Below are positions 1 to 64,000 of a stretch of DNA of 64,000 nucleotides, piece after piece (the first letter of the stretch is position 1; every line of letters starts with the position of its first letter). Origin of the DNA: Candidatus Hecatella orcuttiae (GTDB lineage: Archaea > Thermoproteota > Bathyarchaeia > Hecatellales > Hecatellaceae). Under the pieces are notes generated by a model. That model saw nothing but the letters and a program-made list of their open reading frames with translations, was not told the DNA's origin and did no database searches. The stretch lies in assembly GCA_002011035.2 (NCBI GenBank), contig MTLY02000003.1, positions 427,194 to 491,193 on the forward strand. The letters run 5' to 3'. The position numbers were made by a program, and so were the translations under genes.

Positions 1-23
1 ACCGATGACGACGGAGGTGAAAC

Positions 24-962
24 GTGCAGATGGAAACATCGTCAAGAGAAGTAGGCGCCGGTAGGGAATCCCGCTGCCCCGAATGCGGCAGCACCCTGAT
101 AGTGGAGAGTGGCGAAACCGGCGAGGTTGTCTGCGGCAACTGCGGCTTGGTGTTGAATGAGGTATCCTACGACAGGGGGCCTGAGTGGAGAGCCTTCACC
201 CCGGAGGAGAAAGCTGGGAAAAGCCGGGTGGGTGGACCCGTTTCCATCCTTCAAGCTGATAAAGGTTTACCTACGGTGATAGACAAGGTTGGCAAGGATG
301 CCTTCGGAAGGAAGGTTGACCTGCCAACCCGGAGGCAGATGCTCCGTCTCAGAAAATGGCAGACCAGAACCCAGTACCAGTCTCCTGTGGAGAGAAATCT
401 CCTCCAAGCTTTAGCCGAACTGGACAGGCTTGCGGATAAACTTCACATCCCCGAAGATCTCCAAGAAGAGGCGGCTGAAATCTACCGAAAAGCCTTAGAT
501 AAAGGGCTGGTGCGAGGGCGCTCCATATCAGCCATCGTAGCTGCAGCCCTCTACGCAGCCTGCCGAGCGTACTCAAAGCCGCGTTCGTTGAAGGAAATAG
601 CCTCGGTGAGCAGGGTTAAAAAGAAGGACATAGCTCGCTGCTACCGTCTTCTTCTGCAGGAGATAGACTTGAAGATGCCCATTCCTGACCCGAGGAACTA
701 CATTTCCAAGATAGCCACGAAGGCCAACATTCCGGAGAAAACGCGAACCAAGGCCATTCAGCTTCTCAGCGAAGCTGAAGAGAAAAATGCCATCGTAGGC
801 AAAGACCCCGTAGGCTTGGCGGCTGCAGCCCTCTACATCGCCTGCGTCCTCACAGGGGAGAAAGAAACCCAAAAGGATATAGCTGAAGCCGCGGGTGTCA
901 CGGAGGTTACGGTGAGAAACCGTTACAAAGGGCTGAAGGAAGCCTTCAACCTCAACGTCTGA
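24..962 (+). CDS. tfb: Transcription initiation factor TFIIB (TFB)
   Basis: N-terminal zinc ribbon CPECGS...CGNCGLVL followed by two cyclin-like repeats. Confidence 0.97.
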   Translation: MQMETSSREVGAGRESRCPECGSTLIVESGETGEVVCGNCGLVLNEVSYDRGPEWRAFTPEEKAGKSRVGGPVSILQADKGLPTVIDKVGKDAFGRKVDLPTRRQMLRLRKWQTRTQYQSPVERNLLQALAELDRLADKLHIPEDLQEEAAEIYRKALDKGLVRGRSISAIVAAALYAACRAYSKPRSLKEIASVSRVKKKDIARCYRLLLQEIDLKMPIPDPRNYISKIATKANIPEKTRTKAIQLLSEAEEKNAIVGKDPVGLAAAALYIACVLTGEKETQKDIAEAAGVTEVTVRNRYKGLKEAFNLNV

Positions 963-992
963 CCGAAGAGACGACAACGCGGCCGGAAGCCT

Positions 993-1670
993 TCAAGGCA
1001 ACTTTTTCTTAAGGTTAATGACTCTATCGGCTAGTTTAGCCATTTTTCTTCTATGCGTTGTGGCCAGTAGGGTTTTTCCTTTCAGGATTTTTCCCTTGAA
1101 AGAGGCTACCATCATATCCTCGGTGAGGGGATCGAGGAAGTCCGTGGGTTCATCTAAAAGCAGAATCTCAGGATCGGAAATCATCGCCCTAGCGTAGGAT
1201 ACCATGCGGTTTTCTCCAACGCTGAGAGTTGCAACCTTCCGGTGGACGTAGTTAGAAATCCAGAAGCTCTCCAAAACCTCCTCCACGCGTCTTCTCCGTT
1301 CATCCCGGCTCATCCCCAAAAATACTAGGGGAAGTTCCAGGTTTTCGTAAACCGTTAAAGAAGGGATGAGGTTAGATACTTGGAAGACAACCCCCAGCTT
1401 TCTCCGCCTTAACTTTGAAACAACGTCCTCAGGAAGCTTCGTTATGTTCACTCCGTCGACGTAGATGTTTCCAGCTTGAGGCCTGTCCAAACCTGCAACC
1501 AAGTTTATCAAGGTCGTTTTCCCGCATCCGGTGGGGCCTACGACGGCGAGAAATTCGCCTTTTTTCACCTCGAAGGATACGTCCTCAAACACTGGGAAAG
1601 ATTTCCCATGCCCGTCGTAGACTTTCCTCACATGCTCCACACGGATGGCGGAGTTACTCGACATGGGCAA
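993..1670 (-). CDS. ABC transporter ATP-binding protein (LolD/MacB-like) with a non-canonical signature motif
   Basis: Walker A GPTGCGKTT, Walker B EILLLDEPTD, H-loop TTHR; signature reads LSVGE instead of LSGGQ. Confidence 0.9.
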   Translation of the reverse strand: MPMSSNSAIRVEHVRKVYDGHGKSFPVFEDVSFEVKKGEFLAVVGPTGCGKTTLINLVAGLDRPQAGNIYVDGVNITKLPEDVVSKLRRRKLGVVFQVSNLIPSLTVYENLELPLVFLGMSRDERRRRVEEVLESFWISNYVHRKVATLSVGENRMVSYARAMISDPEILLLDEPTDFLDPLTEDMMVASFKGKILKGKTLLATTHRRKMAKLADRVINLKKKLP

Positions 1671-2172
1671 ATATCTCCGCAGTCATTCGGTGAGATTTTT
1701 TCCACACAGAATATGCTCCGAGAGCGGCTCCCGTAAAAATCCCCAGCAGGCTGAAGAGGAGAGCGAACCCCAAGGCTTCTGCCAGCGTCAGGAGGCTCCA
1801 GCCTTTCAAAGGCAGCAAAGCCGGCAACAGAACTAGGAGGCTTACCCCCACCAGCAGCCCTAGAAGGGCTCCTAAAAGCCCTGTGAGGAAGAGTTCGATC
1901 ATGAAAGAGAGGGTAATGGTCTCCCTAGTGGCGCCCAACGCCTTGTACACGCCTAGGTCGTAGTCAACCCGGTCGGCTAGGTGGAGCATGGTAGCTGAGA
2001 GGGCTACGATGGTCAAGATGAGGATGGAAGCCGCTGTAATGACGGCGCCCCACCCTTGAACCAGCATGGACAGAACCATGAAATCCGCTACAACGACGGC
2101 TAGAATTCCGATTATGAGTTTAACCTTAACCCACGTGGTTTGGAAACGTTTTAAAGCTAACCAAAGAGACAT
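1654..2172 (-). CDS. Short FtsX/MacB-like permease (172 aa)
   Basis: Several TM helices and a VYKALGATRETI motif typical of FtsX C-terminal domains; overlaps the ATPase gene. Confidence 0.7.
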   Translation of the reverse strand: MSLWLALKRFQTTWVKVKLIIGILAVVVADFMVLSMLVQGWGAVITAASILILTIVALSATMLHLADRVDYDLGVYKALGATRETITLSFMIELFLTGLLGALLGLLVGVSLLVLLPALLPLKGWSLLTLAEALGFALLFSLLGIFTGAALGAYSVWKKSHRMTAEIFAHVE

Positions 2173-2267
2173 GGAGTTCCCCCGACTTCCGCGGGGATAC
2201 TAGGAAAGCCTAAAAAATGGATGTTTGGTTTGCGCGAACATCTGCAACATATTCAAGACGGAATGTT

Positions 2268-2945
2268 TCACTCTTCGTCAGTTTGGAGACGTACGACGAG
2301 GGGTTCCGCGGGGCTTCTCTCCTCTTTTACCTCAAGTTTCGGATATTCTTGGTTTTGGGGGACGGTTAAAGAGTTTAAGGTGGCTTCTATGTCTCTCTTC
2401 TCGTTTATCGTGCTGTTGATCACCGATATCAAGTAGTCGCTGGCAAGCTTGTAGGTTTCGTCGCCCAGCTCTCCGGTTTTATGCTGAACCTTGAGGTGGC
2501 CTAGAAATCTTTCCAAGTTTTTAACATGGTGTTCCAAGTCGGAGATTTTTCTGTTCAGAGACTCTATCAGGTTTTTATGGGCTTCTTCAAGCTTGGTCAA
2601 AGAGTCTTTATATTGCTGGCAAAGTTCTTCGTAGACATGGCTTGGGATCTCCTGGCTCTTCAAAAGCTCATCCAACGCTCGAAAACGACGCTGGGTTAAG
2701 TCGTTGTCTTTTTTGAAGTTTTCCGCTTCAATCTTCCATGAAGGCACTAGAATCAACGTATCGCCTTCGACTATTATCTGCGCTCTGGAGAACTCTTCAA
2801 AGCTTCCTCCTCGGTCAACTCCCACCGAATGAAGCTGCCCATCTGGGTCTAATGTCACACCTACCACGTAGCCTATGTACCGTCTGTAGGTGTCCCTCGC
2901 CGGTTTCCCTATGAACCTTTGAAGGGCTTCATATTGAAGACTCAA
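2268..2945 (-). CDS. CdvA-like protein (PRC-barrel-like N-terminus plus coiled coil)
   Basis: IGKPARDTYRRYIGYVVGVTLDPDGQLHSVGVDRG..., LILVPSWKIEAENF, then a long coiled coil; layout as in crenarchaeal CdvA. Confidence 0.7.
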   Translation of the reverse strand: MSLQYEALQRFIGKPARDTYRRYIGYVVGVTLDPDGQLHSVGVDRGGSFEEFSRAQIIVEGDTLILVPSWKIEAENFKKDNDLTQRRFRALDELLKSQEIPSHVYEELCQQYKDSLTKLEEAHKNLIESLNRKISDLEHHVKNLERFLGHLKVQHKTGELGDETYKLASDYLISVINSTINEKRDIEATLNSLTVPQNQEYPKLEVKEERSPAEPLVVRLQTDEE

Positions 2946-2973
2946 CTGTCATCTCTCCCAGATTTTCTGAGAT

Positions 2974-3267
2974 TTAAAACAGTCTTCTCAGCTTATCGAA
3001 GAAGGACTCCTTCTTAGGCGCGTCGTTGGACTGTGGGGAGATGGCTGTTTCGCCGGTGGTTGCTACTTCCACCATCGGTGATGGTTCTGAAACAGCGGGT
3101 GTCTCTTCTAGTTTTACGGCTTTCCTGAATTTATGTCCGCAGCTTCGGCAAGCGTATAGGGTGACTCGCATGGCTCTGCCTTTCCCGGATTTGGGCTTTA
3201 CATCCCACGACTTGTTGATGTTCAACTCTTCTCCTTTACATCGAGGACATACGGTCAACGATTTCAC
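2974..3267 (-). CDS. Small zinc-ribbon protein
   Basis: CPRCKGEE...YACRSCGHKF: two CxxC pairs. Confidence 0.6.
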   Translation of the reverse strand: MKSLTVCPRCKGEELNINKSWDVKPKSGKGRAMRVTLYACRSCGHKFRKAVKLEETPAVSEPSPMVEVATTGETAISPQSNDAPKKESFFDKLRRLF

Positions 3268-3647
3268 CGCAAGTGTCTTCAGTGAAATAAAAATTAAGAT
3301 TTACGTGTTGGATAAACTTCTAAATGGGCTTGAAAAGACCTTCGGGGAGCGTTAAACTTTGAAATGATATACATATTAGACTAAATGAAGCGCTGATTAA
3401 GCTTGTTGAATAAAAGAAACGTGTAAAAAAGAACGCTGGCAAAAGCCTTTATCGACGTTTTCAACGGGATTTTACCCGAAATATCGAGTAAAAAAGCGGT
3501 TTTTCCTTAAACATCCCCTTCAAGAGAAGATTGAATGAGGTTTACTATAAGATTCTGGATCAAAGTGTTTATTTTCCTCGCGAAAAGAAGGGCTTATTAA
3601 GGTTTCATGGAAATAGAAAACCGTTCAGCCTTCGCGGGGAAGTTTCC

Positions 3648-4826
3648 TTGAAAAGAGTGTATCTGGACTACGCTGCATCCTCACCGGTAGATCCTCGAGT
3701 TGTTGAGGAAATGCAACCCTACTTCGGTAAAACCTTCGGCAACCCCTCCTCAGTTCACAGTTTCGGCTTAGAATCCAAGGAAGCCTTAGAACAAGCTAGG
3801 TCTAGGGTTGCCCAGTTGATAAGAGCGGAAAGCGCTGAGGAAATCATCTTTACCTCCGGGGGGACAGAGTCGAACAACCTAGCTGTACTGGGAGTGGCCT
3901 ATCGAAACAGAAACCGGGGAAACCATATCATCACCTCTACCGCCGAGCATATTTCCATCATGAACTTGGCTAAGCATCTTCAAAAGCTGGGTTTCCAGGT
4001 TACCTACGTCCCCGTGGACAGGTATGGGGTGGTGGACGTGGGGAAGCTGGGAGAAGCGATCACCGACAAGACCATTCTCATTTCTCTGGCCTACGCCAAC
4101 GGGGAGATAGGCACTATTCAGCCTGTCAGGGAGATAGGGAAAATCGCCAGAGACCGCGGAGTATACTTTCACGCGGACGCCGTGGCAGCCAACGGGAAAA
4201 TACCCATCGACGTAGTCGAAGACCAAGTTGACCTTCTATCCCTTTCTTCCAACGACCTTTACGGCCCTAAAGGAGTGGGAGCGCTGTATGTGCGCAAAGG
4301 GGTGAGAATCGAACCTATCATCTTCGGAGGAGGCCAAGAGAGAGGGTTAAGGTCCGGAACGGAGAACATTCCCAACATCGTGGGAATGGGTAAGGCTGCG
4401 GAAATCGCCGGGCAGGAGATGGGGTCTGAAGGAAAACGGCTCAGCGGGCTTCGAGACAGGCTTATCAAAAGCATCCTTGAGCAGGTAAAGGAGTCCTATC
4501 TGAACGGTCACCCTACTCGGAGGCTGCCTAACAATGTCCACCTCAGATTCAGCTACATTGAGGGAGAAGCCATGCTTCTAAGCTTGGACATGGAAGGCAT
4601 AGCGGCCTCCACAGGCTCCGCCTGCACCTCCAAAACCCTTGAACCCTCCCATGTCCTGAAGGCCATAGGTCTGGCTCACGAGGAAGCCCACGGCTCTTTG
4701 CTGCTTACCTTGGGGAGGTGGACGGTGGAGGAGGATGTGGACTACGCCGTCCAAGTCATACCCGGCGTGGTGGAGAGACTGAGGCGGATGTCCCCTCTGA
4801 CCCCGAAGGACTTTTGGTCCGATTAG
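3648..4826 (+). CDS. IscS/NifS-family aminotransferase class V protein lacking the PLP lysine
   Basis: KRVYLDYAASSPVDPRVVEEM, EHISIMN, Cys loop STGSACTSK; SSNDLYGPKG replaces the canonical S-x-HK-x-x-GPKG. TTG start proposed; the ORF extends upstream to 3531. Confidence 0.9.
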   Translation: MKRVYLDYAASSPVDPRVVEEMQPYFGKTFGNPSSVHSFGLESKEALEQARSRVAQLIRAESAEEIIFTSGGTESNNLAVLGVAYRNRNRGNHIITSTAEHISIMNLAKHLQKLGFQVTYVPVDRYGVVDVGKLGEAITDKTILISLAYANGEIGTIQPVREIGKIARDRGVYFHADAVAANGKIPIDVVEDQVDLLSLSSNDLYGPKGVGALYVRKGVRIEPIIFGGGQERGLRSGTENIPNIVGMGKAAEIAGQEMGSEGKRLSGLRDRLIKSILEQVKESYLNGHPTRRLPNNVHLRFSYIEGEAMLLSLDMEGIAASTGSACTSKTLEPSHVLKAIGLAHEEAHGSLLLTLGRWTVEEDVDYAVQVIPGVVERLRRMSPLTPKDFWSD

Positions 4827-5509
4827 GCTAGAAGATTTTCCAAAGCCTCTTCAGACAGCCTGTTCAGTCGAACTACCTTATCTGGAGCTTTTTTTCTCAC
4901 GATGAATCCAGCTAGGTCCAGCACCTTCCACGCCTTCTGGATGATGACTGAATCGCTGCTAGCCGCCAGTCTAGACCAAGCCAGTACGGAGGTGTCCCCT
5001 CTTCTAACAGCCGTCGCGTCGCCCTCGAGTCCCCATGCCGCGAGAACCCTCCGGGTGAGGGCGGCTAATTCTCCGCTGCGGCTCAGCTGGGAGTCGTAGA
5101 ACACTTTAACCGCTCCGATTCGGAGGCTTTTCAGGGTTTCCGCCATCAGGTTTAAAGCCTTCTCGGTCGCTGGGTTGATCCTGTATCTCCGGTGGACTTC
5201 CGAAAGGTCTCGGATAAACCCGTCATCGCAGTAAACCAGAAGCTTGCCTTGGAGGAAGCTCTCCAAGGTTATCAGGTTGTTGTAGCCGTCCACAGCCAAC
5301 CTTCGACCTTTCACAGCTTTAACGTCGGCCTGTTTTCTCCTCCGCGCAGCCGCTTCCTTTTTTCCGTAAACGCAGCGGTGGAGAAGAAGTCTTTCTTTCC
5401 CTGTCAGCTGATACCTGTCTCCGACGAATCTGAGAATGCTATCCCTCCGGTAGCCTCGGTCTGAGAACAGCCTAAAATCTTCGATGGCGCTTTTGATCCT
5501 TTTCTCCAA
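4823..5509 (-). CDS. DUF434/DUF5616-type uncharacterised protein
   Basis: Conserved archaeal family pattern: DGYNNLITLESFLQG, DGFIRDLSEVHRRY, FYDSQLSRSGELA. Confidence 0.65.
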   Translation of the reverse strand: MEKRIKSAIEDFRLFSDRGYRRDSILRFVGDRYQLTGKERLLLHRCVYGKKEAAARRRKQADVKAVKGRRLAVDGYNNLITLESFLQGKLLVYCDDGFIRDLSEVHRRYRINPATEKALNLMAETLKSLRIGAVKVFYDSQLSRSGELAALTRRVLAAWGLEGDATAVRRGDTSVLAWSRLAASSDSVIIQKAWKVLDLAGFIVRKKAPDKVVRLNRLSEEALENLLA

Positions 5510-5523
5510 TCTTCAACCACAAA

Positions 5524-8412
5524 CTATTTCACGTAGATTCCCGGCCTGTAGGGCTCTGAAAGCGCGGCTTTCCGCTGGGGGTCGTAGGCTTCGGGGTCAT
5601 CTGCCCTGTAAACAGCCACGGGGCAGCGGAACTCCTTTTCCAGAAAGGGCTTAGCCTCCTCCAAGTACGCCTTTTCATCCAGTTTACCGAGGAGAAGCCT
5701 CTTCTTCCGCATCTCCTCCGGCAGCTTAACCACCGCCTCTAAGGTCTTGTTTACAAACTTGGCGGCGGAGGCTCCTTTCTCTCGGAGGCTAGGCCTCGCC
5801 ATCAACTCCCTGATTAGTGTTCCTCTTTCTTTCAGGTTTCCCCTCTTCAAGGCTTCTAGGTAGATTTCCCACTTCCACGGCTCCGCGGTGTAGTAGCAGA
5901 TTTTTTTAGGTTTGATTTCCGTGACTTTGAGGATGTGCCGCGTGTCCTCCACCATAATCTTGATGGTGTTTTCCACCTCCTCAGCCTCCGCGTCTATCTT
6001 CTCCTCCCTGCAGGTAGGCCAGGGAAGGGTCGCTGCGAAGGGTTTCTTCCCCATGGTTTCCCATACTTCCTCGCAGGTGTGAGGTATAAAAGGCGTCAGC
6101 AGCCTAATCCAAACTTCCACGGCCTCCCTCAGAGTAGGCTGATGGAAAAGGCTGTTCCTCCTCATGTACCAGCGGAGGTCGTTCCACACCTCGTAAAAGG
6201 CTGTTTCCAAGGCAGTTCTGGTCTTCAGGGCTTCCAAAGCCTTGGTAACCTTTTCCACCCGCCTGTTGAGGGTGCTTATCAGCCACCTCTCAACCCGCCC
6301 CGGAGTTTCTTTCCCCCTCAGCGCTCGGGCGGCGAGGACGAACTTGTGGAAGGCTTGAAGGTGGGCTTTCACTTCCTTGAGGCTGCTGGCCCGCCAGTCC
6401 GGGTCGTCCATGCCTTCAGCGGCCAAAAGCACAGCGCACCGAGTCGCGTCAGCTCCATGCTCCTCCACAGCCTTCCGCAGGGGGATGAAGTTTCCTTTGG
6501 ACTTGTGCATCTCCTCCCCCTCTACCCGCATGAACCCGTTGACCCCGATGGCCTTAGGCCAGTGCTCCGGGGGAAACAACGCCGCGTGGTGGAAAATGTA
6601 GAAAGTGAGATGATTGGGAACGAGGTCCTTCCCCGAATTTCTCAGGTCCACAGGATACCAGTAGAGGAATTCCCTTCTCATGGCATCCAGAGTCTCAGGG
6701 CGTAGTCCTACCTTTCCAGCCGTCTCAAGGAGTTTCCCTTTTCCGTAGAAGATGTAGTCGAAAACTTCCTCGGTTAACTGTTCGGGGGCGATGTTCTCCT
6801 GTTGGATATACTTGTTCACTGTGTAGAAGGCTGGGTAGACCGTGGAGTCGCTTAGGGTTTCCACAATCCAGTCGGAAGCCCAAGGCAGTGGGGTGCCCAG
6901 CCCTGTCTTCCTGGCGCAAGCCCAGTCGTGAAGCCATTCGATGACAGCTTCAAACCAGCGTCTTGCATCCTCAGGGTAGACTTGCAGCTTGGACAAAAGC
7001 TCTCGGGCTTTTTTCTTCCATTCGGGGTTGGAGTAGTTTAGGAACCATTGGTCACGGAGAATCTTAATGGTGCAGGGAGTGGTGCAGCGGCAGACCACAG
7101 GCTGGGGTAGGTCGTACATGGCGTCGGCTATCTGTTTTTCCTTAAATTCTTGGGTAAGTCTCTCTTTCACCTCCGCGACGCTTCGACCCGCATAGGAGCC
7201 GCAGTTTTCCTTCAAAACTCCCTTGTGAAACTCTCTCTTGTAGACGAGTTGGGTGGCTTCCTCGGCCTTAGGGTCCTTTTGGTCTTTCACCCCCAACCGG
7301 TCTACGGCTTCTAAAGCTGGGTATTCTCCGAAGCCTTCCACCTTTATGATGGAAATGGGTTTAATCCTCTTCACATTTTCAGCCTTCATTCCAAACCTTT
7401 CCAGCATGGCTGGGTTTTCTTGCAGGTCTTTCAAAGCCAGCCAGTCGTAGGGGGCGTGGGCTGGAACGCTGTAAACAACTCCGGAAGCGTCCTCCGGGTT
7501 TACAAACCAGCCGGGAAGGAGGGGAAGCTCTCTCCCCATCAGAGGGTCGAGGCATTTTTTGCCGAGAAGCTGGGCGCCCTTAAACTCTTTCAGGATTTCA
7601 ACTTCTCTCAACTGTTCCCGCAGTTTTTCCGCTGCTCTTTTGCTGATGATCCAGTGTTCCCCGTTTACAGAGGCTTCCACGTAGTCGGCTTCCGGGTTCA
7701 GCCAGAGGTTCGTCGCCCCGAAGATGGTCTCAGGCCTAAAGGTAGCAGCGGGAAGGTAGGCTCCGTTCATCTTGAATTTTATCAGCACGTATTCTTCGGG
7801 GGTTACACCGCTTCCCTCCAGCCTGTCTGCTTCCCCGGTAGGGCTTTGACATTTGGGACACCAAACAACCGGATGGGTGCCTTTGACCACGTAGTTGCCT
7901 TCTTTCAACTTCCTGTACTGCCAGTCCACGAAGCGGCTGAAGAAAGGGTGGAAGGAGGTGGTGTGAAACTCCCTCCTCCAGTCGATGGACAAGCCCAGTT
8001 TCTTCACCGCTTCCCTGTTGTATTCGGTATAATACTTGGCCATGTAAACCGGGTCGGCGAACTTTTTCAGCTCCTCCTCAGGAACCCGGTCTACAACCTT
8101 CAAGGCTTGGATGAACTTCTCATCTCCAAGTTTGATTCGCTCAGAGGCTCCGGCCACAGTTTCACCAGTCCAGTGCCACGCCCAGGGGAAAAGCACGTTG
8201 AAGCCTTGCATTCGCTTGAAGCGGGCTATCACATCCACCCTGGAGCCGGTGTAGCCGTGACCTACGTGAAGCGGACCGCTCATGTAGGGGTAGGGGAAAG
8301 TTATAAAAAACTTGGGCTTTGAAGGGTCAGGGTCAGCCTCGAAAATCTTAGCTTCCCTCCACCGGCTCTGCCATTTTTCCTCCACAGCCTTCCACACTTT
8401 CTCCCAGCTCAT
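5524..8412 (-). CDS. leuS: Leucyl-tRNA synthetase, archaeal type
   Basis: PLHVGHGYTGSRVDVIARFKRMQGFNVLFPWAWHWTG; EMHKSKGN near the KMSKS position; 962 aa. Confidence 0.95.
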   Translation of the reverse strand: MSWEKVWKAVEEKWQSRWREAKIFEADPDPSKPKFFITFPYPYMSGPLHVGHGYTGSRVDVIARFKRMQGFNVLFPWAWHWTGETVAGASERIKLGDEKFIQALKVVDRVPEEELKKFADPVYMAKYYTEYNREAVKKLGLSIDWRREFHTTSFHPFFSRFVDWQYRKLKEGNYVVKGTHPVVWCPKCQSPTGEADRLEGSGVTPEEYVLIKFKMNGAYLPAATFRPETIFGATNLWLNPEADYVEASVNGEHWIISKRAAEKLREQLREVEILKEFKGAQLLGKKCLDPLMGRELPLLPGWFVNPEDASGVVYSVPAHAPYDWLALKDLQENPAMLERFGMKAENVKRIKPISIIKVEGFGEYPALEAVDRLGVKDQKDPKAEEATQLVYKREFHKGVLKENCGSYAGRSVAEVKERLTQEFKEKQIADAMYDLPQPVVCRCTTPCTIKILRDQWFLNYSNPEWKKKARELLSKLQVYPEDARRWFEAVIEWLHDWACARKTGLGTPLPWASDWIVETLSDSTVYPAFYTVNKYIQQENIAPEQLTEEVFDYIFYGKGKLLETAGKVGLRPETLDAMRREFLYWYPVDLRNSGKDLVPNHLTFYIFHHAALFPPEHWPKAIGVNGFMRVEGEEMHKSKGNFIPLRKAVEEHGADATRCAVLLAAEGMDDPDWRASSLKEVKAHLQAFHKFVLAARALRGKETPGRVERWLISTLNRRVEKVTKALEALKTRTALETAFYEVWNDLRWYMRRNSLFHQPTLREAVEVWIRLLTPFIPHTCEEVWETMGKKPFAATLPWPTCREEKIDAEAEEVENTIKIMVEDTRHILKVTEIKPKKICYYTAEPWKWEIYLEALKRGNLKERGTLIRELMARPSLREKGASAAKFVNKTLEAVVKLPEEMRKKRLLLGKLDEKAYLEEAKPFLEKEFRCPVAVYRADDPEAYDPQRKAALSEPYRPGIYVK

Positions 8413-11174
8413 CCGTGTCTGACCTCCAGTTGCTTGCGGATGATGCTCTCCAACTTCTCCAAAACATGGGGGATGAGCTCAGGCTTCGAGCTTCCTCCCT
8501 GTCCGAGGTAGGGTTTTCCCCCACCGCTTCCCTCAGCCTCCAAACCTAAGGCTGCTGCTGTTTTACCTGCATCAACTCCAGCTTCGACGGCTTTACTTCC
8601 GGCCATGACCACGAACCGCGCCGCTTTGTTCTGAACCGAGGCAAGAGCTGCCACCAGTGTGGGTTCGGTTTTAACCAATTCTGAGCTTGTTTTAATCATC
8701 TCTTCTACGGTCATTTCCGGGGCGAAAAAGTGAACAGCCTTGATTTTTCCAACATCTACAGCTTTGGGGAGAAGCAGAGAAGCCGTCAGTTTCGCCAGCC
8801 GCCCTTGGAGCTTTTCTATCTCCTTTCGGCTTTCTTTTCCCGCAGTCAGGAGGTTTCCCACGGCTTTTTCTAAACCCTCCACAGGGCTCTCTGTCAGTTC
8901 GGCTATTCTTCTCACCATGGAGGCTTCTCTTTGAACCTGTTGAAGGGCTGGGATTCCGGCTGCGAAGATGATTCTCTCCACCCCGTCTTGGATTCTCTCG
9001 GTTTTAAGTATCTTTATGAGGCCGATTTCCCCTGTGGTTTTACAGTGGGTCCCCGCGCAGGCCTCAGCGTCCAAGTTACCCACTTTCAGTATTCTTATTT
9101 CCTTCCCAGGGACGACTCCTCCTTGGTAGATTTTGAACCCGTATCGGGCTTCAGCTTTCTCCCTCGGAAGCCAAGCTGTTTCAACCTTCAGGTTATCCAT
9201 AACCGCCCGGTTAGCCAGCTTCTCCAAGCAGTCCACCTGCTGGGCGGTGAGCCCTGCGTAGTGGGATATGTCCAGCCTAGCTTTGTCCACGTCCTTCATA
9301 GCCCCAGACTGCCAGATATGCTCCCCCAAGATTTTTCGGGCTGTGCCCAAGATGATATGGGTGGCGGTGTGATGCCTCATCAAGTTAACCCGTCTATCCC
9401 AGTCTATCTCCCCCCGAACCACGGTCTTGGGAGGGGGAGTGTTCCCTTTCACTTGGTGGAGGATCACACCGCCGATTTTCTGAACGTTCACCACCTCCAC
9501 CTCGCCGCCTTTCCACCGTAGGTTTCCACGGTCGGCCAGCTGGCCTCCGCCTTCAGGATAAAAGGCTGTCTTATCCAAAATGACGTATTGCCGGTTGAAG
9601 ACAGCCAAAACCCGGGCTTCAAACTCTCGAAGATACGAATTCTGGTAGTAGAGGGGAAGGGTTTCCGGAAGAGTTTTAACTTCCTCCTCCATCTTTTCCG
9701 GCCACTTTTTCTCAGCTTGAACCTTAGGAGCGCTCTCGTGGAGGCGGGCTATCTGTCCATAGAAGTCCTTGGGAATGAACACTTGAACACCTGCCTTCTC
9801 AGCGATCTGAGCCACATAATCAGGGGTCAGCCCGTGGGAGTCGTAGAGTTTCAAAAGAGCGTCTCCTGAGAGGCGGGCGGCTTTTTTAGCTTTCTCCTCA
9901 GCCACCAATCTTCTAACCAAGACTTCTCCCCGCTTCAAGGTTTCCCTGTACTTGGCTTCTTCAACTCTCGCCATGTCGTAAATTACCTCCGCTCTCTCGC
10001 GGTATTCGCGGTAGTCTTGAGCTATCTCCTCCAGCTGAAGCCTCAGAACCTCCTCTAAGGAAACTGTCATCTCAAGGTTCGCCAAAATCCTCAGGATTTT
10101 TCTGATGAGCAAGCGGGCGAGGTAGCCGGCTTGAACGTTGGAGGGAACGATTCCGTCTCCCAGCATGAAAACTAAAGTTTTGGCGAAATCGGCTATAGCG
10201 TAGAAAGCCCCCGCCAAGTTTAATGTTCTTTCAAACTCCTCCAGCGTTATGCCGAATTTTTCCGCCGTTTGAGCTTTCAGGGAGCTGAGGTTTGTTTCTT
10301 CAAAGTTAAGCGTCCCTCTCAGTTTAAAAAACTCCGCCAAGATGGCTTTTTCAGGCGGCTTCAAGCCTCCCAACGTGTAGAGCTTCTGGATGACGGTGGG
10401 GAAGGCGGCGTCGTACACTGTGGGAGCTCCTAGGCTCAGCCAGACGATTCTCTCCAGCCCGTAGCCTGTGTCCACGGTCTGGTTTGGAGAAGGAATAAGC
10501 TGGCTGTCCGAGGTTTTGTAGTGCATGAAGACGAGGGTAGCCACCTCTATTCCGTCCACGACTACCTCCAAGTCTTCACCTGCATTGCCTCCTCCCGTCC
10601 ACATGTCTTCGACAAAGTTGATCTTCTCCGTGTTGATCCCCATCTCCCGGGTGAAGAACTCGTAGCAGTACCGGGCTGTTTCATCATTCCAGTAGATTCG
10701 TCTTTCCGGGGTGTTGAAAGCGTGGTGGGCCATCATCTCGAAGCTGGTCAGATGCCTCCCCGACTTACCCACGAGGTCCATGTCCGTGAACCTCACGCAA
10801 GGCTGGGATATGACCAAGGGGTTGGCGGGCGGAGGCATCAAACCTTCGGTAACCCAAGGTTGAAAATCGTAGATGGAGGCGCCTACAAAGTAGACATCGT
10901 CCCTCCACCTAGCCACCACAGGATACTTGGACACCCTCCGGTGGCCGCGGTGTTCGAAGAAGGATAGAAATTTCTCCCTAGCCTCAGTTAGGCTGTAGCT
11001 TTTCTTGGTGGCAGGCCTTCCTATGAAGGCGTAGCTGACGCAAGGTTGGTCTCCGCAGTAGGCTCCTTCAGGGTCTAGGGTCCAAAAATGCCGGCCGCAG
11101 GAACGGCATTTCCTCCTAACATGACCTTCCTCCCTGAAGAGGTCAACCTCGTAAATGGTGGGAAAGATTTGCAA
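8409..11174 (-). CDS. alaS: Alanyl-tRNA synthetase, archaeal type
   Basis: HHTATHIILGTARKILG, CAGTHCKTTGEIG, C-terminal DHHA1-like region; 4-nt overlap with leuS. Confidence 0.96.
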   Translation of the reverse strand: MQIFPTIYEVDLFREEGHVRRKCRSCGRHFWTLDPEGAYCGDQPCVSYAFIGRPATKKSYSLTEAREKFLSFFEHRGHRRVSKYPVVARWRDDVYFVGASIYDFQPWVTEGLMPPPANPLVISQPCVRFTDMDLVGKSGRHLTSFEMMAHHAFNTPERRIYWNDETARYCYEFFTREMGINTEKINFVEDMWTGGGNAGEDLEVVVDGIEVATLVFMHYKTSDSQLIPSPNQTVDTGYGLERIVWLSLGAPTVYDAAFPTVIQKLYTLGGLKPPEKAILAEFFKLRGTLNFEETNLSSLKAQTAEKFGITLEEFERTLNLAGAFYAIADFAKTLVFMLGDGIVPSNVQAGYLARLLIRKILRILANLEMTVSLEEVLRLQLEEIAQDYREYRERAEVIYDMARVEEAKYRETLKRGEVLVRRLVAEEKAKKAARLSGDALLKLYDSHGLTPDYVAQIAEKAGVQVFIPKDFYGQIARLHESAPKVQAEKKWPEKMEEEVKTLPETLPLYYQNSYLREFEARVLAVFNRQYVILDKTAFYPEGGGQLADRGNLRWKGGEVEVVNVQKIGGVILHQVKGNTPPPKTVVRGEIDWDRRVNLMRHHTATHIILGTARKILGEHIWQSGAMKDVDKARLDISHYAGLTAQQVDCLEKLANRAVMDNLKVETAWLPREKAEARYGFKIYQGGVVPGKEIRILKVGNLDAEACAGTHCKTTGEIGLIKILKTERIQDGVERIIFAAGIPALQQVQREASMVRRIAELTESPVEGLEKAVGNLLTAGKESRKEIEKLQGRLAKLTASLLLPKAVDVGKIKAVHFFAPEMTVEEMIKTSSELVKTEPTLVAALASVQNKAARFVVMAGSKAVEAGVDAGKTAAALGLEAEGSGGGKPYLGQGGSSKPELIPHVLEKLESIIRKQLEVRHG

Positions 11175-11218
11175 CCTCCCAGTTGACGGTGTTTTCTCTC
11201 GCTTTTAATAAACTCCTC

Positions 11219-12340
11219 TCAGGTTTTTAGAAATATGGTGGAAGCCGTTAGATAAATGTTAGCCGCCTCAACTACCGAGGGAAGTTCAACATACTCGTTG
11301 GCTCCATGTTCGTTTCCCCCTCTTGGTCCTAGGGTCACGGTCGGAATCCCCGCTCTGCCTACTAAGTAGTTTTCGTCGCCAACAGAAAGACCTATTCTCT
11401 TCCGGGGAATCTTGCCTCTGACCCTCAAACAGGCTTGCTCCACAGCTTGAAGGATGGGTTCGTTTTCCCCTATCCTGTAAGGTTTCATGTAGGGAGTCGG
11501 CCTCTTGAACAGTTTAACTTGAAACCTCGCTCGAAGGTGAAGGTTTTCGATGAAGGTTCTCACCTGGCTTAAAGCTTCTTCCACCTTCTCATCCACTCCT
11601 AGATGGCGGTCTAAAACCAACTTGCAAGAGTCAGGAACAGTCAAAAAATCAGTTCCGCCGTTTACGGATAAAACGGAAACCGACCCCCCCGCATCTAAAG
11701 GCAGCTTATCTAGAGCGAGGATAAGCTTCGCCGCCTCCCTCACAGCGTTAGACGCATGTCTTTTATCCAACAGAGCTGCGTGAGCCGAGGAACCTTGAAT
11801 TGAAATGTCGTAAACAACTCGGCCTCTCCGAGCGATGTCCATGAAGTCAAGCCCTGTAGGCTCAGCGGAAACAGCGGCCTGAACGCCTTTAAGTTTTCGA
11901 AGGCGAATGAGAGTGTCGCATCCTCTGGAGTAAAGCTCCTCATCGCTGACGAGGGCGACGGTTAGGTTTCCCTTGAAATCAGCCTCAGCCAAGCGGCCGG
12001 CTGCCAAAAGGATGGCCGCGACTCCCGCCTTCATGTCGCAGGCTCCCAGCCCATAGACCCGGCTTCCCTCAACCACAGGTTTGAAAGGGGAACACCGCCA
12101 ACCTTTCGTAGGCTCCACGGTGTCCAAGTGGCCGTAGAGCAGCAGCCCGCCTTCTCGGAAGCCTCCTCTAAAGGAGGCTAGAATGCTGGGGCCGCAGCCT
12201 GGGACCTCCACGGTTTCTATTTTGAGGCCGTAGTCGGAGAGAAAATCCGAGACATACGCAGCTATCTCATGCTCGTTACCGGTTACACTGGGGATTGAAA
12301 TGAGTTTCCCGAGAAGAGGCTTAACTTGGCTTAGTTTCAC
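11219..12340 (-). CDS. M20-family metallopeptidase (ArgE/DapE/acetyl-lysine deacetylase-like)
   Basis: LLLYGHLDTVEP, GLGACDMKAGVAA, SDEE, EHGANEYV. Confidence 0.85.
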   Translation of the reverse strand: MKLSQVKPLLGKLISIPSVTGNEHEIAAYVSDFLSDYGLKIETVEVPGCGPSILASFRGGFREGGLLLYGHLDTVEPTKGWRCSPFKPVVEGSRVYGLGACDMKAGVAAILLAAGRLAEADFKGNLTVALVSDEELYSRGCDTLIRLRKLKGVQAAVSAEPTGLDFMDIARRGRVVYDISIQGSSAHAALLDKRHASNAVREAAKLILALDKLPLDAGGSVSVLSVNGGTDFLTVPDSCKLVLDRHLGVDEKVEEALSQVRTFIENLHLRARFQVKLFKRPTPYMKPYRIGENEPILQAVEQACLRVRGKIPRKRIGLSVGDENYLVGRAGIPTVTLGPRGGNEHGANEYVELPSVVEAANIYLTASTIFLKT

Positions 12341-12380
12341 AGGGGTAGGAGTCCGCGTAGCTGTAAACCTCGGAAACAGG

Positions 12381-12998
12381 CTACTTTAACTCAACAGCCT
12401 CCTCTTTCATACCCTCGCCGGTGATGATAAGGAAGTCAGCTCCGTCGCCGCTTTGAATATCCCGCGCCGTCGCCACTTTGATGCTTCGGATGACAAGTTC
12501 CTTAGCTTCCTCGAGGGTCATGTCCTCCCGGTAACTGGACTCTAAAACACCTGTGGCGATTTCCGCCCCGGAGCCCACGCAAGCATATTTGTCTGGAATG
12601 AGGGAGCCCAAGGGGTCGAGGACGACGATTCGACGGCCTTCGTCGTCAACACCGCCGATGATAGTCTGGGTCAGCAAGGGGAAAAGCCTCCTTTCAAAAA
12701 GAATATTGGCCATGACTTTAGCCACAGCATTAACTGAGGCCGCCCGCCGGGTTTCCATGGTATGGAGGGACGCGTAGGCGGCGACTTCCTTGGCTAACAT
12801 CTGCATGTCAGCCACCATCCCAGCGCAGGCTGCGCCTATCTTGTCGGTTAGCTTGAAGACCTTCTTCCCAGCCTTACTCAGGACTAGGTAGCCGTAGGCA
12901 ACCCTCTTCTCCGCCGCGAGGATGACACCTTCCTTACAGACCACTCCCACGGTGGTTGCCCCGGGGATGAAGGGATATTCATGGGCCAAAGAGTACAC
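12381..12998 (-). CDS. psmB: Proteasome beta subunit, predicted catalytically inactive (Ala at Thr1)
   Basis: PGATTVGVVCKEGVILAAEKR...SKAGKKVFKL...SGDGADFLII; no alpha-type N-terminal helix. Confidence 0.9.
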   Translation of the reverse strand: MYSLAHEYPFIPGATTVGVVCKEGVILAAEKRVAYGYLVLSKAGKKVFKLTDKIGAACAGMVADMQMLAKEVAAYASLHTMETRRAASVNAVAKVMANILFERRLFPLLTQTIIGGVDDEGRRIVVLDPLGSLIPDKYACVGSGAEIATGVLESSYREDMTLEEAKELVIRSIKVATARDIQSGDGADFLIITGEGMKEEAVELK

Positions 12999-13098
12999 CT
13001 CAAAACTGTTTGAGTTATTAACCGCTCTCTTATAAATGTATAACGAAAAATAACCTTCTCCCCTCCTTGAATTCCAACGGTGGGGCAGGAGGATGCAA

Positions 13099-13168
13099 GC
13101 TTCAGGGCAGTTCCCCTTTTGAAGCGAAAGCTTCCTAGCCGGCCTTCCATGTCCTCGCTCAGGGCGAG
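13099..13168. other. Structured intergenic element with mutually exclusive hairpins
   Basis: GCTTCA(99-104)/TGAAGC(120-125) competes with GAAGC-GAAA-GCTTC (13121-13134); CTCGC-tcagg-GCGAG (13154-13168). Confidence 0.4.
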
Positions 13169-13242
13169 AGGCTTTAGGTTTGAGGGAAAGGCATATACGT
13201 AGAAAATCGGGATAATCCCTTCACACAGCCACGGGAACAGGG

Positions 13243-14400
13243 ATGAGAATCGTTCAGGTTAGGCAGAAGTTTCCGTTGGACGGTGGTGTGGAGGTTCACG
13301 TTTACCATCTATGCAAAAAGCTGGTGGAGAGAGGGCATGACGTAACGGTTTTCGCCTCCGACCGGGACCTATTCTGGAGGCGGTCGTACAGCTGCGGCCT
13401 TCAACACATAGACGGCATCAAAGTTCGTAGATTCAGAGCTTGGGGAAAAGTCTTCAGAAACCTCCTCATCCCATCCATGTTCCGGGCTCTGATGAATGGG
13501 GACTTTGACATCGTCCACGCTCACGGGCACTTCTACAACACCACGGAGATGGCGGCCCTCGCCAGCAAACTAAGCGGTAAACCCCTAGTTATCACCCCCC
13601 ATTTTCAGCCCTACTGGGCCTACTTGGACAGGAAAGAGCGTCTAGCCCGCATGCTTTACGAGAGGTCCGTGGCACGGCCGGTGTTTCAGGCTGCCAAGAA
13701 AATCGTAGCGGTCTCTCCCTACACGAAAACCTATCTGGTCGAAAACTTCGGTGTCAAAGAGGAAAAAGTCCACGTGGTCCCTAACGGCCTTGACCTTTCA
13801 AGATTCACGAACCTACCTGATGGCTGGGAGTTTAGGGAAAGATTCGGAATAAGCGGTCTGATGGTGCTGTTTGTGGGGCATCTTTCCCAGAGGAAAGGAG
13901 TCCGATATCTGGTTCAGGCTATACCTCAGGTGCTGAAATCCATCCCCGACGCTGTGTTCGTCTTCGTCGGAGTTGACCGCGGAGAAAAGAGTCTTCTAGA
14001 ATCTCTGATCAAACAGTTTGGAGTCGACTCGCATGTGGTTTTCACAGGCTACATGCCCGACGAGGAGCTTACCTCAGCTTACGCCGCCGCCGACCTGTTT
14101 GTTCTTCCCTCCCTCTTCGAAGCCTTCGGCATCACTCTTTTGGAGGCCATGGCCTGCGGTTTACCCATCGTGGCGACGAAGGTCGGAGGTATCCCTCACG
14201 TCGTCCTTGACGGGCAGACGGGGCTTCTTGTCGAAGCTGGGGACGCCTCCCAGCTTGCAGACGCTTTGGTCACTCTGCTTTCGGACAGGGCGTTGGCCAA
14301 AAAGATGGGAGAGCTGGGTAGGAAGGTTGCGCAGGAATACGGCTGGAACACTGTTTGTGATAAAATCTTGAAGGTCTATGATAAGGCTCTATCAGCTTAA
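13243..14400 (+). CDS. GT4-family glycosyltransferase
   Basis: GGVEVHVYHLCKKLVERGHDVTVF; PSLFEAFGITLLEAMACGLPIVATKVGGIPHVV. Confidence 0.9.
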   Translation: MRIVQVRQKFPLDGGVEVHVYHLCKKLVERGHDVTVFASDRDLFWRRSYSCGLQHIDGIKVRRFRAWGKVFRNLLIPSMFRALMNGDFDIVHAHGHFYNTTEMAALASKLSGKPLVITPHFQPYWAYLDRKERLARMLYERSVARPVFQAAKKIVAVSPYTKTYLVENFGVKEEKVHVVPNGLDLSRFTNLPDGWEFRERFGISGLMVLFVGHLSQRKGVRYLVQAIPQVLKSIPDAVFVFVGVDRGEKSLLESLIKQFGVDSHVVFTGYMPDEELTSAYAAADLFVLPSLFEAFGITLLEAMACGLPIVATKVGGIPHVVLDGQTGLLVEAGDASQLADALVTLLSDRALAKKMGELGRKVAQEYGWNTVCDKILKVYDKALSA

Positions 14401-14431
14401 TCGCCAAAAAAAGGAGTTCGGTTAGATAGCT

Positions 14432-14977
14432 TTAATGTTCGTGGGGAACCAGTTCCTGCCGCTCTTCCTGCGTTATGAAGTAGATGTGCACGTCGTAATG
14501 GGGTTCTTCGAAACCGGGGTGGCCTTGGGGCAGAAACTCCACTGTTACATGGTCCACGTAGGTTTTCAACTCAGGCAAACCGAGCGCCAAGAAAGTCTCT
14601 TCCCCCTCGGGGCTTGGGATAGTTAGCTCTTGCATCATTTCTTGGGTGAACATGAACTCAACCCCTATGACTTCCTCATCGTGGACAAGGTAGATGGGTC
14701 CTAAGGGTAAGTCTTGAGGCCTAGCCCAATGCTCCCCCATCATAGGTACGAGTTCTGATAACTTCACAGCATCCTCAGGCAGTTTAGGAGCCGCTGTTTT
14801 CGCCAGCAAATCTTCCAGTTGCTGTTGAGCTCTTGCCAGGTCGTCTTGAGCCACATTCAGCTCTGACTGTAAGCCGGTAACTTGCGGTAAAGTAATCAGA
14901 TACCCAGCAGCGATGCCGACAATTAGGCCTACGACCAATAAGACTGCTGATATTTTTCCGGTAGTCATTTTTTTCAC
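14432..14977 (-). CDS. Membrane-anchored TTHB210/DUF5602-like protein
   Basis: N-terminal TM, short coiled coil, then GEHWARPQDLPLGPIYLV...QGHPGFEEPHYDVHIYFIT. Confidence 0.5.
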   Translation of the reverse strand: MKKMTTGKISAVLLVVGLIVGIAAGYLITLPQVTGLQSELNVAQDDLARAQQQLEDLLAKTAAPKLPEDAVKLSELVPMMGEHWARPQDLPLGPIYLVHDEEVIGVEFMFTQEMMQELTIPSPEGEETFLALGLPELKTYVDHVTVEFLPQGHPGFEEPHYDVHIYFITQEERQELVPHEH

Positions 14978-15185
14978 CGAGTTGCTGCCCTTTGTTGATG
15001 TATAAATTTATTATAAATCTATTATATATTATATTTAAACTTTTAAAAATGAACCTACAGTCCACTTCCCCGATTATAGCGATTAGGTCTTCCGCCCTCA
15101 ATCCTAATCCCACGATGTCAATAAATAAGTTGCAGAGAGTAGTTTCTTCAAGGTTTGAGTGGGTGAAGTTGGAGGCAGCGCGGCC

Positions 15186-16268
15186 ATGACCTATCACGGT
15201 GAGCCTTCAAAGGAGAGAATCCTCGAAGTCTTGGAAAAGGTCCTAGATCCCGAGCTGGGTGTAAGCATTGTCAAGATGAACATGGTCAAGGATGTGAAAA
15301 TTGAAAACGGCTTGGTGGAAATAACCCTCGCTCTCACCGTCTCTGGATGCCCCATGGTGGCCACCATCCGAACCAGCGTGGAAGAAGCCGTGCGGAAGGT
15401 GGAGGGAGTAAAAGCCGTTCGAGTTAACTTTGTGACCATGACCGAGGAGGAACGTAGAAAAGTTCTGCCCCCCGGATTCATCCCCGACCGAAGGCTGAAG
15501 CTTTTGAAACTGCCAAAAGGGGAGATCCGCCGCATGGTAGCCATAGCCTCGGGGAAAGGCGGCGTTGGAAAATCTTCACTCACAGCTCTTTTAGCTGTGG
15601 AGCTGAAAAGAGCAGGCTTGGAGGTAGGCATCCTAGACGGAGACCTCACAGGCCCCAGCATAGCTAAGGTCTTCGGCGTCGCAAGAGCGGAGGTCAATCC
15701 TTCGGGCATTCGCCCCGCCCTCACCAGGTCTGGGATAAAGATCATTTCCATGAATCTTCTCTTGGGGGACGAGGAATTGCCTGTGATCTGGAGGGGGCCC
15801 CTCATCCACAATGCCCTCCGCCAGCTCTACACCAACGTCCTGTGGGGAAGCTTGGACTACTTGTTGGTGGACCTTCCCCCGGGCACCAGCGACGCCCCCC
15901 TCACCGTGTTCCAGTCGCTTCCCCTCGACGGTGTGGTGGTGATTACAACCCCCCAAGACCTAGCTAGGATGGTGGTCATGAAGGCTGTCAACATGGCTAG
16001 GGGGCTGAGAGTTCCTCTTCTAGGAGTAGTGGAAAACATGGGCTACCTTCGCTGCCCTAAATGCGGAGAGAAAATCGAACTCTACGGGCCTTCTCACGCC
16101 CAAGACTTCGCCCGCACTGCCGCCGTGCCTTTCCTGGGAGCCCTGCCCTTGGACCCTGAGCTTTCCCTCCTCTGCGACCAAGGCCGAATAGAGGACTACC
16201 GAAACCCCGCCCTCATAGAAATAGTCAAGGCTATGACTTCGAGGATTAACCGGTATGTGGCAGGCTGA
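15186..16268 (+). CDS. Mrp/NBP35-family Fe-S carrier P-loop ATPase with N-terminal DUF59 (MIP18-like) domain
   Basis: DPELGVSIVKMNMVKDV; SGKGGVGKSSLTALLAVEL; PPGTSDAPLTV; CPKCGEK. Confidence 0.93.
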   Translation: MTYHGEPSKERILEVLEKVLDPELGVSIVKMNMVKDVKIENGLVEITLALTVSGCPMVATIRTSVEEAVRKVEGVKAVRVNFVTMTEEERRKVLPPGFIPDRRLKLLKLPKGEIRRMVAIASGKGGVGKSSLTALLAVELKRAGLEVGILDGDLTGPSIAKVFGVARAEVNPSGIRPALTRSGIKIISMNLLLGDEELPVIWRGPLIHNALRQLYTNVLWGSLDYLLVDLPPGTSDAPLTVFQSLPLDGVVVITTPQDLARMVVMKAVNMARGLRVPLLGVVENMGYLRCPKCGEKIELYGPSHAQDFARTAAVPFLGALPLDPELSLLCDQGRIEDYRNPALIEIVKAMTSRINRYVAG

Positions 16269-16276
16269 ACCTGAGA

Positions 16277-18403
16277 CTAGTGAGGGCAGTTGTCGGTGGG
16301 GCATCCGCCTGCAAACTCCGACTCCACCGTGACAGGTTCTTCAAGGTAAGGTTTCACTTCCAAGGGGCGAAGGCTGAGAACCTGCTCCCTTTTGCTCCCG
16401 TAACGGTAGACGGTGATGCCCTTGCATTTCAGCCTATAGGCCAGCAGAAAGGCTTTTCTCACCTCTTCCACGGAGGCCTCCGCGGGGAGGTTGATGGTTT
16501 TGGAGACGGCGTTGTCCACGTGCTTCTGGAAGGCGGCCTGCATGCGCACATGCCACTCGGGGTCGATGTCCAAAGCCGTCACAAAAAGCCTCCGCACATC
16601 CTCCGGAACCTCCCCCAACCCCCTCAAAGAACCTTTCTTGGCTAGGTTCATCATCAGTTCTCGGCTGTAGAATCCTCTGCGACGAGCTGTCTCCTCGAAG
16701 AGGCGGTTCACCTCCAAAAGCTTGGTTCCGCTCATGACGTTGCGGACGTAGGATATGGCGAAGAGAGGTTCGATGCCGCTGGACACCCCGGCGATGATGC
16801 TGATGGTTCCCGTGGGGGCGATGGTGGTGAGGGTGGCGTTGCGGAGGGCTTTAAATCCCCTCCCAGCCCAAAGGCTTCCTTCGAAATTTGGGAAAGAACC
16901 TCTCTCCTCCGCCAACTCCACCGACTTCTGACGGGCTTCTCGGGATATAAAACTCATGAGCCTTTCCCCCAGCCTCAAAGCTTCCTCGGAGTCGTAGGCA
17001 ACCCCCAGTCTGATGAGCGCCTCAGCCCAGCCCATGATACCTAAGCCGATTTTCCTGTTGCCCTTGGTTATCTCTTCAATTTGGGGTAGAGGATACTTAT
17101 TCACGTCGATGACATCGTCCAAAAATTGTACGGCAAGCCTCACAGTCTCCCTCAGCCTATCCCAGTCGAAGTCACCGTTTTCCACCATCCTGTCCACGTT
17201 GATGGACCCTAGGTTGCAAGACTCGAAAGGCAGCAAAGGCTGCTCGCCGCAGGGATTGGTGCTTTCAATGGGTCCCAGCTGAGGTGTGGGATTATGCCTG
17301 TTGATCTCGTCGATGAAGACCAAGCCTGGGTCTCCGGTTTTCCAAGCCATGTCTCCCATGAGGTCGAAGACAGCCTTAGCCCTCACCCTTTTCGTTTCTT
17401 CCCCGTTCCGGGGGTTGATGAGGCTGTAGTCTTCATCCTTCTCCACAGCCTCCATGAACCTGTCGTCCACGGCCACGGAGATGTTGAAGTTCTCCAGAAA
17501 ACCCTCTCGGCTTTTGGCGGTGATAAACTCCAAGATGTCAGGGTGGCTGACGTGGAGAATGCCCATGTTGGCCCCTCTCCGCCGTCCCCCCTGCTTGATG
17601 ACATCGGTGGACACGTCGAAAATCCGCATGAAGGACAGAGGCCCGGAGGCTATCCCCATGGTGGACTGAACCACGTCGCCCGCAGGCCTCAGCTTGGAAA
17701 AGGAGAAACCTGTGCCTCCCCCTGACTTGTGGATTAACGCCATGTACTTGACAGCGTTGAAGATGCCCTCCATGGAGTCTTCCACGGGGATGACGAAGCA
17801 TGCTGAAAGCTGACCCACCTCTGTGCCGGCGTTCATCAGCGTGGGAGAGTTGGGGAGAAACTCCAACCCCGCCATCATCTTGTAGAAGCTGTTCTCAAGC
17901 TTCTCCATTTCTTCAGCGGTTTTTTTGTAGCCTAGCTCCGCGGAGGCTATGGCCTTGGCCACTCTTCTGAACATCTGACTGGGGGTTTCAGCCACGTTTC
18001 CTCTCCTGTCTTTGAGAAGATACCTCCTTCTCAAGACAGCGACAGCGTTGACGCTGAGCTTCAAATCGTCGGTGACGCCCAGAAACTTCTTGCTCTCCCT
18101 AACCTCCGCTCTCTTCTGCCGGTATAGAATGTAGGCTTTAGCCACCTCGGTCAAGCCTTCTTTCATCAGAGCTGACTCCACCAAGTCTTGGATGTCCTCC
18201 ACGGAGGGTATGTGTCCCTCGTCGAAGCGGGATTCCGCATCGGTTAAAACTCGCTGTGTTATCCTTTCCACAGCAGCCTCGTCGCCTTTGCCCGTGGCGG
18301 CCATGGCCCTGTAAATGGCGCGGGTTATCTTGGCCGGGTTAAAGTCTTCCAAACGGCCGTCCCTTTTCCGGATGAACCTCACCTTCATGAAAAACAACCT
18401 CAA
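16277..18403 (-). CDS. nrdJ: Adenosylcobalamin-dependent (class II) ribonucleoside-diphosphate reductase
   Basis: ATP-cone N-terminus VRFIRKRDGRLEDFNPAKI; SACFVIPVEDSMEGIF; NPCGEQPLLPFESCNLGSINV; C-terminal AGGCPTDNCPH. Confidence 0.94.
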   Translation of the reverse strand: MRLFFMKVRFIRKRDGRLEDFNPAKITRAIYRAMAATGKGDEAAVERITQRVLTDAESRFDEGHIPSVEDIQDLVESALMKEGLTEVAKAYILYRQKRAEVRESKKFLGVTDDLKLSVNAVAVLRRRYLLKDRRGNVAETPSQMFRRVAKAIASAELGYKKTAEEMEKLENSFYKMMAGLEFLPNSPTLMNAGTEVGQLSACFVIPVEDSMEGIFNAVKYMALIHKSGGGTGFSFSKLRPAGDVVQSTMGIASGPLSFMRIFDVSTDVIKQGGRRRGANMGILHVSHPDILEFITAKSREGFLENFNISVAVDDRFMEAVEKDEDYSLINPRNGEETKRVRAKAVFDLMGDMAWKTGDPGLVFIDEINRHNPTPQLGPIESTNPCGEQPLLPFESCNLGSINVDRMVENGDFDWDRLRETVRLAVQFLDDVIDVNKYPLPQIEEITKGNRKIGLGIMGWAEALIRLGVAYDSEEALRLGERLMSFISREARQKSVELAEERGSFPNFEGSLWAGRGFKALRNATLTTIAPTGTISIIAGVSSGIEPLFAISYVRNVMSGTKLLEVNRLFEETARRRGFYSRELMMNLAKKGSLRGLGEVPEDVRRLFVTALDIDPEWHVRMQAAFQKHVDNAVSKTINLPAEASVEEVRKAFLLAYRLKCKGITVYRYGSKREQVLSLRPLEVKPYLEEPVTVESEFAGGCPTDNCPH

Positions 18404-18537
18404 GGAGGCTTAACTTTGGGGCTCTCCCCCTATAGTTAAATTTGCACTGGTGATTGAAAAACTTGGGGAATGTTTTCAACAAAGCATAAATGGGCTGCTA
18501 ACTTAATCAACATAAGTTTTGGAAGAGGGATCTTTCG

Positions 18538-19005
18538 ATGGAAAACCTTCTAGGAAAACTCCGGAAACAGGAAGAGTTTGAAAGGGTTAACGCTGAATTC
18601 CTAAGCCAAACGGTGGCGAAGATGAAAAACATCGTGGTCAAACTGCTTTTACATGGAATAGCCTTAGACTCCTTGAAGCATTCTGACATCCTAAACGCCC
18701 TCATCGGCTTGTTTTCAGAGCCTACGGCTCTCTCCGATGATGAGAGGAACATGCTGGAGGAGAATCTTCAGAAGCACATCGAATTTGAGGAGAAAATGCT
18801 TAACGAATACGCGGAAATCGTCGAGGAAACCGAAAACAAGGAGGTAAAGTTTCTGCTGGAGTACATTCTATCCGACGAAAAGAGACACCACCAGACAATA
18901 AAGGAGATCATGGAGCAGATCGTAAACAGGGAAACCATCACAGAGGAAGATTGGTGGGAGATACTGTACAAGGACGCCGTATCCCACGGAGCTCCCTCAG
19001 GCTGA
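18538..19005 (+). CDS. Ferritin-like / rubrerythrin-like helical protein
   Basis: Four-helix pattern with EFEEKMLNEY and DEKRHHQTI metal-ligand-like motifs. Confidence 0.5.
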   Translation: MENLLGKLRKQEEFERVNAEFLSQTVAKMKNIVVKLLLHGIALDSLKHSDILNALIGLFSEPTALSDDERNMLEENLQKHIEFEEKMLNEYAEIVEETENKEVKFLLEYILSDEKRHHQTIKEIMEQIVNRETITEEDWWEILYKDAVSHGAPSG

Positions 19006-19035
19006 CCTCAGCTTTCTGCCAGGCTGGGAGACCGG

Positions 19036-20010
19036 TTGCACCTAGACTTAGGTATCACTACAGGTAACCCCGTGGAAAGAGGAAGCTGGCTTTTCTCTCT
19101 AGCGGAAAAAAAGAAACTTCACGGAATCTGGATAGGGGAAGACATCGACAGGCTTAACGACATCTTCACCGTGACCAGCCTCCCGCTGCTGGAAACCACC
19201 ACCCCCCTAGTGGGGATAGGAATCACGAGCCCCCTCATTCGAAACCTTTCCACCCTCGCCCGAGCCGCCCTTGCTCTCCATGAACTGTCTCCCCACAGGT
19301 TCAGACTCGGCTTGGGCATCGGAGGCCTTCGTGACTTGGAGAAAAAAGGCATCCCCCTCTCCAACCCAACCCAAATCTTACGGGAGGCAGTAAGCTTGCT
19401 GAGGAGGATGTGGTCAAAGGAAAAGGTTACCTCTCGAGGGCTGTTTCCGCTCAACGGCTACGAAGTCGGAGGCCGTGCGGAGATTCCCATATTTTTCGGA
19501 GTTAGAGGGCCTCGGCTGCTGAAGCTGGCAGGCGAGCTGGCTGACGGTGTCATCCTCAGCGGCCCCAAGTCCTATGTTAAAACAGCCGTGAGCTTGGTTA
19601 AGGAGGGACTGGAGAAAAGACCTCAGCTTCCCAAGGTCTTCACCATCGTAGTTTGGATGCCCACTCTGCTGATTTTGAGGGAGGAAGATCTAGCCTTGGC
19701 CAGAGAGACTGTGGCTGTGGTTTCCGCCGACGTTCCGGAAAAAGTTTTGGAGATGTCGGAGATAGACCGGGAGCTGGTGAAAACTGTGCGGAAAGCCGTC
19801 TTGAAAGATGGCGTTCAACAAGCCGCCGGGCTGGTGACCGAGGAACTTTTAAAAGAATTCTCCGTCTCCGGAAGCGCCAGCGAAGTCTGCGGGGAACTTC
19901 GCTCCTTTAGGGAAAACGGTGTGGACGAGGTTGTCTTCGGGCCTCCCTATGGAAGAGACTGGAAAGCCTCCGTCACAGCCCTTGTGGATGCTTGGGGGAG
20001 CCTTCTGTGA
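19036..20010 (+). CDS. LLM-class flavin/F420-dependent oxidoreductase (Mer-like), TTG start
   Basis: RFRLGLGIGG...IPIFFGVRGPRLLKLAGELADGVILSG. Confidence 0.85.
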   Translation: MHLDLGITTGNPVERGSWLFSLAEKKKLHGIWIGEDIDRLNDIFTVTSLPLLETTTPLVGIGITSPLIRNLSTLARAALALHELSPHRFRLGLGIGGLRDLEKKGIPLSNPTQILREAVSLLRRMWSKEKVTSRGLFPLNGYEVGGRAEIPIFFGVRGPRLLKLAGELADGVILSGPKSYVKTAVSLVKEGLEKRPQLPKVFTIVVWMPTLLILREEDLALARETVAVVSADVPEKVLEMSEIDRELVKTVRKAVLKDGVQQAAGLVTEELLKEFSVSGSASEVCGELRSFRENGVDEVVFGPPYGRDWKASVTALVDAWGSLL

Positions 20011-20924
20011 AGTACTGCCTTAACATCAACGCCAACATCCCCCTCAGCGAAGTTGTGAAGAAAGCCAAGGAAGCGGAGCGTTTGGGCTTCGAATGCCTCT
20101 GGATATGCGACGGTGTCACCCAGCGTTTCGGGCCTGTGGCAGCCTCGGCTGTAGCCTTCCACACAGGCAGCGTAACCGTCGGCTTGGGGCTCACGCCCTT
20201 CATTCATTCTCCCCGCCAAATAGCCGCCGCTCTTCTCACCCTGATCCGACGTTACGGAGAACGCTTTGAACTCAGCTTGATTCCTGGGGACAAAAAGCTT
20301 CTCAGCCAGGTGGGCGTTCAATTGGCGGGGGTGAAGGCGGTTCCCCAGCGTATCTTGGAGGCTAAGGCTGAGGTGGAAAAGATCCTCCGCGAAAAGAAAG
20401 TTCACTGTTCAATTTGGGTTGGAGCTCAAGGTCCAAAGATGTTGAAGGCAGCCGCCTTGTTCGACGGAGTTCAGCTGAACTTCGCCTCCCCACGGATGAT
20501 AAGATGGGGTCTTGAACAGCTCAGAGAAGCGGGAATGAGAAAGGAGTTTAAAGTGGGGGTTTTCGCCCCCGCCTACGTTTTCGAAGACTTTGAAGAAAAA
20601 CTCTACAAGCGCATGGAGAAAGCTGCCTCCTTAGTCGCCTTAGGGGCCTCCAAGGCTCTCATGGAGAGGTTTGGGTTTTACGAGAGAATGCGGCTGCTGC
20701 AGGCTCAAAACCAAGGCCCAGAGGCCCTCAACGTTCCCTCCGATATACTGGAAGAGTTCTCCATATCCATGCCTTCCCAGCGGCTCGGTGACTACATCGC
20801 CCAGCTCGCCATGTTAGGCGTTAAGTATGTGGTCTTCGCTCACCCTCAAGACTATTCGCTGAAAACCATCCGGGAGCTGGCGGAGGCTATCCAAAAGCTC
20901 ACTGGCAGTCGGCAGGTTAAATAG
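19992..20924 (+). CDS. Second LLM-class oxidoreductase (Mer-like)
   Basis: EAERLGFECLWICDG, VTVGLGLTPFIHSPRQIAAAL, IWVGAQGPKMLKAAALFDGVQLN; 19-nt overlap with the preceding gene. Confidence 0.85.
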   Translation: MGEPSVKYCLNINANIPLSEVVKKAKEAERLGFECLWICDGVTQRFGPVAASAVAFHTGSVTVGLGLTPFIHSPRQIAAALLTLIRRYGERFELSLIPGDKKLLSQVGVQLAGVKAVPQRILEAKAEVEKILREKKVHCSIWVGAQGPKMLKAAALFDGVQLNFASPRMIRWGLEQLREAGMRKEFKVGVFAPAYVFEDFEEKLYKRMEKAASLVALGASKALMERFGFYERMRLLQAQNQGPEALNVPSDILEEFSISMPSQRLGDYIAQLAMLGVKYVVFAHPQDYSLKTIRELAEAIQKLTGSRQVK

Positions 20925-20961
20925 CTGAGAACCTCTAAAAAACTAGGAGGGAAGTTTTGCT

Positions 20962-21495
20962 GTGAAGATTGCTTGGGGCATAAGCGGGTCCGGAGATTTT
21001 CTCCAAGAAACTATATCGGTCATAAGGGAGCTGGTGAAGAGGAAAGATTTGAAAGTAACCGTCTTCCTGTCCAAGGCAGCTGTCAACGTGGTAAAATGGT
21101 ACGGCCTATGGGATGCTTTGCGGGGAATTTCTCCGAATCCCCTCCTTGAAGAAGGACCCAACCAGCCTTTCATCGCAGGAGCTCTTCAGAAAGGAAAATA
21201 CAAACTCCTCCTAATCGCTCCGGCCACCGCTAATACTGTGGCCAAAGTAGCCCACGGAATCGCTGACTCTCTGGTGACCAACGCTGTTTCCCAAGCTTTA
21301 AAGGGGTGTATACCTGTGTTCATTCTGCCTGTAGACCAGAAAGCCGGCACAACTGTCACCGTTCTACCTACTGGAGAGAAACTTGAAATAACCGTTCGAG
21401 AAGTGGATGCGGAGAACGTGGAGAAACTCCGATGTATGAAAGGCCTGACGGTGCTGCGAAGACCTGAAGAGCTCTTAGAGCTGATTGAAAAATAA
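20962..21495 (+). CDS. Archaeoflavoprotein AfpA / dihydromethanopterin reductase (DmrB)-like flavoprotein
   Basis: MKIAWGISGSGDFLQETI, LLIAPATANTVAKVAHGIADSLVTNAVSQALKG. Confidence 0.75.
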   Translation: MKIAWGISGSGDFLQETISVIRELVKRKDLKVTVFLSKAAVNVVKWYGLWDALRGISPNPLLEEGPNQPFIAGALQKGKYKLLLIAPATANTVAKVAHGIADSLVTNAVSQALKGCIPVFILPVDQKAGTTVTVLPTGEKLEITVREVDAENVEKLRCMKGLTVLRRPEELLELIEK

Positions 21496-21505
21496 GCAGC
21501 TGACC

Positions 21506-21581
21506 GCGAATCATGAACGCTAAAAGAGGCGTTTTTCCGGAAGTCGCAAACCAAAGCAGCCTTTGGGAGACGGTGATTCGC
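21506..21581. other. Candidate multi-branched structured RNA/terminator region
   Basis: Closing stem GCGAATCA/TGATTCGC with internal AACGC-N8-GCGTT and CCAAA-N6-TTTGG hairpins. Confidence 0.4.
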
Positions 21582-21682
21582 AGTTTTCCATAAACATATT
21601 GTGGGCGTGATGTAGGTGAGAATTAAATATGGGTGGGAGTATAAATATGCCGCCCTTTTTAAAATAATTTGGGAGTTCGGCT

Positions 21683-22444
21683 ATGAGCGAAGCGGCGTAC
21701 AGTAAAACTGTTCAGCCTAAAGTCACCGTCATATTTACCGCTAGGAACGAGGAAGCTACCATCGGAAAATGTGTTGAGGCTGTTAAGAAAAGCAAGTACA
21801 AGCCAGCCGTCTTGGTGGTGGACGGTTACTCCACTGACAATACTATCCAAGCTGCGAAAAAAGCCGGAGCTAAAGTCGTGCTCCAGGAAAGGCGGGTTTA
21901 CCCCGGTAAAGGGGTTGCTATGAAGACAGGGATCAAGACCGCTCTCAAAGACGGCGCTGACATCATTGTGTTCTTGGACGCGGACATTGAAAACTTGGAC
22001 AGCAGCTGGCTTGATAAGCTGGTTGATACTCTTCTCGTTGAAAGATACGACATGGTCAGAGGCGCCTACTTCCGAGCTCTGAGGGATGCCCCCGTGACCA
22101 AGCTCGTGGCTAAGAGGCTTATACATATTTTCTTCCCTGAGCTGGAGCACTACGAGCAGCCTCTGACAGGCGAGGTTGCAGCGAAGGCGGAAGTTTGGAG
22201 AAAAGTGCTGGAGCAAGACCTTCCAGACGGATGGGGCATTGACATAGCCATCTTGTTGGAATGCGCCATGCACGGCTTCAGCATCCGGGAGGTTCACTTA
22301 GGCTTCAAAGAACACCGATCCTATCGCCAATACTGCGAAGACGTATCCAAGCTTGGGAAGATGAGCGAACAGGTTGCTGTGACCATTCTGCTGGCTGCCA
22401 GAAAATACAACAGAATCGACAACCTAGATGAAATTCACCCGTAG
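21683..22444 (+). CDS. Family 2/81-like glycosyltransferase (glucosyl-3-phosphoglycerate synthase-like)
   Basis: VVDGYSTDNT, PGKGVAMKTGIK, FLDADIENL, VTKLVAKRLIHIFFPELEHYEQPLTGEVA, GWGIDIAIL. Confidence 0.75.
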   Translation: MSEAAYSKTVQPKVTVIFTARNEEATIGKCVEAVKKSKYKPAVLVVDGYSTDNTIQAAKKAGAKVVLQERRVYPGKGVAMKTGIKTALKDGADIIVFLDADIENLDSSWLDKLVDTLLVERYDMVRGAYFRALRDAPVTKLVAKRLIHIFFPELEHYEQPLTGEVAAKAEVWRKVLEQDLPDGWGIDIAILLECAMHGFSIREVHLGFKEHRSYRQYCEDVSKLGKMSEQVAVTILLAARKYNRIDNLDEIHP

Positions 22445-22517
22445 GATAAAAGGACGTATCCCTGCATAAACCGTCCTAGGGAACAAATATCTTTTGAAGG
22501 TTAAAATCTAAAAAAAT

Positions 22518-23804
22518 CTAATCTTTCACCTTTTCAAACTCGTCGAGACGGCAAAGCGCCTCTTCCACGCTGGAAACAGTTGTGGCTCCCCCGTTCTTCA
22601 GCTCCCTCCAGAGTTCCTCCGCCTTCCCACCCGTGAAGTCTCTTTCCTTGATGGGTGTGTCCTCAATCATTATTATGAGCTTCCCATGTTCCAGAGCCCA
22701 TTTCACCGCTTCTAGATTTTTCATATTGGCGTAGCCGAAGGGGACATCGGTTAAGACGACGACGTCAGCCTTCTCCACCATCTCTAAATTAGCCGCTTGG
22801 GCCTTCTCGGTTATGGGGGAAAAGGGCGCCTCTCCCACCACTGGAACTTTCAACATGTCAGCTACTTCATGGTCGCTGTCCAAAAGGTTGAGGACGCCTG
22901 CGGTGACGTTAAACCTGTGGTCCACTAGGGAGTTGAGTAGCGAAACCCCGGAGCCGCCTCCGCAGATGACGTGAACCTTCAACCTTCTAGGCTGTTTAGC
23001 TTCAGGTCTGGAGGTGGAAACAGGCATCACGTAAATGGAGCCTGTTACAGGGTGAGTTTGAACGAGGACGTTGACTCCGTAGACTTTCTTGATGTTCTCA
23101 CCGGTTAACACGTCTTTCATGGAGCCTATGGAGAAAATTTTTCCATCCTTCAGCAAGACGACTGAGTCGCAGTATTTGGCTGCGAGGTTGAAGTCGTGGA
23201 ACACCGCCAAGACCACCAGTTTCCTCTGCTGGGAAAGTCTCCTTAACAGATCCATTATCTCTATCTGATGGCAGATGTCCAAGTGGGTTGTAGGCTCGTC
23301 GAGGAGGAGGATTTTAGGCTCCTGAGCCAGAGCCCGCGCTATGATGACCCGCTGCTTTTCCCCGCCGCTTAGCTGGCTGAGAAGTTTATCAGCCAAATGC
23401 CATGTGCTCGTCAACTCCATGGCTTCTCTGGCCACGGCTAGGTCTTGTTCATCCTCAAATTTGAAACGGCTGAGATGGGGATTCCGCCCCATCAAGACTG
23501 CTTCCAAGGCGGTGAAGTCAAAGGCTAGGCTGGTGTCCTGGGGAACCACTGCCATGGTTCTCGCCACTTCCACGTTTTTCAGAGAGTAGACGTCCACCTC
23601 GTCCAGGAAGATGGTTCCAATACGAGGCTTCAGTGTTTTACTGATGGCTCTGAGAAGGGTTGTTTTACCTGAACCGTTGGGGCCTAGGATGCCTACGAAG
23701 TCGCCGCCCTTCACCGAAAAGGTTACGTCCTCGAGGATTTTAACGGAGCCGTAATGGCATGTGACTCCGCTGATATTCAGTGTGACCATGCTTTCAGCCT
23801 CCAT
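22518..23804 (-). CDS. Cobalamin/iron-type ABC transporter ATP-binding protein with C-terminal extension (BtuD-like)
   Basis: GPNGSGKTTLLRAI, LSGGEKQRVIIARAL, LLLDEPTTHLD; ~170-aa C-terminal extension (HVICGGGSGVSLLNSLV...). Confidence 0.9.
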   Translation of the reverse strand: MEAESMVTLNISGVTCHYGSVKILEDVTFSVKGGDFVGILGPNGSGKTTLLRAISKTLKPRIGTIFLDEVDVYSLKNVEVARTMAVVPQDTSLAFDFTALEAVLMGRNPHLSRFKFEDEQDLAVAREAMELTSTWHLADKLLSQLSGGEKQRVIIARALAQEPKILLLDEPTTHLDICHQIEIMDLLRRLSQQRKLVVLAVFHDFNLAAKYCDSVVLLKDGKIFSIGSMKDVLTGENIKKVYGVNVLVQTHPVTGSIYVMPVSTSRPEAKQPRRLKVHVICGGGSGVSLLNSLVDHRFNVTAGVLNLLDSDHEVADMLKVPVVGEAPFSPITEKAQAANLEMVEKADVVVLTDVPFGYANMKNLEAVKWALEHGKLIIMIEDTPIKERDFTGGKAEELWRELKNGGATTVSSVEEALCRLDEFEKVKD

Positions 23805-24888
23805 GCCAGCCGACGACGGTTTTCCTTTTACGGAGGAGGTACAGAAAGAAAGGGCCTCCGAAGAGGGCTGTGATCACGCCCACAGGCAGCTCTGTGGGCT
23901 GAATCACTGTCCTAGCCGCCGTGTCGGATAGGATTAAGACTATCATGCCGGTGAGTGCTGAGGCGGGTATCAGGAAGCGGTGGTCGGCGCCTACGAGGAT
24001 CCGGGTTATGTGAGGAATGATCAGGCCGACGAAGCCTATGATGCCGCTGAAGGAAACCGCTGTAGCTGTTATCAGGGAGGCGAAAACCAGCATGATTTTC
24101 TTCAACTTTTCCGCTTCCACCCCCAACTGCTGAGCCTGCTCTTCTCCAAGCAGCATGATGTTGAGGTCTCGGGCGAAGATGTAGATTATTAGGATGCCGA
24201 AAACAATAGGAGGGAAAGCGATCTTCAGATGGTTCCAGTTGGTGGTGGAAAACCCTCCTAGAAGCCAGAAGATCAGGGCGTGAAGAGATTCCCCCGCAGT
24301 AATCATGACAAAAGAAATAATAGCCGAAAGGAAGCTGCTGACCGCTATCCCCGCCAGCAATAGAGTCAGCATGGGAATCCTCGTCCCGGTCTTGGCAATG
24401 TTGTAGACGGCGAACACCGTAACAAGAGCCCCGAGAAAAGCTGTGATGGGCACAGCGTACAGAACCCCTAAAACCGTGGTTCCCATGCCGAAGCCTATAG
24501 CTAAAGCAGCGCCCAAACCAGCTCCGGAAGAGATACCTATCACGAAGGGGTCGGCCATGGGGTTGCGGAGCAAACCCTGCAAGACTACCCCTGCTACAGC
24601 CAGCGCCGCCCCCACTAGACCCGCCCCCAACACTCTCGGGAGTCGAGCGTGGAGGACGATGATCCTCTCCACGTCGGAGGGAGGACTCCCTTTAACCAGT
24701 CCTCCCAAGTAGGGTAGCTCCCGGACGATGACTTGGAAAACGTGGGAAAAGGGGATTTTAACAGGTCCTATGGCTGTGGAGAAGATAATGGTCCCTAAGA
24801 CCGCTAAAAAAAGGAGGACAGTGGAGATCTTCCACCAAGCAAACCGTTTAAGATAGTCTCGGCCTTCTTTCAACGCTTTTTCAACCAA
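23794..24888 (-). CDS. BtuC/FecCD-family ABC transporter permease
   Basis: RLPRVLGAGLVGAALAVAGVVLQGLLRNPMADPFVIGISSGAGLGA; GFVGLIIPHITR. Confidence 0.95.
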   Translation of the reverse strand: MVEKALKEGRDYLKRFAWWKISTVLLFLAVLGTIIFSTAIGPVKIPFSHVFQVIVRELPYLGGLVKGSPPSDVERIIVLHARLPRVLGAGLVGAALAVAGVVLQGLLRNPMADPFVIGISSGAGLGAALAIGFGMGTTVLGVLYAVPITAFLGALVTVFAVYNIAKTGTRIPMLTLLLAGIAVSSFLSAIISFVMITAGESLHALIFWLLGGFSTTNWNHLKIAFPPIVFGILIIYIFARDLNIMLLGEEQAQQLGVEAEKLKKIMLVFASLITATAVSFSGIIGFVGLIIPHITRILVGADHRFLIPASALTGMIVLILSDTAARTVIQPTELPVGVITALFGGPFFLYLLRKRKTVVGWHGG

Positions 24889-24948
24889 GACATCTGATGG
24901 CAGTGGGAAGCCCGGCGAAGGCTTGGAAGGCTGCCCTGAACATGTCTT

Positions 24949-25770
24949 TTACATCTTCCCCTCCATTTGGCTTTGTCTCCGCTTCAGAATCTTCAATACT
25001 TCTTGAGCTTTTTTCGGATCATAGGCGAGAAGGGTGCCCTGCGCATAGCGGGATGCCAGAAGAGCGGCCTTGGTAAGGGCTCCTGTCTCCGCTTCTTTGG
25101 CGTAGAGCCCTATGTAGAAAGGTTTCTTCAGCTTCCTCTTGAAGGCGTTGGCTAGAATTTCAACCCAGTAGAGGGTCAGATAAGTTCGGTCGTAGATGGG
25201 GACGACGAAGAAGCTGACATGGCTGGAGAGAAAGTCTAAGTCTAAACCGAACCTTTCAGGATGGAAGGGGTCTGGATAGAGGGTTACTGAGAACTCTTTG
25301 TCTGTTAGATCAGAAGCCTGCGCGACGAATTCGTTTACCACGTGCTGCCGCCATCGAACCCAGTTAAGCCCGCTCTCTCTCCATTTTCTTTTGCACTCTT
25401 CGCAGACGCAGTATTCTTCTCCCGGAAAACCCAAGCAGTCGAGGTGGATGCCCTCTACCTCTTCGCTGGAAGTTTGCGCGATCAGCTTCAAAAGATAGGA
25501 GCGATATTTCTCCCTACTCGGGCATATCCAGTCGCAGTAAAACCAGCCTTGCCCCTCTTTCCTTGTAGCCTTCCTTTCCTTGGAGAGGCATATCCATTCA
25601 GCGTTTTCCCGGGCCGTTTTATTGTCGCCGAAGCAGCTTATGACGTTATGCGAACGGGGAACAGGCTTGCTGACTCTGCCAGTCACGTTTTTAACATAAT
25701 GGAAGTAGATGTCTCCTCCGTCAGGCCAAGCCGGCTCATCCAGCACTATTCCGATCTTTTTGCCTTCCAA
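24949..25770 (-). CDS. Glycoside hydrolase-like (GHL10-type TIM barrel) protein
   Basis: WFYCDWICPSREKYRSYLLKLI...VEGIHLDCLGFPGEEYCVCEECKRKW; TTG start about 28 nt after the btuF stop proposed; the track ORF extends to 25851. Confidence 0.55.
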   Translation of the reverse strand: MEGKKIGIVLDEPAWPDGGDIYFHYVKNVTGRVSKPVPRSHNVISCFGDNKTARENAEWICLSKERKATRKEGQGWFYCDWICPSREKYRSYLLKLIAQTSSEEVEGIHLDCLGFPGEEYCVCEECKRKWRESGLNWVRWRQHVVNEFVAQASDLTDKEFSVTLYPDPFHPERFGLDLDFLSSHVSFFVVPIYDRTYLTLYWVEILANAFKRKLKKPFYIGLYAKEAETGALTKAALLASRYAQGTLLAYDPKKAQEVLKILKRRQSQMEGKM

Positions 25771-25798
25771 TTTCAACTCCTTCTGGCCACTTAGACGC

Positions 25799-26746
25799 TT
25801 ACTGCTCAAACAATTCGGGGTGAATGGCTTTAGCCAAGGCTTCCAGCCCATTCACGATCCTTGGGCCCGGCCTGCTGAGAAGGTCGGGGTGAATCTGATA
25901 TATCCTGTCGTTTTTCACAGCTTCTATTTCACTCCACCCGGGTCTGGCTTTAAGCTCCTCAGGCGACACCCCCGGCATGGGAGCGTCTGGAGGCGTGATG
26001 ATGATCACGTCGGGATTTCTGCTCAGCACTGTTTCCAAGCTGACTTCCGGATACTTGGTCGCGGCGTCTTCGAAGATGTTAACTCCTCCCGCCAGTTCGA
26101 TGAGGCTGTGGGCGAAGGAGCCGGGCCCGGCGCTCATCAGAGGGTCATGCCAAACCTCATAGTAAACCTTCGGCCTCTCTTCTCTGGGTATAGCCTCTGT
26201 CTTCTCGGTTATGGCTGCGATCCTCTGCCTCAGCTCTTCCACAAGCTTCTCAGCAGCCTCCTCTCTCCCCGTGGCTTCTCCAACCAAAATTATGTCGTTC
26301 AGTATGTCTTCCATATCCTGCGGCGACAAGGCTATGACCGTTATGCCCAACTCCTCCAGCCGTTCTACAAATTTCTCCTGAACTCCCCCTGTAGCCAGCA
26401 CCAAGTCCGGCTCTAAGCCTACCACAACTTCGATGTTGATGTTGGCGAAGCCTCCTACCTTTGGCTCTATGTCCGCTGCCTCCGGAGGATAGTCAGAGTA
26501 GGTGTCCACTCCTACTACTTTATCCCCTAAACCTAGAGCGAAGAGTATCTCCGTGGTGCTCGGCGCCAAGGAGACTATCCTCTCCGGGGGGTAACTGGTC
26601 AATGTGACTGTTCTCCCAAGGTCGTCGGTGACCGTGACGGGGCCGGAAGGCTGGATGGGCGTGGCATACTGCCAAAAAGCCGCTGCGACGCCTCCCACGA
26701 TGACGGCTATGATCACGCCTATGAATAGGATTTTTAGGGAAGTCAT
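25799..26746 (-). CDS. BtuF-like periplasmic-binding lipoprotein/anchored protein
   Basis: N-terminal TM; PPERIVSLAPSTTEILFALGLGDKVVGVDTYSDYP; DLVLATGG. Confidence 0.92.
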   Translation of the reverse strand: MTSLKILFIGVIIAVIVGGVAAAFWQYATPIQPSGPVTVTDDLGRTVTLTSYPPERIVSLAPSTTEILFALGLGDKVVGVDTYSDYPPEAADIEPKVGGFANINIEVVVGLEPDLVLATGGVQEKFVERLEELGITVIALSPQDMEDILNDIILVGEATGREEAAEKLVEELRQRIAAITEKTEAIPREERPKVYYEVWHDPLMSAGPGSFAHSLIELAGGVNIFEDAATKYPEVSLETVLSRNPDVIIITPPDAPMPGVSPEELKARPGWSEIEAVKNDRIYQIHPDLLSRPGPRIVNGLEALAKAIHPELFEQ

Positions 26747-26824
26747 GGTTGAATCACTGGTTGGATAATCTATCCAAGACTTTATAAACCTAAATATATA
26801 AAATTTTTCTGGAAGGTAGTATCA

Positions 26825-27946
26825 TTGAAGCCTCCCTCCGAAGTAGCAAGTCTGAAACCCTGTGTGCACGGTGGAGAAATTTTTCAGGTAGCAGAGAAAT
26901 ACGGCCTAGACCCTAGGGAGCTCCTGGATTTCAGCGCCAACATAAACCCCTTAGGGCCTCCGCCTGAGGCCCTTGAAGCTGTTAAAGCCAGCCTGTGGGA
27001 GGTTTCCCTCTATCCTGAAACAGATTCCGCGGCGCTTCGAAGGGCCCTAGCCCAGCATGTGGGCGGCCTGACCTCCGAAAACGTCATCTTAGGCAATGGT
27101 TCCACGGAGCTTATCCACCTTTTCGCTCAAGTTTTTCTGAGAAAAGGCAGCAGAGCGGTTATCCCCTCTCCTACCTTTGGGGAGTATGAAGCCGCTGTCC
27201 TGAAGGCTGGAGGTAAACCCGTTTTCGTAGAAGCGGGGGAAGATTTTTCTTTCCAAGTCGACAAGATTTTGGGGAAGGTGGATTCCCGAACTGTTATGGT
27301 TTTTTTGTGCAACCCCAACAACCCTACCGGAGCCCTCATGCCTGCGGAAGAGTTGATAAGCCTCATCGAAAAAGCGGAGGAGAAGGGCATCCTAGTCTTC
27401 TTGGATGAAGACTGCATGGATTTCGTGGAAGACGGGAAGCGTTTCTCCCTGTCAGGGAATGTGGAAAAACATCCTAACCTCTTCACTTTAAGGTCCTTCA
27501 CCAAGTTCTACGGTATGCCCGGCCTTCGAATAGGCTACGGGTTTGCCTCCAAAAAAATCATCGAACCCATGTTGGGGTTGAAGATACCTTGGAACGTTAA
27601 CTGCTTAGCTCAAGCCGCAGCTCTTCAAGCTTTAAAGGCTCAAGATTACCCGCGGAAGACTAGGGAGCTCATTCAAAAAGAAAGACTTTTTCTGATGGAG
27701 GAGCTTAAAGGTTTCAACAACCTGAGAGTCTACCCCACGGAAGCCAACTTCATTCTCATCGACATAGAGGGCTCAGGTTTAACAGCAGCGCAGCTTAAAG
27801 AAAAAATGTTGAGACAAGGTATCCTGATCAGGGACTGCAGCTCCTTCCGAGGTTTAAGCAGCCGCCACGTTCGAGTGGCGGTGAGAAGTCGGAGGGAAAA
27901 CCTGAGGCTGCTGGAAGCCCTCCGAAAGGTGTTGAAAAACCCATGA
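26825..27946 (+). CDS. Threonine-phosphate decarboxylase / histidinol-phosphate aminotransferase-like (cobalamin CobD/CobC type)
   Basis: HGGEIFQVAEKYGLDPRELLDFSANINPLGPP; RSFTKFYGMPGLRIGYG; position in a cobalamin operon. Confidence 0.85.
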   Translation: MKPPSEVASLKPCVHGGEIFQVAEKYGLDPRELLDFSANINPLGPPPEALEAVKASLWEVSLYPETDSAALRRALAQHVGGLTSENVILGNGSTELIHLFAQVFLRKGSRAVIPSPTFGEYEAAVLKAGGKPVFVEAGEDFSFQVDKILGKVDSRTVMVFLCNPNNPTGALMPAEELISLIEKAEEKGILVFLDEDCMDFVEDGKRFSLSGNVEKHPNLFTLRSFTKFYGMPGLRIGYGFASKKIIEPMLGLKIPWNVNCLAQAAALQALKAQDYPRKTRELIQKERLFLMEELKGFNNLRVYPTEANFILIDIEGSGLTAAQLKEKMLRQGILIRDCSSFRGLSSRHVRVAVRSRRENLRLLEALRKVLKNP

Positions 27947-28296
27947 GGCCTATGGGCAGGGATTACGTGGAAGAAACCATCCGGTCAGGGAAGCTCAGAG
28001 GCCCTGACAGGACCTGCCCCTATTATCCCTGCCACAGGGAAGGCCATGACTGCACATGGTGTTTCTGTCCCTTCTACCCCTGCTTGGACGAGTCCAAGGG
28101 AGGCCTATGGGTGAAAAATAGCCAGACAGGGAAAACCGTCTGGAGCTGCAAAGGCTGCGAATGGATTCATGAGCCTAAAATCGCTGAACGAGTGCTCGCC
28201 GAGCTGTTAAAGGTGAGAAACAAGCCCGGGGCCCCCAACCGCAGCCAGCTGCTTCGAATTTTAAGGCGAATCTCAGAGGAGGATCGGGGAAAATGA
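27943..28296 (+). CDS. Cysteine-rich small-domain protein (PF04071-like) in the cobalamin operon
   Basis: CPYYPCHREGHDCTWCFCPFYPC...WSCKGCEWIH; 4-nt overlaps on both sides. Confidence 0.75.
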   Translation: MRPMGRDYVEETIRSGKLRGPDRTCPYYPCHREGHDCTWCFCPFYPCLDESKGGLWVKNSQTGKTVWSCKGCEWIHEPKIAERVLAELLKVRNKPGAPNRSQLLRILRRISEEDRGK

Positions 28297-29840
28297 AGGC
28301 CAAAACGTTGATGGTTCAAGGAACTTCCTCCCACTGCGGTAAAACCTTGCTGGTCGCCGCTTTCTGCAGGATCTTTTCCGACGCCGGCTATAGGGTGGCA
28401 CCCTTCAAAGCTCAGAACATGTCCCTGAACTCCTTTGTCACCGAGGACGGAGCTGAAATCGCTCGGGCTCAGGCACTCCAAGCCTTCGCCGGCGAGGTTA
28501 AACCCTCCGCGGACATGAACCCCATCCTGCTCAAGCCCAAAGGCGACATGACCTCTCAGATAGTCTTCCACGGCAAGCCCTACAGGGATATGGGGGTTGA
28601 AGAATACTACAGGGATTTCGCCCTCACCAAAGGCTGGGAAGGCGTCCAAGCCTCCTTCAACCGGCTGGCTTCTGAATACGATTTGGTTCTCATCGAAGGG
28701 GCGGGGAGCCCTGCGGAGATTAACCTCTACGAAGTGGACATCGCCAACATGCGCACCGCGGAGGCCGTGGGAGCGCCTGTCCTGCTGGTTGCCGACATCG
28801 ACCGAGGCGGCGTCTTCGCCAACTTGGTAGGCACCATGGAGCTTCTTAAGCCTCGCCACCGGAAACTGGTCAGAGGCTTCATCATCAACAAGTTCCGAGG
28901 CCATCTGAGCCTCTTGGAGAAAGGCCTGAAGCAGCTGGAAGCCCTCACAGGGAAGCCTGTGCTGGGGGTTCTCCCTTACATCCCCGGCCTGCTGCTGCCG
29001 GGGGAAGACTCCGTTTCCCTAGAAGAAACCCGCCCTTCAGCTTCCCCAGTGTTGGACATCGCCGTCATCAGGCTGCCTAGGATATCCAACTTCACCGACT
29101 TCGACCCTCTCCAACTGGAGCCGGGGGTTCAGGTTCGCTACGTGGAATGCGCTGAGGCCTTGGGTAAGCCTGACGCCATCATTCTCCCGGGGACGAAGAA
29201 CACCGTTCAAGACCTCCTCTGGCTGCGAAGCTCCGGGTTAGCCGCTGAGATCATTCGAAGGGCGTTGGAGGACCATACCCCTATCCTAGGAATCTGCGGA
29301 GGCTACCAGATGCTGGGAAAACGCGTCGTCGACGAAAAAGGAATCGAAGGCGGGTCTTCCACATGCGTGGAAGGTTTAGGCCTCTTGGACGTGGTCACCG
29401 AGTTCGGAGCGTACGCTAAGACAACCCGGCAGGTTTCGGCTCAGGTGGTGGGAGACGGCCCTCTGCTGGGGGCGGTTAAGGGTGAAAGCTTTTCCGGATA
29501 CGAAATCCACATGGGCACCACCCATCTGGGGAAAGACGTTCAGCCGGCTTTCCGAATAACCCGGTTGGGTAAAAAGCCTGCGCGAAGGCTGGAAGGCGTC
29601 ACCGACAGGCGGGGGCTAGTCATCGGAACCTACATCCACGGCCTTTTCGACGCGCCCCCCATCCGGAAAGCCTTCCTCACCTATCTATCCTCCCGGAAAG
29701 GCGCTGTCTTCAACCGGTTTAGGGGAAGCGTCTGGAAAGCTTGGCAGCGGGACCTAGAAAAGCTAGCCCAAACCGTTAAAAACCATGTGGACATGGACAA
29801 AGTCTGCGAAATAGTGGGACTGCCTCCCCTCGGCGGCTGA
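28293..29840 (+). CDS. cobQ: Cobyric acid synthase (CobQ/CbiP)
   Basis: MVQGTSSHCGKTLLVAAFCRIF, APFKAQNMSLNSFVT, ILGICGGYQMLG. Confidence 0.96.
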   Translation: MKAKTLMVQGTSSHCGKTLLVAAFCRIFSDAGYRVAPFKAQNMSLNSFVTEDGAEIARAQALQAFAGEVKPSADMNPILLKPKGDMTSQIVFHGKPYRDMGVEEYYRDFALTKGWEGVQASFNRLASEYDLVLIEGAGSPAEINLYEVDIANMRTAEAVGAPVLLVADIDRGGVFANLVGTMELLKPRHRKLVRGFIINKFRGHLSLLEKGLKQLEALTGKPVLGVLPYIPGLLLPGEDSVSLEETRPSASPVLDIAVIRLPRISNFTDFDPLQLEPGVQVRYVECAEALGKPDAIILPGTKNTVQDLLWLRSSGLAAEIIRRALEDHTPILGICGGYQMLGKRVVDEKGIEGGSSTCVEGLGLLDVVTEFGAYAKTTRQVSAQVVGDGPLLGAVKGESFSGYEIHMGTTHLGKDVQPAFRITRLGKKPARRLEGVTDRRGLVIGTYIHGLFDAPPIRKAFLTYLSSRKGAVFNRFRGSVWKAWQRDLEKLAQTVKNHVDMDKVCEIVGLPPLGG

Positions 29841-29845
29841 AGAAC

Positions 29846-30814
29846 ATGGCCTCCCCTGGAACTCTACCGTTGGGTGTTCCTCTCGGAATATTAGCCTTAG
29901 CCCTACTGGTCGACTACGTGTTCGGGGAGCCTCCTGCTAGGTTTCACCCCACTGTTTGGATGGGAAAATTCGCAGCGGCCTTAGAGCCCAAACTGGGAGG
30001 TAGAAGTCCCCGTGTTGAAAAGCTGGGAGGCGTTTTCTTAGCCCTAGCCTGTCCTCTTCTGTTCGCGGTTCCGGTTTTTTTCGCCCTAGCCTTGGCCAAA
30101 CACCATCTCGGCTTAGCAGCCTACACGGTGGCGGCGGCTGTCCTCCTCAAACTCACCTTCGCCATCAAAGCCATGGAAGAACATGCCTTTCCCATAGCTG
30201 AAGCATTGAGGCGGAGGAAGCTGGGGGAAGCGAGGCGCTTGGTCTCGCGGATTGTGGGCAGGGATACAGCGGAGCTTAACGAGGAGCAGGTCATATCCGC
30301 CGCCGTCGAGTCGGTGGGAGAAAGCACCGTAGACGGGGTGGTGGCACCTCTGTTCTACTTCGCCCTCCTAGGCGTGCCCGCCGCCGTTGCCTACAGGGCT
30401 GTTAACACCTTGGATTCGATGGTGGGCTACAGGAACTACAAGTACGCTAACCTAGGCTTTTTTCCCGCCAGGTTGGACGCTTGGGCTAACTGGTGCCCGG
30501 CGAGGCTGACAGGGTTTCTGATGGTCTTAGCCGCCGGGCTTCTGGGGGAGGATTGGCGGAAGGCCTTGGAAACCCTGCGGAGGGACAGAAGCAGAACTCC
30601 CAGCATCAACGCAGGCTGGCCTCTTTCCGCCATGGCTGGAGCCTTGGGTGTTAGGTTGGAGAAGCCGGGCTTCTACGCCCTCGGCGACGGAGCCAGCCCT
30701 CTTAAACCAGAGCATATTTTCAGGTCTCTCCGCATTATGAAGCTAACCGCCTACCTCTTCATCGGGTTGGTGGTTATCCCCGTTGCTGTGGGAATTATCA
30801 CAGTCATAGGGTGA
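29846..30814 (+). CDS. cbiB: Adenosylcobinamide-phosphate synthase (CbiB/CobD)
   Basis: LLVDYVFGEPPARFHPTVWMGK; AAVESVGESTVDGVVAPLFYFALLG; NTLDSMVGYRN. Confidence 0.95.
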   Translation: MASPGTLPLGVPLGILALALLVDYVFGEPPARFHPTVWMGKFAAALEPKLGGRSPRVEKLGGVFLALACPLLFAVPVFFALALAKHHLGLAAYTVAAAVLLKLTFAIKAMEEHAFPIAEALRRRKLGEARRLVSRIVGRDTAELNEEQVISAAVESVGESTVDGVVAPLFYFALLGVPAAVAYRAVNTLDSMVGYRNYKYANLGFFPARLDAWANWCPARLTGFLMVLAAGLLGEDWRKALETLRRDRSRTPSINAGWPLSAMAGALGVRLEKPGFYALGDGASPLKPEHIFRSLRIMKLTAYLFIGLVVIPVAVGIITVIG

Positions 30815-31968
30815 AACGGATGAAAAAACCCGTGAAGTTCGAAGGAAAAACTCCCATCGAAGATGTGAGATGCCGCCTTGAAAAAGGCACCCTCATCCTA
30901 GAGTCTAAACGGCTGCTCACCGTCCTAAGCTCAGCTGTTTTAAACGGGGGAATCCGCAAGGCCAAAGCCATCATCAACCACCACGTCCCCAAAAACTTCC
31001 ACTACAAGAAACCCGGAGAATTCCTCAGAAAAGTAGCTGGGCGGCTGAATCTACCGGAGCCCGTGGTGGGTTTGATGACTGCGGCTGACGTGAGAAAAGC
31101 CGCTACCATAACTCACAGAAGCCGAGAGCTCACCGTCTACGCCTTGGTCACCGCTGGGCTTTCCAACCCCGCCACGGCAGGCGACAGACCCGTTAACCCA
31201 GCGGCTTCCGGCACCATCAACATCATCCTCCTCGTCGACGGCAACCTCAGCGAAGGCTGCATGGTGGGAGTGGTGAAAACAGCCACAGAAGCCAAGGCTG
31301 TGGCGTTGAGGGAGCTGGATGTGAGAAGCCAATATTCAGGCCAGCTGGCCAGCGGAACCACCAGCGACGCCTTGGCAGTCGCCCACACGGGGCGAGGGGC
31401 CCTCATCGAATATGCGGGAACCGCCACAAAGCTCGGTGAACTGGTAGGCCGGTCGGTCAAGTTGGCTGTGAAGGAGGCAGTCCTAAGGCAGAACGGCCTC
31501 GTCCCCCACCGCCCCCTCATCCAAAGGCTTAAAGAAAGAGGAATCACCCTCAACCGCCTAGTTCAAACAGCCATGAGGCTCTGCGTTCACCATCCCAGCA
31601 TGGGGTCTAAGGAGCGAATAAGAAAGATCTTAGAAGAAGGCTTCGACAAAGCCCTAGCCGACGTGAACGTGGCCGCCTTGGTGATGGCGGGGCTGAGGCT
31701 TGAAGAAGAAGGCAGCCTCAGCCTCCTCCCCGGCATGCCGGGGGAAATCTTCCGGGAAGACCCGGTAAACCTGTTGGCAGACGAAATCTTAGGAATGGCC
31801 ATCAGCAACTACATTGCCGGAAGTAAGGGAGTCTTCGAATTCGTCCGCTTCGACAAGGCTAAACCCGGCGTTCTCGGAAAGCTGGGGCCTTTCTCCGACG
31901 ACGCCATAGGCGGCCTCGTAGCCGGCGTCTCGTCGAACATGTACACGGCTCTCCTAGGAAGGAAATGA
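30811..31968 (+). CDS. cbiS: CbiS-type fusion: adenosylcobinamide amidohydrolase (CbiZ) plus alpha-ribazole phosphatase (CobZ/PgpA-like)
   Basis: N-terminal VLSSAVLNGGIRKAKAIINHHVPKNF...GLMTAADV (CbiZ); C-terminal PgpA-like half MSNYIAG...GPFSDDAIGGLVAGVSSNMY-type sequence. Confidence 0.85.
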   Translation: MKRMKKPVKFEGKTPIEDVRCRLEKGTLILESKRLLTVLSSAVLNGGIRKAKAIINHHVPKNFHYKKPGEFLRKVAGRLNLPEPVVGLMTAADVRKAATITHRSRELTVYALVTAGLSNPATAGDRPVNPAASGTINIILLVDGNLSEGCMVGVVKTATEAKAVALRELDVRSQYSGQLASGTTSDALAVAHTGRGALIEYAGTATKLGELVGRSVKLAVKEAVLRQNGLVPHRPLIQRLKERGITLNRLVQTAMRLCVHHPSMGSKERIRKILEEGFDKALADVNVAALVMAGLRLEEEGSLSLLPGMPGEIFREDPVNLLADEILGMAISNYIAGSKGVFEFVRFDKAKPGVLGKLGPFSDDAIGGLVAGVSSNMYTALLGRK

Positions 31969-31974
31969 AACCCC

Positions 31975-32730
31975 ATGGAATGGTTGAAGGCGATAAGGGA
32001 CATCTTCGGCTTCTTCACCGTCATCCCTGTTAAAACAGACTCGCAATCTCTAAACCGAACCGCCAGCTACATGTTCCTATCCCCTCTGGCAGGCGGCTTC
32101 ATCGGCCTTTCAGCCGGTCTCCTCGCATGGGCTCTGTTTCATGCCATTCCCCCTCTCCTCGTAGGGATGGTAACAATGGGGTTCATCCTTTTGCTCACAG
32201 GCCTCCACCATACCGACGGACTGCTGGACTTCGGAGACGGCTTGATGGCCCAAGGCTCTTGGGAGCGCAAACTCCAAGTCATGCACGACCGTCAAACCGG
32301 TACAGGGGGACTGGTCCTAGGTCTCGTCGTCATCCTGATTACCGCCTTCGCTATCTCTGAACTAGGCTTAGAGGCGCTGCGGGGCTTAGTTGCGGCTGAA
32401 GTCTCAGCTAAACTCTCCATGGTAGTGGGCACTTGGGCCGGCAGACCGGCTCATGAGGGTTTAAGCAGCCTCTTCATCAAAGCCATGCATGGGCGCGGCC
32501 GGAAACTTCGCTTGGCAGGAGGTCTACTCCTATCCTCTGGTATAGCCTTCCCCCTTCTTGGAGGAAGAGGTCTGCTCCTCTTGGCCGCCGGGATCATCAC
32601 AGCCCTCGTATTGGTGGCGGTTTCGAACAGAAACTTCGGAGGCATAACCGGCGATGTGCTTGGGGCCTCCAACGACCTCGCACGTATGACTTCCCTCCTA
32701 ACTTTCCTCGTCGTGACTCCATGGATTTGA
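31975..32730 (+). CDS. cobS: Adenosylcobinamide-GDP ribazoletransferase
   Basis: GLHHTDGLLDFGDGLMAQGSWERKLQVMHDRQTGTGGL; GGITGDVLGASNDLARM. Confidence 0.95.
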   Translation: MEWLKAIRDIFGFFTVIPVKTDSQSLNRTASYMFLSPLAGGFIGLSAGLLAWALFHAIPPLLVGMVTMGFILLLTGLHHTDGLLDFGDGLMAQGSWERKLQVMHDRQTGTGGLVLGLVVILITAFAISELGLEALRGLVAAEVSAKLSMVVGTWAGRPAHEGLSSLFIKAMHGRGRKLRLAGGLLLSSGIAFPLLGGRGLLLLAAGIITALVLVAVSNRNFGGITGDVLGASNDLARMTSLLTFLVVTPWI

Positions 32731-32916
32731 TCTATCTTCTTCTCCAACGCAGTAAGTTGTCTGATAAACCTTGATGAAGGCGTTCTAGCGCTCCAGGAAA
32801 ATAATTTTTTTGAGTTACTAGAGAGAAAGCAGTAAACATCGAATGATGAGTGCGAAGTTCACAAAGTCAAGTTCTTAACTGAAGCTGTCTATGATTATTG
32901 GAGGGTAAGGAGTAGG

Positions 32917-34188
32917 ATGGAAATCTGCGCGGTGAGTCAGTCTTTCTATCCCTACGCAGGAGGTGTCTCCTACTACCTTCTGTGGTTAGGCCGGAAACTG
33001 CGGAAGCAGGGGCATAAGCTCTACGTCGTTCACCTTCGCCCCTTGAAAGCTCCGGCCAAAGACGTGGTGGAAGACATCAAAGTTTACAGGGTTCCGGAAA
33101 CCTCTTTAGACCCGCGGATTGTTTCCGGGTACACTCGGTTTAAAGAACTGATCCTGAAAGTTTTCCACGGTGAAGAAAGCTCTGAAGAGAAGCTGATAAA
33201 CAAGCATCTTTACGGGTTCAACGAGTATTTCGCCATCAACAAAATGTTCGCCGATAAGATCAGCGAGCTTTATGATGAAACCGGATTCGACCTTCTTCAC
33301 GTGCACGATTTTCAAGTCCTCCTGATGGGGTCTATGCTCCGGGAGCTGAAAATCCCCAAAGTATTCACTTGGCATATTCCCTTCACCGAGGAGGTTCCGA
33401 AAAGATGGCGGGAGTTTATCGTTCAACACATGCAAGAATACGATCGCGTAGTCTTGTCGACCCGGGTCTACGTGTCCACAGCCCTTCAAAGCGGCCTCAG
33501 TTGGGATAAAGTCCGATGCATCTACCCTTTCGTCGCCGTGGAAAAAGTAAAGGTCAGCCGCTTCCGCAAAAAATACGGGCTAAGTCGGGAGGAAAAAATC
33601 ATCCTCTGCGTGGCCAGGATCGACCAGTTTAAGGGTCAAGATATCCTGATAAAAGCTTTGCCTCGCATCTTGGAAAAAGAGCCCCATGTGAGATGCGTCT
33701 TTGTGGGGAACGGGTCCATGACCAAGGATGTCCTTAAAGCCAGCGAAAAAAAGCAGTATGAGGAGCGCTTGAAAAGCCTCATACATGAAATGAATCTGAA
33801 AGATCACGTGATATTCACCGGCCACATTTCCAGAAGCGACCTCATGCAAGCCTATAAAGCATGCGACGTCGTTGTTCTCCCCTCCATCATGGAAGGTTTC
33901 GGCTTAGCGATAACTGAAGGCATGGCCTTCGGTAAACCCGTCATCGGCTCGGCTGTGGGGGGAATAAAAAGCCAAATATGGCCTGGAGTCAACGGATACC
34001 TGGTTGAAGCAGGCAACGTCACCCAGCTGGCTGAGGCCTTGGTGAAGGTTCTGTCGGATAAAGAGCTTAAGGAAAAGCTGGGAAGGAGAGCGAGAGAAAT
34101 CTATGAGAGAAACTACAGCGTAGCCAGAGGTGTAAAAGACAACATAGAGCTTTACGAAGATATCCTAGGCTACAACTGGAAAAAATAG
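32917..34188 (+). CDS. GT4-family glycosyltransferase, TreT-like
   Basis: FDLLHVHDFQVLLMGSMLRELKIPKVFTWHIPFTEEVPKRWREF; PSIMEGFGLAITEGMAFGKPVIGSAVGGI. Confidence 0.85.
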   Translation: MEICAVSQSFYPYAGGVSYYLLWLGRKLRKQGHKLYVVHLRPLKAPAKDVVEDIKVYRVPETSLDPRIVSGYTRFKELILKVFHGEESSEEKLINKHLYGFNEYFAINKMFADKISELYDETGFDLLHVHDFQVLLMGSMLRELKIPKVFTWHIPFTEEVPKRWREFIVQHMQEYDRVVLSTRVYVSTALQSGLSWDKVRCIYPFVAVEKVKVSRFRKKYGLSREEKIILCVARIDQFKGQDILIKALPRILEKEPHVRCVFVGNGSMTKDVLKASEKKQYEERLKSLIHEMNLKDHVIFTGHISRSDLMQAYKACDVVVLPSIMEGFGLAITEGMAFGKPVIGSAVGGIKSQIWPGVNGYLVEAGNVTQLAEALVKVLSDKELKEKLGRRAREIYERNYSVARGVKDNIELYEDILGYNWKK

Positions 34189-36146
34189 TCAGGCCTCAAG
34201 CCTTGACTAAGATACGGGGTAAACGCCATCTTAACCTGTTGAGCTTGACTGTTGGAAATCAGTCTCGCTGAAGACAGTCGGTCTAATCCCTCGTAAAGAA
34301 CTCTCAGGGTTTCGCTATCCTTGACAAGGTCGACGACGGAGCTGCTTTCTCTAACTTCAAAAGAAAGGGTGCCATCGCACTTTAAGGCCTCCAGCAGCTT
34401 CGCCCCCAAAATTTTCTCAAAGCCGACGTTTGCGGGCTTCAAAACAATTCTTTTTCTACCTAAGGCTTCTTTTACAGTTTCCCCGATCATAGGCGGATAG
34501 ATCTTCTCAGAAATCCCCTCCGAAGTTTCGTAGCAAACATGGTAGAAGGGAATCTGAAGAACTGTTGTTTCAGCAACCTTCATTCCCTTGGTGGTTATCA
34601 CGTATTTCTGAAGGCTGTCAATGAAGGCTGTTTGGCTTTCTATCAAACAGTCAATTTGTTTTCTTATTTCCTCCGTCCTTTTTTTCATTTCATAGATGGT
34701 CTTCTGTTCAACCCTGATTTTTTTCCTCATCTCAGCCTTAAGGAAAGGCACTTTTGCTTGAAGGTCTTTAACCTGCGAGCGGTAGTGTTTCTCAATTTTT
34801 TGATGTTCTTCTTCCGCCCGTATTCGAGTATCCTCCATCTCCCTAGGGAGGGACGCTAAGTGAGCTCTTTTCTCTTTCTCCAACTCCTCGAGCTCAACAA
34901 TCTTCTCCTTCAGGTCGTATATTCTCCGCTCAATCTCACTTATGCTGGATTGAACCTTCTGCCGTGTTTCCTCTTTTTTTCGAGTTTCCTGACGGATTTC
35001 AAGGATCTTTTGGTTTAATTCCCCCATTTCTTGCTCTATTTTTTTCAACGGCTTTCTTATCTCTTCCTCCCTCTTACCGCCCTTGTGGGTTTCCACTAGA
35101 CCTTGAAGCTTTGAGTATTCCATTTTCAGGTCACTAAGCCGCATCGTGAGGGTGTGCAACTGCGTGGATAAGACATCTTGCTGGCTAAGGGTTTTCTTAA
35201 GTTCCCTTTCAAGTCTTTCCTTTTGAGGCTTCAGTTCAGATAAAATTCTACTGTATTCTTCTCTTTTTTGTTTTAATTCCCTGATTTCCCCCTCCAATTT
35301 ATAGGAGTCTTTTTCCATCATGTCGAGGGTTGAAATTAAAGTTTTTTCAACCTCAGTAACCTGAGACTGGTATTTATCGTATAGCTTAGCCAGCTTAGTT
35401 TCAACCGTCTTACTTTCTTTCTCTATGGAGGGGAGAAACTCCGACTCGATTTCCTTGATTCTCTCGATCTGACGTAGACTCCAGTGGTAGGTTTGATGCA
35501 CTAAAAGGTCTTTGGCGGAGGTAAGTTTCTTGATACCCTCAGATGCATCCGCGTACATTCTCGTGAAAATGTTGAAAATCTCCTCCACCTGTTCCCAGGA
35601 TACTCTGGGAGGTAGGGATACAGCTTTTGCAATTTCCTCCCTTCGAAAATGGGCCATGCAGGGTTGGAGGTCGTAGACGAAGCTTTCATGGGGGACAAGC
35701 CCTGAAACGGCGAAGGATCTGGATCCCCTAAAACATGCAAAGGTAACTTGGTGTTTTCTCAGGCTTGCCAAATAATCTTCCGCGGAGTTAACCTCTTTGA
35801 TATCGTTGAGGAAACTGTCTACGTCTGGCAGTTCATCGTAGTCTATGATGCTGTGGAAGATTCCCAGCCCTTCAATGATCAGGCATGTTTCATCTTTCCA
35901 AGGCTTAGCCCAGAGAGGATAGAAAATCTTGGTGACGCTCAGATTTTTAACAGTTTTAGAGTGTTTTTTCCCAATTTTCTCTTTGAACTTTTCAATTAAT
36001 GGCCGTTCCCCATCTATTCCCAGCCATTCATACCATATTCTCAAAAAAAGAAAGGCTATTTCAACTTCTTTTGAAGCCTCTTTTTTCTGTCCTTTCTCCG
36101 TAACTTCGAAGGCGTAAGGGAAAACTAGAGGCTCAAGTTCCTCCAA
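34170..36146 (-). CDS. Large coiled-coil protein of unknown function (658 aa)
   Basis: Long central heptad-rich region with non-coiled N- and C-terminal domains; TTG start with upstream TATA-like tataaaaa. Confidence 0.8.
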   Translation of the reverse strand: MEELEPLVFPYAFEVTEKGQKKEASKEVEIAFLFLRIWYEWLGIDGERPLIEKFKEKIGKKHSKTVKNLSVTKIFYPLWAKPWKDETCLIIEGLGIFHSIIDYDELPDVDSFLNDIKEVNSAEDYLASLRKHQVTFACFRGSRSFAVSGLVPHESFVYDLQPCMAHFRREEIAKAVSLPPRVSWEQVEEIFNIFTRMYADASEGIKKLTSAKDLLVHQTYHWSLRQIERIKEIESEFLPSIEKESKTVETKLAKLYDKYQSQVTEVEKTLISTLDMMEKDSYKLEGEIRELKQKREEYSRILSELKPQKERLERELKKTLSQQDVLSTQLHTLTMRLSDLKMEYSKLQGLVETHKGGKREEEIRKPLKKIEQEMGELNQKILEIRQETRKKEETRQKVQSSISEIERRIYDLKEKIVELEELEKEKRAHLASLPREMEDTRIRAEEEHQKIEKHYRSQVKDLQAKVPFLKAEMRKKIRVEQKTIYEMKKRTEEIRKQIDCLIESQTAFIDSLQKYVITTKGMKVAETTVLQIPFYHVCYETSEGISEKIYPPMIGETVKEALGRKRIVLKPANVGFEKILGAKLLEALKCDGTLSFEVRESSSVVDLVKDSETLRVLYEGLDRLSSARLISNSQAQQVKMAFTPYLSQGLRPDYFFQL

Positions 36147-36234
36147 ATTTTTATAGGCTCCTTTGAATCGGTTTAAATCAGCAAGATACCCTTAAGAGGA
36201 TCGATATTTTCACAATTAAACTTTGTTCACCTAA

Positions 36235-36285
36235 CGTTTTTTGAGGATTTTTCTTGACGCGTAAGCGTTGAAGCCCTCAAAAACG
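36235..36285. other. Long inverted repeat in divergent intergenic region
   Basis: CGTTTTTTGAGG / CCTCAAAAACG (11 pairs, one bulge) enclosing ACGC-GTAA-GCGT. Confidence 0.5.
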
Positions 36286-36380
36286 GGTCTGCCAGATAAT
36301 TTTTAAACCTACCGTCGATAAGAATCTCCCAGAGCTTAAAGCTTAAACGTACTTCTCCATATAGAGGACGCCTGATCCTC

Positions 36381-37148
36381 ATGCGGTATCTGTTCGCTCA
36401 TTGGCCGGATGTCGAGAAACTTATCAAAACCCGAGGAAGAGCAGTTATCCTGAGCGATTATGATGGCACTTTAACGCCTATAGTCGATAGGCCTGAACTG
36501 GCTTTGCTGCCGGAGAAGATGAGGAGGCTTCTCAACTCCTTAGCTCACCATCCCCACTTCACCCTCGCCATCATAACAGGCAGAGCCTTGGAGGACATCA
36601 AAAAATTGGTTGGCGTGAAAGGCGTATACTATGCGGGAAACCACGGCCTAGAAATAGAAGGCCCCGGCTTAACTCTCAGGCACCCCAGCGCATTGGCGGC
36701 AAGACCTGTCATCGCTCAAATCTGCCGGGAATTGAGGAGCCGGTTAAGCCGGGTGCCCGGGGTTATGGTGGAGGACAAAGGGCTAAGTGCCAGTCTCCAC
36801 TATCGCCTAGTTTCCCGAGAAAAAATCCCCTCCGTGAAAAGGGCTCTTCTCCAAGTAACCCGCGGTTTTGGGGAGGTCAAAATCACCGAGGGTAAAAAGG
36901 TATTTGAAATCAGGCCTGATGTGGCTTGGGATAAAGGGGCGGCTGTTCGCTGGCTTTTGAAGGCCATGAAAAACTCCGGCTTCCCCATTTACTTGGGAGA
37001 TGATCAAACGGATGAAGATGCCTTCAAAGCCTTAGACGATGGAGTTACAATCCTCGTGGCGGCTAGGAGAAGGCCTTCTAAGGCGAAGTTTTTTGTGCGA
37101 GGCGTTCCAGAAGTTCAAGAATTTTTCCGACGGCTAGCCGGTTTGTAG
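36381..37148 (+). CDS. otsB: Trehalose-6-phosphate phosphatase-like HAD protein (OtsB family)
   Basis: VILSDYDGTLTPIVDRPE, GNHGLEIEGPG, YLGDDQTDEDAFKAL. Confidence 0.88.
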   Translation: MRYLFAHWPDVEKLIKTRGRAVILSDYDGTLTPIVDRPELALLPEKMRRLLNSLAHHPHFTLAIITGRALEDIKKLVGVKGVYYAGNHGLEIEGPGLTLRHPSALAARPVIAQICRELRSRLSRVPGVMVEDKGLSASLHYRLVSREKIPSVKRALLQVTRGFGEVKITEGKKVFEIRPDVAWDKGAAVRWLLKAMKNSGFPIYLGDDQTDEDAFKALDDGVTILVAARRRPSKAKFFVRGVPEVQEFFRRLAGL

Positions 37149-37168
37149 ATGAAAAAGGAGTCTTCAGC

Positions 37169-37402
37169 CTAAGCCTTCCATATTACGGTCATCGTCAGTG
37201 TGCTTTTTACGTTTTCCAGTTTTCTGATCTCCGCTATGCAATCTTTCAGTTCGTCGTCAGTTTCCGCTTCTATTTTCGCTATGAGGTCGTAGATGCCGTA
37301 GACGAAGTACACGTCTTTAACGCTTTTCAACTCAGTGACGGCTTTCGCAACTTCTTTCTCCGTGCCCGGTTCTACGTTTACCATGACAAAGGCTAAAACC
37401 AT
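37169..37402 (-). CDS. Stand-alone Lrp/AsnC ligand-binding (RAM) domain protein
   Basis: VMVNVEPGTEKEVAKAVTELKSVKDVYFVYGIYDLIAKIEAE; no HTH. Confidence 0.85.
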   Translation of the reverse strand: MVLAFVMVNVEPGTEKEVAKAVTELKSVKDVYFVYGIYDLIAKIEAETDDELKDCIAEIRKLENVKSTLTMTVIWKA

Positions 37403-37527
37403 GAGCTCCCCTTCTCTCAAAAAAAGAGGCAGCGGCCTCAATAAAACTTTTTTAAAGGCCTACTCCCCTCCAACCGTTTTTAACGGAATCTGGAGTCCTT
37501 CCCTTTAAAGAGCCGGTCTAAGTGTTA

Positions 37528-37554
37528 CCGCATCCCGCAAGGCATGCGGTTTTT
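37528..37554 (+). other. GNRA-capped hairpin followed by T-tract upstream of the MEMO1 gene
   Basis: CCGCAT-C-CC-GCAA-GG-C-ATGCGG then TTTTT. Confidence 0.5.
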
Positions 37555-37581
37555 AAGGGCAAACTCCCTAATTCCAAATAG

Positions 37582-38451
37582 GTGGCTGGACTCTTGTCGA
37601 AGATAAGGCAGCCTTACAACGCAGGGTCATGGTATGCTGGGGGAGCCGCTTCCCTTAAGAAGCAGATTGAAAATGAATGTTTCCTCCACAGGCTGGGCCC
37701 GGGGAAAGTCCCGGAACTCTCTCGAGCTGGTTCTCGGAATGTTGTTGGACTCCTATGCCCGCATGCCGGCTATATGTATTCCGGCCCTATTGCGGCTCAT
37801 TCTTATTTTGCTCTAGCCGCTGACGGCCCGCCGGAAACAGTTGTCATCCTAGGGCCGAATCATACGGGGATGGGGAGCGCTGTTTCCCTCATGGTGGAGG
37901 GGGTTTGGAGAACTCCTTTGGGAGATGTCCCCGTAAACTCTTCGGCGGCGAAGGCTATTCAGAAGCGCTCGGCATACCTTGACATAGACGACAAAGCCCA
38001 CCTCTACGAGCACTCCATCGAGCTTCAGCTGCCTTTTCTCCAGTATTTTCTAGGCTCCAACTTTGATATGGTTCCCATATGCATGATGCTTCAAGACTTG
38101 GAGGTAGCTTTAGATGTGGGCAAAGCGGTGGCGGAGGCTTTGAAGGAAACCAACGCTCTAGTTATTGCCTCCAGCGACATGACCCACTACGAGCCTCAGA
38201 GTTCCGCTGAAAGAAAGGACAAAGTCGCCATCGAGGCGTTGAAAAAACTGAATGAAGAGGAGCTTTTCCAGACAGTCCACCGTTTGGGCATTTCCATGTG
38301 CGGCGTGGGGCCGACGGCGGCCATGCTGTGCGCGGCTAAACTTCTCGGAGCCAAAAAGGGGGTTCTCCTCAAATACGCCACGTCGGGAGATGTCACAGGA
38401 GACCTTTCAGCGGTGGTGGGCTACTGCTCCCTAGCCGCCCTCAAGACCTAA
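37582..38451 (+). CDS. MEMO1-family (AmmeMemoRadiSam system protein B) protein
   Basis: RQPYNAGSWYAG, CPHAGYMYSGPIAAHSY, LGPNHTG, EHSIELQLPFLQY. Confidence 0.93.
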   Translation: MAGLLSKIRQPYNAGSWYAGGAASLKKQIENECFLHRLGPGKVPELSRAGSRNVVGLLCPHAGYMYSGPIAAHSYFALAADGPPETVVILGPNHTGMGSAVSLMVEGVWRTPLGDVPVNSSAAKAIQKRSAYLDIDDKAHLYEHSIELQLPFLQYFLGSNFDMVPICMMLQDLEVALDVGKAVAEALKETNALVIASSDMTHYEPQSSAERKDKVAIEALKKLNEEELFQTVHRLGISMCGVGPTAAMLCAAKLLGAKKGVLLKYATSGDVTGDLSAVVGYCSLAALKT

Positions 38452-39556
38452 CTGCTTCCCCCCTCTTCGCGTAGGCTTCTGGGTTAAAACCTCTAACCCT
38501 CAACCACTCCGCTGTTTTACCGGTAACCACCAAGGGCTTCATTGCAAGATCCATGACGGACTTTCCCCCTACCAAGAAGATGGCGATTTTCAACTCAGCG
38601 GTGAGAAGGTTTAACTCTTGGACAACCCTCTCTGAGCCCTTGACTGCCAGCTTGAGGAAAGGCCGTGCTATTCCTGAACATTGAGCCCCCAAGGCTAAGG
38701 TTTTGGCGATATCCATGCCGGTTCTGACACCTCCCGTGGCTATCACCGTCAAGTCCGTGGCTTTCCGCACCTCCACGAGGCTGACGACGGTGGGGATACC
38801 CCAGTCCCAAAAGGCTTGGCCGAGCCTCTGGTGTCGGATGTTTTTCATCTTCCTCGCCCTATGGTATTCGACGGCAGCCCAGCTGGTTCCTCCAGCTCCC
38901 CCTATCTCTATTCCCCGGACGCCTGATTCCTTCAGCTTCAAAGCTGTCTCCGCGGAGATGCCGGCCCCCGTTTCCTTGGCTATGATGGGTATATCGATGG
39001 ACTGGGAGAGCTCCTTGATCTTCTTCAGAACCCTTCGGAAGTCTGTCTGGCCCTCGGGCTGAACCGCCTCGTGGAGGGGGTTGAGATGTAAAGCTAGGGC
39101 GTCCGCTTCAATCATATCCACAGCCTTCAAGGCTTCGTTTACTCCATAGTCTTTCGCCAGCTGGGCGCAGCCTAGGTTGGCTATCAAAAAGGCGTGAGGT
39201 GCCTTCTGCCGAGCTATCTGGAAGGAGTAGGCTTTGGATGGGTCTTCAAGGGCAACCCTCTGGCTGCCTACCCCCATGGCTACCCCTGTCTTCTCCGCTG
39301 CTTCCGCCAAGGAGGCGTTTATCTTGGCAGCTTCCCTGGTTCCCCCCGTCATGGCGGAGATGAGAATGGGTGAAGAGAGCTTATGCCCGAAAAATTGGAC
39401 AGCTGTGTCCACGTCCTCCAGCCTCGCTTCAGGCGCGGCGTCATGGATCAGATGCACATCTTCCAAGCCTGTGGTTGTCGTTCGAGCTTGAACGTTCTCG
39501 GTGAGGCATATTCGAATGTGGTCGGTTTTCCTCTCCGCTGTTTTCTCTTCGACCAT
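38441..39556 (-). CDS. fni: Type 2 isopentenyl-diphosphate delta-isomerase
   Basis: SSPILISAMTGGT, MGVGSQRVALEDP, LALHLNPLHEAVQPEGQTDF, GGAGGTSWAAVE, ATGGVRTG. Confidence 0.95.
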   Translation of the reverse strand: MVEEKTAERKTDHIRICLTENVQARTTTTGLEDVHLIHDAAPEARLEDVDTAVQFFGHKLSSPILISAMTGGTREAAKINASLAEAAEKTGVAMGVGSQRVALEDPSKAYSFQIARQKAPHAFLIANLGCAQLAKDYGVNEALKAVDMIEADALALHLNPLHEAVQPEGQTDFRRVLKKIKELSQSIDIPIIAKETGAGISAETALKLKESGVRGIEIGGAGGTSWAAVEYHRARKMKNIRHQRLGQAFWDWGIPTVVSLVEVRKATDLTVIATGGVRTGMDIAKTLALGAQCSGIARPFLKLAVKGSERVVQELNLLTAELKIAIFLVGGKSVMDLAMKPLVVTGKTAEWLRVRGFNPEAYAKRGEAVRS

Positions 39557-39765
39557 TGTTCAGCATCCTTCTTTTTGTTAAGCTGTATAGGCCTATAAAA
39601 TGCTGAAGGGTGTTAGTTTGACAGTATCCCCCGGGGAGGTTATTAAAATTAACCCTGAAAGAAAATAAACCGATTTTTGTAAAAGCTTTTTCAGGGCGGC
39701 TGTTTTCCTCCTCATTTTAAATAGGAGAACTTTTCTTTCAAAAGAGTCGGCTGCAGGGATGAGCG

Positions 39766-41016
39766 GTGAAGACGCTGCTTGAGCAGGCAAGAGAGGGCCT
39801 CATCACCGAGGCCATGAAGGCTGTTGCGAAATCTGAGAGAGTTTCAGAGAAGTTCATTCGGGAAGGCGTTGCGGAAGGTAGGATTGTGATTCTGCAGCGC
39901 CCTGGTTTTTCACCCTTGGGGATTGGAAAAGGGCTGCGCACTAAGGTGAACGCCAACATAGGCTCATCTTCCGACGCTGTGGATGAGGAAAAAGAGATAG
40001 AGAAAGCCCGGGTTGCGGAAAAATACGGAGCCCATACCATTTCGGATTTATCCATGGGAGGAAACCTCGCCTACCTAAGGGTGAAGATCCTTGAAGCGAC
40101 CACCGTTCCCGTCTCCTCCGTCCCCATCTATCAGGCTTTGAGCGAATGCAGAAGCTTTGAAAAGATGAGCCTTTCTAAGATTCTAAAAGTCCTCCGAAGG
40201 GATGTATACCAAGGCATAAGCTCCATCGTCATCCACCCCGGTTTCACCTTGGAGACCTTGGAAAAGGTAAGGAAGAGAAAGCGCATCATGGGGATTGTTT
40301 CAAAGGGAGGCTCCTACACCGCCATGTGGATGCTTACCCACCGAAGGGAAAACCCCTTCTTAGAGGTCTTCGACGAGATTTTGGACATAGCCCACAGCCG
40401 TGATGTGGTGCTTTCCCTAGGAAACACTATGCGCTCCGGTTCAGTCTACGATGAGCTTGACGAGCCTCAAATGGACGAACTCCACATGAACACGGAGCTC
40501 GCGGAGAAAGCCAACGAGAGAGGAGTGCAGGTCATCATAGAAGGTCTAGGCGGGCACATCCCAGCCGGCAACATAGCCCCTTCAGTGGAAAAATTCAACA
40601 AAATAACAGGCCAACGCCCCCTCTACGTGGCAGGGCCTCTGCCAGTGGACGTGGCAGTGGGCTACGACCACATTGCAGCCTGTGTGGGAGGAGCCCTCGC
40701 CGCGGGAGCTGGGGCAGACTATCTCTGCTACATCACCCCAGCGGAACACCTCAACCTACCCACCGTGGAACAGGTCAAGGAGGGAGTCTTAGCCTGCAGG
40801 ATTGCAGCCCACATCGGGGACACCGTGAAATACGGCCTCTCCGAAGCCGATAGGAACATTGGCCTTCACAGAAGAAAACAGGACTGGGAAGGCCAGTTCT
40901 TCCACGCCTTAGACGGAGGGGAAAAGGGAAGGCAGATCCGCGGGGAAACCGTTATGTGTAAAATGTGCGGCCGATACTGTGCGCTGAAAATCATGGACCA
41001 ATATTTGGGAGGGTGA
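39766..41016 (+). CDS. ThiC-family radical SAM enzyme (phosphomethylpyrimidine synthase or paralog)
   Basis: TKVNANIGSSSD, GAHTISDLSMGG, VSSVPIYQAL, EGLGGHIP, C-terminal CKMCGRYCALKIMDQY. Confidence 0.88.
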   Translation: MKTLLEQAREGLITEAMKAVAKSERVSEKFIREGVAEGRIVILQRPGFSPLGIGKGLRTKVNANIGSSSDAVDEEKEIEKARVAEKYGAHTISDLSMGGNLAYLRVKILEATTVPVSSVPIYQALSECRSFEKMSLSKILKVLRRDVYQGISSIVIHPGFTLETLEKVRKRKRIMGIVSKGGSYTAMWMLTHRRENPFLEVFDEILDIAHSRDVVLSLGNTMRSGSVYDELDEPQMDELHMNTELAEKANERGVQVIIEGLGGHIPAGNIAPSVEKFNKITGQRPLYVAGPLPVDVAVGYDHIAACVGGALAAGAGADYLCYITPAEHLNLPTVEQVKEGVLACRIAAHIGDTVKYGLSEADRNIGLHRRKQDWEGQFFHALDGGEKGRQIRGETVMCKMCGRYCALKIMDQYLGG

Positions 41017-41116
41017 AACAGCCGCCTCTGGCAGCGGATTTCCGAGAAGGCGGCTTCACCAAACAGCTTATGAAGGTGAAACTTCCCTTAAAGAATGGAA
41101 TCCTAGGGATGCTCCT

Positions 41117-42868
41117 TTGTCAGAGGACCGGGAACACCAGAAGCTTGAAAGTTTAATCCGAAAATACACCATTTTGAACGCTTACACCCACAGGGGGAAG
41201 GCCCACGCCCAAGCAGTGTTAAGCAAAGTTTTGGGGGAAATGCCCCAATACAAGAAAAAAGCCCTAGAAGTTCTGAGCGAAGTCAAACGGGCGGTGGAGG
41301 AAGTAAACAGGTTAACCCTCCAAGAGCAGAAAAAAATTTTGGAGGAAACGTGGCCTGAACTTTTGGAAGCTAAGCCCAAGGTGGAGGAGCGGGCGCTGCC
41401 TCCTCTTCCTGAGGCTGATAAATACCCGCAGGTTGTCACCAGGTTTTCCCCCAATCCTGACTGCGTCCTCCACATGGGCTCCGCGCGGGCCATAATTCTG
41501 TCTTGGAGTTACGCCCGCATGTACCACGGTGTTTTCCTCCTCAGGTTTGAGGACACGGACCCTCATTTGAAGAAGCCGTCGCTGGAGTTTTACGACAGCA
41601 TAAGGGAGGACCTCCTCTGGCTGGGCTGCAAGTGGGATAGAGAATACATTCAAAGCCAAAGACTCGGCCTTTACTACATCTACGCAAAAAAACTTCTCGA
41701 AGAAGGAAAAGCCTACGTCTGCACCTGTCAGCCTGAGGTTTTCAGGCGGAAAATATCAGCAAGGCAGCCTTGCCCCTGCCGGGAGCAACCCCCCGAGACC
41801 CACCTTCACAGGTGGGAGAAAATGCTCGACGGAGGATTCGGCGAGGGGGAGGCTGTGGTGAGGGTGAAGACCGACCTCAGCCACCCTAACCCCGCTGTGA
41901 GGGACTGGCCTGCCTTGAGGATCGTGGACACCGGGAAGACGCCTCACCCCTTGGTGGGAGATCGCTACAGAGTTTGGCCTCTCTACAATTTCTCCAGCGG
42001 CTTAGACGACCATCTCTTAGGAGTCACCCATGTCATCCGGGGTAAGGAGCACCTCACCAACGAGCAGCGTCAGCGATACCTCTACCACCATCTGGGGTGG
42101 GACTATCCCACAGCCATCCATTACGGCCGGCTTAAGATAGAGGGAGTCCTCCTCAGCAAGTCCAAGATTAAGCTGGGAGTCGAACAGGGGGTCTATGAAG
42201 GCTACAGCGACCCTCGACTGGCCACCTTCGCCGCCCTCCGGCGGAGAGGCATAAAGCCTCAGGCTATCGAGGAAATGATCCTAGAAATAGGCCTGAAGCC
42301 TGTGGACATTACTCTAAGCTGGGATACCCTCTACTCTCACAATCGCAGGATTCTGGACCCCGTGGCTAACCGCTACTTTTTCGTCGCCCAACCCTTCCTC
42401 CTCGAAGTTTCAGGGGCTGAGAAGCCTTTCAAAGCTGTGCACCCCCTCCACCCTGAGCACCCGGAAAGAGGTTTCCGGGCCTTTGAAATTAAACCGGACA
42501 AGGGAGTAATCCGGCTGCTGGTTTCCGGGAACGACCGCCCGCTTTTCACATCCGGAGCCTACCTCCGGCTGAAAAACCTCTTCAACATCCAAGTTAAAGC
42601 CTTCCAAGAGGGCAAGGCTCTGGCCAGCTTCACCGGGACCAGCCATGAGGAGGCCCAGAAGGGGCACGTCCCCATAATTCACTATCTGCCCGCTGCGTCC
42701 AACATTCCCAGCCTCATGGTCATGCCCGATGGCTCTAGGATTGAAGGGTTTTCCGAGGAAGCCTGTAAAGGGTTGAAGGTGGGAGAAATGGTTCAACTGG
42801 AGAGATGGGGATTCGCCAGGGTGGATGCTGTAGCTCCCCAGCTCACCTTCTTCTACGCTCACAAATAG
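41117..42868 (+). CDS. gltX: Glutamyl-tRNA synthetase, archaeal type
   Basis: VTRFSPNPDCVLHMGSARA, LRFEDTDP, LSKSK. Confidence 0.95.
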   Translation: MSEDREHQKLESLIRKYTILNAYTHRGKAHAQAVLSKVLGEMPQYKKKALEVLSEVKRAVEEVNRLTLQEQKKILEETWPELLEAKPKVEERALPPLPEADKYPQVVTRFSPNPDCVLHMGSARAIILSWSYARMYHGVFLLRFEDTDPHLKKPSLEFYDSIREDLLWLGCKWDREYIQSQRLGLYYIYAKKLLEEGKAYVCTCQPEVFRRKISARQPCPCREQPPETHLHRWEKMLDGGFGEGEAVVRVKTDLSHPNPAVRDWPALRIVDTGKTPHPLVGDRYRVWPLYNFSSGLDDHLLGVTHVIRGKEHLTNEQRQRYLYHHLGWDYPTAIHYGRLKIEGVLLSKSKIKLGVEQGVYEGYSDPRLATFAALRRRGIKPQAIEEMILEIGLKPVDITLSWDTLYSHNRRILDPVANRYFFVAQPFLLEVSGAEKPFKAVHPLHPEHPERGFRAFEIKPDKGVIRLLVSGNDRPLFTSGAYLRLKNLFNIQVKAFQEGKALASFTGTSHEEAQKGHVPIIHYLPAASNIPSLMVMPDGSRIEGFSEEACKGLKVGEMVQLERWGFARVDAVAPQLTFFYAHK

Positions 42869-42952
42869 CTGAAGCGGTTCGATTAACCCGCAAAAGCTTA
42901 TAAACTGGGTTCCTAACCTAAATCTAGCATACCATTATAAGGGTGTAGGCGA

Positions 42953-43327
42953 ATGCCAAAAGCCTTCTATGTCAAGTTTGACGTGCCAAAAGAACTGGCA
43001 GATGTAGCCTATGAAGCCCTTAGGATAGCCAACGACACGGGAAAGATCAGACGGGGAACCAACGAAACCACCAAGGCTGTTGAAAGAGGAATCGCCAAAC
43101 TGGTGCTCATAGCCGAAGACGTAGAGCCCCCTGAGGTCGTGGCCCATCTGCCCCTTCTCTGCGAAGAGAGGAAAATCCCCTACATTTACGTGTCCAGCAA
43201 AGAAAAGCTGGGAGAAGCCTCCGGAATCAACGTCAGAGCTGCCTCCGTCGCCATCGTTGAGCCCGGCGAATCCAAGGAAATGCTCTCCGAGCTCATCAAA
43301 AAACTGGAAACCTTGAAGAAAGCGTGA
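42953..43327 (+). CDS. rpl7ae: Ribosomal protein L7Ae
   Basis: [38 protein letters not shown]. Confidence 0.98.
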
Positions 43328-43341
43328 GGTTTTAAGCTTCC

Positions 43342-43551
43342 ATGAGCTCCGCTCAGCAAAACACCCCTGCTGAAGTTGTTCAGGTTGTAGGGAGAACCGG
43401 AGTGACGGGAGAGGTCATCCAAGTCAGAGTTAAGATTCTCGAAGGCAAAGACAAAGGTCGAGTGATCACAAGAAACGTTCGAGGCCCTGTTAGGACAGGG
43501 GACATTCTGATGCTGAGAGAGACTGAGCGGGAAGCCAAAAGAATATCCTAA
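43342..43551 (+). CDS. rps28e: Ribosomal protein S28e
   Basis: [21 protein letters not shown]...[23 protein letters not shown]. Confidence 0.98.
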
Positions 43552-43565
43552 CCTAGGGATAGTCG

Positions 43566-43763
43566 ATGCCTAAACCGAGGTCATGCTCTTTCTGTGGGAG
43601 AGAATTTCCCCAAGGATTCGGCTTGATGTACGTTAAAAACGACGGAACCATCCTCTGGTATTGCTCCAGCAAATGCCGAAAAAGCTCCCTCCACCTTCGG
43701 AGGGACTCGAGGAAGCTCAAATGGACAGCCTACTACGGAAAGAAGGAAAAAGGCCGAGGTTAG
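43566..43763 (+). CDS. rpl24e: Ribosomal protein L24e
   Basis: CSFCGREFPQGFGLMYVKNDGTILWYCSSKCRKS. Confidence 0.98.
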   Translation: MPKPRSCSFCGREFPQGFGLMYVKNDGTILWYCSSKCRKSSLHLRRDSRKLKWTAYYGKKEKGRG

Positions 43764-43767
43764 GCTG

Positions 43768-44190
43768 ATGGTGGAAAAAACCTTCGCCATACTAAAACCT
43801 GAAACCGTTGCCCGAGGCCTCGTCGGAGAGGTTCTTCGGCGGATTGAGCAAGAGGGCTTCAGAATCTGCGCCGCCAAACTCGTCAAGGCTACTGAGAAGC
43901 AGGCGGAAAAACTGTACGAGATGCACGTGGGAAAACCCTTCTACAAGGAACTTTTAAGCCACATCACCTCCGGGCCCATCTTCGTCATGGTGGTGGAAGG
44001 GGAAAGTGCTGTGCAAAGACTCAGAGCCTTGGTGGGAGCGACCAACCCTGCGGAGGCTGAGAAGGGAACCATCCGGGGAGACTACGGGTTAACCGTCACT
44101 AAGAACGCCATCCACGCTGCGGACAGTCAGGAAAACGCTAGGAGAGAGACGGCTATCTTCTTCGCTCCGGAAGAAATCCTAGACCTTTAA
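43768..44190 (+). CDS. ndk: Nucleoside diphosphate kinase
   Basis: EKTFAILKPETVARGLVGEVLRRIE...NAIHAADS. Confidence 0.97.
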   Translation: MVEKTFAILKPETVARGLVGEVLRRIEQEGFRICAAKLVKATEKQAEKLYEMHVGKPFYKELLSHITSGPIFVMVVEGESAVQRLRALVGATNPAEAEKGTIRGDYGLTVTKNAIHAADSQENARRETAIFFAPEEILDL

Positions 44191-44319
44191 CAAACCTTCC
44201 GACTTGTAAAAATTACATCTCACCTAAAATGCTGGGTTCATCGCCCACCGGCAGCGACACTTTAATAGGAGCGATTTTTTAAATTTTAATAGACCTCATC
44301 ACCGAGATGTTGGTTCACC

Positions 44320-44631
44320 GTGTTTTCCAGCGCCTTTAAGCGTACACTTTGGTGGATGATAGCCGGAACGAGGGGAGGGGTAACCCGGGGAAAAATAATC
44401 CTCGCCTTGAAGGAGAGGCCTTTGAACGCCAATCAGCTGGCTGAGCTTCTTCAACTACACTACAGGGCTATCCGCTTCCATCTGGAACTGCTGGTTGACA
44501 ACAACATCCTCACCAATGCTGGGGGTAAATACGGGGCGGTTTATTTTCTTTCCCCAGAGATTGAGTCAAACTGGGAGCTCTTCAAGGAAATATGGAATCG
44601 CCTCCAAAGGATAGATAAAAAGAAAGGGTGA
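44320..44631 (+). CDS. ArsR-like winged-helix transcriptional regulator
   Basis: LKERPLNANQLAELLQLHYRAIRFHLELLVDNNIL. Confidence 0.75.
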   Translation: MFSSAFKRTLWWMIAGTRGGVTRGKIILALKERPLNANQLAELLQLHYRAIRFHLELLVDNNILTNAGGKYGAVYFLSPEIESNWELFKEIWNRLQRIDKKKG

Positions 44632-44666
44632 ATCAACGTATAAGACATCAGGAAGGTTGAACAGAT

Positions 44667-44918
44667 ATGACTTTAGAGAGTGGTGTGCATATAGTTTCTC
44701 ATATTGTTCAAATAACCATCACCCTGATAATTATCTACTATTTCATTCAAAATTATAGGGCCATAAGGTCAAGGTTTAACTTAGGTCTCATTCTCTTCGC
44801 CGTGGCCATGTTGTTTCAGATTGTTTTCGCTTGGTCTTTGCACATCCCTCTCCATCTTCTGTCGGAAACGTTTGAGATAGCGGCGCTTTTGATCTTTTTA
44901 AGCCTTATAAGACGGTGA
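44667..44918 (+). CDS. Small membrane protein (about 3 TM)
   Basis: Hydrophobic segments throughout an 83-aa ORF directly downstream of the wHTH gene. Confidence 0.6.
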   Translation: MTLESGVHIVSHIVQITITLIIIYYFIQNYRAIRSRFNLGLILFAVAMLFQIVFAWSLHIPLHLLSETFEIAALLIFLSLIRR

Positions 44919-44949
44919 AAACGCCTTCCCATCAGGTCAGCGTGTATAT

Positions 44950-45028
44950 GTCTATATAGTTAAAATATTGTATAGACGTAAAAGCTAAATATCTTGAATT
45001 TATAATTAATTTGTAACAAATTTATAAT
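44950..45028 (+). promoter_or_regulatory. Putative promoter/operator region of the CuA operon
   Basis: GTCTATA-N14-TATAGAC (44950-44977); AATTTGT-A-ACAAATT (45008-45022); AATTTATAAT at 44997 and 45019. Confidence 0.55.
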
Positions 45029-45041
45029 AGATGGATGACAT

Positions 45042-45896
45042 TTGAGCGACAGCCCTGCGGAAATACCTCCCGCCTCCGAAACAGCAAAACCTTCCCCGCT
45101 TAGGATGATGGCAGAAGCCTTAAAGCTACATCGCCAAGGGAAGCCTTTGGCTAAGGATGATGTAATCTCCCTCTTCTTCTCGATGGCTGATTATGTGCAC
45201 AAAGCTTGGAAGGCAGGCCTCAGTAAAAGAAGCGAATGCGCCTATGCAGGTTCTCTGCTTCTCTACGAGACGCTGAAAAGGACAGGCTTCCGATTTGCCT
45301 CCGACGTGGAGGATGCCAATCGAATCTGGAAAGCTGGAATGAAGCTGGCGGAGGAAATTTGGAACAAGCTTGAATCTTCCAGGAATAACCCGCTCTCGGG
45401 TGAAGGTCTGAGCTTTAAGGAGGAAATCCAAGCCATGTCCTCTCTACTCTGGGAGGAATACCAAAAGGTAGCTAACCCTCCTGCAGGTCAAGTGGAAGGA
45501 AAAGGATTGACTGAAGTTTTCAGAAAGGCGGTTGAATACGTCGAAGCTGGAAAAAAGGAGGGGCTTCAAGAACATCAGATCCAGATGCAGTTACCTGAGT
45601 TTAGACATGGACGATTCCGCGTAAACAGAGTTTACAGTTTCGACCCTCTTATCCTGGGAATGCATCTGAACGATGAGGCAAGACTCAGGTTTAATCCAAA
45701 GGTCAAAAAAACCGTGGAGGATTTCGCAGCTAGGCGGGGTTTAAGGTTTCAACCCTCAAGCTTTGACATCTACCTTCTCAAGGGAGAGAAGAAGGTGGCT
45801 TGGCTTAGGGAGGATTTCTTTGGGGCGTCAACCCCGGAGCTTTTTGAGGAGATAGGCCGCATAATCTACGGCTCAGCCCTCAGGGATGATGAATGA
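45042..45896 (+). CDS. Uncharacterised 284-aa protein, first gene of the CuA/polyferredoxin operon (TTG start)
   Basis: Full-length ORF with a 4-nt overlap with the cupredoxin-polyferredoxin gene; no family recognised. Confidence 0.75.
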   Translation: MSDSPAEIPPASETAKPSPLRMMAEALKLHRQGKPLAKDDVISLFFSMADYVHKAWKAGLSKRSECAYAGSLLLYETLKRTGFRFASDVEDANRIWKAGMKLAEEIWNKLESSRNNPLSGEGLSFKEEIQAMSSLLWEEYQKVANPPAGQVEGKGLTEVFRKAVEYVEAGKKEGLQEHQIQMQLPEFRHGRFRVNRVYSFDPLILGMHLNDEARLRFNPKVKKTVEDFAARRGLRFQPSSFDIYLLKGEKKVAWLREDFFGASTPELFEEIGRIIYGSALRDDE

Positions 45897-47866
45897 AGAA
45901 AAATCATCTGCTGTCCGTCGCCGTAATCGTCATCGCCTTGGTTATTCTTGGTTACGCCCTACCGGTAACAGGGCGGATGAGCGAAATAATCCTAACAGTC
46001 GAAGAAGAATCCGGCCGGCTGGCTGAAGCTGATTCTTCACCCAAGATCATAGAGATCACCGCGAAAAGGTTCACCTTCGAACCCAACATCATTCACGTAA
46101 AGCTGGGAGAGGAGGTAATCTTCAGGATAAAGAGCGCGGATGTCACCCACGGATTCTACATCGACGGCTACGATTACTTCGTAACCATCCCCCCGGGAGA
46201 AGTCGTGGATGTGGGGCCGATAATTTTCGACGGACCGGGTAAATTGAAGATAAGATGCGCGATAACGTGCGGGCCTCTGCATCCATTCATGGTTGCGGAC
46301 ATACTCGTGGAGCCCAATTATGTTTTCCCAGCCTTCATCTTCTTAACGTTAGGCATGTTCGGGGCCACCACTCTCTACATCAGCCGAGGGCCCAGTAACC
46401 GAATGCTGGGAGTTCCCCTTGACAAGGATGTTGACTTGCTGAGGGTTAAGATCGTAGGGCCTATTTTGAAGAAGATTCTCCAATGGAGGGGTATCCACTT
46501 TGCACTCATCTGGCCAAACCTTCTGATCTTTATGATCGTCTTAACAACAGCATTCTTCGGTAATCCAACAGGAAACAAGAACTTCTCCATAGCGGTAGTC
46601 TGGATACTTTGGTTTGCCGCTGTTGAATTTATGATACTCTTTGCTGGAAGACTATGGTGCACTGTCTGTCCTCTACCGGCTTTCGGAGAATGGCTTGCAA
46701 GAAGAAGACTTTACGGTGTTCACAGTCTGAGAAAGTGGCTGTCTTTGGGAAAAAAGTGGCCTAAAAGCTTGAACAACATGTGGATACCGGCCTTCGGTTT
46801 CTTAGGAATATCTCTCATCGTTCCTTGGCTTGTCACAAGACCCGTAGTGACCGGGTTTTTGTTCCTCATACTTATAGTGCTCCCTTTGATTCTACATCCA
46901 ATTTTTACCCGGAGATATTTCTGTCGCTCTGTCTGTCCGGCGGGCGGATACATAGGCCATCATTCTAACGCTTCGATCCTCGCTATTAGATGCCGGAATA
47001 AAACTGTCTGCGATAAGCATGTGGCTAAAGAGTGTATCGGTGGAAGTCCCAAAGGCTACGGTTGCCCTTGGGTGCTCTATCCGGGTGGCAACGACCAGAA
47101 CACCTACTGCGGTCAGTGTTTTGAATGCCTCAAATCTTGTCCCTTAGACAATATGACGCTGAAGCTGAGGATGATAGGCCAAGACCTAGCTAACCTAGCA
47201 ACCAAAGCCAAGGACAAGTTTGATGAGGCGTGGATGGATTTCATCAGATTTACCTTGGTCATCACTTACCAGCTGGTCTTTTTCGGCCCCTACTTCTGGT
47301 TTAAAGACTGGGGTAACATGGGGAATATCTTCGGAGCTAACCTGGCCACCATAGGACTTCTCACACCTTCTTTCCAAGGACTGAGCAACTGGTTCGGATG
47401 GGCGGTGATAGTGGGTGGCACTGCATTAGTAGGCTATCCTGCCCTGTTCTACGCCTTCTCTTGGCTGGCGAAGAAGACTGCCGGCGATGTTGAACACGCA
47501 CCTAAACAAGTCTTCCTCTCTTTCAGCTACGCCTTGACTCCCTACAGCCTGTTCCTTTGGCTGGCATTCGCCATCACCCTCGTAACCGTTAACTGGGCAT
47601 ATCCCCTAACGGCTTTTTCCGATCCTCTGGGGTGGGGTTGGAATCTGCTGGGAACCCGGTTTGCATGGAGACCAATCCTTCCGGATTTTCTGCCCTACTT
47701 CCAGCTACCGATTGTTCTTGTAGGGCTAGCTTTGGCGGTGAACAGCACCTACAACATCGCTGTGAGACTCTTCGGCGACCACGCTAAGGCTCTGAGAGCA
47801 TCAACGGTCATGGGTGTTTTGCACACCCTTGCCGCCTTGGTTTTCATCTGGATTATATCGGGGTGA
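45893..47866 (+). CDS. CuA-type cupredoxin domain fused to NapH/NosR-like membrane 4Fe-4S polyferredoxin
   Basis: KIRCAITCGPLHPFM (C-x3-C-x3-H-x2-M CuA ligand set); LWCTVCPLPAFGEW; YFCRSVCPAGG; YCGQCFECLKSCP; multiple TM helices. Confidence 0.85.
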   Translation: MKKNHLLSVAVIVIALVILGYALPVTGRMSEIILTVEEESGRLAEADSSPKIIEITAKRFTFEPNIIHVKLGEEVIFRIKSADVTHGFYIDGYDYFVTIPPGEVVDVGPIIFDGPGKLKIRCAITCGPLHPFMVADILVEPNYVFPAFIFLTLGMFGATTLYISRGPSNRMLGVPLDKDVDLLRVKIVGPILKKILQWRGIHFALIWPNLLIFMIVLTTAFFGNPTGNKNFSIAVVWILWFAAVEFMILFAGRLWCTVCPLPAFGEWLARRRLYGVHSLRKWLSLGKKWPKSLNNMWIPAFGFLGISLIVPWLVTRPVVTGFLFLILIVLPLILHPIFTRRYFCRSVCPAGGYIGHHSNASILAIRCRNKTVCDKHVAKECIGGSPKGYGCPWVLYPGGNDQNTYCGQCFECLKSCPLDNMTLKLRMIGQDLANLATKAKDKFDEAWMDFIRFTLVITYQLVFFGPYFWFKDWGNMGNIFGANLATIGLLTPSFQGLSNWFGWAVIVGGTALVGYPALFYAFSWLAKKTAGDVEHAPKQVFLSFSYALTPYSLFLWLAFAITLVTVNWAYPLTAFSDPLGWGWNLLGTRFAWRPILPDFLPYFQLPIVLVGLALAVNSTYNIAVRLFGDHAKALRASTVMGVLHTLAALVFIWIISG

Positions 47867-48270
47867 ATGAAGTGATGAAGAAAACTGTACTGTTGTGGGA
47901 AAGCATTGCATTGCTCTTGGTAGTCGTCGCTGTGGCCGCGTTTTTCCTTCCTTTGGCAGATGGGATTTTCATGCCGAGGGAGCCGGACGAGATTGTGGTA
48001 AGGATGAGCATCAAGGAAAGCGGAGGCTTCGACCCCGAAGTCATAACCGTGAAGAAAGGGCAGACTGTCCGGTTGGTCCTCATAAGCATGGATGTTTCCC
48101 ACGGCTTCACTGTCGAAGGCCTTGACATCGACGTGAAGATTGTTAATCCGGAAAAGAAGGTGGTGGTGGAGTTCACACCTGAGGAAGAGGGAGTCTACAT
48201 GTTTAAATGTACAGTTCAATGCAGCCCCCTCCACCACTACATGAGGGGACTGTTCATAGTGGAGGGTTAG
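47863..48270 (+). CDS. Membrane-anchored CuA-type cupredoxin (COX2-like)
   Basis: N-terminal TM; SHGFTVEGLDIDVKI; MFKCTVQCSPLHHYMRG (C-x3-C-x3-H-x2-M). Confidence 0.88.
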   Translation: MNEVMKKTVLLWESIALLLVVVAVAAFFLPLADGIFMPREPDEIVVRMSIKESGGFDPEVITVKKGQTVRLVLISMDVSHGFTVEGLDIDVKIVNPEKKVVVEFTPEEEGVYMFKCTVQCSPLHHYMRGLFIVEG

Positions 48271-48272
48271 AG

Positions 48273-48800
48273 ATGAAAAACAGCGTCTTAGCTCGGTTGT
48301 TGAAATTTCCGCCTTTGGTTTTCTTTCTTCTCCTGATCCTAAGCTTCACCGCCTTCCAAGGATACGTTTCACTTGTAGGAGTGGGGGAAGCGGAAGAGTT
48401 TCCACACATGGAACCGATAGTCACGACGGATAGCGAAACCTATTCCAGAGACTCTTTTGTGTACATCCACGTCAAGGTCAGTACGCATCCTCATGAGCAT
48501 GTCCATGAGGAGGAGGCTGTGGTAGAGGAGCATGTCCATGAGGAGGAGGCTGTGGTAGAGGAGCATGTCCATGAGGAGGAGGCTGTTTTTGAAGGAGCTG
48601 AAGTTATCCTCATCATCTACGACCCAGAAGGTAACGTGTTTGCAGACCTGAGAGGAATAACCAATCAAGATGGAGAGATGATGTTTGAGGTTTACATAGG
48701 AGCTGATGACCCGACCGGCATCTACACTATCATCCCTGAAGCCAGCTTCAAAGGCTCACCTATCGTGATAGGGGAAACAGCCTATTTTAGAGTGACTTGA
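48273..48800 (+). CDS. Exported/anchored protein with His/Glu-rich tandem repeats and Ig-like domain
   Basis: Signal-like N-terminus MKNSVLARLLKFPPLVFFLLLILSFTAF; HPHEHVHEEEAVVEEHVHEEEAVVEEHVHEEEAV; ATG at 48273 preferred over the track start. Confidence 0.75.
   Translation: MKNSVLARLLKFPPLVFFLLLILSFTAFQGYVSLVGVGEAEEFPHMEPIVTTDSETYSRDSFVYIHVKVSTHPHEHVHEEEAVVEEHVHEEEAVVEEHVHEEEAVFEGAEVILIIYDPEGNVFADLRGITNQDGEMMFEVYIGADDPTGIYTIIPEASFKGSPIVIGETAYFRVT
48498..48596 (+). repeat. Three in-frame tandem copies of a 33-nt unit encoding HVHEEEAVVEE
   Basis: catgtccatgaggaggaggctgtggtagaggag at 48498 and 48531 (identical), third copy at 48564 diverging at its 3' end. Confidence 0.97.
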
Positions 48801-48875
48801 GAAAGGCTGAAAAGCAGTTTTTCTCAGATGATTTCTCCTTTAACCCCGCGAAATATTTTTTCGGCAGAAAATCTG

Positions 48876-50906
48876 TTAGAGCACTAAGAGAAGAGGCGCT
48901 GCCACTATCAAGGGAGCGAAGATCACCGACAGCATGTTGATGGCTTTAATCATAGGGTTAATGGCCGGACCTGCTGTGTCCTTGAAGGGGTCGCCCACCG
49001 TGTCCCCTATGACTGTGGCCGCGTGGGTTGGCGACCGCTTTCCTCCCAGCTTTCCTGTTTCCACGTATTTCTTGGCATTGTCCCAAGCTCCGCCGCCGTT
49101 GGCCATGAAGAGAGCTAAAGCCAGCCCGGTTACGATGGCGCCGATGAGCAAGCCGCCTAAAGCTTCAGCGCCCAATATGAAGCCTACTAGGATGGGTGAC
49201 AGAACGGCTAAAAGGCCGGGGAGAGCCATCCCCCTCAAGGCGGTGCGGACGCTTATGTCTACGCATCGGCCGTAGTTCGGTTTGGCTTTTCCCTCCATGA
49301 TGCCTGCAATCTCCCTAAACTGCCTTCGGACCTCCTCCACCATTCGGAAGGCACCCTTGCCCACGCCTTTGAGGCAGAGGGATGAGAAAATGAAAGTGAT
49401 CCCTCCACCCAGCAGCAAACCTACCAGCACCCTAGCGTCCATGATGTTGATGACGGGATTGTCCAAGGAAATACCGCCGCCGAACTTGGCGACTTCTAGG
49501 ACGTAGGCGAAGAGAAGGGATAAAGCCGCCAGCCCCGCTGAGCCGATGGCGAAGACCTTGGTTAAAGCCTTGGTGGTGTTGCCCACGGCGTCCAAGGCGT
49601 CGGTGACCTCCCTCACCTCGGGGGACAGTTCAGCCATTTCTGCTATTCCCCCTGCGTTGTCCACGATGGGACCGTAGGCGTCTACGGAGACGATTATCCC
49701 CGCGACGGAAAGCATGGACATGGCGGCTATGGCCACGCCGTAGAAGCCCACCACACCTCCCCCGGCTAGGAAGTAGGCGGCTATGACGCCTCCGCAGATG
49801 ACGAGGATGGGGAGGATGGTGCTTTCCATGGCGTTGGCCAAGCCTGAGATGATGTTGATTCCCGGCCCTGCTTGGGAGGCCTCCGCAACCTTGCGCACAG
49901 GGCTGTGCTCGTAGGAAGTATAATAGTCGGTTAGAAGAGCCAGGAGAACCACGATCACCACGCCTACGATAGTTGTGTAGAAGATTCCCATGCCCATCCC
50001 GGTGTAGACGGTCAGAATGTAGAATCCGGCGATGGATACGGCCACTGTGACAGCTATCCCTTGGAGAATGGCTGAAGTAGGACTCCCAGTCTTCCTGATT
50101 CTCACAAAAAAAGTGCCGACGATGGTGGCGAAAATGGCAACAGCTCCCAAAAGCAGCGGATAGGTAACCCTCTGAGCGTTGAAGACCGGAAAAGCCCCCA
50201 AAAGCATGGCTCCGATGATGGTCACAGCGTAGGTTTCGAAGAGATCCGCAGCCATCCCGGCCACATCCCCCACGTTGTCCCCCACGGCGTCGGCTATCAC
50301 CGCCGGGTTTCGAGGGTCATCCTCCGGTATCCCCGCCTCCACCTTCCCCACCAAGTCCGCTCCCACGTCGGCGGATTTGGTGTAGATTCCTCCCCCTATC
50401 CTGGCAAAGAGGGCTACAAGGCTTCCTCCGAAGCCGAAGCCTGCGAAGAGAATAGGGTCGGTCCAGAGGAAGTAGAAGACGGTCACGCCCATCAAGGCTA
50501 ATCCCACCATGAACAAGCCCATCACAGCTCCGCCTTTGAAGGCTACCCGCAACGCAGCGCCTATGCCCCTGTGGGCAGCGTTGGCCGTTCGGACGTTGGC
50601 CTTGACGGCCACGTTCATGCCTAGGTAGCCCGCTAAGGCGGAAAGACAGGCTCCTGCGATGAAGGAAACCCCGGTGTTCCAGTTGATGGCTAGACCCAGC
50701 ACCACACCTACGATGACCATGAGGGTTAGCAATGCGCGGTATTGCCTGCTGAGGTAGGCTTGAGCTCCTTCCCTGATAGCCTCGTAGATTTCCCTCATCC
50801 GAGGGTTCCCCAGTTCCTCTTTTAGGATGCTCCAGACGAGGTAGCCGACGAAACCTAAGGCGGCGAGAGAAGCCATAGGCGCGATTATAATAGGCTCCAT
50901 GGTCAC
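48876..50906 (-). CDS. hppA: Membrane-bound pyrophosphatase, predicted K+-independent H+-pumping type
   Basis: GGGIYTKSADVGADLVGKVEAGIPEDDPRNPAVIADAVGDNVGD; GNTTKALTK (Lys rather than Ala at the K+-dependence site). Confidence 0.95.
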   Translation of the reverse strand: MTMEPIIIAPMASLAALGFVGYLVWSILKEELGNPRMREIYEAIREGAQAYLSRQYRALLTLMVIVGVVLGLAINWNTGVSFIAGACLSALAGYLGMNVAVKANVRTANAAHRGIGAALRVAFKGGAVMGLFMVGLALMGVTVFYFLWTDPILFAGFGFGGSLVALFARIGGGIYTKSADVGADLVGKVEAGIPEDDPRNPAVIADAVGDNVGDVAGMAADLFETYAVTIIGAMLLGAFPVFNAQRVTYPLLLGAVAIFATIVGTFFVRIRKTGSPTSAILQGIAVTVAVSIAGFYILTVYTGMGMGIFYTTIVGVVIVVLLALLTDYYTSYEHSPVRKVAEASQAGPGINIISGLANAMESTILPILVICGGVIAAYFLAGGGVVGFYGVAIAAMSMLSVAGIIVSVDAYGPIVDNAGGIAEMAELSPEVREVTDALDAVGNTTKALTKVFAIGSAGLAALSLLFAYVLEVAKFGGGISLDNPVINIMDARVLVGLLLGGGITFIFSSLCLKGVGKGAFRMVEEVRRQFREIAGIMEGKAKPNYGRCVDISVRTALRGMALPGLLAVLSPILVGFILGAEALGGLLIGAIVTGLALALFMANGGGAWDNAKKYVETGKLGGKRSPTHAATVIGDTVGDPFKDTAGPAINPMIKAINMLSVIFAPLIVAAPLLLVL

Positions 50907-51018
50907 TCAGCCTATGCCAGTAAAATCTAACTTTAACTCTATTTGAGCTAGGTTTATAAATATTCCATTCGCGGAGAATTAAGCGGCTTGAAGCTTTATA
51001 ATCCTGAAGTGCTTCCCC

Positions 51019-52827
51019 ATGCAAACCCCGGCGGGGTTCCCCTTGCCCATCCGACAGCCCATCGTCGTCGTCTTAGGTCATGTCGACCACGGGAAAACCA
51101 CCCTCCTAGACAGAATTAGAGGAACGGCTGTAGCGGCCCGGGAGCCGGGAGCCATCTCCCAGCACATAGGGGCCAGCTTTGTTCCCGCTCAGGTTCTGGC
51201 TGACATCTGCCGTGGGCTGTTGGAGGTTTTCCGGTTCAAAATAGACATCCCCGGCTTGCTTTTCATAGACACCCCCGGCCACTCGGCTTTTTCCAACCTG
51301 CGAAGGCGAGGTGGCTCGGTGGCGGACATCGCCATCCTCGTCATCGACCTCATGGAGGGAGTGAAGCCTCAGACAGCGGAATCCATAGATATATTGAAGG
51401 CTCGAAAAACTCCCTTTGTGGTTGCTGCCAACAAACTCGACATGGTTCCCGGCTGGCGGTCTACGGAGGGAGGCAGCTTCCTTGAGTCCGTGAAGAAGAT
51501 GGGGCTGCCTGTTGTTAAGGTTTTGGATGAAAAAATCTACTTCATCGTGGGGAGTTTAGCTGAGTTTAAGCTGAGCGGGGAAAGATTTGACCGGGTGAGG
51601 GACTTTAGAAAAAACGTGGCGATAGTTCCGGTAAGCGCAAAAACTGGAGAAGGGCTGCCCGACCTCCTCACTGTCTTGGTGGGGCTGACCCAGCAATATA
51701 TGAAAGAGCGACTCGTAGTCTCTGAGGGAGGCGCCTGCGGCACGATTTTAGAGGTTAAGGAAGACCCCGGGCTCGGTGTCAACGTCAACACCATAATCTA
51801 CGATGGAGTTCTTCGAGAAAACGACACACTGGTGGTGGGAGGTAAGCAGAAGGTTTTCACCACCAAGGTTCGAGCCATCCTTGTACCGAAGCCTCTGGAC
51901 GAAATAAGAGACCCTAGGGAAAAATTCTTGAAAATCAAAGAAGTTCCCGCCGCCGCAGGGGTTAAGATAGTGGCCCCGGGACTTGAAGAAGCCCTGCCTG
52001 GAAGCCCCCTCTATGCTCTCTCCGAAGATTCCACCCCGGAGCAGTTGGTCTCTAAGGTTAGGGAAGAAATAGAGGGGGTGAGAATCTCCACCGACAAAGT
52101 CGGCGTAGTCCTCAAAGCGGACACCCTCGGCTCTTTGGAAGCCTTGGTAGGTGAGCTGGAATCCTCCAACATCCCCGTTCGACTGGCGGATGTGGGAGAC
52201 ATATCCAGAAGAGACGTGGTGGAAGCGGAGGTTGTGAAGGCTGAGGAGCCCGCCTACGGTGTGGTCTTAGGCTTCAACGTGAAGGTTCTTCCCGACGCTG
52301 CGGAGGAGGCTTCGAAGCGAGGCGTGCTGATATTTCAGAACAACGTCATCTACGGGTTGCTGGAAGAATATTTAGAATGGATGGGAAGCCTCAAGGAGAG
52401 GGAAACCCGGAAAGCCTTGGAATCTCTGTGGCGGCCGGCTAAGCTGAAGGTGCTCAAAGGCCTTGTTTTCCGCAGAAGCAAACCCGCCATCTTCGGAGTG
52501 GAGGTCCTAGCTGGAACGGTTAAATCCGGCTCCCCAATCATCCGAGCCAACGGGGTGGAAGTTGGAAAAATCGTTCAAATACAGGATAAAGGCGAAACCA
52601 TTCCACAAGCATCCAAGGGCATGCAGGTAGCCGTCTCCATGAAGGAGCCCACAGTAGGACGCCACATCCGGGAGGAAGACATCCTGTATGTGGATGTTCC
52701 CGAAAGCCATGTTAAGCTTCTCCGCAGCGAATACCAAAACATCCTAAGCAGGGATGAAATCGAATGCCTCAACGAGTTCGTCGAAATTAAAAGGAAAACA
52801 GCCCCATACTTCGCCTTCGGCACCTAA
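51019..52827 (+). CDS. infB: Translation initiation factor aIF5B
   Basis: VVLGHVDHGKTTLLDRIRGTAVA, FIDTPGHSAFSNLRRRGG. Confidence 0.97.
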   Translation: MQTPAGFPLPIRQPIVVVLGHVDHGKTTLLDRIRGTAVAAREPGAISQHIGASFVPAQVLADICRGLLEVFRFKIDIPGLLFIDTPGHSAFSNLRRRGGSVADIAILVIDLMEGVKPQTAESIDILKARKTPFVVAANKLDMVPGWRSTEGGSFLESVKKMGLPVVKVLDEKIYFIVGSLAEFKLSGERFDRVRDFRKNVAIVPVSAKTGEGLPDLLTVLVGLTQQYMKERLVVSEGGACGTILEVKEDPGLGVNVNTIIYDGVLRENDTLVVGGKQKVFTTKVRAILVPKPLDEIRDPREKFLKIKEVPAAAGVKIVAPGLEEALPGSPLYALSEDSTPEQLVSKVREEIEGVRISTDKVGVVLKADTLGSLEALVGELESSNIPVRLADVGDISRRDVVEAEVVKAEEPAYGVVLGFNVKVLPDAAEEASKRGVLIFQNNVIYGLLEEYLEWMGSLKERETRKALESLWRPAKLKVLKGLVFRRSKPAIFGVEVLAGTVKSGSPIIRANGVEVGKIVQIQDKGETIPQASKGMQVAVSMKEPTVGRHIREEDILYVDVPESHVKLLRSEYQNILSRDEIECLNEFVEIKRKTAPYFAFGT

Positions 52828-52915
52828 CCCTCCCTTTTCAGGGACGAAATTCTTAATAACAGCCAAACCCCCATCCACTCTAAGGTTTTACCCACGGCTT
52901 TCTCGTCAAAGGTAG

Positions 52916-53260
52916 GTGTCCGAGCTGGCTTCAGAAAGGGGAAAAAGCGAAAAACAGCCTGAGAGTTCAGAGGAGCCCATCAAAGTTAACGTCAAGTTCT
53001 TCACAACCCTGAGGGAGATGGTGGGCAAGAGAAACGAAGAATTCACCCTCCCCCCTACCGCCACCGTGGAAAATCTTCTGGAAATACTCTGCAAAACCTA
53101 CGGGCCGTCCTTCGCAGAATACCTCTTTGAGGGAGGGAAGCTCAGGTCCTACCTGCAAATCCTCGTCGACGGGAAAAACGTGAACCTTCTCGAAGGGCTT
53201 AAGACCCGGTTGAAAAACGGAACCTCCTTGGCAATTTTACCGCCCGCGGGGGGAGGCTGA
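52916..53260 (+). CDS. Ubiquitin-like MoaD/SAMP-family protein
   Basis: KFFTTLREMVGKRNEEFTLPPTATVENLLEIL...AILPPAGGG with C-terminal Gly-Gly. Confidence 0.88.
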   Translation: MSELASERGKSEKQPESSEEPIKVNVKFFTTLREMVGKRNEEFTLPPTATVENLLEILCKTYGPSFAEYLFEGGKLRSYLQILVDGKNVNLLEGLKTRLKNGTSLAILPPAGGG

Positions 53261-53305
53261 AAGCACAGGCGGCTCCTGCGCCCACAAAAAACCGGGAGCA
53301 AACCG

Positions 53306-54625
53306 ATGGACCGGGAGGTTTCCAAGCTGGCAGCCGTGGAAGAAGCTCCAAAGGTTTACGTAGAAAGCTTCGGCTGTTCTTCCAACATGGCTGACGGAGA
53401 AAGGATCGCCGGATGCCTTCAAGCAGCCGGCTACACCCTTGTCCCTCAACCGTCCGAAGCGGGAATAGTCATCTACAATACCTGCGCTGTGAAGGCTCCC
53501 ACTGAAAACAAGACCCTCACCCTCCTTCAAAAGGTGCCTCCCGGCAAAAAATTGGTAGTAGCCGGCTGCCTGCCTCTCATCAATTTCCCGAGGCTGAAAA
53601 AGGAGGTCAGATTCGACGGAGCTATAGGGCCGGCTCCCGGGACTGAAATAGTCGACTTGGTTAGAAAGGTTGAGATGGGGGAAAAACCCGTTCTCCTCGA
53701 GAAAGGCTGGAAACCGCCTCTTTCTCTACCTAAAATTTCAACCTCACCCGTCAGGACTATAATACCCGTAGCTTACGGCTGCCTCAACGCATGCAGCTTT
53801 TGCTGCGTCCGCTTTGCTAGGGGTAGGCTGAGAAGCTATCCTATAGAGGATGTTGTTGAATACGTGAAGAAGGAAGTGAAGCTAGGGCGGCGGGAATTCT
53901 GGTTTACAGGGCAAGACCTCTCCTGCTATGGCAGAGACCTAGGCGTAGACCTTCCCACCCTCTTAGAAGCCGTAACCAAGGTCGAAGGACGGTTTTTCAT
54001 CCGCGTAGGCATGGTGAACCCCCGCGGCTTCTCGAACTCCTTCCTAGAAGGGTTGCTGAAAGCCTACGAAAGCCCCAAGGTCTTCAAATTTCTCCACATC
54101 CCCCTTCAGAGCGGCGACGATGAAGTTTTGAAACTGATGAACCGAGGCTACACGGTGGAGGAGTTCAGAGACATCGTTTCCCAATTCCGCCGAAAATTTC
54201 CCCAGCTAACTCTAGCCACAGACATCATATGCGGACATCCCGGGGAATCCGAAGAAGCCCACCGCCGGACCATTAGGTTGCTGGAGGAGATCAGACCCGA
54301 CATCGTCAATGTTTCAAAATTTTTCCCCAGACCCGGCACACCCGCCCAAGAGATGAACCCGCTTCCCTCCTGGAAGGTTAAGGAAAGAACCAGAAAACTG
54401 GCGCAAATATGCAGAAACATAGCTTGGGATAAAAACCGAAAATGGCTGGGTTGGAAGGGGGAGATCCTTGTAGAGGAAAAGGGGAGGGGGGACTCTTGGA
54501 TTGGACGGAATATCGCCTACAAGCCTGTGGCCGTGAAGAGTACAGAGAACCTTTTGGGGAGGTTTCTTGAGGTAAGGGTTGTAGAAACTTTTTCAACTCA
54601 TTTAGAGGCTGTATTGCTTCAATAG
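53306..54625 (+). CDS. tRNA t6A37 methylthiotransferase (MiaB/CDKAL1-like radical SAM)
   Basis: VESFGCSSNMADGERIAG, NTCAVKAPTENKT, VAYGCLNACSFCCVRFARG, C-terminal TRAM-like region. Confidence 0.93.
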   Translation: MDREVSKLAAVEEAPKVYVESFGCSSNMADGERIAGCLQAAGYTLVPQPSEAGIVIYNTCAVKAPTENKTLTLLQKVPPGKKLVVAGCLPLINFPRLKKEVRFDGAIGPAPGTEIVDLVRKVEMGEKPVLLEKGWKPPLSLPKISTSPVRTIIPVAYGCLNACSFCCVRFARGRLRSYPIEDVVEYVKKEVKLGRREFWFTGQDLSCYGRDLGVDLPTLLEAVTKVEGRFFIRVGMVNPRGFSNSFLEGLLKAYESPKVFKFLHIPLQSGDDEVLKLMNRGYTVEEFRDIVSQFRRKFPQLTLATDIICGHPGESEEAHRRTIRLLEEIRPDIVNVSKFFPRPGTPAQEMNPLPSWKVKERTRKLAQICRNIAWDKNRKWLGWKGEILVEEKGRGDSWIGRNIAYKPVAVKSTENLLGRFLEVRVVETFSTHLEAVLLQ

Positions 54626-54801
54626 GCTTGATATGAAGCTTTTCAGTTAGACTTGAAGGGATGCGACTGGTTGCTGGGGAAAGTAATGGATTACAGAAAT
54701 GTTAAAAACAAAATTTTCGAAGTATGATATTTGACATATTCGATGCTATTGGAAAAACGCTTGCATAGAATTCTTTATATAAGCAAAGAACATTCGTATT
54801 T

Positions 54802-54823
54802 CAATTTAAATACAATTTAAATA
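54802..54823 (+). promoter_or_regulatory. Tandem duplicated TATA-like element CAATTTAAATA x2
   Basis: Perfect 11-nt direct repeat at 54802-54812 and 54813-54823, about 57-78 nt upstream of the 52-aa ORF. Confidence 0.55.
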
Positions 54824-54879
54824 CATATTATATATTACATAAGCCTCCACTATAACACCACATTCAGGGAGTGAGATAG

Positions 54880-55038
54880 ATGAAAGTAATCCCCGTACTC
54901 GTCGCCGAAGACCTAGGAAGAACCCCCCTGCCAAGGAGTGATGCTGTCTTGTACGATTTGGAAGAACATGAAGTTGAAGCAGAAAAGGTTGAAATGGTAA
55001 ACCTGAATCTAAACCTCGACCAAATGGAAGAATACTGA
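54880..55038 (+). CDS. Candidate 52-aa small protein, not in the supplied ORF track
   Basis: MKVIPVLVAEDLGRTPLPRSDAVLYDLEEHEVEAEKVEMVNLNLNLDQMEEY; upstream gggagtgag SD-like sequence, duplicated TATA-like box, downstream T-rich tract. Confidence 0.55.
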   Translation: MKVIPVLVAEDLGRTPLPRSDAVLYDLEEHEVEAEKVEMVNLNLNLDQMEEY

Positions 55039-55125
55039 ATTTTCTTCCATCCCCCTTCTTTCTGAACAAACTATGTTTAAGGTTTTCATAAAAGTTTCCC
55101 TGTTCTTTTCGACGAAGCTGGCGGG

Positions 55126-55995
55126 TTATTTGAACACGTATACTCCGGGAGCGTAGCGGCCTGCCGAGGTTTTCCTTCGGGAAATCAAATGCACTATCTG
55201 CCTTTTAGCCAAGTGCTCCACGATTCTTCTGTTAACCTCCTCCAATTCTAATTCACCGCTCAGCCAGGAGATGGGAATGTTGACGAAGGCGAATTTTACA
55301 GGAAACATATGCCGGGTTGATTTTGGAGCGAAAAGCTGACCTTTCTCCACGGTTTCCACCACTTCCTCCTTGGTAACCGGAGGAGTCATCATCATGGCGG
55401 TTACCCTATTGAGTTTGATCTTTTCTCCCGCATCCTGTTCGGTGTGATAGGTGACTTTAAAGCCTCTTGACTTGAATTGTGTTTCCGCCAGCTTTACAGC
55501 ATCGTAGGCTTCTTTGACTGTGGCTTCTTTTTGGCCTTGAACAGCGAAAGCCTTTCTCCAATTCGCCAAACCTAAAGTTGCCTTTCTCCCCTCCACAAGT
55601 CTGCTCACCTGTTCAAACGGTTTTTCCTCAGCTGTAAAGCCAAGTTTCTCCATTGTCGAAATCAATATTTCCAAAGTATTTTCCGCGGAGCCGGTGACCA
55701 TTCTATACCATCTGCCAATCTCCACCAAGTCACTGGAATAGTCTACGAAGCATACGGGGATGTAGCGGAAGTGAAGGTTTTTCACAGCCGCCACTCTGTG
55801 CATGCCGTCCAAGATAATGTGTGTCTTTGCATCTGCGATGATGGGATGTTTGATGCATCCGTCGGCTCTGATGACTTCTGTCAGTTTGCCCAAAAGATTC
55901 GGCAAGACTTCTTCGTGAAATTTCAGCCTGCTTCCTTCCTCCGCCGCAATCTCCAGATCGAGTAAAGGGTGGCGAACCTTAAATCCAGGGCTCAT
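55126..55995 (-). CDS. ParB/SerK-like protein (possible free-serine kinase family)
   Basis: HIILDGMHRVAAVKNLHFRYIPVCFVDY; TPPVTKEEVVETVEKGQLFAPKSTRHMFPV resembles the C-terminus of Thermococcus SerK. Confidence 0.65.
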   Translation of the reverse strand: MSPGFKVRHPLLDLEIAAEEGSRLKFHEEVLPNLLGKLTEVIRADGCIKHPIIADAKTHIILDGMHRVAAVKNLHFRYIPVCFVDYSSDLVEIGRWYRMVTGSAENTLEILISTMEKLGFTAEEKPFEQVSRLVEGRKATLGLANWRKAFAVQGQKEATVKEAYDAVKLAETQFKSRGFKVTYHTEQDAGEKIKLNRVTAMMMTPPVTKEEVVETVEKGQLFAPKSTRHMFPVKFAFVNIPISWLSGELELEEVNRRIVEHLAKRQIVHLISRRKTSAGRYAPGVYVFK

Positions 55996-56232
55996 CTAAC
56001 ATCTACCGCTCATTCCCGCATTCATGACGTAGGTAGCCTTGTACTTATTTTTTTAACCATTTCAGGAGGTCTTTCGACGAAATAACGTTTCCCAGAGAAA
56101 AGTTAAAAGTTTCGCCTAATGAAATTGAAGCGCTCATTGACGGCCTTTCAGTCAAAATTCTCTCTGCAAGTTCTTCCCCTGGGGAGAGTGTAAACAGTTC
56201 TCTTTTTATCAGTGTAGAGGTTTTGAATTCTC

Positions 56233-57492
56233 ATGATTGAAGCGAAGATATGCGGGATTGAAGTGGGCGATAATTTTCCAGTAGCCGTCATCGGGGCGAT
56301 AAATGTAAGCCCGGACTCTTTCTATAAAGGGTCGATAAAGCTGACCCGGGAAGAAATCGCCTTCCAAGCTGAAAAAATGGTGGGCGAGGGAGCAGCAGCC
56401 ATCGACCTAGGAGCCGTGTCCACGGCACCCTATCGGAAATTTGAGGAAATCCCCGTGGCTGTGGAGAAGGAAAGACTTGTCAACGCTATTAAGACTGTGA
56501 AGGCTGTTGTGGACGTGCCTGTTTCCGCCGACACTCGCCTGAGCGAGGTGGCTGAAGCTGCTCTTAACGTGGGAGCCGACATCATCAATGATGTCAGCGG
56601 TTTCAAATGGGATGGTAGGATGGCGGACATCGTAGCCGAATATGGGGCAGTCGCCTACTTGGCTGCTTGTGAAAGAAAACCGGGAGAAGGCGGGCCGGTG
56701 GGGAGAATCTTAGCGGCTTTGAAGGAAAGTCTGGAAATCGCCCAAGTCAAGGGTGTGGCTTTGGAGAAGCTGGTGGTAGACCCTGCCATAGGTTTTCTGA
56801 GGCCTCCCGACTATCCTTGGTATCTCTGGGATTGTTACGTGTTGGGGAACCTATTTCGGCTGAGGTCTTTGGGGAGACCTATCCTCGTGGCTGTTTCCAG
56901 AAAGTCTTTCATCGGGAAAATTCTGGGGCAAGAGCATCCAGAACAGAGACTTTACGGGTCCTTGGCCTCGGAGGCTGTAGCTGTGTACAATGGCGCCCAC
57001 ATGATCCGCACCCACGACGTAGCGGCTACCGTTGAAGCTGTAAGGATGGCGGAATCCATGAGGAGGAAAGTTTCCCTTAAAGCCTCCGGTAGAATCGAGG
57101 TGGAAACGGTGGCCGGTGCAGGGTTTAAAGATGATATGGCGGAAGAGATTAGAAAGCTGGGGGCTGCGGGTGCGGAAGCCCTAAGCCAAAAGGCGGTGTT
57201 TCGGGCGATAAAAGTGAAGAACCTGCCAACTCCTCTAGCCTTGCTCGTGAAACAGGAAATGTTGGCAGTAGGAGGCGACGCGGCGTTGCCAGAGTCCGCC
57301 CTAGTTTTTGGCGAAAAGGCTGTGGACGTTCTTCTGCTGGGTACCTTGGCTCAGTATAATGGGTTTATGGAAAAAATAAAGAGGGCTCCTTTCGAAGGCT
57401 GGAGGCTTGCTGAGGTTTTGCGAGAGTTATTGAAGCTTGAAGAAGAACATACCCTTTTGGGGACTCAGGCTGAGGGAAGCGCTTCCCCGTAG
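56233..57492 (+). CDS. Dihydropteroate synthase-related protein with C-terminal extension
   Basis: VIGAINVSPDSFYKGS, DLGAVSTAPY, SADTRLSEVAEAALNVGADIINDVSG, VSRKSFIGKILG. Confidence 0.88.
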   Translation: MIEAKICGIEVGDNFPVAVIGAINVSPDSFYKGSIKLTREEIAFQAEKMVGEGAAAIDLGAVSTAPYRKFEEIPVAVEKERLVNAIKTVKAVVDVPVSADTRLSEVAEAALNVGADIINDVSGFKWDGRMADIVAEYGAVAYLAACERKPGEGGPVGRILAALKESLEIAQVKGVALEKLVVDPAIGFLRPPDYPWYLWDCYVLGNLFRLRSLGRPILVAVSRKSFIGKILGQEHPEQRLYGSLASEAVAVYNGAHMIRTHDVAATVEAVRMAESMRRKVSLKASGRIEVETVAGAGFKDDMAEEIRKLGAAGAEALSQKAVFRAIKVKNLPTPLALLVKQEMLAVGGDAALPESALVFGEKAVDVLLLGTLAQYNGFMEKIKRAPFEGWRLAEVLRELLKLEEEHTLLGTQAEGSASP

Positions 57493-57498
57493 AGGGTT

Positions 57499-58296
57499 GT
57501 GCCCATGCAGCTTTTCAGTGTAAAGACCCCTCTAATCCGCCCCAAAGATAACCTTGTGGATATTCTACTTCGCAGCGTGAAGAAGCAGGGCTTAAAGCTT
57601 CAGGAGGGAGACATCCTAGCGATATCTTCAAAGGTTCTCTCCTACGCGGAAGGCCGGGTGATTCGTATTGATGAAAAGCCTGCTTCCAAGGCGGCTAGAA
57701 AACTGGCGGAAAAATATTCTCTGGAGCCGGGGTTCGTGGAGTTGGTCATGGGAGAGGCGGAGGAGGTGTACGGAGGCGTCTACAGGGCGCTTCTCACCTT
57801 GAAGGACTCCCTTCTCCTACCCAACGCGGGCATCGACCATAAGAATGCTCCTCGAGGCCACGTTGTCCTTCTCCCTTCAAACCCGCAAAGGGCTGCGGAG
57901 AGGATCAGAGGCGAGCTTTTCCTTCGAACCGGTAAAAAAGTGGGGGTTCTCATCGTGGACAGTCACACCCTTCCCTTAAGGCTGGGGATCACAGGAATAG
58001 CCTTAGGGGTCGCTGGATTTAACGCCGTGGAAGACTGCCGAGGGAAACTGGACCTTTACGGTAAGCCTCTACTGATCACCCGGACGGCTGTGGCTGACAG
58101 TCTAGCCTCCGCCGCCAACCTGCTGATGGGAGAGACAGGAGAGCGAACTCCCGCGGTCATCATTCGGGGGGCGCCCGTTACCCTCAGGGAGAAAGCGAAC
58201 GTGAGGGAAACTCACATCAGCCCGAAAGAATGCCTTTACTTCAAAAGCTTCAAGCTGAAGCAGTATTACAAGAAGCGAAGCCGCCGGAAGGGCTGA
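57499..58296 (+). CDS. cofE: Coenzyme F420:L-glutamate ligase
   Basis: GDILAISSKVLSYAEGRVIRI, NAGIDHKNAPRGHVVLLPSNP, VGVLIVDSHTLPLRLGITGIALGVAGF. Confidence 0.93.
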   Translation: MPMQLFSVKTPLIRPKDNLVDILLRSVKKQGLKLQEGDILAISSKVLSYAEGRVIRIDEKPASKAARKLAEKYSLEPGFVELVMGEAEEVYGGVYRALLTLKDSLLLPNAGIDHKNAPRGHVVLLPSNPQRAAERIRGELFLRTGKKVGVLIVDSHTLPLRLGITGIALGVAGFNAVEDCRGKLDLYGKPLLITRTAVADSLASAANLLMGETGERTPAVIIRGAPVTLREKANVRETHISPKECLYFKSFKLKQYYKKRSRRKG

Positions 58297-58301
58297 AGGT
58301 T

Positions 58302-59210
58302 CTATTTTCTGAAGAAGTCGATGATCTTGTGGGCTATCAGAACGCTGGCGTTTCTTTGAGCCTCCTCAGTCTGTCCGCCTATGTGGGGAGTGCAGACCAC
58401 GTTGGGAAGTTTAGCCAGCTCCAAGTTGGTGGGGGGCTCGGTTTCATGGCAGTCCAGCCCGGCGCCGGCGACCTTGCCGGTTTTCAGGGCTTTGTACAAG
58501 GCTTTCTCGTCGATGAGCGCTCCCCTGGCTATGTTTATGATGATCACGCCGTCCTTCATCATGGCGAATTCTTTTTCCCCGATCATGTGGTAGGTTTCCG
58601 GAAGCAAGGTAGCGTGCAGAGTTATGATGTCTGAATTTCTCAGCAGCTCCTCCAAGGAGACAGCCTTCCCTCCCACCTCCTTCAGTGCAGCTTCGTTCAT
58701 GAAGGGGTCGTAGGCTAAAATATTCATCCCCAAGGTTTTGGCGATCTTCGCCACCCTAGAGCCTATCCGGCCGAAGCCTATCACTCCGAGGGTCTGGCCT
58801 TGAAGCTGACGGCCCATTATTTTACTTTTCAGCCACTCCCCCTTTTTGAGGGCGCTGTCGGCTAAGGGGATCTGCCTTGCCACAGCGATCATCAAGCCTA
58901 TGGTGAGTTCAGCTACGGCGTCGGTGACGGCTTCGGGGGATGTCAGCACCTTCGTCCTTTTGATGACCTCCGCATCTATGTTGTCCACTCCCACCCCCAC
59001 TCTTCCTATGACTTTCACCCTAGAATTTTCAGGAACCACGTCTTTGGTGACTTTCGTTCTGCTTCTCACGATCAAGGCATCATAGTCTCTAGCTATCTTC
59101 TCCAACTCTTCAGGCTTCAAATCCAGTTTCTCGTCGACGTCGAATCCAGCCTCCCTCAGCAGGTTTAGGCCTTCTTCATGAATTTTATCGCAGACCAGAA
59201 TTTTCACCAT
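58302..59210 (-). CDS. serA: D-3-phosphoglycerate dehydrogenase-like hydroxyacid dehydrogenase
   Basis: LIVRSRTKVTKDV, GVGVDNID, LGVIGFGRIGSRVAKIAKTLGM, NVVCTPHIGGQT. Confidence 0.9.
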   Translation of the reverse strand: MVKILVCDKIHEEGLNLLREAGFDVDEKLDLKPEELEKIARDYDALIVRSRTKVTKDVVPENSRVKVIGRVGVGVDNIDAEVIKRTKVLTSPEAVTDAVAELTIGLMIAVARQIPLADSALKKGEWLKSKIMGRQLQGQTLGVIGFGRIGSRVAKIAKTLGMNILAYDPFMNEAALKEVGGKAVSLEELLRNSDIITLHATLLPETYHMIGEKEFAMMKDGVIIINIARGALIDEKALYKALKTGKVAGAGLDCHETEPPTNLELAKLPNVVCTPHIGGQTEEAQRNASVLIAHKIIDFFRK

Positions 59211-59312
59211 CTCACCTGCCCTCCTGCGAAGTGTGCAATGCGGCTAACTGTGCTTCTCCAGTAGGATGGGTCTGCGGTGATATTATAGTTTTTTGGAAAC
59301 CCTGAATTATTT

Positions 59313-59888
59313 ATGGGTTCATCACCCTCCGATAAGCATGGAGGACGCAGGTTGGGCAGCGTGGAAAAAAGGCTTAGGCCGCTTAAAGAAAAGACCATCC
59401 CCCTGAAACCCATAGGCTTCGTCCGTTCGCCCCAAAAGGAGGGAACCGTCAAAGATCGAAGTTTAACCTCGGAGATTGTTTTAGAAAAAACCTACTCGGC
59501 GGGGCTGGAAGGCTTGGAGGGCTTCTCCCACCTCTACGTCATCTACTGGCTTCACAAAATCAGAGAAGCTCCCAAACTGAAGGTTCACCCTTGGGGAAGC
59601 CGGGAGATGCCTTTGCTGGGCGTTTTCGCCACCCGCTCCCCCAGCCGCCCTAATCCTCTGGGGCTGACCTTGGTTGAGCTTTTGGAGAGGGAAGACTGTG
59701 TGTTGAAGGTTCGAGGCTTGGACGCCTTAGACGGCTCCCCTGTGTTGGACTTGAAACCCTTCGACTTTTCGGATGTAGACGAATACCGGAAGGTCAGAGT
59801 TCCCGGTTGGTGGGTTAAAGCCAAACCTGAGAAGTGGAAAAAATGGAAGAAACTAGTAGGCGGCTCTAGAACCCATCCTCCACTATGA
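59313..59888 (+). CDS. trmO: TrmO/YaeB-family tRNA t6A37 N6-methyltransferase
   Basis: PIGFVRSPQKEG, GFSHLYVIYWLHK, GVFATRSPSRPNPLGLTLVELLE. Confidence 0.9.
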   Translation: MGSSPSDKHGGRRLGSVEKRLRPLKEKTIPLKPIGFVRSPQKEGTVKDRSLTSEIVLEKTYSAGLEGLEGFSHLYVIYWLHKIREAPKLKVHPWGSREMPLLGVFATRSPSRPNPLGLTLVELLEREDCVLKVRGLDALDGSPVLDLKPFDFSDVDEYRKVRVPGWWVKAKPEKWKKWKKLVGGSRTHPPL

Positions 59889-59902
59889 TATAACGGGAAA
59901 GT

Positions 59903-60724
59903 TCAGCCGACCCATAGCATTCTGAAGGCTATGAGGAGGAGGACGAGGCCGAAAATCCTCCGAAGCACCGGCGCCCCGGCCTTTTTCGAAATTCTAACTC
60001 CCACCTGCGCTCCTCCAAAGGCGCCTAAGCCCAGCGCTAAGGTGAGGGGGAGGTTGACGTGGCCTAGAGTCGAGTGAGCTGCGGCTCCGAAGGCGGAGGT
60101 GATGAGGCTGGTGAGGCTGGAGGTGGCTATGGCCACGTGGACAGGGACGCCTAAACCCAAGGTCATCAAGGGCACCTTAAGAAGCCCTCCGCCTATACCG
60201 GCTATGCCTGAAAGGAGGCCTACGGCGAACCCTCCGGCTAGTAGGGGGACAACGTTGACGGTGAATTCAAACTTCTTGTTCTCTCCGTCCACAAACAGCC
60301 GCCTCCACAACAGCGGCTTAGGGCTCAGCCTAGCGGGGAATATCCTCTTCCTCCAAAGGCTGAATCCCGTCAGCATACTGACCCCCGCGTAGGCGGCGAG
60401 AACTCCGAAAACTGTGCGCAGAACCGTCGGCTCCAAGAATCCGGTTAGGGAGGCTCCCAGAAAGGAGCCGGGAGCCGCGGCGGACTCTAGGAGGAGCCCC
60501 AGCTTGTAGTCTACGCGCTTCTGGTGGAAGTAGCTCAGCGTGGCTGAGGAGGTGGTGAAAAGGTTGGATGCCATGGAGGTTCCCACAGCCGAATGGATAG
60601 ACTGGCCGAGGAGAAAGTGAAGGTAGGGGACGAAGAGGAATCCTCCTCCCAGCCCCAGCATGCTGCCCAGTGTGCCTATGAGGACTCCGACGGTAAAAAT
60701 TAAGGCAGCGGCTTCCACGGGCAT
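59903..60724 (-). CDS. TauE/SafE-family sulfite/anion exporter
   Basis: LGSMLGLGGGFLFVPYLHFLLG; GLLSGIAGIGGGLLKVPLMTLGLGVPVHVAIATSSLTSL. Confidence 0.93.
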   Translation of the reverse strand: MPVEAAALIFTVGVLIGTLGSMLGLGGGFLFVPYLHFLLGQSIHSAVGTSMASNLFTTSSATLSYFHQKRVDYKLGLLLESAAAPGSFLGASLTGFLEPTVLRTVFGVLAAYAGVSMLTGFSLWRKRIFPARLSPKPLLWRRLFVDGENKKFEFTVNVVPLLAGGFAVGLLSGIAGIGGGLLKVPLMTLGLGVPVHVAIATSSLTSLITSAFGAAAHSTLGHVNLPLTLALGLGAFGGAQVGVRISKKAGAPVLRRIFGLVLLLIAFRMLWVG

Positions 60725-60772
60725 CTAAACCTTGCCTGAAATTTTCCTCAGCAGGGCGGAGAAAACCCGGAG

Positions 60773-60958
60773 TTACCTGACTTTGAGGGCGTACCTTCCC
60801 GCTCTGGTGATTCCCATCTTCTTCCCTATCTCGGACTTCTCCGGGTCGAGGATGATGAGAACTCCTGTGAAGTCGTCGGAGAGACTAGACTCCTTGCAGT
60901 TAGGGCAGATGTTGCCGTAGACGATGAGGTGGCATTTGACGCAGGCTCGCTCCTTCAC
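60773..60958 (-). CDS. spt4: Transcription elongation factor Spt4 (RpoE2)
   Basis: ACVKCHLIVYGNICPNCKESSLSDDFTGVLIILDPEKSEIGKKMGI. Confidence 0.96.
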   Translation of the reverse strand: MKERACVKCHLIVYGNICPNCKESSLSDDFTGVLIILDPEKSEIGKKMGITRAGRYALKVR

Positions 60959-61548
60959 TTTTTCTTCCCCTCCGCCTGCGGAGTTCGCTTCTCCGCTTCC
61001 CTCAGTTTTTTAACATCATCCCTGATCCACTCCAGCTTCCCCAGATAGGGCTGCCTCATGGTGATGCCTATCTTGCCGCTGGAGCCTCCTTTGGCTATGC
61101 TGATGGCTGTCACCCTCGCTCGAACCTTATCCCCGCTGGCCAGCTTCCTAAGGGTCTCCCTTCCCAGGAGGGTTCCTTGCTTTTCTTCGTAGACCACGTA
61201 GTCGTCGATTATCTGGGAGATGTGAAGCAGAGCCTCCACAGGGCCTATTCTCACGAAGGAGCCGAAGTCCCCGATTTCAACCACCTCCCCCTCGACGATC
61301 TCCTGAACTTCCGGCTTGTAGTTTAGGAGGGTGAAGGTTGCCGTGTGGTAGGTGCCTCCGTCCCCGGGAAGAATCTTGCCCACCGGGGATATCTCCACCG
61401 ACGTGACGGCGATGACGTAGCCTAGGTCCTTGCTGAGGATGCCCTCGTATTTCTTGCTCAACTCCTCCTCAGCTACCTTCTTCAGGTCGGAGCTGAACTT
61501 TTCCGGGGGAATCCTGACGATGTCTTGGCATTTCACAAGCTCAAACAT
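60955..61548 (-). CDS. rpoE1: DNA-directed RNA polymerase subunit E' (Rpo7)
   Basis: SKKYEGILSKDLGYVIAVTSVEISPVGKILPGDGGTYHTATF; S1-like domain. Confidence 0.96.
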   Translation of the reverse strand: MFELVKCQDIVRIPPEKFSSDLKKVAEEELSKKYEGILSKDLGYVIAVTSVEISPVGKILPGDGGTYHTATFTLLNYKPEVQEIVEGEVVEIGDFGSFVRIGPVEALLHISQIIDDYVVYEEKQGTLLGRETLRKLASGDKVRARVTAISIAKGGSSGKIGITMRQPYLGKLEWIRDDVKKLREAEKRTPQAEGKKK

Positions 61549-61983
61549 TTAGGCTACATACCCCTCCAAAACCAAACGGGTCTTCTCCCTCAAGAATACA
61601 ACAGGTAAACCTTTAGCGCGAAGCTGCCTTCTCAGCTTCGAGTCCCCTGTGGCCACCGGGCAGCCTAATGCTTCCGCAGCCCTGACCAAGTACTCGTCCA
61701 CAGACTCTCCGGGGAGCTTATTGAAATCAGCCTTCAGACAGCGCTCCGCTATTCTCAGGGCGTGGGCGGCCTTTCTTCCAAGGCCGGTCTCAGAGTTGGA
61801 AGCTATTTTTTCAACCTCCTCCAGCACCGGGGGCAAAACCACAGGTTCGACTTTCGTTGATAAAAGTCTCTCCAGTTCCTTAAATATATCTATTCTCCTA
61901 TGAGTTGGGAGAAAAAGGAAGCTGGAGTCCAACAGCACCTTTCTAGGCAAAGAGAAAACATTCACCCTTTCCCAGTTCGGCAA
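61549..61983 (-). CDS. PIN-domain (Fcf1-like) ribonuclease
   Basis: LLDSSFLFLPT, VDEYLVRAAEALGCPVATGDSKLRRQLRAKGLPVVFLR; linked to spt4-rpoE1. Confidence 0.88.
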   Translation of the reverse strand: MPNWERVNVFSLPRKVLLDSSFLFLPTHRRIDIFKELERLLSTKVEPVVLPPVLEEVEKIASNSETGLGRKAAHALRIAERCLKADFNKLPGESVDEYLVRAAEALGCPVATGDSKLRRQLRAKGLPVVFLREKTRLVLEGYVA

Positions 61984-62407
61984 GCTAAGGTAGTAACAGG
62001 CTATTAAATGTTTTGAAAACCTTGGTAAGCGTCTTCCCGAGTGAAACCCGCTGCTTCAGTTGCGGTTGCGGGGGAGAGGGATCAAAAACCGAGGAAAACC
62101 CTTTCCAGCTTCTACCAGGTCTTAAGCATTCTTTATGTTTTCCCTTCCCTCCCCTTCATGCCGTTGGCAGTTTATAAAGTTGCGAATCAAAATTCTTTCA
62201 TGAGAGTTCATTCGGTGAAGGAAATTCTTTATTGGAACGTCTTTAATTTTTCCCCAAGACTTCCCGATTTTTTTACAGGTTTATGCTAAGTGCGAAGATA
62301 GGATTCGCCTCCACCTTCTCATCGTTTCATCAAAGGTTTCATCCGTCCTTCTCCGTAAATTTTTATGTGATTCTTCAGTTTGATGAAAGAATGCGGAAGG
62401 ACTCCCG

Positions 62408-63226
62408 ATGGCTTTCTCAGGTTTCTTACGGAGGATGAAGCATCGCTCTTCCAACGCCCCTTCTCGCTCCAACGGGGCCGCCGCAGACAATTTCCTGTTC
62501 CTCCTCCCCCTAGGAGCCATCTTCGCAGGCTGGGAGGCCGCTGCGAGGCTGAACCTGTTTTTCGTTAAATTCGCGCCTTCCCCCTCTGAGATCCTCGCGG
62601 TTTTGTTCACCAACCTAGGCAATCCTGAATTCGTCTATCTTATCCTCCACAGCATGGCCAACTTGGTCTTAGGCATCATCATAGCCAGTGTTTTCGCCAT
62701 ACCCCTAGCCATCGGGACGGGGTTGAAGTCTCGGGTTGATTCCACGCTTACCCCTTTGGTGATGATAGTGGGAGCGCTGCCTGACCTGGCGCTTCTCCCT
62801 TTGATAGTCTTCTGGTTCGGCCCCGGGATGGCGGCCGCTGTGTTCATGGCCACTGTGGTGGCGTTTTTCCCCGTGTTCTTCACCGTGAGGGAGGGTGTGA
62901 AAGATATTCCTCAAGACTATTTCCATGTGGCGGAGATCTACAAGGCGAAAAAATACCAAGTCTACACCAAGCTGGTTTTCCCCGCTGTTTTGCCTCAGAT
63001 CGTAACTGGGGTGAGGTTGGCTTACGAGTTTCTATGGGAAATAGTCTTAGCCATAGAAATCATAGCCAGCATCCACGGCATAGGCTTCTTCATCAACCAC
63101 TCCGTTCAGGCTGAGTCTCTCACCCAAGCTTTCGCCGGCATCTTCGCCATCGGAGGCTTAGCCATCATCATTGACAGGACTGTCTTCCAGCGGCTGGAGA
63201 ACTACATCAGGAAGTGGCATGAATGA
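62408..63226 (+). CDS. ABC transporter permease (SsuC/TauC family)
   Basis: GLKSRVDSTLTPLVMIVGALPDLALLPLIVFWFGPG; VFPAVLPQIVTGVRLAYEFLWEIVLAIEI. Confidence 0.92.
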   Translation: MAFSGFLRRMKHRSSNAPSRSNGAAADNFLFLLPLGAIFAGWEAAARLNLFFVKFAPSPSEILAVLFTNLGNPEFVYLILHSMANLVLGIIIASVFAIPLAIGTGLKSRVDSTLTPLVMIVGALPDLALLPLIVFWFGPGMAAAVFMATVVAFFPVFFTVREGVKDIPQDYFHVAEIYKAKKYQVYTKLVFPAVLPQIVTGVRLAYEFLWEIVLAIEIIASIHGIGFFINHSVQAESLTQAFAGIFAIGGLAIIIDRTVFQRLENYIRKWHE

Positions 63227-64000
63227 CCGTGTGCTTGGAGGTTGAGAAGGTAACCAAGCACTTCCCCCATCGTAGGGAGAGAGTCTGCACCCTCCACGAG
63301 GTAACCTTCGACGTCCACGACAAAGAGTTCGTGTGCATCATCGGGCCCAGCGGCTGCGGGAAGTCCACGCTTCTCAAGATCATCGCCGGCTTAGATGCGC
63401 CCTCCACCGGGGAGGTCAGGCTTAGGGGTGAAAGCATCGAGGAGCCTCATCCCAAGATAAGCATGGTGTTCCAATCCTTCGCCCTTTTCCCTTGGAGGAC
63501 GGTGGTTCAAAACGTGGAATTCGGCCTTGAAGCCAGGGGAGTCCCCCGCCCTCAGAGGAGGAAAATCGCCCTCGAGCTTCTGGAAATGGTGGGATTGAAG
63601 GGTCTGGAGAACCTTTATCCCAAAGAGATTTCCGGGGGGATGAAGCAGAGAGTCGGCATTGCAAGGGCCTTAGCCGTCGACCCCGAGGTCATCCTGATGG
63701 ATGAGGCCTTCAGCGCGGTCGACGAATTTACGGCGCAGGTTTTGAGAAGCGAGGTTCTGGAGCTTTGGGAGGAGACGGAGAAAACCTTCCTGCTTGTTAC
63801 CCACAACCTGACGGAAGCCATAGAGATGGCTGACAGGATTATTGTCCTAAGTTCGAAGCCGGCTAGACTTAAGTGCAATGTCCCCGTCCACCTTAAGAGG
63901 CCTAGGAATAGGGGAGAACCCCGTTTCTTGAAGTTTCAAAAAGAACTTTTCGAATTGCTGAGGGAGGAGCTGGAGAACACCATCGTGAGGCATAAGCTCA
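63223..64000 (+). CDS. ABC transporter ATP-binding protein (SsuB/TauB family), truncated by window end
   Basis: Own translation: CIIGPSGCGKSTLLKIIAGL, SGGMKQRVGIARALA, VILMDEAFSAVD; open to position 64000; 4-nt overlap with the permease. Confidence 0.93.
   Translation, partial: MTVCLEVEKVTKHFPHRRERVCTLHEVTFDVHDKEFVCIIGPSGCGKSTLLKIIAGLDAPSTGEVRLRGESIEEPHPKISMVFQSFALFPWRTVVQNVEFGLEARGVPRPQRRKIALELLEMVGLKGLENLYPKEISGGMKQRVGIARALAVDPEVILMDEAFSAVDEFTAQVLRSEVLELWEETEKTFLLVTHNLTEAIEMADRIIVLSSKPARLKCNVPVHLKRPRNRGEPRFLKFQKELFELLREELENTIVRHKL

Follow-up and report, generated by a model that had tools for sequence, protein, structure and literature searches.

A fused NapH-like polyferredoxin and CuA cupredoxin operon in Candidatus Hecatella orcuttiae, a candidate menaquinol-to-CuA electron conduit

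We describe here a four-gene operon of the archaeon Candidatus Hecatella orcuttiae that is a fused variant of the known NapH, or HCOII-NapH-HCOII, module and that, on balance, probably forms a membrane electron conduit from menaquinol to CuA, serving an extracytoplasmic acceptor encoded elsewhere. It lies in a window of 64,000 nucleotides (contig MTLY02000003.1, positions 427,194 to 491,193), in which all the ORFs of the initial annotation were present with the same coordinates and strand. As annotated, the operon (45042-48800) encodes an unknown 284-aa protein, a CuA cupredoxin-polyferredoxin fusion, an anchored CuA cupredoxin and a His/Glu-repeat exported protein (Table 1). The gene for the 284-aa protein overlaps that of the fusion by 4 bp, and the latter overlaps the gene for the anchored cupredoxin, again by 4 bp. 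The winged-helix (wHTH) protein and small membrane protein reported just upstream are also there, the ArsR-type wHTH being the likely local regulator. Two Archaeoglobi operons, L141 and L142, are likewise flanked by such a pair; sequence similarity between these pairs and that of the window is low (18-33%), and the 83-aa protein aligns weakly with the 93-aa proteins of both loci.

Table 1. Features of the operon and its upstream region (window coordinates)
Feature	Position	Strand	Evidence
ArsR-type winged-helix regulator (likely)	44320..44631	+	HTH_5 23.9 bits, above cut-off
83-aa small membrane protein, partner of the wHTH	44667..44918	+	ORF
284-aa protein, unknown family	45042..45896	+	without Pfam/NCBIfam match; alignments; AF2
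657-aa fusion: N-terminal anchor, CuA cupredoxin (~residues 51-140), TM helix, NapH-like polyferredoxin with 9 TM helices	45893..47866	+	
CuA ligand loop of fusion, CAITCGPLHPFM	46256..46291	+	motif scan
C-x2-C (Cys256, Cys259), cytoplasmic membrane edge	46658..46669	+	100% conserved, 50 homologs
C-x3-C (Cys344, Cys348)	46922..46936	+	100% conserved, 50 homologs
C-x2-C-x2-C-x3-C (Cys406-409-412-416)	47108..47140	+	94-98% conserved, 50 homologs
135-aa anchored CuA cupredoxin	47863..48270	+	Cupredoxin_1, COX2, NosZ CuA domain, Thermus CuA
CuA ligand loop of 135-aa cupredoxin, CTVQCSPLHHYM	48208..48243	+	motif scan
175-aa exported, membrane-anchored protein with His/Glu-rich insert in weakly MG2-like domain	48273..48800	+	MG2 E=0.01, below cut-off
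33-bp perfect tandem repeat, 2.8 copies, coding for His/Glu repeats	48495..48586	+	

Judged by sequence and fold, both cupredoxins are COX2/NosZ-type CuA domains, each with a predicted copper centre. The ligand pattern first ascribed to them, C-x3-C-x3-H-x2-M, occurs exactly twice among the six-frame ORFs of at least 60 aa in the window (~51,500 residues), once in the fusion and once in the 135-aa cupredoxin, and the upstream CuA histidine is found in both (DVTHGF / DVSHGF), completing the ligand sets in a cupredoxin fold. The 135-aa protein scored 42.8 bits against Cupredoxin_1 and 27.2 bits against COX2, both above cut-off, and 56.8 bits against the NosZ CuA domain. Both proteins matched Thermus ba3 subunit II by phmmer (E 3e-15 for the fusion, 5e-9 for the 135-aa cupredoxin), and in Foldseek the top-ranking Thermus CuA matches of the fusion mostly had an rmsd of 1.2-2.0 Å at 36-39% identity. 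However, three Archaeoglobi relatives still carry the cupredoxin genes although neither product retains its CuA ligands; the cupredoxins can therefore have another role, which weighs against a conduit. That some relatives are already without CuA ligands, and that the window copy has no partner gene, would also fit a relic or degenerating respiratory module whose catalytic subunit was lost after lateral transfer. Such a relic is highly improbable: in this operon the CuA and Fe-S ligands are all intact and every frame is open, and the fusion is 71% identical to that of L141, an Archaeoglobi copy that likewise stands alone.

The membrane part of the fusion had been called NapH/NosR-like, and we refer to it here as NapH-like. 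The protein shares with NapH two C-x2-3-C-P motifs and ferredoxin-type cysteines, and scores 29.5 bits against the NapH model TIGR02163, below the curated cut-off of 213.05; unlike NapH, it has 9 rather than 4 TM helices, and neither NapG nor NapAB was seen beside the window copy. The NosR-type N-terminal FMN-binding domain was absent from the Pfam/NCBIfam results for the fusion, and the models of the CcoG/FixG family, with its C-terminal Ig-like domain, gave no match either. Eleven cysteines of the polyferredoxin are each at least 94% conserved among 50 homologs from many phyla, and Cys406-409-412-416 together with Cys373/381/391 are predicted to ligate two cytoplasmic [4Fe-4S] clusters. Since no histidine is conserved in these 50 homologs, heme b is unlikely and was rejected. 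Lysines and arginines number 8, 8 and 15 in the three long cytoplasmic loops and 1, 1, 1 and 2 in the outer inter-helix loops, which by the positive-inside rule puts the cupredoxin domain outside and the Fe-S domain inside in the predicted topology.

With CuA outside and Fe-S inside, the operon is most naturally read as moving electrons between copper on the extracytoplasmic side and Fe-S in the membrane. The initial annotation had proposed either this or the handling of copper/redox stress; the former is supported by the CuA domains, the Fe-S cysteines and the topology, and copper handling gains a measure of support from synteny in Archaeoglobi. The sequence itself shows the CuA ligand sets, the Fe-S cysteines, the topology, the conserved gene order and the kinship; we infer that quinol is what donates the electrons, which way they flow and what accepts them. 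Menaquinol (or another cytoplasmic-side donor) would reduce the two cytoplasmic clusters of the 9-TM polyferredoxin, these would reduce the fused extracytoplasmic CuA domain, and electrons would then pass through the second, separately anchored CuA protein to an extracytoplasmic acceptor encoded elsewhere, plausibly a nitrogen-oxide reductase. The step from the cytoplasmic clusters to the outer CuA would span the membrane and counts against this path. In its favour are the complete CuA ligand sets, with solved-structure and fold support, and the terminal reductases that adjoin homologs: NarGH/NxrAB in this genome (contig C2), in Methanoperedens and in an Omnitrophota MAG, full-length NosZ in L150 and L040, a CuA-cytochrome-d1 protein in L121, and DMSO-reductase-II (DMSOR-II) in L017, L146 and L148. 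Across Archaea, Chloroflexota, Acidobacteriota, Planctomycetota and others, the NapH-like/CuA cassette occurs alone or beside reductases. If this cassette serves generally as a bc1-free donor to extracytoplasmic reductases, nitrogen-oxide respiration in archaea and bacteria would share a common, testable module of electron supply.

Although first supposed to be undescribed, the module is already known: a unit of NapH and two COX2-like proteins was reported in 2015 from Methanoperedens (PMC4683180) and Archaeoglobus fulgidus (PMC4543118). The elements of HCOII-NapH-HCOII, a ~9-TM NapH-like polyferredoxin and two COX2-like cupredoxins, are all present here, the first cupredoxin being fused. In A. 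fulgidus AF0141-AF0144, a NapH homologue is flanked by two COX2-like genes, and the unit, upregulated on CO and sulfate, was proposed to be a menaquinone-linked respiratory complex (PMC4543118). The window copy resembles it in its 9-TM NapH-like polyferredoxin and two CuA-like cupredoxins but differs in the fusion of the first cupredoxin to the polyferredoxin and in the added 284-aa and His/Glu proteins. The transcript data led to the proposal of a flow opposite to that of our conduit, from reduced ferredoxin to menaquinone (PMC4543118). Applied to the window copy, with ferredoxin feeding the Fe-S domain, whose cytoplasmic position suits it, such a reversed flow is quite improbable, as it leaves two conserved CuA domains and the repeated siting by extracytoplasmic reductases unaccounted for. 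The HCOII-NapH-HCOII of the Methanoperedens nar operon was proposed to be part of a nitrate-reducing complex (PMC4683180). This is likewise a three-protein unit, its NapH having a C-terminal extension to 9 TM helices; unlike the window copy, it is linked to NarGHJ, unfused and in another clade, and the C2 copy shares its operon context. In Ferroglobus placidus, NapH-like genes are linked to nosZ (PMC4543118).

In our tree, the window copy and L141 are sisters at 99/96, within a 13-row archaeal clade at 100/100. L151, which we take to be A. fulgidus, belongs to the same clade, with 46% identity to the window fusion, and on that assumption the window fusion is kin to AF0143. L150, presumably Ferroglobus placidus from its gene order, also has a polyferredoxin and a CuA cupredoxin, beside NosZ-NosL-NosD-NosF-NosY-like genes; the window copy, in contrast, is in another clade and in a genome where no full-length NosZ was found. 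As the window-type copy was found in none of 79 sampled relatives, lateral transfer is likely, and it appears to be by this route that the fused variant is common to this archaeon and Archaeoglobi.

Within the window there is no oxidase or NosZ, as annotated, and no catalytic subunit adjoins the operon. A terminal oxidase or nos operon elsewhere in the genome, with this locus as its accessory, had been named as what would overturn the original reading. Of these two, the genome scan recovered the first, a heme-copper oxidase, and also a NarGH/NxrAB-type operon; full-length NosZ was not found in the genome, the operon matching its CuA part only, and we therefore rejected a NosZ accessory. The single COX1 (C2:55013-56476), whose active site looks NO-reductase-like, has its own subunit II, which is without CuA cysteines; with no COX1 in the window, the operon cupredoxins were rejected as oxidase subunit II. 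A partner of the kind present in G369 was also sought, but this genome yielded neither cytochrome d1 nor NirK, and no acceptor obviously short of a donor was found. The NarGH/NxrAB-type operon contains a second cassette, 44% identical to the window copy. A more specific form of the conduit would make the window copy a second, redundant donor for the NarGH/NxrAB-type complex or the NO-reductase-like oxidase, and hence an ordinary accessory of nitrogen-oxide respiration. The presence of both systems, the paralogous cassette and the lack of CuA cysteines in subunit II make this possible, though short of likely; a cassette is already part of the NarGH/NxrAB-type operon, in a clade other than that of the window copy. 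That both this complex and the oxidase are already provided for counts against the conduit in general too.

Alternatively, the freestanding fused clade may be a copper-redox module, functionally like bacterial CcoG, that passes electrons via Fe-S and CuA to Cu(II) or to copper-binding partners, for example the His/Glu protein, and so makes Cu(I) available for pumping or insertion. CcoG itself, a cupric reductase of the polyferredoxin kind, belongs to the ccoGHIS cluster (PMC7558416), and like it the fusion is a membrane polyferredoxin with some relatives near metal ATPases. Indeed, a heavy-metal P-type ATPase lies within 5 kb in four of the six testable freestanding Archaeoglobi loci, and at 8 kb in a fifth; the chance of this is ~4e-6 if the loci are independent and ~7e-5 when they are collapsed to lineages, under a null that ignores shared ancestry within lineages and with a distance chosen after the data were seen. 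The pump of L151 is of copper type and that of L149 has an identical CPH motif, whereas L144 has a pump with two N-terminal CxxC motifs and CPC, together with Met-rich and YHS-like proteins. The fourth gene of our operon has a His/acidic-rich insert. However, no ATPase is near the window copy, the three of this genome being on another contig; the ATPase beside L141, the closest sister, scores as Cd/Zn rather than Cu type; and L142, the next-closest, has none in the stretch read. Unlike CcoG, the fusion has a CuA domain, extra TM helices and no CcoG model match, and the ATPases might just supply copper for the CuA sites. We regard a copper-redox role as a serious though rather unlikely rival. 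In its fullest version, the clade would be a dedicated archaeal machine for menaquinol-driven, CuA-mediated extracytoplasmic copper reduction, coupled to metal pumps and a metal-binding His/Glu protein, that arose from a NapH-like donor of respiration and was passed from one archaeal phylum to another; this version is unlikely.

The 284-aa protein has no family match in Pfam or NCBIfam. As homologs start at around its Met22/23, translation may in fact begin at ~45105. The N-terminal helical domain (~residues 19-144) is kept beside the fused polyferredoxin in L121, L141, L142 and L143, and in L017 it is joined to a cytochrome-b-like protein; alignments gave no match for the C-terminal half. The AF2 model is confident in the N-terminal half only, and at E<=0.001 it matched no fold in the PDB; given this and the lack of a family match, a TorD/NarJ chaperone was rejected. 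Homologs of the His/Glu protein are present in L142, L143, L017, L146 and L148. It most likely starts at ATG 48273 (175 aa), 2 bp beyond the stop codon of the cupredoxin gene, a start that is in register with its homologs, 48207 being merely the first mechanical start of the ORF.

Reading of the open reading frames bears out the operon proposed in the initial annotation, in which a gene for a 284-aa protein is followed by a CuA cupredoxin fused to a NapH-like polyferredoxin, a second CuA cupredoxin and a His/Glu-rich protein. The CuA ligand pattern C-x3-C-x3-H-x2-M, which had been noticed in both cupredoxins, indeed occurs only twice among the six-frame ORFs of the window (~51,500 residues), once in the fusion protein and once in the second cupredoxin and in no other ORF, and an upstream His is found in both proteins besides this motif. 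The best solved relative of both is the CuA domain of the Thermus ba3 oxidase. A structural comparison with the predicted model of the fusion protein (pLDDT 85.5) recovered CuA domains of Thermus, for the most part at 1.2-2.0 A rmsd. Its top 50 hits are nearly all CuA domains or cupredoxin-type domains of another kind, and none of the 50 convincingly covers the membrane part of the polyferredoxin. In this membrane part 11 Cys residues are 94-100% conserved across 50 homologs, and no conserved His was found in the same set. The three long predicted inner loops hold 8, 8 and 15 Lys/Arg residues and the outer inter-helix loops 1, 1, 1 and 2, a bias which places the Fe-S clusters inside and CuA outside in the predicted topology; since the helix boundaries were themselves taken from the AF2 model, this count shows agreement with that model and does not predict the topology independently. 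The window operon is most likely a quinol-to-CuA conduit.

The module had been put forward as possibly undescribed, a suggestion that does not hold, since related units have already been published. In Methanoperedens, the gene order NarG-NarH-NarJ-Orf7-HCOII-NapH-HCOII, with a NapH of 9 TM helices, has been suggested to encode a membrane-bound nitrate-reducing complex (PMC4683180). In A. fulgidus, AF0141-AF0144 were upregulated on CO plus sulfate in a transcriptome study, which also found AF0143-AF0144 to be conserved in A. sulfaticallidus and F. placidus, with the F. placidus counterparts adjoining nosZ (PMC4543118). The window operon is a real operon and a fused variant of a known module. 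Our literature search, outside whose coverage most subscription journals lay, found no description of the fused form with its 284-aa partner and His/Glu protein, nor of the range of partner enzymes or the ATPase association presented below.

The fusion protein was found in none of 79 other genomes of relatives (E<=1e-20), and a sample of the phylum gave matches in 14 of 400 genomes, the Hecatella genome counted, many of them distant NapH-like proteins. Matches are commoner within the class to which Archaeoglobus JdFR-41 belongs, being present in 12 of its 59 genomes with identities of up to 71%. In the tree the window protein pairs with the Archaeoglobi copy L141 (99/96), followed by the Archaeoglobi copies L142/L143 (97/91). 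All of these belong to a 13-row archaeal clade (100/100), of which L121, a locus from another family of the window's own phylum, is a further member. This pattern fits a lateral transfer that links the lineage of the window with Archaeoglobi, its direction not being readable from a tree that was midpoint-rooted for drawing. Fusion of the cupredoxin was gained or lost several times, as 6 label changes are required to explain its occurrence across the tree.

The Hecatella genome (97% complete, 4.25% contamination) holds a second cassette on another contig, consisting of a cupredoxin, a 486-aa polyferredoxin and a cupredoxin, in that order. This polyferredoxin is 44% identical to the window copy and is placed outside its 13-row clade. 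The cassette is followed by a 160-aa protein and then by a Tat-signal catalytic subunit, an Fe-S subunit and a TorD-type chaperone. The catalytic subunit is matched over its full length by Kuenenia NxrA (1133 bits) and shares 47% identity with Methanoperedens NarG. No oxidase catalytic subunit or NosZ had been seen in the window; genome-wide, one COX1 is present, and neither full-length NosZ nor cytochrome d1 or NirK was found. Subunit II of this oxidase is without the CuA cysteines (STEYSGPYHPHM), and in an alignment to ba3 oxidases the positions of the first CuB His and of the cross-linked Tyr of COX1 both appear aligned with Asp. As some NO reductases are reported to have lost one CuB His to Asp (PMC3475470), the enzyme looks NO-reductase-like.

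Related loci adjoin a range of other partner enzymes. The CuA-cytochrome-d1 protein of L121 is a fusion of an N-terminal CuA cupredoxin with a cytochrome-d1 propeller, and its operon includes a window-like fused polyferredoxin; among solved structures the protein is closest to 6rtd (a cytochrome c according to its listing), then to NirF and cd1 nitrite reductases. The three DMSOR-II-linked Archaeoglobi loci retain both cupredoxin genes, with the Cys ligands of CuA gone in each. Possible further partners are an arsenite-oxidase-type enzyme upstream at L034 and a QrcB-like enzyme upstream at L025.

Positions of the window cupredoxins, redox enzymes and accessory genes (C2, contig of the Hecatella genome G000 with the second cassette; L, compared loci)
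Feature	Location	Remark
CuA-polyferredoxin fusion	window 45893-47866
Second CuA cupredoxin	window 47863-48270
NarGH/NxrAB-type complex, Tat-signal catalytic subunit	G000 C2, L007:5980-11210	matches to NxrA, NarG
Heme-copper oxidase and subunit II	G000 C2, L008:9522-11588
NarG/NxrA-type partner	L049, L072 (Methanoperedens), L033 (Omnitrophota)
NosZ partner	L150, L040	both exceed NosZ cut-off
CuA-cytochrome-d1 partner	L121:1442-3211 (genome G369)	PF02239, 331.9 bits
DMSOR-II partner	L017, L146, L148 (Archaeoglobi)
wHTH and membrane protein pair	window 44320-44918; L141:7003-7632; L142:12285-12920; L116:8893-9537
Small exported protein	L142:7087-7542; L143:3754-4188

Six freestanding Archaeoglobi loci lie on long enough contigs; at four of them a heavy-metal ATPase is encoded no more than 5 kb away, and at a fifth the distance is ~8 kb. 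Given 2-4 ATPase genes per genome, such proximity is unlikely by chance (~4e-6 if the loci are independent, 7e-5 when collapsed to four lineages), these probabilities being indications, since the 5-kb distance was picked after the data were seen and the four lineages are related. No heavy-metal ATPase lies near the window operon, and the one adjoining L141, the closest sister of the window copy, scores as Cd/Zn type.

Several of the redox operons, that of the window included, adjoin a pair of genes for a wHTH protein and a ~90-aa membrane protein; sequence similarity among these pairs is low, and a common origin is not implied. In two Archaeoglobi the region downstream of the operon encodes a further small exported protein of cupredoxin-like look, which at L142 has a lipoprotein-type start.
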